38,789 nucleotides of DNA from Holospora curviuscula (GTDB lineage Bacteria > Pseudomonadota > Alphaproteobacteria > Holosporales > Holosporaceae): positions 1 through 38,789 of the forward strand of contig NZ_PHHC01000080.1 in NCBI RefSeq assembly GCF_002930195.1, given 5' to 3'. The notes beneath the pieces were generated by a model. That model saw nothing but the letters and a program-made list of their open reading frames with translations. It was not told where the DNA came from and made no database searches. A program made the position numbers and the translations under genes. Below, piece after piece: positions 1-38,789 of this stretch (its first letter is position 1; each line of letters begins with the position of its first letter).

Positions 1-172
1 TCTACACTCTTTAGAGAAAGCCCTCCAAACCAGCTATTTCGTGATATAAACTATGCCGCTCCATACCCGCCTAGCATCCTTAGGCTGCGGCCTTACTTGC
101 TTTTTCTTGCGCTTGTTAATCTCTTATTCTATAACTTGCCACGCTTCATTTTTTAGATCACTTGTATCATTT
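1..172 (-). pseudogene. IS5-family transposase relic (N-terminal part, runs off window)
   Basis: Read on the minus strand from about 172 down to 1, one frame gives the usual N-terminus of IS5-type transposases: a short D-T-S-D-L-x-N-E-A-W start, a basic K-R-K-K-K stretch, then R-P-x-P-K-D-A-R-R-V and a W-R-A-F-S motif matching the family's W-R-x-L-P. Two in-frame stops break it, one after W-Q-V-I-E and one before L-V-W-R. The rest lies outside the window. Family assignment is by pattern recognition and the element is clearly dead. Confidence 0.55.
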
Positions 173-719
173 TTTGATCTCTCTCGCCTCTCTGTGATGT
201 CAATTCTATACTTTATTCCTGCTATTTAAACTTTTTACGTGACGGGTTTTAAGGTTGAAAGCATTAGAATCAGTGCACTAAATACCGCACATTCCCTCGT
301 TAAACCTCCTCGATATCTATTAAACACTCTTCTAGGCACTTTACAGGCTCAAACTTTTTAATCATCAGACCAAAGAAGTTCTTTTTGAAGATGAAAATCT
401 TGCCTTCATTCATGACTTTAGAAATATAAAAGATTTAATCTTTCATTGGAAACGGTGGAGAAAAAGAAAATATTTGTTCCAGAACTCTTATGCAACAAAA
501 CCCATTATTTTAAAGATAATGAGAATAGATTTTGGAAAGTTCTGCGTAAATTCGGTAAAAAAAAGTACTATTTTTATCCAACGCAATACTTCAGACACAA
601 GACATTGCTTAGGGCATAGAAATAACTATCAAAAAAAGAGAAAATGGTTCATAAATCAATCAAGCGTTATATTATCCTAAAAATTCCAAAAAGTTGAGAT
701 GAACACGCACTTATAATAT
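173..719. other. gene-poor spacer
   Basis: AT-rich DNA with scattered stops in all frames. An open frame at 474-680 (plus, 68 codons) is rich in Lys, Ile and Asn, has no ribosome binding site that I can see and resembles nothing known to me, so I do not call it a gene. No RNA gene or clear hairpin seen. Confidence 0.5.
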
Positions 720-1601
720 TTAATCATAGTCAAAAGGCCAACGTCTATGAATCCAAAACCATTGTTCGGGCTGGTTACAAACCCAAACTTCTAGGTGCGT
801 ATTAACCTGGCGCATCGTTTCTTCAGGGCTATTTTTCGGTAAAATTTCAGGAAAAAACTTAATCTTAAACCGAGCTTCTTCTAAACGCTCAGCATAAACA
901 GGGATCAAAGCACACTGATATTTTTCGGCACAACGCGCAGGAATCAAAGTCGTATGCGCTAAATGGCCTAGTAAGGGGATTAACGGACCTTGAGTAAATT
1001 TTTGATCGATAAGGATCAGCACAGATTCGTTAGATTGCAAGGCTTCTACCATGGCTTTTACTGGATGCTCTGTTTTTGCCACTACACGATGACATACTTG
1101 ACGTTGAAGTTTTTGCATTATTTTATTAACCCACGGATTGTTTGCTTGGCGATATACCTGTGTGACTTTAAATCCACATTCTTTCAACGCAAGAGAAATC
1201 ATTTGAAAATTACCAAAATGTCCAGAAACAAAAATACAGGGTTTGTCTTTAAAATGTGCGATATGATCATACCCTTCAATCTCTAAATTCTGAGAATTAA
1301 AGCGTTCTAAATGGCAATATTCTGCACACACTGCCCCCCAATGAAACCACATTTTCTCTAACACACGTCGACGTTGGCTCATAGACCACTCTGGAAACAC
1401 TTGCATTAAATTTTTCATGCCGATACGATGGACAGGTAACCAAGGGCCTAGCCATTGCGCAAGCTTCCCTCCAATTTTTGAAGCTCGGGGCAATCCCAGT
1501 CCGGAAAATAGTACTATTGCTCCTAAAAATCCAGTAAATTCTATGGCATGCCTACAGGTTCGAATCCAGGACCTTAAAGTTTTTTTTTGTGACAAGGACA
1601 T
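720..1601 (-). CDS. LpxL/HtrB-like lipid A acyltransferase family protein with altered catalytic motif
   Basis: 293 residues, close to the usual ~290-310 of the lysophospholipid acyltransferase family that adds secondary acyl chains to lipid A at the inner membrane. A hydrophobic N-terminal segment (about residues 20-36) would anchor it. The core V-S-G-H-F-G-N-F-Q-M lies at about residues 125-134; the family motif is H-x4-D/E with H128 as base, but position 133 is Gln instead of Glu. The downstream region keeps V-Y-R-Q-A-N-N-P-W and the I-L-I-D-Q-K-F block. The ATG start at 1601 gives a normal N-terminus, though the ribosome binding site is weak. It stands alone between gene-poor spacers. The Gln may reduce activity, be compensated or signal another substrate; the family call is firm, the activity is not. 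Confidence 0.82.
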   Translation of the reverse strand: MSLSQKKTLRSWIRTCRHAIEFTGFLGAIVLFSGLGLPRASKIGGKLAQWLGPWLPVHRIGMKNLMQVFPEWSMSQRRRVLEKMWFHWGAVCAEYCHLERFNSQNLEIEGYDHIAHFKDKPCIFVSGHFGNFQMISLALKECGFKVTQVYRQANNPWVNKIMQKLQRQVCHRVVAKTEHPVKAMVEALQSNESVLILIDQKFTQGPLIPLLGHLAHTTLIPARCAEKYQCALIPVYAERLEEARFKIKFFPEILPKNSPEETMRQVNTHLEVWVCNQPEQWFWIHRRWPFDYD

Positions 1602-2940
1602 AAGGTCTATTATTTTCTATGTATTGATCTAATTATGACATAAAGGTGCTTTCTTATCCAGGGAAAATACCAGTGCATAATAATTATCATTTTGACCTCC
1701 TACGTTTTATAGGGATGGAGTTTGGTAGCATAAAGTCTAGAAAGATATTCCCTAAAATCGAATACTTGTATGCCGAGTACAGGAAATAATTTTTGAAAAA
1801 ATCCTACTCTAGCGTCAAAACATGATTTTAGCGTTTAATATTACTCTCTAGCTGCTTGCTTACGTGATGGAGAAAAGATACTATGGGATTAAAGAACGAA
1901 AGTGTACTAGATAGACTGGTTTTTCCATGTCCAAAGTTATGCTAAAGATCATCGTTTTTTGTTTTGAGTATGTTGAATGCCTCATTTTCTGTCTTCTAAC
2001 GATTTCTTTCCCTACGGACAATACGTGTGTAGTATAGGGTAATTGGTAACGAATGTATTATGATACGCTTATGTTTCTGCTTTATTAACGAGGATGTTGA
2101 CATTTAGAACGAAAGGTGTTGTAATGAGAATGAATGTATAATAATAAAATTTAACATAAAAAACAAACGTTAGGTAAAAGATGAGAAAAGTATGGAAACA
2201 CTCTGAAAAGTAAGGTTCTATGGGAATAAGGTACACAAACATTAAAAAACCTCCAAGAACTTTTTTGAGATTCTTTGGTGTGATATTGTAATAAGTACAA
2301 AAAATAAGCCAGGCATTTATTTTTTTTCGAAAAGCCAATTTTGGGCTATGCGGCTATAAGACCTAGGCCTAACTTCAAATTCACTTTTGAAGAACTTTAA
2401 GCCAAAAGAATATTGCTCGTCTTTTAGAGATACCCCAGAAACCCGTTGAAGGCTCTGAGTGTAAACAATATTTTGATGACTTGGGCAAAAAAACGGAATC
2501 CACTCAAGAAAAAATCTCAACGCGCTTGGCTTGAAAACGTGTCGATGTAGTCTAAAACATTACTGAGATTCCCTTGGAGACATAAAAGGTATGTCCTAAA
2601 ATATAACCTAAACTATAGAACTTTCTTTTAAGAAAAGTAAAAATAGGCCCAGAGCACTTTCACTAAGGCGTATAAATGCTGAACATAAGTTTGCTTAGCT
2701 TAAAGTCTTGAATCACAGAATATAATAAACAGAAAAGAAAAAAGCACAATATTAAGTTCAAAATTACCCTGGACATTGCTAATCTCAAAAACAGATTCTT
2801 TCACACCTAAGAACTATTACGATTAGCACCAAACCAACTTAATACTTAATTTTTAAAATTTCTTCTGCTTTTTATGCTGGAGGTCTATTATACTGCAGAA
2901 TTTTTAATGAATTTCACGATGCTATAAGCAGGTTAGGGAG
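1602..2940. other. long gene-poor spacer
   Basis: About 1.3 kb with no gene I recognise. Two overlapping minus-strand open frames (2069-2338, 89 codons; 2317-2520, 67 codons) exist; the first is very rich in Phe, Tyr and Ile, as expected of translated AT-rich noncoding DNA. Neither has a convincing start or similarity. This is most likely eroded former coding or IS sequence. Confidence 0.5.
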
Positions 2941-4182
2941 CTAAAGAGGGTAGGGCTTAGGAATATCTTCCTCCATCACACTTTGAAAACAGGTTTTCCA
3001 ACACAGTGCGCCTTTGAGTCGAATTAAGGTGCTGCCTAAAGCAATACATGAGCGGTCCAATAGTAAAAATTCCAAGGGAATGCGCACTGGTCCATGGCAT
3101 TGTAAAGTGTGATGAAGCTGTTTTAACAGATGAAGTCCATTTTGTGTCATAGATTCGGGTAAAATTCTAGGTCCTTCTACTAAAAAAGGTCCGTATAAAA
3201 ATTTTGCCCATTGATCGATGCAAGCTTTTTGTACTTCTGAGAGAGGAGAAAATCCAAAGTATTCATAATAAATACCCTGGGTTTCTTCTTTGTTTAACAA
3301 TGCAGTGTACAACGCTTTTGTACCTTCTATCCAAGACGGTGAAAAATGTTGAACACAGCCAAAATCTAGCATATAGATGTGCCCTTCTTGATTCCACATA
3401 TAGTTTGTCATGTGAGGATCGGCATGTAGAATTCCTTTAGAGAAAAAAGGCTGGTACCAAGCGTAGAGTAAACGGTAAGAAAGAATATCTCGTATTTTTT
3501 GAGGTAATTCGACTAATGCTTCTTGGGAAAAATTTTTTCCTTGAAGCCAAGACATCATAAGAATATTTTTACTGGAAGCTTCTGAATAGTAAAAAGGAAT
3601 GTGAATCCAGGGAATGTCTTGAAAATGCTGATGAAACCACTGCATCCATTCTCCTTCTTGCTGATAATCTAGCTCTTGTTCCATAATCTTGTAAAGATAC
3701 TGGAGGATCTCAGACGTATCCACTGCAGCACCCCACCACTGATATACACTGCGCCATAAATTTAATCTTTGAAAATCTTGTTTTAAGATAGCATGCATGT
3801 TGGGATACTGCACTTTACAAGCCCGAAATTCTGTTTCATTCCAAAAAACTTTGTGTACTTGTCCTAACGCGCCGCCATAGCACTCTTTTAAAGAAAACTT
3901 TGAATACCAATGAGGTACTTCTGACTTTAAATGTTCAGCCCAAGCAAAACTTGAAAGAGGGGAACAAGTAGAAGATACAAGCTGTAACCGCGCTGCGATA
4001 GACGCAGACCATAATCCTGGAATGCCTGAGAGGACTTGTACTATCTTTAATATGGGGCCTTTAAGCTCCATTAAAGAAAACCACAATGCTTCTATTGATT
4101 CTGGCTGATGAAGTGCTCGAAAGAGCTTCCATAAACTGTTGAGATAAGCTAAATCGCGAGCACGTTCTTGTTTTATAAGCAC
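2941..4182 (-). CDS. ABC1/UbiB (AarF) atypical kinase family protein
   Basis: Counting from a GTG at 4182 (413 residues) the ABC1/ADCK landmarks appear in order: K-I-V-Q at 46-49 (family K-x-G-Q, so Gly is replaced by Val), a G-G-A-L-G-Q-V-H loop near 103-110 (family A-A-x-S-x-x-Q-V-H), the ATP-anchoring Lys in C-K-V-Q-Y-P near 123, E-x-E-x-D-Y near 169-173, the catalytic H-A-D-P-H at 253-257 with Asn 260, and D-F-G at 273-275. UbiB proteins support ubiquinone synthesis at the membrane; other family members have broader lipid roles. The frame stays open to a TTG at 4257 overlapping the end of lysK, but the GTG at 4182 has a GGAAAA sequence about 8 bases upstream and lies just after the lysK stop, so I prefer it. 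Probably co-transcribed with lysK. Substrate unknown. Confidence 0.8.
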   Translation of the reverse strand: MLIKQERARDLAYLNSLWKLFRALHQPESIEALWFSLMELKGPILKIVQVLSGIPGLWSASIAARLQLVSSTCSPLSSFAWAEHLKSEVPHWYSKFSLKECYGGALGQVHKVFWNETEFRACKVQYPNMHAILKQDFQRLNLWRSVYQWWGAAVDTSEILQYLYKIMEQELDYQQEGEWMQWFHQHFQDIPWIHIPFYYSEASSKNILMMSWLQGKNFSQEALVELPQKIRDILSYRLLYAWYQPFFSKGILHADPHMTNYMWNQEGHIYMLDFGCVQHFSPSWIEGTKALYTALLNKEETQGIYYEYFGFSPLSEVQKACIDQWAKFLYGPFLVEGPRILPESMTQNGLHLLKQLHHTLQCHGPVRIPLEFLLLDRSCIALGSTLIRLKGALCWKTCFQSVMEEDIPKPYPL

Positions 4183-4219
4183 CAACTTTTTTCCAACTTT
4201 TCTTTTTATTATGTGTGAA

Positions 4220-5803
4220 CTAAACAGAATTACACCGAGTCTCGATCTCTTCAGCAACTTTTAAGGGGCCATATAAACGAATAAACGTCCCCATACGGGG
4301 ACCTTGTTGTTGACCTAATAAAACACGATACAAGAGTAAAAACCAAGATCTTCCTTCGGTGAACCCACAGACTTTTCCAATTTCATACACTTCATGCTGC
4401 CAAAATTCTGCATCTTTTTCTGAAAAGGAAGGGTTTTTTAAATAAGAAGCCAGTGTTAAAAGAGATTTTTTTTCCTCTTCAGACGGGATAGCATATACTT
4501 TATGGGGTAGTATACGGTCTCTATAATATGTAATACCATGATGAATCCAAGCTTTCATTTCATCAGTAAGCATTGTATCGGGAGCGTAGCGTTGAATAAA
4601 ACCCCATAAATGTTCTGGAGTATCTGCGTGGCAGATACCTACTAAGTTTAATAACATAGAAAATGTAATCGGGGTTTTTCTAAGGGGAGGGTTCCCTTGA
4701 TGAAGGTGCCACACAGGATTTTCTAACTGCTCTCTGGGACTTTGTTGAGGATATGTATCTAATAACCCTAAATATTCATCCACCGTTCTTGGAATAATAT
4801 CAAAAAAAAGTCGTTTTGCTCGACCAGGATTGGGATACATAAAATATGCTAAACTTTCCAAAGGAGCGTAACGTAACCATTCGTCCAGAGTCAGGCCATT
4901 TCCAACAGACTTAGAAATTTTATGTCCCTCTTGATCTAAAAAATGCTCATAAATTAAATTTTCTGGTGGGATTCCTCCTAAGACGCGACATACTTTTTTT
5001 CCAATCATTACAGATTCAATTAGATCTTTACCACACATTTCATAATCTACTCCCAAGGCATACCAACGGGTTCCCCAGTCAACTTTCCACTGAAGTTTAC
5101 ATCCTCCACCCGTTACCTGACTTTCCTGTAAAGAACCATCTTCATCTCGAAATATCACCGTACCTTCGTTGATACGATACTCTTCTATAGAAACCTGTAA
5201 TACTTTTCCGCTTATTGGAGAAAGTGGTAAGAACGGGCTGTAGGTTTTTCGACGCTCTGGCCTCAATGTAGGACGTAAAATATCCAAAATTTCTTTATGA
5301 TGATAAAGTACATTCAGCAGGCCGTTATCAAAATGACCAGACCGATAAGCTTGGGTTGCACTCAAAAATTTATACTCAAATCCGAATTGGTCTAAGAATT
5401 TTTTAAGTTTTGCGTTATTATAGTCCGCAAAGCTTGGGTATTCTTCAAAAGGATCTGGAACGCTCGTCAAAGGAAAGCCAATATATTCCCTCATCATTGC
5501 TTGATTGGGAACATTTCCGGGAACTTTACGTAATCCGTCCATATCATCAGAAACACATACAAGGGTGGAGCTATGATTGGGACATAACTGAGAAAAGGCA
5601 AATCTCACCATAGTCGTTCGTAGCACTTCACCGAATGTTCCCATATGAGGTAGTCCTGAGGGACCGTAGCCTGTGGAAAATATTCTGTGGGCTTTGTGGT
5701 GAGTCTTATCTCGTGCAATAAGCTTTCGTGCCTCTTCAAAAGGCCAAGCCGAAGAGGTGCTCATAAATTCATGCCACTGAGAAGAGGAAAGCGCCATAGT
5801 CAT
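4220..5803 (-). CDS. lysK: lysyl-tRNA synthetase, class I
   Basis: Charges tRNA-Lys with lysine in the cytoplasm. This is the class I type, common in Alphaproteobacteria and Archaea, not the class II LysS of most bacteria. Numbering from the furthest upstream TTG (5827), the HIGH-like motif H-M-G-T is at 61-64 inside Y-G-P-S-G-L-P-H-M-G-T and the KMSKS-like motif K-I-S-K-S is at 303-307. Total length of 514-535 residues fits the family. The start is uncertain: ATGs occur at 5803, 5797 and 5764; the last gives M-S-T-S-S-A-W-P-F, typical for alphaproteobacterial LysK. No good ribosome binding site separates them; I list the longest ATG. The ABC1-family kinase gene follows directly downstream. 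Confidence 0.95.
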   Translation of the reverse strand: MTMALSSSQWHEFMSTSSAWPFEEARKLIARDKTHHKAHRIFSTGYGPSGLPHMGTFGEVLRTTMVRFAFSQLCPNHSSTLVCVSDDMDGLRKVPGNVPNQAMMREYIGFPLTSVPDPFEEYPSFADYNNAKLKKFLDQFGFEYKFLSATQAYRSGHFDNGLLNVLYHHKEILDILRPTLRPERRKTYSPFLPLSPISGKVLQVSIEEYRINEGTVIFRDEDGSLQESQVTGGGCKLQWKVDWGTRWYALGVDYEMCGKDLIESVMIGKKVCRVLGGIPPENLIYEHFLDQEGHKISKSVGNGLTLDEWLRYAPLESLAYFMYPNPGRAKRLFFDIIPRTVDEYLGLLDTYPQQSPREQLENPVWHLHQGNPPLRKTPITFSMLLNLVGICHADTPEHLWGFIQRYAPDTMLTDEMKAWIHHGITYYRDRILPHKVYAIPSEEEKKSLLTLASYLKNPSFSEKDAEFWQHEVYEIGKVCGFTEGRSWFLLLYRVLLGQQQGPRMGTFIRLYGPLKVAEEIETRCNSV

Positions 5804-6026
5804 ACTATTGTAATAGTTTAGAAACAAGTAGCTGCAAGTTTATCCTTTTCCAAAAAAATCTGCAAGTTAGCTCATCACAAAAAGCTGATATAATAGAATC
5901 TGCATAAAATATCGAACATTTTATGCTTTTTCCTAAAAAAGTTTTCTATGAAAAAAGGCATTTTTCCTCAGTGTTTTTTGTGAGTCTTGCTCATGCTTAA
6001 TAATTTTTAATTCTATGTGTACTGCG

Positions 6027-8501
6027 TTAAAGTCCTCGAGCAACGCTTCGGGTTTCACTACATTCCACCCGATCTCCTACTTCAAACCCATCAAATCCAT
6101 CTAAAATCATGCCGCACTCGTACCCAAACTTTACTTCTTTCATATCATTTTTTATATGACGCAAGCTTTTTATTTCTCCCTCAAATAACAAAGTTTTGTC
6201 ACGAAAAATTTTTACCATCTCTCCCCGTCGTAGCATTCCTTCTTTCACCAAGCATCCAGCAATAGATGAGGCCTTTTTTACATGGAATACTTTGATTACC
6301 TCTGCTTTTCCTAGAAAATGCTCTTGAACCTCTGGTGCTAATAAATTGACCAATAAAATTTTTAATTCTTCTACAGCACGGTAAATGATTTGATGGTTTA
6401 ATAAGCGTATCTCTGTCTGATCTATCATTTTTTGCGCGTCAGGTAAAACATACGTATTGAACATCAAGATCACCGCACCAGAAGTTTTTGCCAACATTGC
6501 GTCTCCCTCGTTGACTGGACCTACACCAGAAGAAATAATTTGTAGTGCAACCTCTGAATGACGGATTTTCTCAATTTCATGAGTCAAGCCTTCTACGCTG
6601 CCTTGCACATCTGTTTTAATAACGAGAAAAAGTGTTTTTATATTTTGAAACTTAAAATATGCCTCCAGCTCACCGGAGGTCTCGGGAAGCTTTAAAGACT
6701 GCTCCACACTTTGTGGTGTATGTTCTCTTTTCCATTCCACAAACTCTCTTGCCTGTGATTCTCGTTCCAACGCTAAGAACTTTTCTCCTGAAATTGGAGA
6801 ACGGGAAAAGCCTAATACTTCTACGGGTTGGGAGGGGAGTGCGTATCCCACACTCTTTCCTTCTGCGTTAAACATCATACGTACTTTTCCAGATAGGGTT
6901 CCTGTGACAAAAATGTCTCCTTTATATAAAGTACCGTTTTGAATCAAAACTGTCGCCACATGTCCATGCCCTTTACGCATATGAGATTCAATCACTGTTC
7001 CCCGGGCCCTAGCACTAGGAACGCAGGTTAATCCCATCATTTCTGCTTGAAGTAATATGGTATTTATGAGTCCATCCAAATTTTTTCTTGTTAACGCAGA
7101 AACCTCTACGTCCAACACATCTCCCCCCATTTTTTCTACGGCTACCCCATGATTTAACAACTCTGTACGAACGACATCTGGTTTTACACCAGCTTTATCA
7201 ATTTTATTGATGGCTACGATAATGGGAACATTGGCAGTTTTTGCATGACGAATCGCTTCCACAGTTTGTTCTTTAACGCCGTCATCCGCAGCAACAACCA
7301 GTACAATGATATCTGTAACCGCTGAGCCTCGTTCTCGCATACGCATAAACGCTTCGTGGCCTGGTGTGTCGATGAAGGTGATTTTTTTCCCAGAAGGAAG
7401 TTGTGTTTGATAAGCACCAATATGTTGAGTAATGCCTCCTTTTTCTCCACTTGCGATTGAAGTTTTACGTAACGCATCTAGAAGAGAAGTTTTTCCATGA
7501 TCCACGTGTCCCATGATGGTTACCACTGGAGGACGCTCTTCCAGTGTTCCTTCTTTGATTTTCCACAGCTCAGCTTCCATGTCTTCTAATCCCACTCGAA
7601 TACTTTGATGTCCCATTTCACCGATGATAAGCTCTGCAGTTTCTACATCCAAAACAGAGTTTGGCGTTACATCATGATTAAACGTAGCTAACACTTGGAC
7701 CACTTGGCGGGCTTTAACAGCCATTTTTTCTGCTAGTTCTTGCAACACAACCGGGCCAGTCAGCTCGATTGATCGTAAAACCATAGATCGAATTTTTTTC
7801 TCTTTCTTTATCTTATTTCTGCGAATAGGAAATTTTTTTGAGACAGACACTGCTTCTTCCATACCGCTTAAAGGTTCATCTTCTAAAAGTACTGGAGAAA
7901 TAGAAATTTCCTCGTGTTTTTGTTTAGAGCGTTTTAAGAACCCACGATTTCCTTCTTCAGACCCGGGTTTAGAACGCTTATTTCCCAATATTCCGCTCTC
8001 CATAGAGCGTGTATTGGTAAATTTTCGTTTTTTCTCTTCAGAAGTTTTTTGTTGCGTGCTATTTGTGGAGTCTTTCATATTGGATAAAGGAATAGAATCC
8101 GTTTGAATAGATACTGTGCTCTCTGTTTCCAAAGAATCCACAAAAAAAGAGGGAATTTCTTGATTTAAAGTCGTATGATCTAAAGCTGCGCGTGCCACTT
8201 GTTCCGCCTCAGCTTGCTCTTGAGCAATGCGCAACAGCTCTGTCTCTTCTTTTTCGCGTACTGCTTGTTGGACTGCCTTCAAACGACGAAGTTGTTCTTC
8301 GTCTGTGAACTTTTCAGTAAATCCACCAGAACGCCGTTCTGAGGAAGTCCGAGAGCCCCGGCGAACTTCCACCGTAACCCGTTTTGTCTTTCCCTGAACA
8401 AAAGTTTGTCTTACGCTTTCCTTTTCTGCAGGACGTGGGGGAACTTGTTCTATATTTAACTTTAACGGCTTACGTTTTTTATCTTTGTGCTCTTCGGTCA
8501 T
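6027..8501 (-). CDS. infB: translation initiation factor IF-2
   Basis: GTPase that delivers initiator tRNA to the 30S subunit and promotes 50S joining. 824 residues, normal for the family. A charged, low-complexity N-terminal region (about 1-235) is followed by an IF2_N-type segment near 236-295 and a G domain: G1 G-H-V-D-H-G-K-T at 331-338, G2 G-G-I-T-Q-H-I-G-A near 355-363, G3 D-T-P-G-H at 378-382, G4 N-K-I-D at 432-435. Beta-barrel and C-terminal fMet-tRNA-binding domains follow and look complete. The ATG at 8501 is preceded by GAGGG at very short spacing. Normal alphaproteobacterial neighbours nusA, rbfA and truB are absent on both sides, so the operon has been broken up. Confidence 0.97.
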
Positions 8502-8651
8502 ATTCCCTCATACATATCAATACGTTTTTTAATTTAAGCATAAAATTCTAATTTTATAAAATAAGTAGTTTTGTTATTTTCTATCTTTAATTTTTTTGTA
8601 TTTTTGTCGTACACTAAAAGTTTTTATTTTTTGAGCACATATACATCTCAC

Positions 8652-9163
8652 ACCTACAAAAAAATTATAACACGCCATCACTCAGGCCTCAATAGGAAAT
8701 TAATACAGTATTTCTAATTTTTTTTATCGCTAATTTAGTGTACAGATCAAAACATCCTTTATTTATCATTTTATGATGGGAGATTAAAGCATTTATTAGA
8801 GGGGTTTTATCTAATAATGAAGGTAAAGTGTTCTTAGTATAATTTAGTACTAGACCTACTGTGTAAGGGGCCTTTTATTCTTGGTACAACCTTTTACTTT
8901 TTGTTTTGCGTTCTAGAAAAAAACATGTTCGAGGGGCACAATGCCTAAAATAGTATAGAATTTCATGCCATAACGGTTTATTTTCTTGCGCTAGCGATGG
9001 GCAACACTTTGGAACCTTTTGAGAACGCAGGTCCGTGTAAATCAACTAAACGGTGGCTGTCTTTTTGAGTAGAAGGCTCTTGCTTAAAAGTCGTGAAATT
9101 CTGAATGGATCTTGTGTGAGAGTTTGAGACACGTAAGATGCTTTCTTGCTGCATTACGAGGAT
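8652..9163 (-). pseudogene. possible decayed coding region, unknown
   Basis: On the minus strand one frame stays open over most of this stretch, interrupted by TAG near 9044 and TAA near 8875, giving blocks of about 56 and 61 codons with plausible amino acid composition. A second frame carries the 58-codon ORF listed separately. No homologue recognised. It could be a dead gene upstream of infB or a chance run of open codons. Confidence 0.25.
8978..9154 (-). CDS. small ORF, 58 residues, hypothetical
   Basis: ATG to TAA open frame of 58 codons plus stop in otherwise gene-poor DNA upstream of infB. The product begins M-Q-Q-E-S-I-L-R-V-S and ends D-L-H-G-P-A-F-S-K-G-S-K-V-L-P-I-A-S-A-R-K. Its mixed composition, with Asp, His, Gly, Pro and Ala, is unlike the Lys/Ile/Phe-rich chance frames elsewhere in the window. 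No obvious ribosome binding site precedes the ATG, so it may be the remains of a longer gene. I do not recognise a family. Confidence 0.3.
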   Translation of the reverse strand: MQQESILRVSNSHTRSIQNFTTFKQEPSTQKDSHRLVDLHGPAFSKGSKVLPIASARK

Positions 9164-9421
9164 TACAACTTTAAGAATTGAGTACTGTTTAAAAGGAGTC
9201 TACGGCCTGCTCGGTCGCATTAATCATGACGCTTTCTAGACGTTTTCTTTACGGGGGTATAATATTGACTAAAATCACCTTAAAAAATCAGCGATAATGC
9301 GATATACATAGGAAACATTGGATTCCTCTACCAAACTTTCGGATACATGTCTTTGATCATAAAAAAATACCCAAATCTTGTCTAAAAGTACCAACTATAT
9401 ATGGTTGATAAGGCTTTTTTT

Positions 9422-9464
9422 AGCAGAAAAAGAACGCTAGACTCTTATTTTTTTTCTGCTTTTT
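9422..9464 (+). terminator. inverted repeat with T-run, possible terminator
   Basis: A perfect 10-base inverted repeat (agcagaaaaa / tttttctgct) with a 19-base loop is followed by a short T-run. The stem is A/T-rich, so it could be fortuitous. No gene directly upstream on this strand is recognised. Confidence 0.25.
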
Positions 9465-9703
9465 GAACAATAATATCAAATTTGGCCGATGATAATCTTT
9501 CAAAGACGCTCAAATAGTTTACGAATTTTTTGAACCTTGGTATATTTTAGGAGTATAGGGGGGGGCTTTTTGAGCCTAAAGTCTCTAAGCGTATTAATTT
9601 TACTTTTGGCTTAAACAGAGACACACGCATTCTAAATGTTATTTTTTACTTAAAGCTTTCAATGATCGCAAGGTAACTGCTGTAACTAAACTATGTTATT
9701 TAT

Positions 9704-10492
9704 AGCGTGTTTCGACATTTATAATTAACTGTTGTAAGATTAAGGCGTTTAGTTACAAGAGGAGATAAGATTGCAAGGGATACGAGACAACCAATGGGAA
9801 GGAATAAAAGAAAGGTTGTCTGGAAAAAAAACGGGATTCAGGACGTACTGGTAACGATAACCGAAAATTTATCAATGCCGTCATGTGGATTGCCCGAAAG
9901 GGTGCAACGTGGCTTACCTTTCCAGAATCTTACGGGAAATGCTCGAGTGTTCATCAACAGTTGATAAGATGGTCCAAAGCCGGTGTGTGGAAAATGATTT
10001 TCAATACCCTTTCAGAAGATGCTGATACGGAATAGATCATGAGTGATTCCACAATGATTCGGGCCCATAAACACGCTGCGGGCGTCAGAAAAAAAATAGA
10101 ATCAATGGTCACAAAAACAAAAGCTGAGGGACTCAGCAGGCGGTTTTAGCACGAAGATCCACGCTGTTAGAAAACCCTATTAGATTCATTTTATGGCTTG
10201 CGCAGTGCGCTAACTATACCAAAGCTCTTGATTTAATAGAGAATTTTGACTTTAAAACGCTATTGGCGGATAAAGACTACAATGCCGATGATATTGTCCA
10301 TTATGCTGACACATTATATGGGCAGCAACAAAGTCATCATCCCCCCACGATCCATACGAAAAATCTAGTCGAGCGAATGTTCAACACGTTAACCCAGTTC
10401 AGGCGCGTTGCACCCAGATATGACGCACTTGCACACGCTTTTCCTTGCTGTATCACTCATAATTCTAAAGTAACCTTAAATGTCAACACGCC
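9704..10492 (+). mobile_element. IS5-family (IS427-group) insertion sequence, decayed
   Basis: Both ends are visible: agcgtgtttcgacattta at 9704-9721 matches, inverted, the taaatgtcaacacgcc at 10477-10492. Inside, from about 9775, the reading gives D-N-Q-W-E-x-I-K-E-R-L-S-G-K, then N-A-V-M-W-I-A-R-K-G-A-T-W, then M-S-D-S-T-M-I-R-A-H-K-H-A-A-G and, near 10263-10496, L-L-A-D-K-D-Y-N-A-D and F-R-R-V-A-P-R-Y-D, all hallmarks of IS427-group DDE transposases. In-frame stops (for example near 10033 and 10147) and frameshifts break it, and the element is about 790 bp long, shorter than is usual for the group, so it also carries deletions. Not capable of transposition by itself. Confidence 0.8.
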
Positions 10493-10518
10493 ATAAGCAT
10501 TTAAAAGAAGAAAAAGTT

Positions 10519-10546
10519 ATTCTCCAGGGAGACTGGAGAATTTTTT
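10519..10546. terminator. rho-independent terminator, probably bidirectional
   Basis: attctccag at 10519-10527 pairs perfectly with ctggagaat at 10533-10541 across a 5-base loop. On the plus strand it is followed by six Ts; on the minus strand by aac then five Ts. It lies about 15 bases past the stop of the minus-strand gene ending at 10561, for which it is the likely terminator. Confidence 0.75.
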
Positions 10547-10560
10547 CATTAGACGCTAAA

Positions 10561-12066
10561 TTACGTTTTGGGTGTGTTGGGATCTAAATTTTCTTGTGCC
10601 TCTTGCTGAATCACTCTCCAAGGTGTCCTTGTTTGAACTTGTTGCCCTGGCTGTTGAACTTGTTGCCCTGGCTGTTGAACTTGGCGTTGGGCGTTTATTT
10701 TTTGCTCTTGGGGCAGTAGTCTTAGTTTTTCCCAAAAATTTTTAATATGTGTTATTTCCACACACGTTTGATCAGTGTACTCAGCGCCACACTTTGATAA
10801 ACATTTCCACGCGATCTGTTGTTTCGTCTCTCGATCAATGCTTGTTAGGGCTATTTCTTTGTCTGCAGTATAGAAAGCATTTTCTAAAGAAATAACTGAT
10901 CTTAAAAAACGCCATTTTTCTGCATCTTCTTGATTTTCGAGGAATAGTCCAGTTACGTTACGGATAATTTTTTCAAATTTTGGAAGCTTTTTTTTAATCT
11001 TTTCATCTTTACCCAATCTTTTTTCAACTTCTTCACCGGTATCGTTCATGACCGGTGCAGCATACCCATCACTTTCTGCATCATAACTAAACGCAGTGAA
11101 TACTATGCTACGAAGTGTTTTTTTTACTTCCATTTCTTGAGTAGGCTCAAAAAATTTAGGGAACTTTATCGTGGTTAAAGGACTTCCTAGAACGTGGAAC
11201 ACGTTTTCTATTCTGCTAGAAATTTCTTTTCCCTCTTCATTTAAATAAGAGGTAAACAATGGAATCCATTTTTGCAATTGTGGTAAATGCTGTGTATTTA
11301 CCCCCCACATATTAAGACAAGTTTGCACAGAATTTTCAAAAGCTCTTTCTTGATGTTCAGATGCTTCATCTTGGGGCAGTATAGGAGATTCTTCTTGGAA
11401 GTTTTTTGGTGGAATCCTTTTTAGAACTTTTGGGTCAGTTAGAATCTGTTGGTCTTCTTGAACTGTAGGAATGATTTGAAATTTTTCCAGTGTTTGCCAA
11501 AAATTTTTAATGTGTACCACCTCTACATAATGTGGAGTAGTGTACTGGGCTCCACATTTTGATAAACATTTCCACGCAATGTGTTGTTTTATATCTTCAT
11601 TAATGTTTTTGAGAGCAATCTGTTTGTCTTCAGGATAAGCGGCATCTTCTAAAGCAAGAACTGATCTCAAAAAGCGCCATCTTACTGAATCTTCTGGATT
11701 GTCAACGAACAATCCAGTTATTTTACGAACAATTTTTTCAAATTTTGGAAGCTTCTTTTTGTTCTCAACATCATTACGTACGCTTTTTTCCATGTCTTCA
11801 CCTGTATTTTTCATAATGGGGGAAGGATGTATAGCGCTTTTTGAATCGTATTTAAACGCAGTGAATACTATGTTACGAAATGCCTTTTTCATTTCTATAC
11901 TTTGATTAAGCTGTAGGGTATCGATTACACTCCCCACTAAGCTTGAAACTGCTTTTCCTTCTTCGTTCAGATAGGGGGTTAACAAGGGAATCAATTTTGT
12001 TAGCCCTCCAAAACACGTAGTGTTTACTATTATCGTGAATGCTAAAGTACACTGTATTTTTCTCAT
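10561..12066 (-). CDS. secreted protein with internal tandem duplication (family A), unknown function
   Basis: 501 residues; not recognised as any known family. Residues 1-20 look like a signal peptide (basic start M-R-K, then a hydrophobic stretch). Residues 25-196 and 267-449 are two copies of one domain: both carry P-Y/S-Y-L-N-E-E-G-K, a block ending F-T-A-F-x-Y-D, K-K-K-L-P-K-F-E-K-I, W-R-F-L-R-S-V, I-A-W-K-C-L-S-K-C-G-A and H-I-K-N-F-W. Each copy keeps a C-x3-C pair. A linker (197-266) separates them. After the second copy comes a Q-Q-P-G-Q-Q-V repeat (463-476) encoded by a perfect 21-base repeat. The ATG at 12066 has an AGGAG site 8 bases upstream. A sigma70-like promoter and a hairpin terminator bracket the gene, so it is monocistronic. 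Export and a host-facing role are inference. Confidence 0.8.
   Translation of the reverse strand: MRKIQCTLAFTIIVNTTCFGGLTKLIPLLTPYLNEEGKAVSSLVGSVIDTLQLNQSIEMKKAFRNIVFTAFKYDSKSAIHPSPIMKNTGEDMEKSVRNDVENKKKLPKFEKIVRKITGLFVDNPEDSVRWRFLRSVLALEDAAYPEDKQIALKNINEDIKQHIAWKCLSKCGAQYTTPHYVEVVHIKNFWQTLEKFQIIPTVQEDQQILTDPKVLKRIPPKNFQEESPILPQDEASEHQERAFENSVQTCLNMWGVNTQHLPQLQKWIPLFTSYLNEEGKEISSRIENVFHVLGSPLTTIKFPKFFEPTQEMEVKKTLRSIVFTAFSYDAESDGYAAPVMNDTGEEVEKRLGKDEKIKKKLPKFEKIIRNVTGLFLENQEDAEKWRFLRSVISLENAFYTADKEIALTSIDRETKQQIAWKCLSKCGAEYTDQTCVEITHIKNFWEKLRLLPQEQKINAQRQVQQPGQQVQQPGQQVQTRTPWRVIQQEAQENLDPNTPKT
10639..10680. repeat. two tandem copies of a 21-base unit
   Basis: The unit ccctggctgttgaacttgttg and its following copy encode, on the minus strand, the repeated heptapeptide Q-Q-P-G-Q-Q-V near the C-terminus of the family A protein. 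Such in-frame units can gain or lose copies by slippage without breaking the gene. Confidence 0.7.
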
Positions 12067-12098
12067 TATGGTGCTCCTGAAATAGAACTATGAGTACT

Positions 12099-12127
12099 GG
12101 TATACCTCAAAAAATAATGTTACTCAA
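12099..12127 (-). promoter_or_regulatory. sigma70-like promoter of the family A gene
   Basis: On the minus strand TTGAGT (12122-12127), a 17-base spacer and TATACC (12099-12104), about 35 bases upstream of the ATG at 12066. Four of six bases match consensus in each box or better, with optimal spacing. Confidence 0.5.
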
Positions 12128-12339
12128 CGCGTTAAGCGAGAATTAATGTGTATTGTAAATTTTTTCATATTACACATATTTTCTTAATGGTGCACTTTTA
12201 AAGAAGTTTTGAAAGAATTAGAGTATCTTCAAAGACACTTAACTCGTTTGTTTAACGTATAGAAGCGGAAGGTGTTCAGCACATTTAACGGAAACACACA
12301 GTACCGGGACACGTGGTGTATATTGTAGTGCATATAATG

Positions 12340-12412
12340 TGCCGGGTATTGGATTCGAACCAACGACCTACTGATTACAAATCAGTCGCTCTACCTACTG
12401 AGCTAACCCGGC
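12340..12412 (-). tRNA. tRNA-Thr(UGU)
   Basis: On the minus strand the 73 nt fold as a complete cloverleaf: acceptor GCCGGGT/ACCCGGC, D stem GCTC/GAGC, anticodon stem ACTGA/TCAGT around loop TTTGTAA (anticodon TGT), T arm GTTGG-TTCGAAT-CCAAT and discriminator A. CCA is not encoded. No other tRNA adjoins it. Confidence 0.95.
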
Positions 12413-13026
12413 AGAAATTTGAGTGTACTAAAAAAATTATAAAAAAACAATCAATTTTTACCCAAGGCTTATAGTCCACTGATAAAAAGAGAAGACACTG
12501 TTTCCTTTAAAAATGTTTTTTTGCTTTCAGTGCTGCCGAACAGTGCTTCTAAGTAGTTAATATTATAATATACATGACGAATTTACTTTGAAAAGATTAA
12601 AAAATAAAATAAGAGTGTATTGGAACTATTGTTCAGATTGTTAGACCGGGTGCGTAAGCCTAATTTGAGGGATTAGTGGATAGAGGAGAGTGGTTTTAAT
12701 CATAATACTTTTTAAATGTGGCAAAATCTGTTTATGAGAGTAACTGTGCTAGCAATTATTATGAATTTAATATTTTTACCTATCTATTTACCAGACTTAA
12801 ATTTTATAGGGACATGCTGGGTTAATATGAAACGATGTATTAAGAATAGAATTACAGAATCAATATGAGGTTATAAGCTGCTTTTTTTCTCTACCTAGTA
12901 CAATATGATTTACTATAGTTATTTTCATTCCCCAGAACTATTTAGGATGATACTGTAGCTTCAATTTTGTTTATTTTATAATAGTGTATTATAATGTGTA
13001 AAATTTTATCCTAATACAGGATTTGT
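12413..13026. other. spacer between tRNA-Thr and uvrA, holding their divergent upstream regions
   Basis: No gene recognised. On the minus strand TTGGGT (12460-12465), 18 bases, TATAAT (12436-12441) could drive tRNA-Thr. The remainder is AT-rich with stops in all frames; the uvrA promoter candidate lies at the right end. Confidence 0.45.
12967..12995 (+). promoter_or_regulatory. candidate uvrA promoter
   Basis: TTGTTT (12967-12972), 17-base spacer and a perfect TATAAT (12990-12995), 31 bases before the uvrA ATG. A second TATAAT at 12977-12982 has no acceptable -35. The ribosome binding site AGGA precedes the ATG. No LexA-box-like CTG-N10-CAG was seen here. Confidence 0.4.
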
Positions 13027-15573
13027 ATGTCAATACTAGATACCCGAACTGTGATTTGCATTAGCGGTGCGCGTCAACACAACTTAAAAAATATTTCTTT
13101 GTCTATTCCTAAAGATAAACTTGTGGTAATCACAGGTCCCAGCGGTTCTGGAAAATCCTCTTTAGCTTTTGATACGTTGTATGCAGAAGGACAGAGAAAA
13201 TATGTAGAAAGTCTATCCGTGTATGCACGGCAATTTTTAGATATGATGCCAAAGCCGGAAGTGGACGCCATTTCTGGGCTGTGTCCAGCGATTTCCATTG
13301 AACAAAAATCTGTTTCTCACAATCCACGCTCTACTGTGGGAACTGTAACTGAAATTTACGACTATTTGCGTTTGTTATTTGCTCGGCTGGGCAAAGTATA
13401 TTCTCCAGCTACAGGAATGTGTATTGAGCCTCAATCTGCTAGTCAAATGGTAGAACGTATCTTAACATTGCCTTTCAATGGAAGGTATGCGCTTTTGGCA
13501 CCGATAGCTCGAGGTGAAAAAGGAGAATTTAAGGCTATTTTTACTTCTTTAAAAAAACAGGGCTATGCAAAAGTTAAAGTCGATGATCAATTTTATGATA
13601 TCGAGGATGTACCTAAGTTGCAAAAACGTACTATGCACGATATTTTTGCCGTAGTACATCGCTTTCGTATTCCCCCTCAAGATAGTAATAGCGAGTTTTT
13701 ACACACCTTAACACAAAGCGTAGAACAGGCATTACGCCTTGGAAATCAATATATTGTGGTAGAACCTTTGGACCAAAGTGACCATCCTAAACTTCATCTC
13801 TCAGGGTCTATGAGCTGCCCTGTCTCGGGATTTAGTTTACCAGAAGTGGAGCCTAGGCTTTTTTCATTTAACAGTCCATATGGTGCGTGCTCTTTGTGTG
13901 ATGGATTGGGCGTTCTTTCTTTTGGGACAGTGGGGGAAGAAGAGGAGGGAGAAGATGTTCCTGTATGTTTTAAATGTCATGGAAATAGACTGAGCGAAGC
14001 AGCGCTGTGTGTTAAAATTCGCGATGTTCATATCGCCCATGTAGGGCAATGGTCATTAACGCATCTATTGGACTGGATTCATCAGCTCGAGCCAGAAATA
14101 GAGGATGAAAAACGTATTATTAGCACACCTATTTTACGAGAAATTAAAAGTCGACTACAGTTTTTAATCGATGTGGGATTGAGTTATCTTGCACTGTCCC
14201 GAGCCTCTAGTACTTTGTCTGGTGGTGAAACTCAGCGTATTCGGCTCGCGTCTCAAATTGGATCGGGATTAACAGGGGTGTTGTATGTTTTGGATGAGCC
14301 ATCCATTGGACTACACCAACGGGATAACGATCGTTTAATTCGGACTTTACATCGACTGAGAGACTTAGGTAATACAGTTATTGTGGTGGAACATGACGAA
14401 GATACCATCCGTCATGCAGATCACGTGGTGGATATGGGGCCGGGCGCAGGGTATCTGGGGGGAGAGATAGTGGCACAAGGTACACCTCAAGAAATCGAAG
14501 CCCATAGGGATAGCTTGACTGGTGCTTACTTGAGAAGAGAAAAATGGATTCCTGTTCCTGAAACGCTGCGTCCTGGGCAAAGCAATAAGGTGCTCTGTGT
14601 TGTGGGCGCTAAAATTAATAATCTAAAAAATCTTACCGTTTCGTTTCCTTTGGGAAAAATGATTGGTGTAGCTGGAGTGTCTGGAAGTGGTAAGTCTTCC
14701 TTAGTGATGGATACTTTGTGCAAAGGGGTTCGATATGTGAATCAACACCGCAGTTTAGAAGGTATATGCCAGGAAATCTCTGGCATTGAATGGATTGATA
14801 AACTCATTGAAATGGATCAATCGCCCATTGGTCGCACGCCGCGCTCCAATGTGGCGACGTACACGGGCTTGTTTACCTTGATTCGAGAGTGGTTTGCGAT
14901 TTTGCCAGAATCTAAAATACGAGGATATACTCCAAGTCGTTTTTCCTTTAATGTACAGGGGGGGCGCTGTGAGCACTGTAAAGGGGATGGCGTTTTATGC
15001 ATTGAAATGCATTTTTTACCGAATGTTTACGTAACCTGTACCCAATGTCAAGGACAACGCTATAATGGTCCTACACTGGAAGTACACTATAAAGGGAAAA
15101 GTATTGGTGATATTTTGTGCATGTCCGTAACAGAAGCGCTCTCTTTTTTTCAAGATATTGCCTCTATTCATAAACGTTTGTCCGTGATTGAAAGCGTAGG
15201 ATTAGGATACGTACGCATTGGGCAGGGGGCACCTACCCTTTCGGGAGGAGAGGCACAACGGGTTAAATTAGCTAAAGAGCTCATGAAGCGTAGCACTGGA
15301 AAGACGTTATATATTTTAGATGAGCCTACTACTGGCCTTCACTTTGATGATGTACGCCAACTGCTAGAACTTTTGCATCGATTGGCGGATCAAGGAAATA
15401 CTCTAGTGATTATAGAGCACAATCTTGATGTGCTTAAAACTTTGGATTGGATTATCGACGTGGGGCCAGAAGGGGGAGAAGCAGGAGGGTATATCGTGGT
15501 GGAAGGAACTCCAAAAACTATCAGCGAATGTACCCAAAGCTATACTGGTTCTCATCTTTTGTCCTATCTTTAA
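13027..15573 (+). CDS. uvrA: excinuclease ABC subunit A, internally shortened
   Basis: DNA damage-sensing ATPase of nucleotide excision repair. Two ABC modules: Walker [10 protein letters not shown] at 37-45 and G-V-S-G-S-G-K-S-S at 550-558, signature L-S-G-G-E at 397-401 and 738-742, Walker B regions L-D-E-P-S and L-D-E-P-T, and the C-terminal zinc module C648-x2-C651-x19-C671-x2-C674. The first zinc module reads C-P-V-S, lacking one Cys, as I recall is usual in Alphaproteobacteria. Length is 848, against about 940-970 for normal UvrA. The gap is at residues 295-312: after C-D-G-L-G the protein jumps through a short acidic linker (G-E-E-E-E-G-E-D) to C-F-K-C-H-G-N-R-L, removing roughly 90-110 residues of the insertion in ATPase module I. 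The frame is intact and all motifs are conserved, so it probably functions. Confidence 0.95.
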
Positions 15574-15712
15574 AAGGATCCCTTCAGAATAAATCTCAGG
15601 GGATAGGACAGGGGACTATGTTTCCGTTGCCAGTCCAAGAATGTTGAATCAGGGGGTATTTTGAGTTTAATGTATACTGTTTTTTCTTTTAAGCCAAAGT
15701 ATTTTTCTAAAT

Positions 15713-16985
15713 TCATTGAACTTTATTTGATAAATGCTTTAGTGTCTCGTTAAGCTTTTGATGGTGTTGTTTAAAATAGTCAATCTGTTTTCTAAATTGA
15801 TTGTAAAAATTTTCTACATATTTTATCTGTTGAAAGTGTTTTGAAAAATTTAATGTATCTTCCTGAGGAAATTTGTTAAGAAATTTATCAAGAAATGTAC
15901 AAAATCTTTTGAGAGTAAATTCATATTGAGCCTGAGCATCCGAACTATCTGAGAGCCTTAAATTCTGCTACTCCTGTTCTGGCTGATAAGTTATGAGATT
16001 CCATGCATCTGGAGTATGCGCATTGAGAAGAGACTGTGTTTTTTGAGAATCTATGAAAGTCCATTCGCCTGAAGCATGAGCATTCGGAAGCGTGCTGTTT
16101 GTTATAATCTTAAGGTTAGTTATGATTAGACCTATCTCATGATAAAATTGTTCTAAATAGTTAATTTGTGCTTTATTGTGTTTAATGTTAACAATAAAAC
16201 TTCCAATTTCTTCTTGAAAGATATTAGAACAGTTGAGAAATTTTTGTGAAGCACTATTCCTATCCGCAGCATGACCTTCACGTAACGTGTTGCAAGTATC
16301 TTGGTAAATACCATATTGCTTACACTGATCCTGAAAAAAATTTACAATTTTTTCATTAAGATTTCTAATTAAATCTTTTATTGAGGACGGTATTATTTGG
16401 AAAATATTTATTGAGGACGTCGAAGTACAAGAAAGTATTTTTATCTTTGGGTTTGATTGCTCAAGATTTTCAACGGGACAGTTTGCTCTACTGTGAGTAC
16501 TGTTGATGTTTGACGCTCCAAAGACCGCCGCTATGATTAACTCTAGTTCATGAATAGATCTATTGTGTTGGAGAAGCATATTTTTCAATTTTTTTTTAAT
16601 GGCATCATTTAGGGTTGGGTATTGATTTCGAAGACTTTTTGCTCTAACAATGATTTGCTGGGATTCTGCATGGCTCGGAAATAATGACTCAAAGTTTTCT
16701 TTATCAAGTTTATAATTTTCATTAAAGAAATCTTCGAAATCTGTGCCACCTACAAAGCTTAAGATATCGACCCTTGCCTTACTGCTTTCCTTCTTCATTT
16801 CTATTATTTTTTTTATCGTCATTATGAATGTTTGAATAAACTCATTGAATTTCTCTTTTGCAATATGGGGAAGTACTGTGTTCACAACAGAATCTTCAAT
16901 TGCTTTCCAATCATTCTGGTTTATTTTACCTTTTTGAACTTTGTCAAGTTCAGTGAAAAAGATTAGTACATTTTGATTTTTTTCT
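15713..16985 (-). pseudogene. broken family B gene (paralogue of the gene at 24474-25898)
   Basis: On the minus strand one frame runs from about 16985 to TGA at 15713-15715 with a single in-frame TAG at 15968-15970. It parallels the intact family B protein throughout: I-N-Q-N-D-W-K-A-I against I-K-Q-K-D-W-Q-E-I; D-F-E-D-F-F-N-E-N-Y against D-F-D-C-Y-F-T-R-V-Y; L-L-Q-H-N-R against L-L-K-H-N-R; A-A-V-F-G against G-A-I-F-G; and, beyond the TAG, K-Q-I-D-Y-F-K-Q-H-H-Q-K-L against K-K-I-K-N-F-K-K-C-H-Q-I-L. The 5' end, including the start and any signal peptide, is missing: homology stops at the boundary of an IS4-family relic. A GTG at 16885 would open a 305-residue product, but without export signal or C-terminus, so I call it dead. 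Confidence 0.75.
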
Positions 16986-16989
16986 TCTT

Positions 16990-18165
16990 CTCAGTAACTC
17001 GGTGAAATAAAAACAAAAAGTGTATAATCTCGATTATCGAAAAAGAGGTATACATCATGGTTTCAGTCAACGAGTTAAAGCGCATTTTAAAGCCATATTT
17101 CAAAATCGACAATAGGCGTCTTGATTGCTTAACCCAAATGTTAGGTGCGCTTATCACTGTTCGCACAGTTAATCTTGTCGAATTAGCGCAAGCCATGATC
17201 ACTGGCGGTGTTTTCGATACAAGCGGATTAGGCGATTTTTAAAAGAATTTAATGCGTTCAGCTTTGAGACGCTATCAAAATTTATCGCGTAGTTTTTTAC
17301 CTTCTGGCGAAAAATGGCAGATTAGTATGGATAGGACGAATTGGAAATGGGGCCAAATCGATATTAATATTTTGATGGTATCAGTGGTTTGTGGCACTGT
17401 CGCTATCCCTGTTGTATGGAAATTTCTCCCCAAAAAGGGGAATTTAAATTTAGAAGAGCGCGTTGAAGTTGTTGAAAAATTTATTCATATTTTTGGAAGC
17501 TCGATCATAGTTGATTGAGTTGCAGACAGGGAGTTTTGCGGCAGAGAATGGTTCAAATGGCTGCAAGAAAAACAGATTCCATTTACAATTTGGATCAAGA
17601 AAAATACGCGAGTGGATAGCGCAAAGGGTAATACCGTCCACGTGCGCCCATTGTTTATCAACCTCAAACCAGGACAGATCCGTTATTTGAGAAATAAGAA
17701 AGATATTTTTGGCATACGCTTATGGTTAGCAGCTAGGCGAGCAGAAAATGGTGCGTGGGTCATTGTAGCAACCACTGATGATCCCGAAAATGCTTTGACG
17801 AGATCCAAAAAAAGATGGAACATCGAAACACTTTTTGGTTTTTTAAAATCAAAGGGGGTTAATTTTGAAGACACACACGCTACATTCCCAGAACGCCTAC
17901 ATAATTTACTATCGATATTAACGATTGCTTTTTGTTTTGCGTACAAAATGAGTCAAATTGTAGTAAAGGAAGCCCCTATCAAAAAGAAAAAGCATGGTCG
18001 TTTGGAAAAAAGCGTGTTACGCGTTGGCTTGGATCTGCTGCGGGAATTATTTTTTAAAATTGATCGTTCGGTTAACAATTTCGTGAATGATATTGCGTCA
18101 ATTTTTAATCAAAACACTGTAATTGAGCGGGTATTTACAGGGAGATAAACTTTTGTCCTGTACAG
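16990..18165 (+). mobile_element. IS4-family insertion sequence relic
   Basis: The transposase frame begins at ATG 17057 with AAGAGG upstream and ends at TAA 18146-18148. Landmarks: S-M-D-R-T-N-W-K-W-G (first catalytic Asp, near 17327), A-D-R-E-F-C-G (second Asp, near 17533) and R-W-N-I-E-T-L-F-G-F-L-K-S-K-G (third acidic residue with the family Y/W-R-E-K-like region, near 17815). It is inactivated by TAA at 17240, TGA at 17516 and compensating frameshifts in between, where R-Y-K-R-I-R-R-F-L-K-E-F is read in another frame. Ends are approximate because I found no convincing terminal inverted repeat. It lies at the 5' break of the family B pseudogene. Confidence 0.75.
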
Positions 18166-18244
18166 AGAATTATTCTATAGTTAGCTTTTTATATATTAAT
18201 GAAAGCGGCATTGAGATCGATATTTGAAAAAATAAAGGAAAACT

Positions 18245-18520
18245 TATTGGTAAAAAAAAGTAGAAAGTATTACGAGCGAATAAATATTATAGCTGAGTAT
18301 ATTAATCATAAGCCAATAGCGCTCATGGTGTTTGTAGTAAAAAACGATTTGAAATCTTGGTTTCAGCGTTTTTGATAAACGACTTTCCTCTGAACAGGAT
18401 GTAATCATGGATAAGACGAAGAGATGGATTGAATCTACTGGATGTAGTGGTATTCTTCTTCCACCCTGGTCTTCTGACTTAAACCCCAAAAAGAAATTTT
18501 TGACTAATATGAAACGATAG
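18245..18520 (+). mobile_element. IS630-family transposase relic
   Basis: Two frames together rebuild the C-terminal half of an IS630 transposase: S-R-K-Y-Y-E-R-I-N-I-I-A-E-Y-I-N-H-K-P-I, F-Q-R-F-L-I-N-D-F-P, then after a frameshift D-V-I-M-D-K, E-S-T-G-C-S-G-I-L-L-P-P-W-S-S-D-L-N-P and N-M-K-R. The second catalytic Asp (I-M-D) and the L-P-P-x-S-x-D-L-N-P motif are recognisable; the N-terminal half is missing. Confidence 0.65.
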
Positions 18521-18819
18521 ATAACTACTCCATTTTATGGAGTGTACGGTGCCTTATTTTATTTCTTTAATACTCAAACCTAAACTTAATTTACGATATG
18601 CTTTTAAGGCTTGAAGGAGCATGAAAAAACTTAGCTCAAGAAAGTAAATTTTTTCGGATACCTAATTTTTGTCCTTAATCCGTATTGAAAAAGTTGTACA
18701 AAAATGAACTCTTGGAATAAAAAAGTAATTAGAGTAAAAAAAAAAATTATTATATTAGAAAAAGTTACCCTTATAAACTAAACCATACCAAATATAACAA
18801 AAGATTTTTCTTATAAGCT
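18521..18819. other. spacer downstream of pdhA
   Basis: AT-rich debris where pdhB would normally follow pdhA on the minus strand. No E1-beta sequence, other gene or clear terminator seen. Confidence 0.5.
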
Positions 18820-19860
18820 TCAGCCATGACTGGTATACACATGATCATCCAAAGCACTCACAAGAGGATACTGAGCAGTCTCTACCCACTGCAATATATC
18901 TTGCAGAAGATGTTTTACCTGAGTTTCTTGAAGAGCAATCTCTTCCAGTGTAACACCGTGAACCTGTTGAAGTGCCAGTTTTAAGTTTTTAATAGGATCT
19001 TTGTTTTTTTTTACGTGCTCCAAGGTCTCTTTAGACCGATAAGTTCCTGGATCCGACATAGAATGACCTTTAAATCGATGCGTTTGAATTTCTAAAACGA
19101 CAGGACCTTTTCTCTCACGAACTTCTGAAATTCGTTTTTTAACATGAGTAAAAACTTCAAAAAAATCATCTCCTTGACAGCAATATCCGGGAATACCAAA
19201 GGGGTTTCCCCGACTGTACAAGGCATTGGAATTTGCACAGCCTCTCTCTACAGAAGTTCCCATAGAATAGCCGTTATTTTCAATGACATAGAGAACAGGA
19301 AGATGCCACAGGGCAGCCATATTCATAGATTCAAAGAATTGCCCCTGATTGGCGGCACCGTCTCCAAAACATGCGATACATACTCCTCCATCCTGTCGAT
19401 ATTTGTGGGCAAATGCCAGACCAGTACCTAACGCAGAGGACGCCCCTACAATACCGTGACCTCCATAGAATTTATTTTGGGTGGAAAACAAGTGCATAGA
19501 CCCCCCTTTTCCTTTAGAAGACCCTCCGTCCATACCCAACAACTCTAACATAACTGCTTTGGCATCTGCACCACAAGCCAGCATATAACCGTGGCATCGA
19601 TATGCAGTAATGATACTGTCTACATCTACGTTACGGGCCCACTGTAAAGCCACCGGTATGGCTTCTTGCCCAATACAAAGATGGCAAAACCCTCGAATTC
19701 TGCCTTGGGCGTAAAAATCTGCACATCGCTCTTCAAACCTACGAATAAATAACATACTGAAAAATATTTTTAAGAGCTGTGAAGCGGAAAAACTCCAATC
19801 TTCATGTCCTAACACAGGATCTGAAGAGCGAGAAGAATAACTAATGTTTATGGTGTTCAT
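18820..19860 (-). CDS. pdhA: pyruvate dehydrogenase E1 component, alpha subunit
   Basis: Thiamine diphosphate-dependent alpha subunit of the heterotetrameric E1 that decarboxylates pyruvate for acetyl-CoA formation. 346 residues, the usual size. The ThDP motif G-D-G-A-A-N-Q-G is at 166-173 and closes with E-N-N at 194-196. The region A-Y-R-C-H-G-Y at 86-92 matches the family R-x-H-G-H, and the loop G-H-S-M-S-D-P-G-T-Y-R-S-K is intact. The ATG at 19860 lies close to the 5' side of tRNA-Gln. E1-beta (pdhB) normally follows in Alphaproteobacteria and is required for activity, but the downstream DNA holds only IS debris; the beta gene must be elsewhere if the complex works. Confidence 0.95.
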   Translation of the reverse strand: MNTINISYSSRSSDPVLGHEDWSFSASQLLKIFFSMLFIRRFEERCADFYAQGRIRGFCHLCIGQEAIPVALQWARNVDVDSIITAYRCHGYMLACGADAKAVMLELLGMDGGSSKGKGGSMHLFSTQNKFYGGHGIVGASSALGTGLAFAHKYRQDGGVCIACFGDGAANQGQFFESMNMAALWHLPVLYVIENNGYSMGTSVERGCANSNALYSRGNPFGIPGYCCQGDDFFEVFTHVKKRISEVRERKGPVVLEIQTHRFKGHSMSDPGTYRSKETLEHVKKNKDPIKNLKLALQQVHGVTLEEIALQETQVKHLLQDILQWVETAQYPLVSALDDHVYTSHG

Positions 19861-19879
19861 AAATAAAACTCTTAAACAG

Positions 19880-19951
19880 CTGGGGTGCTAGGATTCGAAC
19901 CTAGGGATGGCGGCACCAAAAGCCGCTGCCTTACCGCTTGGCTACACCCCA
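19880..19951 (-). tRNA. tRNA-Gln(UUG)
   Basis: 72 nt on the minus strand. Acceptor TGGGGTG/CACCCCA with discriminator G, anticodon stem GCGGC/GCCGC around TTTTGGT (anticodon TTG), T arm CTAGG-TTCGAAT-CCTAG. The weak U1-A72 pair and G73 are typical glutamine identity features. It lies 10 bases after the miaB stop and may be processed from the miaB transcript. Confidence 0.95.
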
Positions 19952-19961
19952 AAAACTTTTT

Positions 19962-21344
19962 TTATTGTACTGTATTATTTAAAGAATAGCAAGCCCTATT
20001 TTTTAAGGAACCAGCCAAACTATTATTGTATCCCTGCTGAATTTCAACCCATTGAATAGATCCTATAAGCTCTGGGGAAGCTTGAACATAAACGGATTGC
20101 ATGTAAGGGGTTTTTCCCAAGAGTTGCCCTGTTTTTTTTCCTTTTTTTTCCAATAAAACGGGAAGACATGTTCCCTGTTTACTGATGTTAAACGCCAGTT
20201 GGCTTTTATGTAATATCTCCTGAAGCCGATACAAGCGGTGCTGCTTAATTTCAAAAGGCAGTTGACTCTTTAAGGCAGAAGGTGTACCAGGACGAGCACT
20301 GTACATAAACGAATAAGCTTGGCTATAGCCAACGCGAGCGGCAAGTTGGCACGTCTGCTCAAAATCTTCCTCGCTTTCTCCCGGATGCCCTACGATAAAA
20401 TCCGAAGAAAATGCTATATCTGGTCGCGCCTCTCGAAGATTTTCCAAAATGGTTTCGTACTCTAGAATAGTGTACTGACGATTCATTTCCTGTAAAACAC
20501 GATTAGACCCGGACTGCACAGGAAGATGTAAAAATGGCATCAGTTGAGGAATTTCTTTGTGGGCTTGAATAAGAGATTGTGTCATTTCTCTGGGGTGAGA
20601 AGTCATATAGCGCAATCGAAACAGCCCTTCTAGTTCTGCGCAACGATACAATAATTCTGAGAATGTTACAGTGTTGCCTTTCGGACTTTGACTGCTATAG
20701 GCATTTACATTTTGTCCCAATAATGTAAGCTCTTTTGCACCTTGTTTCAATAAATTTTGAGCTTCTTTCAGAATATCTTCTAACGGTCTTGAATACTCTG
20801 CACCCCGAGTATAAGGCACTACACAATACGTACAAAATTTATTACATCCTTCTTGAATGGAAAGCATAGCACTAACACCGTGGAACCCTCGAGGGACGTT
20901 AAGCTTATCAAATTTAGAAATTTTAGGAAATCCAATTCCTAGAATACCCTGTCCTGGGCCAACACCAGAAATGCGAGCACGCTCAATCTTAGCCAACAAT
21001 TCAGGAAGTTTATCATAAGTTTGAGGTCCGACCACTAAATCTACGTACGGCGCTCGTTTTAAAATATGTCCTCCCAGTGCCTGTGCAGAACAGCCTGCTA
21101 CGACAATTGTCATCTGTTTTCCTGACTCTTTACGCTGTTCTTTTAAAAGTCGCACGCGTCCTAAATCAGAAAATAATTTTTCTTCTGCTTTTTCGCGAAT
21201 CTGACACGTATTAAAAATTGCAATATCTGCATCCATTTTTGTACTCAACACATATCCTAACACAGTCAACATTTCTTCTATACGCTGAGTGTCATAGACG
21301 TTCATTTGACATCCGTAGGTTGTTATATGTAATGTTTTATGCAT
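19962..21344 (-). CDS. miaB: tRNA-2-methylthio-N6-(dimethylallyl)adenosine synthase
   Basis: Radical-SAM methylthiotransferase acting on i6A37 of tRNAs reading UNN codons. 460 residues, normal length. UPF0004 domain cysteines C12 (T-Y-G-C-Q-M-N), C47 (N-T-C-Q-I-R) and C85 (A-G-C-S-A-Q) bind the auxiliary cluster; the radical-SAM C-x3-C-x2-C is C167, C171, C174 in G-C-N-K-F-C-T-Y-C. A TRAM-like C-terminus follows. The ATG at 21344 has AGAGGA five bases upstream and overlaps the end of plsC by 8 bases, so the two are translationally coupled. The usual downstream phoH-ybeY genes are replaced by tRNA-Gln and pdhA. Confidence 0.96.
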   Translation of the reverse strand: MHKTLHITTYGCQMNVYDTQRIEEMLTVLGYVLSTKMDADIAIFNTCQIREKAEEKLFSDLGRVRLLKEQRKESGKQMTIVVAGCSAQALGGHILKRAPYVDLVVGPQTYDKLPELLAKIERARISGVGPGQGILGIGFPKISKFDKLNVPRGFHGVSAMLSIQEGCNKFCTYCVVPYTRGAEYSRPLEDILKEAQNLLKQGAKELTLLGQNVNAYSSQSPKGNTVTFSELLYRCAELEGLFRLRYMTSHPREMTQSLIQAHKEIPQLMPFLHLPVQSGSNRVLQEMNRQYTILEYETILENLREARPDIAFSSDFIVGHPGESEEDFEQTCQLAARVGYSQAYSFMYSARPGTPSALKSQLPFEIKQHRLYRLQEILHKSQLAFNISKQGTCLPVLLEKKGKKTGQLLGKTPYMQSVYVQASPELIGSIQWVEIQQGYNNSLAGSLKNRACYSLNNTVQ

Positions 21345-22134
21345 AATTGTCCTCTATTTTTAAACTTTTTGATATTCCGCATCGTACAGTATATGCAGCC
21401 CGGGCTGCAGAACGCTTTCGACAAGAACCCGCAGCAAAAGGAGAATGAAAGGTAATGGCCACTGTTAGTGAGCGCCAACCAAGATTTTGAAATAAATGGG
21501 GAAATAGCGCAGCATCTCCAATCCAGCTTAGATGGCGTCTAACCCAAGATAATGCAGGAAAACCATTAATTTCTACATAACATATAGAAATAGGTTGAAT
21601 ATTAATATGAGCACTTAATTCAAAAAAAGCTTGGTAAAAAAGCTCTGTTAAAATTCCGTTTCCTGTAGTGCCTTCTGCAAACACTAAGACTGGTTTATTT
21701 TCCTGAATGGATTGACGGATATTTTTTTGCCCTTCACGAATCCCTCTTAATGTTCTTTGAATAAAAATAGTCCCCAGTTGACGGGCAATCCACCCGATCA
21801 GAGGCCAGGCTTTTACTTCCTTTTTTGCAACAAAAACATACGGAACTTGTTCTCCCAACAGCATAATATCTAAGTAAGATAAGTGGTTGGAAACTGCCAA
21901 AATTTCTTGAGTACAGGAAACCCCTTGTATAATAACTTTATTGATACCTGCACACCTACGAATCCCCCGATACAGTAATTTTTTTAAAAAAAACACTCCC
22001 TGAGTGTTTGGAAATACCCAGGATATCATCCCTATAATAACGCCACTTAACAAAAGAAGACACACTCCCCCCATACGAAACAGAGCACGAATACGGCTTT
22101 GCTTGAAGCGCAGCACCGGACTTTTAGAATTCAT
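21337..22134 (-). CDS. plsC: 1-acyl-sn-glycerol-3-phosphate acyltransferase family (PlsC-like)
   Basis: 265 residues. The catalytic H-x4-D is H84-L-S-Y-L-D89 and the substrate-binding E-G-T is at 154-156 (F-A-E-G-T-T). A hydrophobic segment at about 23-41 anchors it in the inner membrane. The family makes phosphatidic acid from lysophosphatidic acid. The ATG overlaps the stop of the upstream GNAT gene by four bases (ATGA) and the 3' end overlaps miaB. In many Alphaproteobacteria a PlsC paralogue in this position (OlsA) acts with the upstream N-acyltransferase to make ornithine lipid, so that role is possible; phospholipid synthesis is equally so. Confidence 0.9.
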   Translation of the reverse strand: MNSKSPVLRFKQSRIRALFRMGGVCLLLLSGVIIGMISWVFPNTQGVFFLKKLLYRGIRRCAGINKVIIQGVSCTQEILAVSNHLSYLDIMLLGEQVPYVFVAKKEVKAWPLIGWIARQLGTIFIQRTLRGIREGQKNIRQSIQENKPVLVFAEGTTGNGILTELFYQAFFELSAHINIQPISICYVEINGFPALSWVRRHLSWIGDAALFPHLFQNLGWRSLTVAITFHSPFAAGSCRKRSAARAAYTVRCGISKSLKIEDNYA

Positions 22135-22853
22135 CGCGCTCCATAGGCTCCTAGGACGAGTCGTTGTGTATCAACAACAACACACACATCTAAGGAAGAA
22201 AACCCGAAATCTTGAAATACTCCTTGTCCAATCCATCCCCCCACCTGGAGATACCCTCGCAACAAAGCGGGAATTTCATTCCAAGCTCTAGTAATGTCGA
22301 TTTTTTCTGGCGCTAAGATTTCAAGTAATGCTGCGTTAGCGGGAAGTACTTCTGGTCGTATATATTCTGGCGCCATGTAAGCATAATGCAAATAGGAAAA
22401 TCCATGGTGATATTTTTCCGGTATTGTGCCTGAAAAACTTCCGCACCCAAATAAGTACCGAATATTGTGCCGATGAATGTAGTCCGCTAATCCTTTCCAC
22501 AACAAACGAATAATACCTTGACTACGGTACGCACGATCTACACAGGCCCGTCCTAATTCTAAAATGTTATGTTTTGAGTTAAGTAATTTTTGAATATTAA
22601 ACTCACTTTGAGAATAAAATGCACCACAACGTTGGGCAGTTTCTCGAGAAATAAGACGATAGGTTCCCACAATACGTTTACTGACTACTTCTTCCACTAC
22701 AAGATGATCACATACTTCATCAAAAGCGTCCACATCTATTCCTTCTGGGGAGGCGTTCATAAGTTCTTTGTAGTATACGGTATAACGTAAACGTTGGGCC
22801 TTCATAATTTCTTCTGGAAGTGTTGTAACCCGCACAATAAATGGCTCAGACAC
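22131..22853 (-). CDS. GNAT-fold N-acyltransferase, OlsB/hemolysin-like
   Basis: About 240 residues. Features: L-R-Y-T-V-Y-Y-K-E-L near the N-terminus, F-D-E-V-C-D-H-L-V-V, G-T-Y-R-L, L-E-L-G-R-A-C-V, Y-R-S-Q-G-I-I-R-L-L-W-K-G-L and F-G-C-G-S-F-S-G, the pattern of the acyl-ACP-dependent OlsB family (once labelled hemolysins) that acylates ornithine or related amines. An ATG at 22874 is in frame, but the GTG at 22853 has AAGGGG six bases upstream and gives M-S-E-P-F-I-V, so I prefer it. First gene of the GNAT-plsC-miaB unit, overlapping plsC by 4 bases. Likely makes a lyso-lipid for the adjacent acyltransferase; the amine substrate cannot be told. Confidence 0.85.
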   Translation of the reverse strand: MSEPFIVRVTTLPEEIMKAQRLRYTVYYKELMNASPEGIDVDAFDEVCDHLVVEEVVSKRIVGTYRLISRETAQRCGAFYSQSEFNIQKLLNSKHNILELGRACVDRAYRSQGIIRLLWKGLADYIHRHNIRYLFGCGSFSGTIPEKYHHGFSYLHYAYMAPEYIRPEVLPANAALLEILAPEKIDITRAWNEIPALLRGYLQVGGWIGQGVFQDFGFSSLDVCVVVDTQRLVLGAYGAR

Positions 22854-22874
22854 AAAAAACCCCTTACAAAACAT

Positions 22875-23310
22875 TTTTTAATTATACGCGTGTTACAAAA
22901 AAAAAAAAGGATGATACAAAAATTATTCAGGTCTGGACAGAAAGGAATGGAATTAAAGTGTCTGAATATGGATCAATAGTGAAAATCTTTTCTAACGCAA
23001 CCTGCTTATAGCAAAGCTTCTACAGTAATAGAGCATTCACAGTTTTAAATTGAAACCTAGGTAGTGTGGTGCGTGAATCCTAGAAGTTGGCAATGGTGCC
23101 ATTTAAGCCGAATTAAGCGTATAAAAAAGAACTCGCTTCACACCCATGAGAGACCCTGATACCGTAGATAATTTTTGGAAACTAATTATTTCTATCCAAG
23201 CTCCTTTCGGTCTTCTCCGTATTCTTGATTAACTTAAACACTACATACTAATTCAACTTAAAGATGGGATTTTAAAAAGTTCAAGTAAGGCTTTATAGAG
23301 TTTAATACAT
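22875..23310. other. upstream region of the GNAT-plsC-miaB operon
   Basis: AT-rich, with a run of 12 A on the plus strand at about 22897-22908. No gene recognised; no promoter stood out. Confidence 0.4.
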
Positions 23311-23314
23311 TAAG

Positions 23315-23640
23315 TAATACTTATGGTTAATCCATCGTTTCATAGTAGCCCAGACTTTTTCAATGGGGTTCAGAGCGAAAGACTATGGACCTTTAGGCAA
23401 GCGAATCTATCACTTTTTTATCTTATAAATTAAAAAGATTTGTATTGGAAGAATTATTAAAAGCCATGGCTGCTATGGATTGATTGTTCACTAAGCCAGC
23501 TATACTATAGATTTTTTTGGAATATGTACCACGCTTTTTACTAACCAATTTTTAACTTCTCTTACCCCAACTTTTGTCTTTGCAAATTGTCCATCTTTAT
23601 ACCCATTTTATCACTCTATACAAAAATTTTACGCGCTATA
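23315..23640 (-). mobile_element. IS630-family transposase relic
   Basis: Minus-strand fragments in several frames recall an IS630 transposase: G-L-V-N-N-Q-S-I-A-A-M-A-F, N-T-N-L-F-N-L, then L-N-P-I-E-K-V-W-A-T-M-K-R-W-I-N at about 23370-23320, the typical end of the catalytic domain. Frameshifts and stops are frequent and the ends are not visible. Confidence 0.6.
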
Positions 23641-24473
23641 TTGTTGATGATTTCTTGAGAATTTATTTTTAACTGATTTTGGATTATGATTGCTTTACTG
23701 TCTAATCGTGCTCTAGGCTTGATGACTCTTTTTTTTCGTACTGTATCTATCCTCTACTTAAGCCACGTTTACTTACGATAACTATTGTTACACTTTTGTT
23801 TGAATCATTAATCAATTTTTTATGTTCTATTACACTTTTCTTTCATTCTAGACTGTATTGTATTTTTGTCATTTTCTGAAAAGTATAGGAAATCTAATCC
23901 TATTTTCAAGCTAAATTACTACACAACCCGCTTCCTTTTCGAACTTAATACGATATGATTTTCTCCAGCAGTTCCAGAATTCCTTTTACATTGTGCCCCA
24001 AAGCAAAGTTTATCCCGCTCCAATTCAACCATTGCAGCGCTGTCATTTATGTATTTTGCAAAGAAGTAAACGATATACTTTTCAGGCTTTGTGAAATATG
24101 TATTTAATTTTTTTGCTATAAAGATACATTAACTCTATGAATCGTTCATCGAATACGTTCTCAAAATTTATTTTTCAAAATAGGGAAACGTTTATAATCT
24201 CTGTGTTTAATAAGATCTTTAATAAACTTTAGCCTAACACATTTTAAGCGACCATTCACCAAGCTCTAATTATTGCTATAATACACTTTAAGTGTTGATA
24301 GGTCGTCTTGGACGATTTCTCCCATCAATCACTCAACGTTTTTAAGCTTTGAAATCTGGTACTAACTTCATGAGTTGATTGAAATTTTGATAATTTTTAT
24401 CTCAAATTTAGTACTAGAAGAATCCACGCTTTCCTCTGTGCTCAGCTAAAATTTTTTCCGAGTTTCCTCAATC
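23641..24473. other. decayed spacer with a short stop-to-stop open frame
   Basis: Mostly AT-rich debris. On the minus strand a 64-codon stop-to-stop frame (about 24118 to 23925) reads F-T-K-P-E-K-Y-I-V-Y-F-F-A-K-Y, then M-V-E-L-E-R-D-K-L-C-F-G-A-Q-C and G-T-A-G-E-N-H-I-V. Its composition looks gene-like but there is no good start and I recognise no family, so I treat it as a possible remnant. Confidence 0.3.
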
Positions 24474-25898
24474 TTATCGCAACAGGTGCGCGTGATCTTC
24501 CTCAAGAATTTGATGACATTTTTTAAAATTTTTAATCTTTTGTGCAAACTTTTCTTGAAAATTCACCCAAAATTCAATTGTTTCATGGTGTTGTTCCGGA
24601 TTTTGTGAATCCAGTCCAGCTTTTTGAGATATGGTATTAATATGTTTCTCAAGGGACTTATCAAAGTATATGTAGGTTAATTCTTCTTCACTATAGGGAT
24701 TATTCATAGCATTAAGCACTGAACTCTGCAACACTAGAGGTTCTGGATCTTGTTCTTGTTGAATATTCTGTAGCAGAGTTTTATTATTTTGATGAGAATT
24801 TATTTCGACGGATGCTAAATAAACAGTTTGAATATGACGCAATACCTTATTTAAATATTTATGAAAAACTTCTAAATTGTTAATCCGGTCTTTATTGTGT
24901 TGAAGCCGAAGAGCCTGAACTTCAAGTTTTTGCTGACGCTGTTTCTTAAAACATTCAGCCAATGATGCCGGAATTTTCTTCATATCCTCAAGATGAGAAA
25001 AACGTAAATCATTGAGTTGTTTCTGACAGATCTCCCATTGAGTGCGATGATAGGTAAAAAAATCTTTTAAACGTGTATTAAGATCTTGACTCAAATATCC
25101 GTGCGGATTACTCGTAAATTCACTACTTAACATATTGAGTGTTAAATCTAGGGGTAGGGCTTGAACCATTTCAATCTGTTGGGATTGGTTTTGTTTTTCT
25201 TCTCCAAATATAGCCCCTAGAATAAATTTTTGTTCTGAGGGAAATCGATTGTGTTTGAGCAAGAGTGCTTGTAATTTTTCTTTCATATGTACTACCAGCT
25301 CTGAATCATTGTATCTCTCTTTAAATTTTAGGGCTTTAGCAATAATTTTATCTCCTGAAGTATTTTCAGGAAATAAGACATTAAAGTCTTCCTTATTAAA
25401 TCTGTACACTCGCGTAAAATAGCAATCAAAATCTTTTCCTCTTAAAAGCGCTAGAATATCCGTTTTCAGCTCAACGCTTGTACGCTTAAATTTTTTTTCT
25501 TTTCCTTGCATACTATGCACGGCTTTTTTAATATGCTCCTTACATTTTATTAGAATTTTCTTTACTCCTTGCGTATCATCGGAAAAAGTATTGGTGCTTT
25601 CTAATTCCTCTAAAATATTGTCTTGTAAGTGTCCTTTAATACGCTGCTTTAGATCCTGAACAAAGTTTTTTAATTTGTCTTTCTTAATGTAGGGAAGCAT
25701 CTTATCCAGAATAAAAGTTTTAATTTCCTGCCAATCTTTCTGTTTTATTCCAGACTGTTCATTCATACATTCATTAAACATCGTTAAAAATTGTTCCGCG
25801 TTCCTACGTTGTTCTAAATCTGTTAAAACAGAAAACCCTTGACAACTTGTCATTATCAATAAGTAAACATATTTAAATTTTAATTTTCTAGTATTCAT
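24474..25898 (-). CDS. exported protein of unknown function (family B, intact copy)
   Basis: 474 residues from the ATG at 25898, which has GGAAG eight bases upstream; an upstream ATG (25922) adds eight residues but lacks such a site. Residues 1-23 are basic then hydrophobic (K-Y-V-Y-L-L-I-M-T-S-C-Q-G-F-S) and may act as a signal peptide; the Cys at 19 is not in a clear lipobox. The rest is charged, mostly helical-looking and hydrophilic, without a motif I know. A conserved block at about 145-232 (K-T-D-I-L-A-L-L-R-G-K-D-F to L-L-K-H-N-R and G-A-I-F-G) and the C-terminal segment 275-470 are shared with the broken paralogue at 15713-16985. A promoter lies directly upstream. A secreted, lineage-specific role is inference. 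Confidence 0.75.
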   Translation of the reverse strand: MNTRKLKFKYVYLLIMTSCQGFSVLTDLEQRRNAEQFLTMFNECMNEQSGIKQKDWQEIKTFILDKMLPYIKKDKLKNFVQDLKQRIKGHLQDNILEELESTNTFSDDTQGVKKILIKCKEHIKKAVHSMQGKEKKFKRTSVELKTDILALLRGKDFDCYFTRVYRFNKEDFNVLFPENTSGDKIIAKALKFKERYNDSELVVHMKEKLQALLLKHNRFPSEQKFILGAIFGEEKQNQSQQIEMVQALPLDLTLNMLSSEFTSNPHGYLSQDLNTRLKDFFTYHRTQWEICQKQLNDLRFSHLEDMKKIPASLAECFKKQRQQKLEVQALRLQHNKDRINNLEVFHKYLNKVLRHIQTVYLASVEINSHQNNKTLLQNIQQEQDPEPLVLQSSVLNAMNNPYSEEELTYIYFDKSLEKHINTISQKAGLDSQNPEQHHETIEFWVNFQEKFAQKIKNFKKCHQILEEDHAHLLR

Positions 25899-25930
25899 AA
25901 TAAAATCTTCCAAAAATAGCATACTGTTGC

Positions 25931-25960
25931 ACTGTAGGGTATGAAACTGTTTTCTGTCAA
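25931..25960 (-). promoter_or_regulatory. sigma70-like promoter of the family B gene
   Basis: On the minus strand a perfect TTGACA (25955-25960), 18-base spacer and TACAGT (25931-25936), 32 bases upstream of the preferred ATG at 25898. Transcription would begin near 25923, so the ATG at 25922 could hardly be used, which supports the downstream start. Confidence 0.55.
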
Positions 25961-26217
25961 GCTAACCTGTCATAATTTTTTAGGGTGAGTAATTGTTATT
26001 GTAGTCCTGTAGAAAATTCTAGTTGCTTACCATCTCAAACAATGAATATACACTTCTGAAAAGGAGTAATTTAGATACTTTTCCGAAAATTTGAACAAGA
26101 GCTCATAAACAATATAATCCGTGAGAAACTCTCCCAGAAAGATCCTTAAGCTCTTGTACTCTTGGCGCGTTTGTTTTAAAATCCAGATCACTGGTAGACT
26201 TGGAAAACAAAAAATAT

Positions 26218-26499
26218 ATGGTAGATTTAGAAGATATTACAAAAGTTGCAAAACTTGCTAAGATCCGCCTTACACAAGAAGAAATAAAAAAATTTTCTAA
26301 AGATCTGGCGCAAGTATTTGAGTGGGCTGAGCAGCTAGACCAGGTTTGTCTTCAGAACCATTCTCAGCTACCAACCCGATTTTGCCCTATGGTAGCAGAT
26401 GTGCCGTCGGCTTCTGTGGATGTACAGATAGTGTTATCTAACGCCCCAGAACGGCACCAAGATTACTTTGTTGTACCGAGTGTTTTGGGGGACTTTTAG
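26218..26499 (+). CDS. gatC: Asp/Glu-tRNA amidotransferase subunit C
   Basis: Small subunit that clamps GatA and GatB together in the GatCAB transamidase. 93 residues from the ATG at 26218; a TTG at 26200 would add six. M-V-D-L-E-D-I-T-K-V-A-K-L-A-K-I-R-L-T-Q-E-E matches the family N-terminus and favours the ATG. The C-terminus keeps the R-x-D pattern in a changed form (M-V-A-D-V-P). The gatA ATG follows the gatC stop by one base, so they form one transcript. Confidence 0.93.
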   Translation: MVDLEDITKVAKLAKIRLTQEEIKKFSKDLAQVFEWAEQLDQVCLQNHSQLPTRFCPMVADVPSASVDVQIVLSNAPERHQDYFVVPSVLGDF

Positions 26500-26500
26500 T

Positions 26501-27964
26501 ATGAAACACTCCGATATATTATCGTTAACTCTGTCCCAAGCCAAGCGCGCTCTTTCTCGAGGAGATCTTTCTAGCGTAGAACTCACTGAATGTTACGTAG
26601 ATCGTATGACCTCTTTAAACCCTACTTACAATGCTTATATTACCCCCTGTGAAGAATTGGCTATTGAGATGGCAAAAAAAAGTGATGACCGCAGAAAAAA
26701 AGGAATCTCTGGCGGTTTAGAGGGCATCCCATTAGCCATTAAAGATGTGTTTTGCACAAAAGGCCTGCGCACTACTTTTGCTTCGAAAATAATGGAAAAT
26801 TTTGTGCCTCAGTATTCCTCTACCGTGACAGAGCGCTTAGAGCAAAATGGTGGCGTATTTCTAGGAAAAGCAAACTTAGATGAATTTTGTATGGGGTCTA
26901 TGAATACGTATAGTATTGCAGGTTCTGTGGCAAATCCCTGGGATATCTCCTGTGTTTCTGGGGGATCTTCTGGAGGCAGTACTGCGACTGTTGCCGCCGG
27001 AATCGCTTTGGGAGCTGTAGGTTCGGATACGGGAGGCTCTATTCGACAACCTGCCGCTTTTTGTGGTGTTGTAGGGATGCGTCCCACCTATGGCTGGGTA
27101 TCTCGGTATGGTATGGGAGCATTTTGTTCGTCTTTAGATCAGGGAGGTCCTATTGGACGAACTGTTGAAGATACTGCTCATATTTTTCAGGCAATTTGTG
27201 GCTATGATCCAAAAGATTCTACCAGTTGTGATCTAAAAGTACCTGATGTGCTGGGGATGTTAACACGTTCTGTGAAGGGGATGAGCGTTGGTATCCCAAG
27301 AGAGTTCTATGAAGCTTCTTATTCACAGGATGTACGTCGTTATTGGGACCAAAGTCGCGCTATATTAGAAGACGCAGGATGTCGTATTGAAATGGTATCT
27401 TTACCCTATGCTTCCTTTGCGTTACCGTGCTATTACATGATTGTATGTGCGGAAGCTGCCTCTAATTTGGCACGATATGATGGAGTGAAGTACGGGCTAC
27501 GGTGTCATGGAAACACTTTAGAAGAGATGTATTGCAACACTCGGGGCGCAGGATTTGGTCCGGAAGTAAAGCGTCGTATTTTAATTGGAACCTATATTTT
27601 ATCTCATGGCTATTATGATGCTTATTACGGAAAAGCAGTGCGTATTCGCAATTTAATTCAAGAAGATTTTGTGAAGGTATTTAAGAATGTAGATGTGCTT
27701 TTGATGCCTACAACGCCCACTGCCGCATTTCCTCTGGCTCAAGCACCTAGAGATCCTGTGACTATTTACCTCAACGATATTTTGACTGTTCCTGCTAATA
27801 TTGGTAACGTGTGCGGAATTTCTGTTCCATGTGGTCTTTCTGAGGCGGGGCTCCCGCTTGGAATTCAAATTTTAGCGCCTGCCTTTGAAGATGGACGGCT
27901 ATTTCAGTTTGGACAGGTTTTAGAGCGCGCCAGTGGATTTCCTTCCCTTCCTTTTTTGAAATAA
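26501..27964 (+). CDS. gatA: Asp/Glu-tRNA amidotransferase subunit A
   Basis: Amidase subunit releasing ammonia from glutamine for conversion of Glu-tRNA-Gln (and often Asp-tRNA-Asn). 487 residues. The Ser-cisSer-Lys triad is present: K81 in A-I-K-D-V, S156 in G-G-S-S-G-G-S and S180 in G-S-D-T-G-G-S-I-R. The frame opens earlier (26468) but the ATG at 26501 directly follows the gatC stop, has GGGGGA about 9 bases upstream and starts at the family position. gatB, which often follows, is absent; ISAs1 debris starts within 20 bases of the stop. The nearby tRNA-Gln(UUG) is a plausible substrate. Confidence 0.96.
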   Translation: MKHSDILSLTLSQAKRALSRGDLSSVELTECYVDRMTSLNPTYNAYITPCEELAIEMAKKSDDRRKKGISGGLEGIPLAIKDVFCTKGLRTTFASKIMENFVPQYSSTVTERLEQNGGVFLGKANLDEFCMGSMNTYSIAGSVANPWDISCVSGGSSGGSTATVAAGIALGAVGSDTGGSIRQPAAFCGVVGMRPTYGWVSRYGMGAFCSSLDQGGPIGRTVEDTAHIFQAICGYDPKDSTSCDLKVPDVLGMLTRSVKGMSVGIPREFYEASYSQDVRRYWDQSRAILEDAGCRIEMVSLPYASFALPCYYMIVCAEAASNLARYDGVKYGLRCHGNTLEEMYCNTRGAGFGPEVKRRILIGTYILSHGYYDAYYGKAVRIRNLIQEDFVKVFKNVDVLLMPTTPTAAFPLAQAPRDPVTIYLNDILTVPANIGNVCGISVPCGLSEAGLPLGIQILAPAFEDGRLFQFGQVLERASGFPSLPFLK

Positions 27965-27979
27965 GAGACAAGCACTGAT

Positions 27980-28430
27980 AAAAATGGAATCGTTTTTTAA
28001 ACTTTGTTTAGAAAAACAATGATTTTATCTGCAACGTTATAGAGACAATAGATCTTCTACGATTCAGCCAATCCAATATTTTCGGTATTACTGTGAGCGC
28101 GTTACTTGTATCCCTTCTCTTGGCCTAGCCTTTGTAGCAAAAGCGCATATTTTATGTAACATCTCCGCCATCATAACTGCGCCTTAGTGCCTTTCCATCG
28201 ATTGCTATACCATTGCCTGGCTATTTTTACTTATGCGCTTCACTCAGGTAGAAAATAGATCTTGACTCAACATCTTGTCATCCCTCAGCCCTGCATAGCG
28301 CTGCGCACAAAGCCGCTAAGAATACCTCAGACATCCCATGCACCCTATTCCTATTGGATCTAGGATCTTTTAGGGGTTTAAAATGATCGCCCCCCCTTCT
28401 TCTATTTCTTTCATTAACTTTACCTTAAAT
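27980..28430 (-). mobile_element. ISAs1-family transposase relic (N-terminal and central part)
   Basis: Minus-strand reading: L-K-D-P-R-S-N-R-N-R-V-H-G-M, F-L-A-A-L-C-A-A-L-C-R-A-E-G, then G-I-A-I-D-G-K-A-L-R-R-S-Y-D near 28209-28165 and S-N-A-L-T-V-I-P-K-I-L-D-W-L near 28095-28050. These are successive ISAs1 blocks, including A-I-D-G-K-x-L-R with the first catalytic Asp. Stops and frameshifts separate them and the C-terminal half is absent. Confidence 0.65.
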
Positions 28431-28602
28431 GGTTCACCCTTCAAGGCATTCCCTATTATTTTTCTTTTTTGAAATATTTATTGTTATGAGGGGGCCCTGG
28501 GTTGGGGGAATAAGGGGGTAAAAACATTATTTTTTAGCCAACAGATGCAATGAGTACGCTTATTTTTTTGAGATCATTACCCAATTTTATGTATTCTATT
28601 TT
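28431..28602. other. short debris between ISAs1 and IS481 elements
   Basis: Contains a G-rich patch near 28489-28520. No gene recognised. Confidence 0.35.
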
Positions 28603-29636
28603 TGTTTTTTTAAGTCTAGCTGTTTGATCCCAGAGAGTTATGGTATATATTATGAAGATAATAATGCATGGAGAAAAAGCTTATGGGACAAGTATTACAC
28701 GCAAATGCCAGAACAACGGAGGCAATCCATAGAGAGATCCATGATAGTAAAGAGAGCATAGGAAAAGCGGCTAAAAGATTTAATGTTAACCCAAAAACAA
28801 TCATCAAGTGGAGAAAAAGAGAAGATACAGATACGAAAGACCTTCCCATGGGACCTAAAAAGATAAAATCTACAGTTCTATCAGAGACAGAAGAAGAGGC
28901 GAGTGTGGCTTTCAGACCGCTTACACCATTGCCTCTTGATGATGTTTTGTATAGCTTACAAGAAACTATTCCACATTTAAGTCGATCAACCCTTCATCGT
29001 TGCTTAAAGCGTCATGGCTGCTCTGTTTTGCCTAAAAAAGAAAGATCTACCTCTGCTGACAAAAAGAAATTTAAACACTATCCTATGGGTTACTTGCATA
29101 TAGATATAGCAGAAGTAAGGACAGCTGAAGGTAAGTTATATTTTACGTAGCAATAGATAGAACATCAAAATTTGCCTATGCAGAGCTCCATAAAAGCCAG
29201 ACTAAGATGATTGCCGCAGAGTTTTTACGTAACCTTATTAAAGCTCTACCTTATAAAATACATAAGGTGCGCACAGATAATGGGATTCAATGTACCAATC
29301 ATGATCATCATAAAAATGCTTTTACTCATATAGTTGAGCGTGTTTGCAATGAGCATCAGATAGAGCATAGAAAGACTAAGATCAAGCATCCTTGGACTAA
29401 TGGGCAGGTAGAACGAATGAACAGAACGCTTAAAGAGGCAACTGTAAACAATTTCCATTATGCATCTCATGATGAGCTGAAACAGCATCTGCATGCCTAT
29501 CTAATGGCTTATACCTTCGCTAAACGACTTAAAGCCATCAAAGGCAAAACTCCTTGGCAATTTATTCTAAATCAGTGGACAATTCATCCAGAATATTTTA
29601 CAATTAATCCTAACCATTTCTTAGCGGGACTAAACA
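28603..29636 (+). mobile_element. IS481-family insertion sequence, nearly intact
   Basis: The best preserved mobile element in the window. The right end tgtttagtcccgcta (minus strand, from 29636) resembles the left end around 28603-28622 (t-g-t-t-t, a T-run, then aagtctagct), an imperfect terminal inverted repeat. A transposase frame fills the interior. Insertion at the right boundary interrupts the decayed coiled-coil gene on the other strand (29637 onwards). Left boundary is approximate to a few bases; I could not identify a target duplication. Confidence 0.6.
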
Positions 29637-29668
29637 CATCTCCATTTAGGATTCTTGTATTTTTTTAA
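28668..29668 (+). pseudogene. IS481-family transposase, one frameshift
   Basis: First block (28668-29150): N-terminal helix-turn-helix with G-K-A-A-K-R-F-N-V-N-P-K-T-I-I-K-W-R, then H-L-S-R-S-T-L-H-R-C-L-K-R-H-G and the start of the DDE domain at Y-L-H-I-D-I-A-E-V (first Asp). Near 29150 the frame shifts at a run of T; V-A-I-D-R-T-S-K-F-A-Y continues in another frame. Second block: V-R-T-D-N-G-I-Q-C (second Asp), H-P-W-T-N-G-Q-V-E-R-M-N-R-T-L-K (Glu) and K-T-P-W-Q-F-I. All three catalytic residues survive, so one indel is the only obvious lesion and inactivation looks recent. The last few codons run into flanking DNA. Confidence 0.8.
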
Positions 29669-30900
29669 ATGGTCAACGTACATTTCTTGAATGCGAATTT
29701 TCAACTTAGGATTTGGATGTTTTAGGCCTTCTATACACTTTTTTAAAGCCTCCAACATTTTGAATCTCTCTTCAATATTCTTTTTGTCCAAATTACTGTC
29801 CGAGTTTCCATACTTCATATCAAATGTACTAAAGATTTTTCCAATTTCTGCTAGTTTTGGGTCTTTTGGATTGAGTGGAATGTGCGCTAAATCCAATACA
29901 GCTGTGTGTCGATCTATTTTTGTGTTGACTTTTTTTTGTAATTCTTTAATTTTATGCAGTAAATTAGAATTTTTAGGTAGACTATTTTTCCAAGACTTTT
30001 AATGATTTCTGTGTGCCTATTAGGTCTTCTCTAATCAGCGCATTATATAGGACTTTAGAGCTACTTTTATCAAGCATTCTACGCGACGTTTATACCTTCT
30101 TTAACGTTTCGTCAATTTTCTTTGTAAGCGCGTCTTTTACCATTTTTTCCACCAAACGCGGATCGGTGCGCAAACACGTTTTTTTTTAATGCTTTACATC
30201 TACTGTATCCATCAAAGGTTCTAAAATAAGAGGTGAAGCTTTTAATCGCTTTTTTTGCTATCTCTAGAACTCTTTTTGTCTCATTTTAACTTCTTTCGTA
30301 TGTGATCACGTGACGCTGTTGGAAAGTTTGTAAGTTCAGAGAGCTTCTGTACTTTTTTTGATAAAGTAGTGCTCTAAATACTACATCTTTTTCATAGTTT
30401 TCTACAATCCTTTTATTTCTTTTTATGTCCTATTATTTTGTGTGGCTGTTTTTTTGAATTCGTTCCTCTTTTCTACCCGTGGTGCATGCGCCCCTAGAGC
30501 TAAATTTTTTTGATCGCTTTCTTTATTTAAAGCGCTTCTTTTGTCTGTTCAGCTTGGATCCTAGTTATAGTATTCTCGGCTTTCTGTTTAACCTGTTCTA
30601 TTTGTTTAAGCGCTGCACTTGTCTTTTTTATATTCTCTTTTTGTGCTTGAGCTTTTCTATTTTCAGGAAAGGGTTTGTTTTTCAGGGGTTCTTGAGCCTG
30701 TTGAGGATGATTTTTCCGTACTTTTTCTTCTTGTTTCAGAAAGTTTTTTCCAAATCTTTTTTCGTGCTTTGATAGCATGGATTTTCGTTCATTTCTGCTT
30801 GTATTTCTTCAAAACTTTGCTTGTCAGAATTTTGTTTTGAATTTGATTTTGTGCTTTATTCTGATTTTCTTCTAGAATTTTTTAGGTTCTGTGAGAGGAG
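29637..30900 (-). pseudogene. decayed coiled-coil protein gene, unknown
   Basis: Minus-strand coding traces continue across frameshifts: near 30830-30530 Q-N-K-A-Q-N-Q-I-Q-N-K, S-F-E-E-I-Q-A-E-M-N-E-N and a Lys/Gln-rich block of 80 codons; near 30230-30010 L-V-E-K-M-V-K-D-A-L-T-K-K-I-D-E-T-L-K-K-V and L-Y-N-A-L-I-R-E-D-L; and from 30000 to 29637 a clean 120-codon stretch with K-I-K-E-L-Q-K-K-V, H-I-P-L-N-P-K-D-P-K-L-A-E-I-G and H-L-K-K-Y. The 3' end is cut by the IS481-family element. The Lys/Gln-rich coiled-coil character recalls family C but I see no clear alignment. No start codon can be fixed. Confidence 0.55.
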
Positions 30901-31039
30901 TTAATAAACCTAAAGATATATCATTTTTTATAGTACAATTCAACAGTAATCGCCAGGACCTACGCAGGAAAAATTTATCTTGACAGAGTTAGCGAGGTGT
31001 TTGAAGAACATAGCATTTTTGCTCATCAGTGATTTAATT

Positions 31040-31880
31040 GGCGGTTTCCGGCTTTTCTTTCAGGTTCACTCACACTGAAAGTGCTTATTTAGGACGTATA
31101 TCTAAGTTTTTAGCCGTATTCTCATGGCCAATACAGGCTTTGTCTTCATTGAATGACCCTAGTGCAGCGCAGGGTTAATGCTCCACATGAGAGCGTCCAC
31201 CTTCATTAAGATTTTGTGCTGTTAGGAAAAAATATAGAAGCGAGTTTCTTTAGTGTTTTTCCAAAGGGTTGCAGTCATTTGATCCTTTGCTTTAAGTCTT
31301 GGCCAGGAATGGAATCAGGCATCATCATGGGAAACTGAAGTGAATAGGCTGCTCAATGTGTCCATGACTTTTATCATGGGTTTCATTGAGCCGTTCATGA
31401 GATCGTTCCAATAAAGCCTTACATCATCATGAAGCGTGCCCTTAATCACCTTTTGGATCAATGATTTTTTGGAAAATATCACGCTAACATTTCCTAGAAT
31501 CAGGGGTGCTCATTGTATGCAAGATCCAAAAGTTTGAGCACTTTGGGGAAACTTCGGTGCTTTTGGCATCTACCTTTTTCTGGCCAAATATCCGCTGATT
31601 ATTATGGCACCAAGCACGCACGATATGGAAGGCTTTATCTTTACCGCTATTGCCAATGGTGTTACCCTCAATACTCGTGACGTCACTGGCTGCTGTGCCA
31701 AAGCTCGCAAATTTGGATAAAACATGGGTTACATTGAGTCACTCTTGAAGACCACTCACGCGATGGGTTCCAGATTAGGTCTCCAGTAAGGGTGTGCCCA
31801 TTAAAGGGATTAAAGTACGGTGTTCATTGGGTCATGATCCTGGACCTTCACGGTTTGTACCGTAAGTGCTGCCTGTTTCT
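31040..31880 (-). mobile_element. ISAs1-family transposase relic (central and C-terminal part)
   Basis: Minus-strand reading: S-I-E-G-N-T-I-G-N-S-G-K-D-K-A-F-H-I-V-R-A-W-C (the A-I-D-G-K-x-L-R block with Asp changed to Glu and Lys to Asn), G-Q-K-K-V-D-A-K-S-T-E, S-H-E-R-L-N-E-T-H-D-K-S-H-G-H-I-E (family N-x-D/G-H-G-R-I-E), and G-R-S-H-V-E-H with S-F-N-E-D-K-A-C-I-G-H-E-N (family H-W-x-I-E-N and F-N-E-D). Many stops and shifts. It overlaps in content with the other ISAs1 relic, so it is a second copy. Confidence 0.65.
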
Positions 31881-32160
31881 TTCATAATTCACAATTTATC
31901 TCAATTTTTTCCTTATGTCCCTTGGTTTATTTTTATGTGTAGGCTCTGTACTCTACGCTTACATCTCCAAGGCTTCTAGGCATAACTCCTGTATACGTTC
32001 ATCATTCCATAACGCATATCATTTCATCATTTATGCTTTTTAGGGGTTCTTTAATATCTCTACCCTTGAAAAAACATTAACTTATTTGATGAAACGCCTT
32101 ATTAAAGATTTCAGTACTCTTGACTGAATCTACACCTTTATTACCCATACTCATTTAATG
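31881..32160. other. spacer upstream of the family C array
   Basis: No gene or repeat recognised. It ends at the promoter of the first family C gene. Confidence 0.4.
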
Positions 32161-32189
32161 TTGACAAGGCTTAGTTTTATTCTTACACT
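32161..32189 (+). promoter_or_regulatory. promoter of family C copy 1
   Basis: Perfect TTGACA (32161-32166), 17-base spacer and TACACT (32184-32189), 33 bases before the ATG. The same arrangement recurs before other copies of the array, which supports it as functional. Confidence 0.65.
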
Positions 32190-32222
32190 TTTGAAGAAAA
32201 AAATTTTGTCCAGTGTGATTTT

Positions 32223-33623
32223 ATGAAAAATTTAATGTTAAAATATGTCATAATACTGTTTTTTTCTGGAGTGCTTGTTTGCCAAGACAGTGTGCATGCT
32301 GCTGATGAGCATGAGTATCCAAATAATCAAAAAAATCAGGGCCAACAAGAACTTGAGAATTTTCTTGAACAGACTTCAGAAAGTGCATTGGCGCAACTAA
32401 ATGCTGAACAAGATAATAATGTACAAAATTTATTGGTTCAACAGCGTATAGAATATCAACAGTATGAGCAAGATCAAGAAAGTATAAATCTTAAACTGAG
32501 TCAATTGATGCAAAAGAATAAAGAGATGCAAGAAGCTGAACAAACTTATAAAAAGGCTCGACAATCTCAAAAGGATACGTTGAAGCGAATGATAGAAGAA
32601 GATTCTGAGCAATCAAAATTAGAGATTCAGTCTATGAATAATGGATATCAAGAGATTATGAAACGAGTTATAGACGCTCAAACGCTTAAAGATCACGTAG
32701 CGACTCTAGAAGCTCTATATGCACCTCTACCATTTTGGGCTCAACAAGAGTATTGCAAAATGGTTCAAGAGGCTCTACAAGTGAGGGATCGAGTGAATTC
32801 GTCGATTTTAGAGACTCAACAGCTTCAAAGACAGCGTAATCAAGAGATGTTAAAGGGTAAAGAGATTCGATTTACTCAGCTCAATCAAATGCAGCAAAGG
32901 CATACACAATTTATTGAAGAATATGATAAGTCATCTCAATCTCAACAAGATCAACTGCAGAAAGAACTTCAACAACTTGCATGGCAACAAGCTGAGTTGA
33001 ATCAACGCGCTCGACCTGAGTGGGCTCAGTTTGATACAAAATATAATGAAATAGAGCTACAGTTACGCCAACCTCTTTTGGTTGAAATTGGCGTTACATC
33101 GCGTTTTCCGGATGTGTCTCATGATGCTTTGCAGCATCTACATAGCCAGTTGGAGCAAAAACAATATTTTTTAGGTAGAGCTGATCATCAAGATGAACTC
33201 CAGTCTTTGAATTTAATTCATAAAAATTCTCAAGGACACTATTTTTTACGGGCTATAGCGCGAGTTCGGAAAAATTGTCAGGGTCGTCGTTATCTAGAGT
33301 GTGCGGCTTTAGTTGACCGAAATCTTAAAGGAGGGCAAGTTCTTGAGCCTTTAAAATCAAAAGATTCAGTATCGCTTCAAGTTTTACAGTCTCTCCATCA
33401 AAATGATCCAGATCTAGTGCCTCCGAATGCCTTGTTTGATCCCTATATTGTTCCGCGAGACTCTCGTATTAAATTTTTTTTAGTGTTTTTGGAAGGAAAT
33501 CATAAATTCAGTACAAGAGTTCCAGAACCTTTCCAGAATCAGAAAACAAAACAGTGGGAAGATTTAGACGGTATTCCAGAAAATGAGGTCTCAAGAAAAA
33601 TAGAGCAAGCAGATCAGCAATAG
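32223..33623 (+). CDS. secreted glutamine-rich coiled-coil protein (family C copy 1, intact)
   Basis: 466 residues; no known family recognised. A classical signal peptide: M-K-N-L-M-L-K, hydrophobic core Y-V-I-I-L-F-F-S-G-V-L-V, and a cleavage site after V-H-A (residue 26). Residues about 40-150 and 190-275 are Gln/Glu/Lys-rich with heptad-like spacing, suggesting two long coiled coils separated by a segment with P-L-P-F-W-A-Q-Q-E-Y-C. The C-terminal ~180 residues are more globular, with R-R-Y-L-E-C-A-A-L-V-D-R-N-L, V-L-E-P-L-K-S-K, D-L-V-P-P-N-A-L-F-D-P-Y and W-E-D-L-D-G-I-P-E-N; these are also the parts best preserved in the dead copies downstream. The ribosome binding site is weak. Copy 1 of a five-unit tandem array and the only one open end to end. 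Likely exported; host-interaction role is inference. Confidence 0.8.
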   Translation: MKNLMLKYVIILFFSGVLVCQDSVHAADEHEYPNNQKNQGQQELENFLEQTSESALAQLNAEQDNNVQNLLVQQRIEYQQYEQDQESINLKLSQLMQKNKEMQEAEQTYKKARQSQKDTLKRMIEEDSEQSKLEIQSMNNGYQEIMKRVIDAQTLKDHVATLEALYAPLPFWAQQEYCKMVQEALQVRDRVNSSILETQQLQRQRNQEMLKGKEIRFTQLNQMQQRHTQFIEEYDKSSQSQQDQLQKELQQLAWQQAELNQRARPEWAQFDTKYNEIELQLRQPLLVEIGVTSRFPDVSHDALQHLHSQLEQKQYFLGRADHQDELQSLNLIHKNSQGHYFLRAIARVRKNCQGRRYLECAALVDRNLKGGQVLEPLKSKDSVSLQVLQSLHQNDPDLVPPNALFDPYIVPRDSRIKFFLVFLEGNHKFSTRVPEPFQNQKTKQWEDLDGIPENEVSRKIEQADQQ

Positions 33624-33688
33624 AACTCCCTAATGTTCCCGGGGTGTTGGAAAGATCCGCACTCTGGTGTGTTGATAAAAAATTTTTC

Positions 33689-33714
33689 TTGACAAAATAA
33701 ATTCGTTTTACAAT
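33689..33714 (+). promoter_or_regulatory. promoter-like sequence of family C copy 2
   Basis: TTGACA (33689-33694) and TACAAT (33709-33714), with only 14 bases between them instead of 17 as in the sister promoters. A three-base deletion in the spacer would explain this and would weaken the promoter of this dead copy. Confidence 0.4.
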
Positions 33715-33742
33715 GAGAGAGTAAACGTTAATAGGCTTTTTT

Positions 33743-34608
33743 ATGAAAAATTTAAAATTAAAGTATAAATTTCTATTGTCTTTTTTGTAATAGTGGCTTC
33801 ACTAAGAAGTGCGCACGCTTCAGGTGACAAAAATCAGACCAGTCAAGATCATCAAGGGCTACAAGATTAGCTTTCGCACATCCAATCGGCAGTTCTAAAT
33901 TTACTGTCTCAAACGTTTGATTTACTTACTGTATATTCTGAGCACATTAAACTCTTCTTTTAGAGATAATGAATGGTCCATACAAAACTTTATAGGTGAT
34001 CAACGGACTCAGTTAAAAGAAGAGAGTAAACTGCCTATAAAAGAAACCTCAGAAAATTTTTCTTGAAACGTAACTACAATTCCCTTCTATAAACCTGAGT
34101 TAAAAATCCCTGAACCTCTACTTTATGAGTTCAGCGCTTTATAACAGGGACAAAATAGCTTCAGAAAAAGAAAGACTATTTGAAGAAGTGTAGACTTTAC
34201 GGTCTCTACAGAATCAGCTGAATTAGAAACAGTATCGTTTAACGTGTATAAATTACAGCACAGATCCTTCTGAATATTTGATTATAAGAAATAAAAATTT
34301 CCAGAATTTAAATGGTGTGCAAGCTATAGCGAAGTTTTCCCCTCAAGTTTTGGAGAATGCTGCGGGTCAAAAAGTTTTTCAGCCTTTGCAGTCTAGAAGT
34401 TCAGCGTATCTTAAAATTTTTCTGGCTATCCAACAAACTAAGAGCACATTGATTCCGGAGGAAACTTTTTTGATTTAAATAAATTTACTAAAACCCCCTA
34501 AAAATTAACCGTTTTCTAGGAGTTCTAAAAAATAATTATTATGAAATGTCTACCAGAACTTTACAACACGGGGACGATTTAGAAGATACGCCAGAAAACA
34601 AAGCATAA
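33743..34608 (+). pseudogene. family C copy 2, decayed and shortened
   Basis: Starts with ATG and M-K-N-L-K-L-K-Y-K-F-L-L-S-F, followed, after a frameshift, by S-L-R-S-A-H-A (signal peptide end as in copy 1). The coiled-coil part is largely deleted and full of stops. The C-terminal part is readable at 34278-34478 (A-G-Q-K-V-F-Q-P-L-Q-S-R-S-S-A-Y-L, S-T-L-I-P-E-E-T-F) and 34540-34608 (S-T-R-T-L-Q-H, D-L-E-D-T-P-E-N), parallel to copy 1. Confidence 0.65.
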
Positions 34609-34691
34609 AAAAATTAAGCAATAAGAGTAGGAGCAATAATAGAATGCGTTAGATATATCAGATGCGTTAAATAATTTTACAATATTAGTTT

Positions 34692-35050
34692 ATAAGAAAT
34701 TTAAAAATAAAATAATAAAAAAAGAAATTCTATTTTTTTTTGGAGTGCTTGTTTTAGAAGATAGTGTGAATGCTGCTGACGAGCAAAAAGATTCAAAGAC
34801 TCAAAAAAATCAGACTTAACAGCGGCTACAGAATGTATCTTAGACATGCTCACAATCTGTTGCATTGCGTAATTCATCGGATTGTACAGCTTAAACGAGC
34901 TAGAACTTAGACAATATGAATTGACTCAATGTATTCCTGAAGGGAAGGGAACCAACAACACGCTTAATAGTGTAGGCAATATTTTAATAATGCTTCCCAA
35001 AAGTAGTTCTTAAAGAAAGTACATCCAATACGACTCGTTAATATTCTAAG
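34692..35050 (+). pseudogene. family C copy 3, N-terminal fragment
   Basis: The start codon has become ATA. The signal peptide (I-L-F-F-F-G-V-L-V, D-S-V-N-A-A-D-E-Q-K-D) and Q-K-N-Q-T follow, matching copy 1 (D-S-V-H-A-A-D-E-H), then a stop. The coiled-coil and C-terminal parts are missing or unreadable. No promoter like those of its sisters was found upstream. Confidence 0.6.
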
Positions 35051-35070
35051 AGTTGTTGACCTCATCCTCT

Positions 35071-35099
35071 TGTTACCTATAAACATTTATCTTGATAGG
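35071..35099 (+). repeat. array-associated repeat, copy 1
   Basis: The block tgttacctataaacattta plus tcttgata recurs nearly unchanged at 36543-36571 (tgttacctataaaaattta plus ccttgata). Both stand between family C units, so it is probably part of the duplicated unit. At the second site its end forms the -35 box of a promoter. Confidence 0.55.
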
Positions 35100-35140
35100 C
35101 GTCATGAGATCACGGATTTTTTGAACTTTTTTAATTTATG

Positions 35141-35169
35141 TTGACAACGCATAGTGATCTCCTTATACT
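35141..35169 (+). promoter_or_regulatory. promoter of family C copy 4
   Basis: TTGACA (35141-35146), 17-base spacer, TATACT (35164-35169), 29 bases before the former start codon. Well preserved although the gene is dead. Confidence 0.55.
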
Positions 35170-35198
35170 CAGGGAAAAAAATTTTCTAGTGTAATTTT

Positions 35199-36528
35199 AT
35201 AAAAAATTTAACTTCAAAATATATAGAAATACTGGTTTTTTTGTGCGCTTGTTTTAGAAGATAGCGCGGATGCTGCTGACAAGCAAAAAGATTCAAAGAA
35301 ACAAAAAAATTAGGATCAACAAGAGGTAGAGTGTTTTTTGCACAGGTTCCACGGAATGCATTGGCTCAAGGGAACAATGAACAAGATAATAATGTACAAA
35401 ATTTATTGGTTCAACAGCGCATAGAATTTCACAAATATAAACAAGCGCAAGAGAATATACGTTTTATACTCAATCAGTTCAAAAAAAAGAATATAGAGAT
35501 AAAAAAAGCTGAGCAGGCTTACAAAGATAATCAACAATCAATCCCAAAAAGATACATTAGAGGGAACGCTAGAGGAAGACTATGCACAATCAAAATCCGA
35601 GTCTTAATATATGAATAATGAAGCTCAAGAAGCAATAAAACGCATGAAAAGTTTTGTAGAGTATAGCTTGGAAGTAGTAGGTCTAGAGTTGTTATATCAA
35701 TTCTCACCATTCCAGACCCAACAAGAGCTTGACCCAGTACTTCAAAATGCTTTACGAAAAAGGGATCAAGTGATTTTTTTAGATCTAATGGCTAAACAAC
35801 GTCGAACACAAAATTATGAACGAATTCAACACGATAGAGAGATTTGAGTAGCTGGGATTAACCAAATGAAGCTAGAGCATAAAAAATTTCTGGAGGAATT
35901 TTCTCAATCTCGACACGCTCAAGTTATGACAGAACTTGCACAACTGAAATGAGAGCAAGTTGAATTGTATCAACGGGCTTGGCCTGAATGGGCTCAATTT
36001 AGAGTAGAATATAATCAAACGGAGTTAAGCAAACAGCAGTTTTTTTAGTTGAAATAGGGATTTCCTTGTACTTTATGGATGTGTCCAATAATACTTTAGA
36101 GTATCTACAAGCTCAGCTTGGTCAGGCACAATATCGTATGGTAGTCTAGAGAATCACAAAGATCAATCTCAGTGACAGATTATCAGGGTTTTCGGTATCT
36201 AGAATTCGCGGCGCTTGTTGATCAGAATCTTCAAGGACAGAAGATCCTTGAGTCTTTAAAATCTAAACCAGCACCACTTCATGGTTTACAGGCTCTTCAT
36301 AAAATTAATCCAGATCTAGTTCCTTCAAATGCTTTGTTTTATCCGTATATCATTCCTCAAGATTTGCGCATTCAACGTTTTTTAAATACTCTAAAAAGGA
36401 ATGATGAATGCGGTCTAAGCACTCAGAGCACTCTTAAACTTGAACAGTCTTTTCAGGCTCAAAAAGCAAAATAGCAGCAGGATTTAGATTAGATTCTAGA
36501 ACACAAGGTCTCAAAAAAAAGAGAGTAA
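35199..36528 (+). pseudogene. family C copy 4, full length but inactivated
   Basis: Collinear with copy 1 over its whole length. The start codon is ATA in place of ATG. Later lesions include in-frame TAG after K-K-Q-K-N near 35312, a frameshift near 35545 (N-Q-Q-S-I then Q-K-D-T-L), TAA near 35610, TGA near 35845 and 35950, and TAG near 36048. Preserved blocks: N-E-Q-D-N-N-V-Q-N-L-L-V-Q-Q-R-I-E-F, Q-R-A-W-P-E-W-A-Q-F, Y-L-E-F-A-A-L-V-D-Q-N-L, I-L-E-S-L-K-S-K and D-L-V-P-S-N-A-L-F-Y-P-Y. A 42-base stretch (35378-35419) is identical to 32405-32446 of copy 1. Confidence 0.8.
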
Positions 36529-36542
36529 TAAGACCTAAGATC

Positions 36543-36571
36543 TGTTACCTATAAAAATTTACCTTGATATG
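36543..36571 (+). repeat. array-associated repeat, copy 2
   Basis: Near-identical to 35071-35099, differing at a few positions; see that entry. Confidence 0.55.
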
Positions 36572-36592
36572 GTTTATTTATATCCTTATAGT
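36564..36592 (+). promoter_or_regulatory. promoter of family C copy 5 (gene lost)
   Basis: TTGATA (36564-36569), 17-base spacer, TATAGT (36587-36592). It is followed by tgtaattttgtgaaaaa, the same leader and start region as copies 1 and 4 but with GTG as start, after which homology ends at an IS630 relic. A promoter now facing a transposon remnant. Confidence 0.5.
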
Positions 36593-36611
36593 TGCAAAGA
36601 AAGCGTTTTAT

Positions 36612-36640
36612 AGAATGTAATTTTGTGAAAAAAAAGCAGT
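36612..36640 (+). pseudogene. family C copy 5, start region only
   Basis: Only the leader and the first codons (GTG then a run of Lys codons) remain, joined to the IS630 relic. Identified by its upstream sequence matching copies 1 and 4. Confidence 0.4.
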
Positions 36641-37134
36641 ATTATCCATGACAATACCACGGTTTTCTGGGATATTGCTTTTATCCAACAAGTCAATACC
36701 TCTACAGAACCCGTAAGAAATCCAATGCCCACTAAAGTAGAGCCCATTAAAGCACCTATACTATTTGTTCTACTTTTGGCACCCCAATCCTGTTTTCCCT
36801 AACAACGCTGCCCTTCTACAGAATACCTGTGAGTTTTTTGCATATCATGTGGAAATCCAGCTTTATCAACTTTGTTTTTTAATTTATCACGCTTTTCGCA
36901 CACTACAAATCTTTTTTCTGGAGCTTCCTTTGGATGATTTAAAGCAAACACCGAGACGTCTCAAGGCTTTCAAAATTCTAAAAGCGCTAACCCCACAGCG
37001 CTCTGGTTCTAAACGCGTACTCCTTCTATACTCTGCTTACCCATTTTAAAACGGCTACCCGATTCCTCATAGCTCACCCCTTCTTTCTTCTTAATTCCTA
37101 AAATCTTACGACGCAAATCTAATGCATACGACAT
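36641..37134 (-). mobile_element. IS630-family transposase relic
   Basis: Minus strand, ATG at 37134: M-S-Y-A-L-D-L-R-R-K-I-L with a helix-turn-helix (V-S-Y-E-E-S-G-S-R-F-K-M-G-K-Q-S-I), then after deletions and shifts P-H-D-M-Q-K-T-H-R-Y-S-V-E-G-Q-R-C, K-Q-D-W-G-A-K-S-R-T-N-S-I-G-A-L-M-G, K-S-N-I-P-E-N-R-G-I-V-M-D-N-T-A (second catalytic Asp). It breaks off there, so the C-terminal domain with the catalytic Glu is missing. It is of the subtype with A-L-D/R-K-I-L start and differs from the two other IS630 relics. Confidence 0.7.
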
Positions 37135-37643
37135 ATTTTCTTTTTTTATAACTATTTTATAGTTATTTTTCTGTACTGTAAAAAAATTGAGAACCACAAA
37201 AAAAGTCGTGCTATCATCTTTATTGATAAGCGGAGATTTTCCCATGATATTCCAAGAACACGTGGGCATGCCTTAAAAGGAAGCGCTATTCATCTCTGAG
37301 GTGCTAAGCGCTGAGGTAAATGAATGAATACTTTATCAGAAGAAGTTCTTCTGACCGTGAGTTAGAGAGGGTGAAAGCTATAGAATCTGTAGGACACACG
37401 CTTTTTTAGTAAGTGTAGTCACAAGATATAATTTGAACCATCGTTAAAAGAAGATTTGATATTCGTGAAATACCTCGATCGCTCTAAGGCTTAATATACA
37501 GGCAAGCATTTTCAACGATAGTAAATAAATTCTGACCACAAAAAAAGCTTTAAAAGCGTGGCATAATTTAATGAAAATGTATGCTATTTTTGATTCTTCG
37601 TTTCATACGCTTTAAAACTATCTTTGGTTATGTTTCTCTAATT
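37135..37643. other. gene-poor spacer
   Basis: About 500 bases with no recognisable gene, repeat or RNA. It holds the 3' side of the membrane protein gene and the 5' side of the IS630 relic; no terminator is obvious. Confidence 0.45.
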
Positions 37644-38708
37644 TTATCTTGATTTTTGGGCACCTATTTTTTTATAAACCTTAAATGTACAATAAGACAT
37701 TGCTATCAAAATTCCTATGGATATAGAACCTAGAGGAGTTAAAATACGGAAAGAATTAATATAGCCCCCATTCTCAAAAATAGGGATAACCCCTAAAATA
37801 CAGAAACCAATCATGTAAGGAGTAGCCATTATAATTGTTCCTATACAAGTCAAGTTGTGAAGAAATGCCCACATTCCTCCAATATATCGACAATATATAA
37901 AGAAAAAGATTGATTGTCCAATAATCAATGGAAAGCATATCATGATAATTTCAACAACAGACGGAAAATAGGAAACTCTTCTCATACTTAATGCTGACAG
38001 AGTGAAAAATTCAACTGGTGTGGACACGGACACAAAGGAAAAAAGGAACACAATAAAACCAAAAAACTTCAATACATTTAAAAAAGTATAAAAAAACCAA
38101 TGGGCCCAGGATTTATTTAAGAAATTTTGAAGATCATCTTCTAGCGCTTGTACCAGTGTGCCTTTTAAAACATGGGACATTTCTACACGACCACTGACAG
38201 AATTGATAAAGAAACGTTTGTTCCATCGAAATGATAGGTACTTAAAGAAGAGGAAAATTACTAAGAGTACGCCGTATCGAAATTCTACTTTAGGTATGTA
38301 CATTATCTGATTAAAAATAAATAATAATTTAAAAGAAGATAGAATAAGGGGTAATTCAAACAGAATAATCTTTACGCTCATTAAAGAGAATTGATAAGCG
38401 ACGGTTAACATTCCATAAGTTCTTGAAATGTTATGATGAATCCACCAAGGTACTAGAAGAAAATATCCCATGGAGACGCTACTCAATAGCACCAGTCCTC
38501 CTATTTGTAGACTTAAAGATGTATTGAAAAAAAAGCGTGCAGTGTACCCAAGCCCGTAGAAAGGAAGACAAAATATAGAAATTAATAGAAGGTTTTTAGT
38601 CGTAATCCACAAAGAATACCCCAAATTTTTAAGAAATGAACTTCCGTAAAGATGAAAAATCATCGCTTCATATTGTTGAACTAAGACTAAACTTAACCGT
38701 GTATCCAT
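37644..38708 (-). CDS. multi-pass membrane protein, unknown function
   Basis: 354 residues, with about eight predicted membrane segments (roughly 35-57, 67-90, 105-130, 143-160, 205-228, 250-273, 285-310, 320-342). A hydrophilic loop at about 160-200 (R-W-N-K-R-F-F-I-N-S-V-S-G-R-V-E-M) separates the two halves of four helices each. No signature of a known transporter family is visible to me; the rather weakly charged segments could fit a permease or a degenerate member of a transporter family. The ATG at 38708 has AAAGGA at proper spacing. The gene is isolated, and the frame is fully open in a region where most non-essential genes are broken, suggesting it is under selection. Confidence 0.65.
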   Translation of the reverse strand: MDTRLSLVLVQQYEAMIFHLYGSSFLKNLGYSLWITTKNLLLISIFCLPFYGLGYTARFFFNTSLSLQIGGLVLLSSVSMGYFLLVPWWIHHNISRTYGMLTVAYQFSLMSVKIILFELPLILSSFKLLFIFNQIMYIPKVEFRYGVLLVIFLFFKYLSFRWNKRFFINSVSGRVEMSHVLKGTLVQALEDDLQNFLNKSWAHWFFYTFLNVLKFFGFIVFLFSFVSVSTPVEFFTLSALSMRRVSYFPSVVEIIMICFPLIIGQSIFFFIYCRYIGGMWAFLHNLTCIGTIIMATPYMIGFCILGVIPIFENGGYINSFRILTPLGSISIGILIAMSYCTFKVYKKIGAQKSR

Positions 38709-38789
38709 GGAGTATCCTTTTAGTAATTTTTTATGATTTTATCCAGCATTTTAAAAAAGTTTTAAATTTTTTAGTGCGTTCACAGCTTC

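Follow-up and report, generated by a model that had tools for sequence, protein, structure and literature searches.

Of the systems closest to the locus reported here, two kinds are described from other bacteria. The msp2/p44 genes of Anaplasma, likewise an intracellular alphaproteobacterium, combine one full gene with broken copies, and silent copies feed a single expression site by gene conversion, as one account outlines it (PMC11946796). The second kind comprises the novel proteins held in the large periplasm of Holospora obtusa (63-kDa PRP1 and the 89-, 39-, 15- and 5.4-kDa proteins), to which the array family can be likened by description. In the infectious form of H. obtusa, novel periplasmic proteins act in infection and several have signal peptides; the 63-kDa protein is secreted into the host nucleus and the 89-kDa protein is displayed at the invasion tip (PMC9866348, PMC5911502). 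According to a review, Holospora lacks a type VI system, although almost all other Holosporineae sequenced so far have retained it (PMC11909080). This makes Sec-based display plausible in the genus.

The window analysed here, meaning the whole stretch of 38,789 nucleotides, comes from Holospora curviuscula, which inhabits the macronucleus of Paramecium bursaria. The draft genome of H. curviuscula NRB217 comprises 1,715,500 bp in 152 scaffolds (PMC5911502).

One intact and four dead copies in tandem

One gene has been duplicated head to tail in this window, giving about five copies, of which copy 1 is intact and four are dead (Table 1). An initial annotation had described a five-copy tandem array led by a full-length copy 1, and its coordinates and decay states hold in blastn, profile searches and shuffles. 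When the region was compared with itself by blastn, copies 1 and 4 matched over 32155-33613 and 35135-36533 (65% DNA identity, E 2e-171), collinear across 1.4 kb, while the match to copy 3 covered the first 180 bp (32198-32371 and 34669-34846, E 4e-23) and copy 2 matched copy 1 at both ends (N-terminus E 9e-10, C-terminus E 6e-6). A profile search recovered the same pieces and copy 2 also at 34194-34466 (E 2e-4). The 63 nt of copy 5 at 36570-36632 share the register of copies 1 and 4 when aligned to them, with scores that none of 2000 mononucleotide shuffles reached in either case. The copies are therefore related by sequence, not a row of unrelated genes. The 27-nt spacer that recurs after copies 3 and 4 is expected from a tandem duplication unit; the segment between these two copies (34857-35071) has no match elsewhere in the window.

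Table 1. Positions of the array copies, associated elements and similar genes (window coordinates unless C131 or C15 is named)
Feature	Position	Strand	State and evidence
Copy 1 promoter-like site	32161-32189	+	TTGACA-17-TACACT; 10/12 matches; 33 nt upstream of start codon
Copy 1	32223-33623	+	intact, 466 aa, single open frame; ORF and translation
Copy 2	33739-34626	+	dead; stops and frameshifts; blastn, profile match
Copy 2, N-terminal part	33739-33866	+	middle shortened, not alignable
Copy 2, C-terminal part	about 34194-34626	+	
Copy 3	34669-34856	+	dead N-terminal stub; no start ATG; stops at positions of aa 41 and 49
Spacer after copy 3	35071-35097	+	93% identical to spacer after copy 4 (36543-36569); repeat D16; blastn E 0.001
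Copy 4 promoter-like site	35141-35169	+	TTGACA-17-TATACT; best match of the region, 11/12
Copy 4	35199-36533	+	dead, close to full length; ATA at the start; 6 frameshifts and 6 stops in frame
42-nt tract in copy 4	35378-35419	+	shared without mismatch by copy 1 (about 32405-32446, codons 61-75); 0/5000 codon-column shuffles reach 42
Copy 5	36564-36632	+	promoter-like site and start region only; register alignment with copies 1 and 4
Copy 5 promoter-like site	within 36564-36632	+	TTGATA-17-TATAGT; register shared with copies 1 and 4
Decayed insertion element	36633-37176		cuts copy 5; left end 36633 common to most copies found, right end approximate
C131up relatives	15968-16885 and 24474-25922	-	similarity to 764-aa C131 protein
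Family B, C131	6253-7890		545 aa; leader similar to copy 1
Family B, C15	19759-21471		leader similar to copy 1

A frameshift-aware alignment of copies 1 and 4 gave 429 codon pairs and placed the two collinearly despite the frameshifts and stops. Copy 4 had been described as full length with point lesions; near full length it is, but its damage goes beyond points, with about 26 codons deleted in addition to the frameshifts and the start ATG now ATA. Both copy 3 (34692) and copy 4 (35199) carry ATA where the start is expected. Where copy 4 has its stops, copy 1 has codons for Gln (three), Arg, Trp and Gly (one each). The three stops at Gln positions are what would be seen if copies 2-5 were alive and read in the code of the ciliate host (TAA/TAG = Gln), but two stops are TGA, the six frameshifts persist, and copy 4 is still broken under code 6, with no frame longer than about 230 codons, so that we reject this reading for copy 4 and give it practically no weight for the other copies. 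It is also extremely unlikely that the lesions are assembly or sequencing errors. The genome is repeat-rich and its draft fragmented, which would favour such errors, but it was sequenced with Illumina reads, so the divergence between copies 1 and 4 is real, and at about 32% it is impossible from error.

The description of copy 5 as a start region only stands, with the correction that it owes its shortness to an insertion element whose left end lies at 36633. Sequences matching this element occur at about 40 sites across the genome, with copies 69-85% identical across the main part, and we take it to be probably of the IS630 type, judging from the ORF at 37009-37269 on the minus strand. On C131, a dead gene of family B harbours one of its copies. 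A different, integrase-core insertion element lies at 28668-29668, in two frames, and a nearly identical one adjoins the family B genes on C15 (L039 9571-10520).

Sigma-70-like matches number 19 in the region against 15.8 expected, and the three best of them precede copies 4, 1 and 5, all at the same place. At least three copies have kept a promoter-like site of their own.

Selection history of copies 1 and 4

Because no orthologue of copy 1 was found, selection was estimated from the paralogues 1 and 4. Their dN/dS was 0.46 (NG86) on a protein-guided codon alignment, which favours conserved codons. In six neutral-decay simulations with 100 runs each, dN/dS averaged 0.67-0.87 and stops averaged 23-30. 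If the duplicates had never been functional and had decayed from birth, lesions in every extra copy would be expected, as is found, and the near-equal numbers of differences at codon positions 1 and 3 (151 and 143) would fit as well. Against this, the observed ratio lies under all 600 simulated values (lowest 0.48), copy 4 has only 6 stops, and the share of differences at codon position 2 is 0.278 against 0.31-0.32 in the simulations. With YN00 the ratio rises to about 0.74 (0.39/0.53), which falls within the simulated NG86 range. Decay from birth is disfavoured for copy 4, and we consider it unlikely as an account of the array. The low NG86 ratio together with the six stops indicates instead that copies 1 and 4 diverged mostly as separate working genes under past purifying selection, and that copy 4 died late. 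Judged solely from the number of stops, about one quarter of their divergence would post-date the death of copy 4. The initial annotation had proposed expansion followed by decay, and this is borne out: the extra copies carry lesions, and copy 4 bears the mark of past purifying selection, so the expansion was functional.

One intact copy next to several broken ones is also the arrangement of a silent-cassette system, in which the broken copies would donate to copy 1 by gene conversion, like the functional pseudogenes of Anaplasma msp2/p44. The tract of 42 nt that is identical in copies 1 and 4, a length reached in no shuffle (Table 1), is the only hint in this direction; it is absent from the compared loci outside the array and hints at one short gene conversion or at unusual constraint there. 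However, it is a single tract, the next longest identical run being 13 nt, and divergence is spread along the whole gene with no conserved flanks around a variable core. Unlike the msp2/p44 copies, moreover, those of the array are broken by stops and frameshifts throughout the body, and promoter-like sites persist in register at copies 4 and 5 where cassette donors would be promoterless. A cassette system is therefore quite improbable, and less so only than the readings based on the ciliate code or on error.

A predicted helical protein of an apparently unrecognised family

The copy 1 protein consists of a leader (residues 1-26), a Gln-rich spacer, a predicted helical hairpin (37-262) and a C-terminal region (about 280-466). 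Read by eye, its N-terminus, MKNLMLKYVIILFFSGVLVCQDSVHA/AD (the slash marks the cut), has a positive start, a hydrophobic core and a VHA/A cleavage-like site, from which Sec export may be inferred. Cut after residue 26, the mature protein would have about 52 kDa and a pI of 5.5; Gln makes up 15% of the precursor. AlphaFold2 predicts two long helices (37-165 and 171-262) that form the hairpin, with pLDDT of about 70-81 across most of it and a pTM of 0.32 overall, i.e. moderate confidence for the hairpin, as well as a helix at 4-18 in the leader with low pLDDT. The long helices proposed initially are thus also predicted by structure modelling. The C-terminal region yielded no confident model (pLDDT 35.5 when folded separately), and with 54% identity between copies 1 and 4 it is conserved, as had been claimed.

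Against Pfam, NCBIfam and PHROGs the best E-values of copy 1 were 0.017-0.03, far below the cut-offs where these exist, and no sequence match was found in the PDB. The structure search proposed alongside the initial annotation succeeded in so far as a long helical hairpin was predicted, but the fold search against the PDB returned nothing at E <0.001, the weaker matches being generic coiled coils and F-BAR proteins. No match to a housekeeping family was seen for copy 1, and its own family is apparently new or unrecognised, as first suggested.

Distribution of the array family and other private secreted-looking families

The H. undulata genome (1.40 Mb in 203 contigs) and that of H. obtusa (1.33 Mb in 91 contigs) served for comparison within the genus. 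A protein search with copy 1 found no relatives in either of them or in 58 other genomes, and the array profile gave nothing beyond one chance-level match (E 0.785) across 20 relatives; in H. obtusa, neither search produced a match. Scans of GTDB and IMG/VR with copy 1 and the C-terminal alignment, which need short exact peptide patterns and can miss distant relatives, returned no relative. As judged by these searches, the array family is private to the H. curviuscula lineage, whereas the 89-kDa protein of H. obtusa is reported to be conserved in all Holospora studied. A search for the D5_N domain reported in PRP1 drew a blank in both H. obtusa and H. undulata; the H. curviuscula genome gave one match outside the array region, below threshold, and PRP1 was not located. 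The membrane protein adjoining the array has a weak relative (28%, orthology insecure) in H. undulata, close to two secreted-looking paralogues in tandem at C170.

A 39-aa leader query against the same genome outside the array gave matches at C15 (E 5e-6), C85 (1e-5) and C131 (0.02), the next exceeding 0.4. The family B proteins on C15 and C131 have leaders similar to that of copy 1 (residues 6-62, hhalign E 3e-5), but their mature parts are without detectable similarity to it. As in the array, family B on C131 includes a decayed second copy, interrupted by a repeat element. A third family, C131up, is represented on C131 by a secreted-looking protein of 764 aa (L041 1240-3534), and its relatives in the window have no match in H. 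undulata or H. obtusa. These two further private families show copying (tandem or internal), decay or a similar leader. At C85 (L038 6781-7345), a dead gene joins a copy 1-like leader to a body resembling the 764-aa protein. Deep homology between the bodies of the array family and those of the two other families was considered and is unsupported beyond the leader. Within the window, a 501-aa ORF at 10561-12066 on the minus strand has a secreted-looking N-terminus and two similar halves, i.e. an internal duplication. The tandem pair of H. undulata at C170 (L048 3203-4943; 43% over 102 aa) was found in neither H. curviuscula nor H. obtusa.

Discussion

We regard the locus as probably a birth-and-death array for a secreted protein private to its lineage; this product would be exported by Sec, reside in the periplasm and be released to the host. 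Tandem paralogues, past purifying selection and pseudogenes, by which such arrays are recognised, are all present. A single gene was duplicated head to tail, copies 1 and 4 diverged as separately working genes, and stops, frameshifts, deletions and an insertion element then disabled every copy except copy 1. Sec may deliver the product into the enlarged periplasm, where it would form a long helical hairpin and perhaps oligomerize. By analogy with other periplasmic proteins of Holospora, the infectious form may keep a store of it that is released or exposed as the bacterium invades the Paramecium nucleus; a role of copy 1 towards the host is inferred on the same grounds. Paralogues might have been lost because the host changed or the need for them relaxed, with drift acting as well in a small population of symbionts.

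That secreted paralogues of an intracellular bacterium arise and die in this way is already known, while the family and its place in Holospora are apparently new. A broader pattern is conceivable, although we hold it doubtful: each Holospora species might evolve private secreted helical proteins, some of them combining a similar leader with unrelated bodies. Their turnover, through tandem duplication, now and then gene conversion, and death, would keep pace with specificity for host species and nucleus.

A comparative study of 2018 described the genes common to Holospora species and sought specificity genes among those shared by the two macronuclear species, an approach that overlooks species-private families. 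It found frameshifts in 9 of 615 checked ORFs and concluded that pseudogenes are few, perhaps an underestimate (PMC5911502). The array alone holds four dead copies, and the two other private families here together with the one in H. undulata point the same way. One intact copy beside dead ones suggests that secreted proteins private to a species turn over fast. The private families amount to a concrete, short list of candidate secreted proteins for testing, and they would bear on the recognition of a single host species and a single nucleus by each Holospora species.
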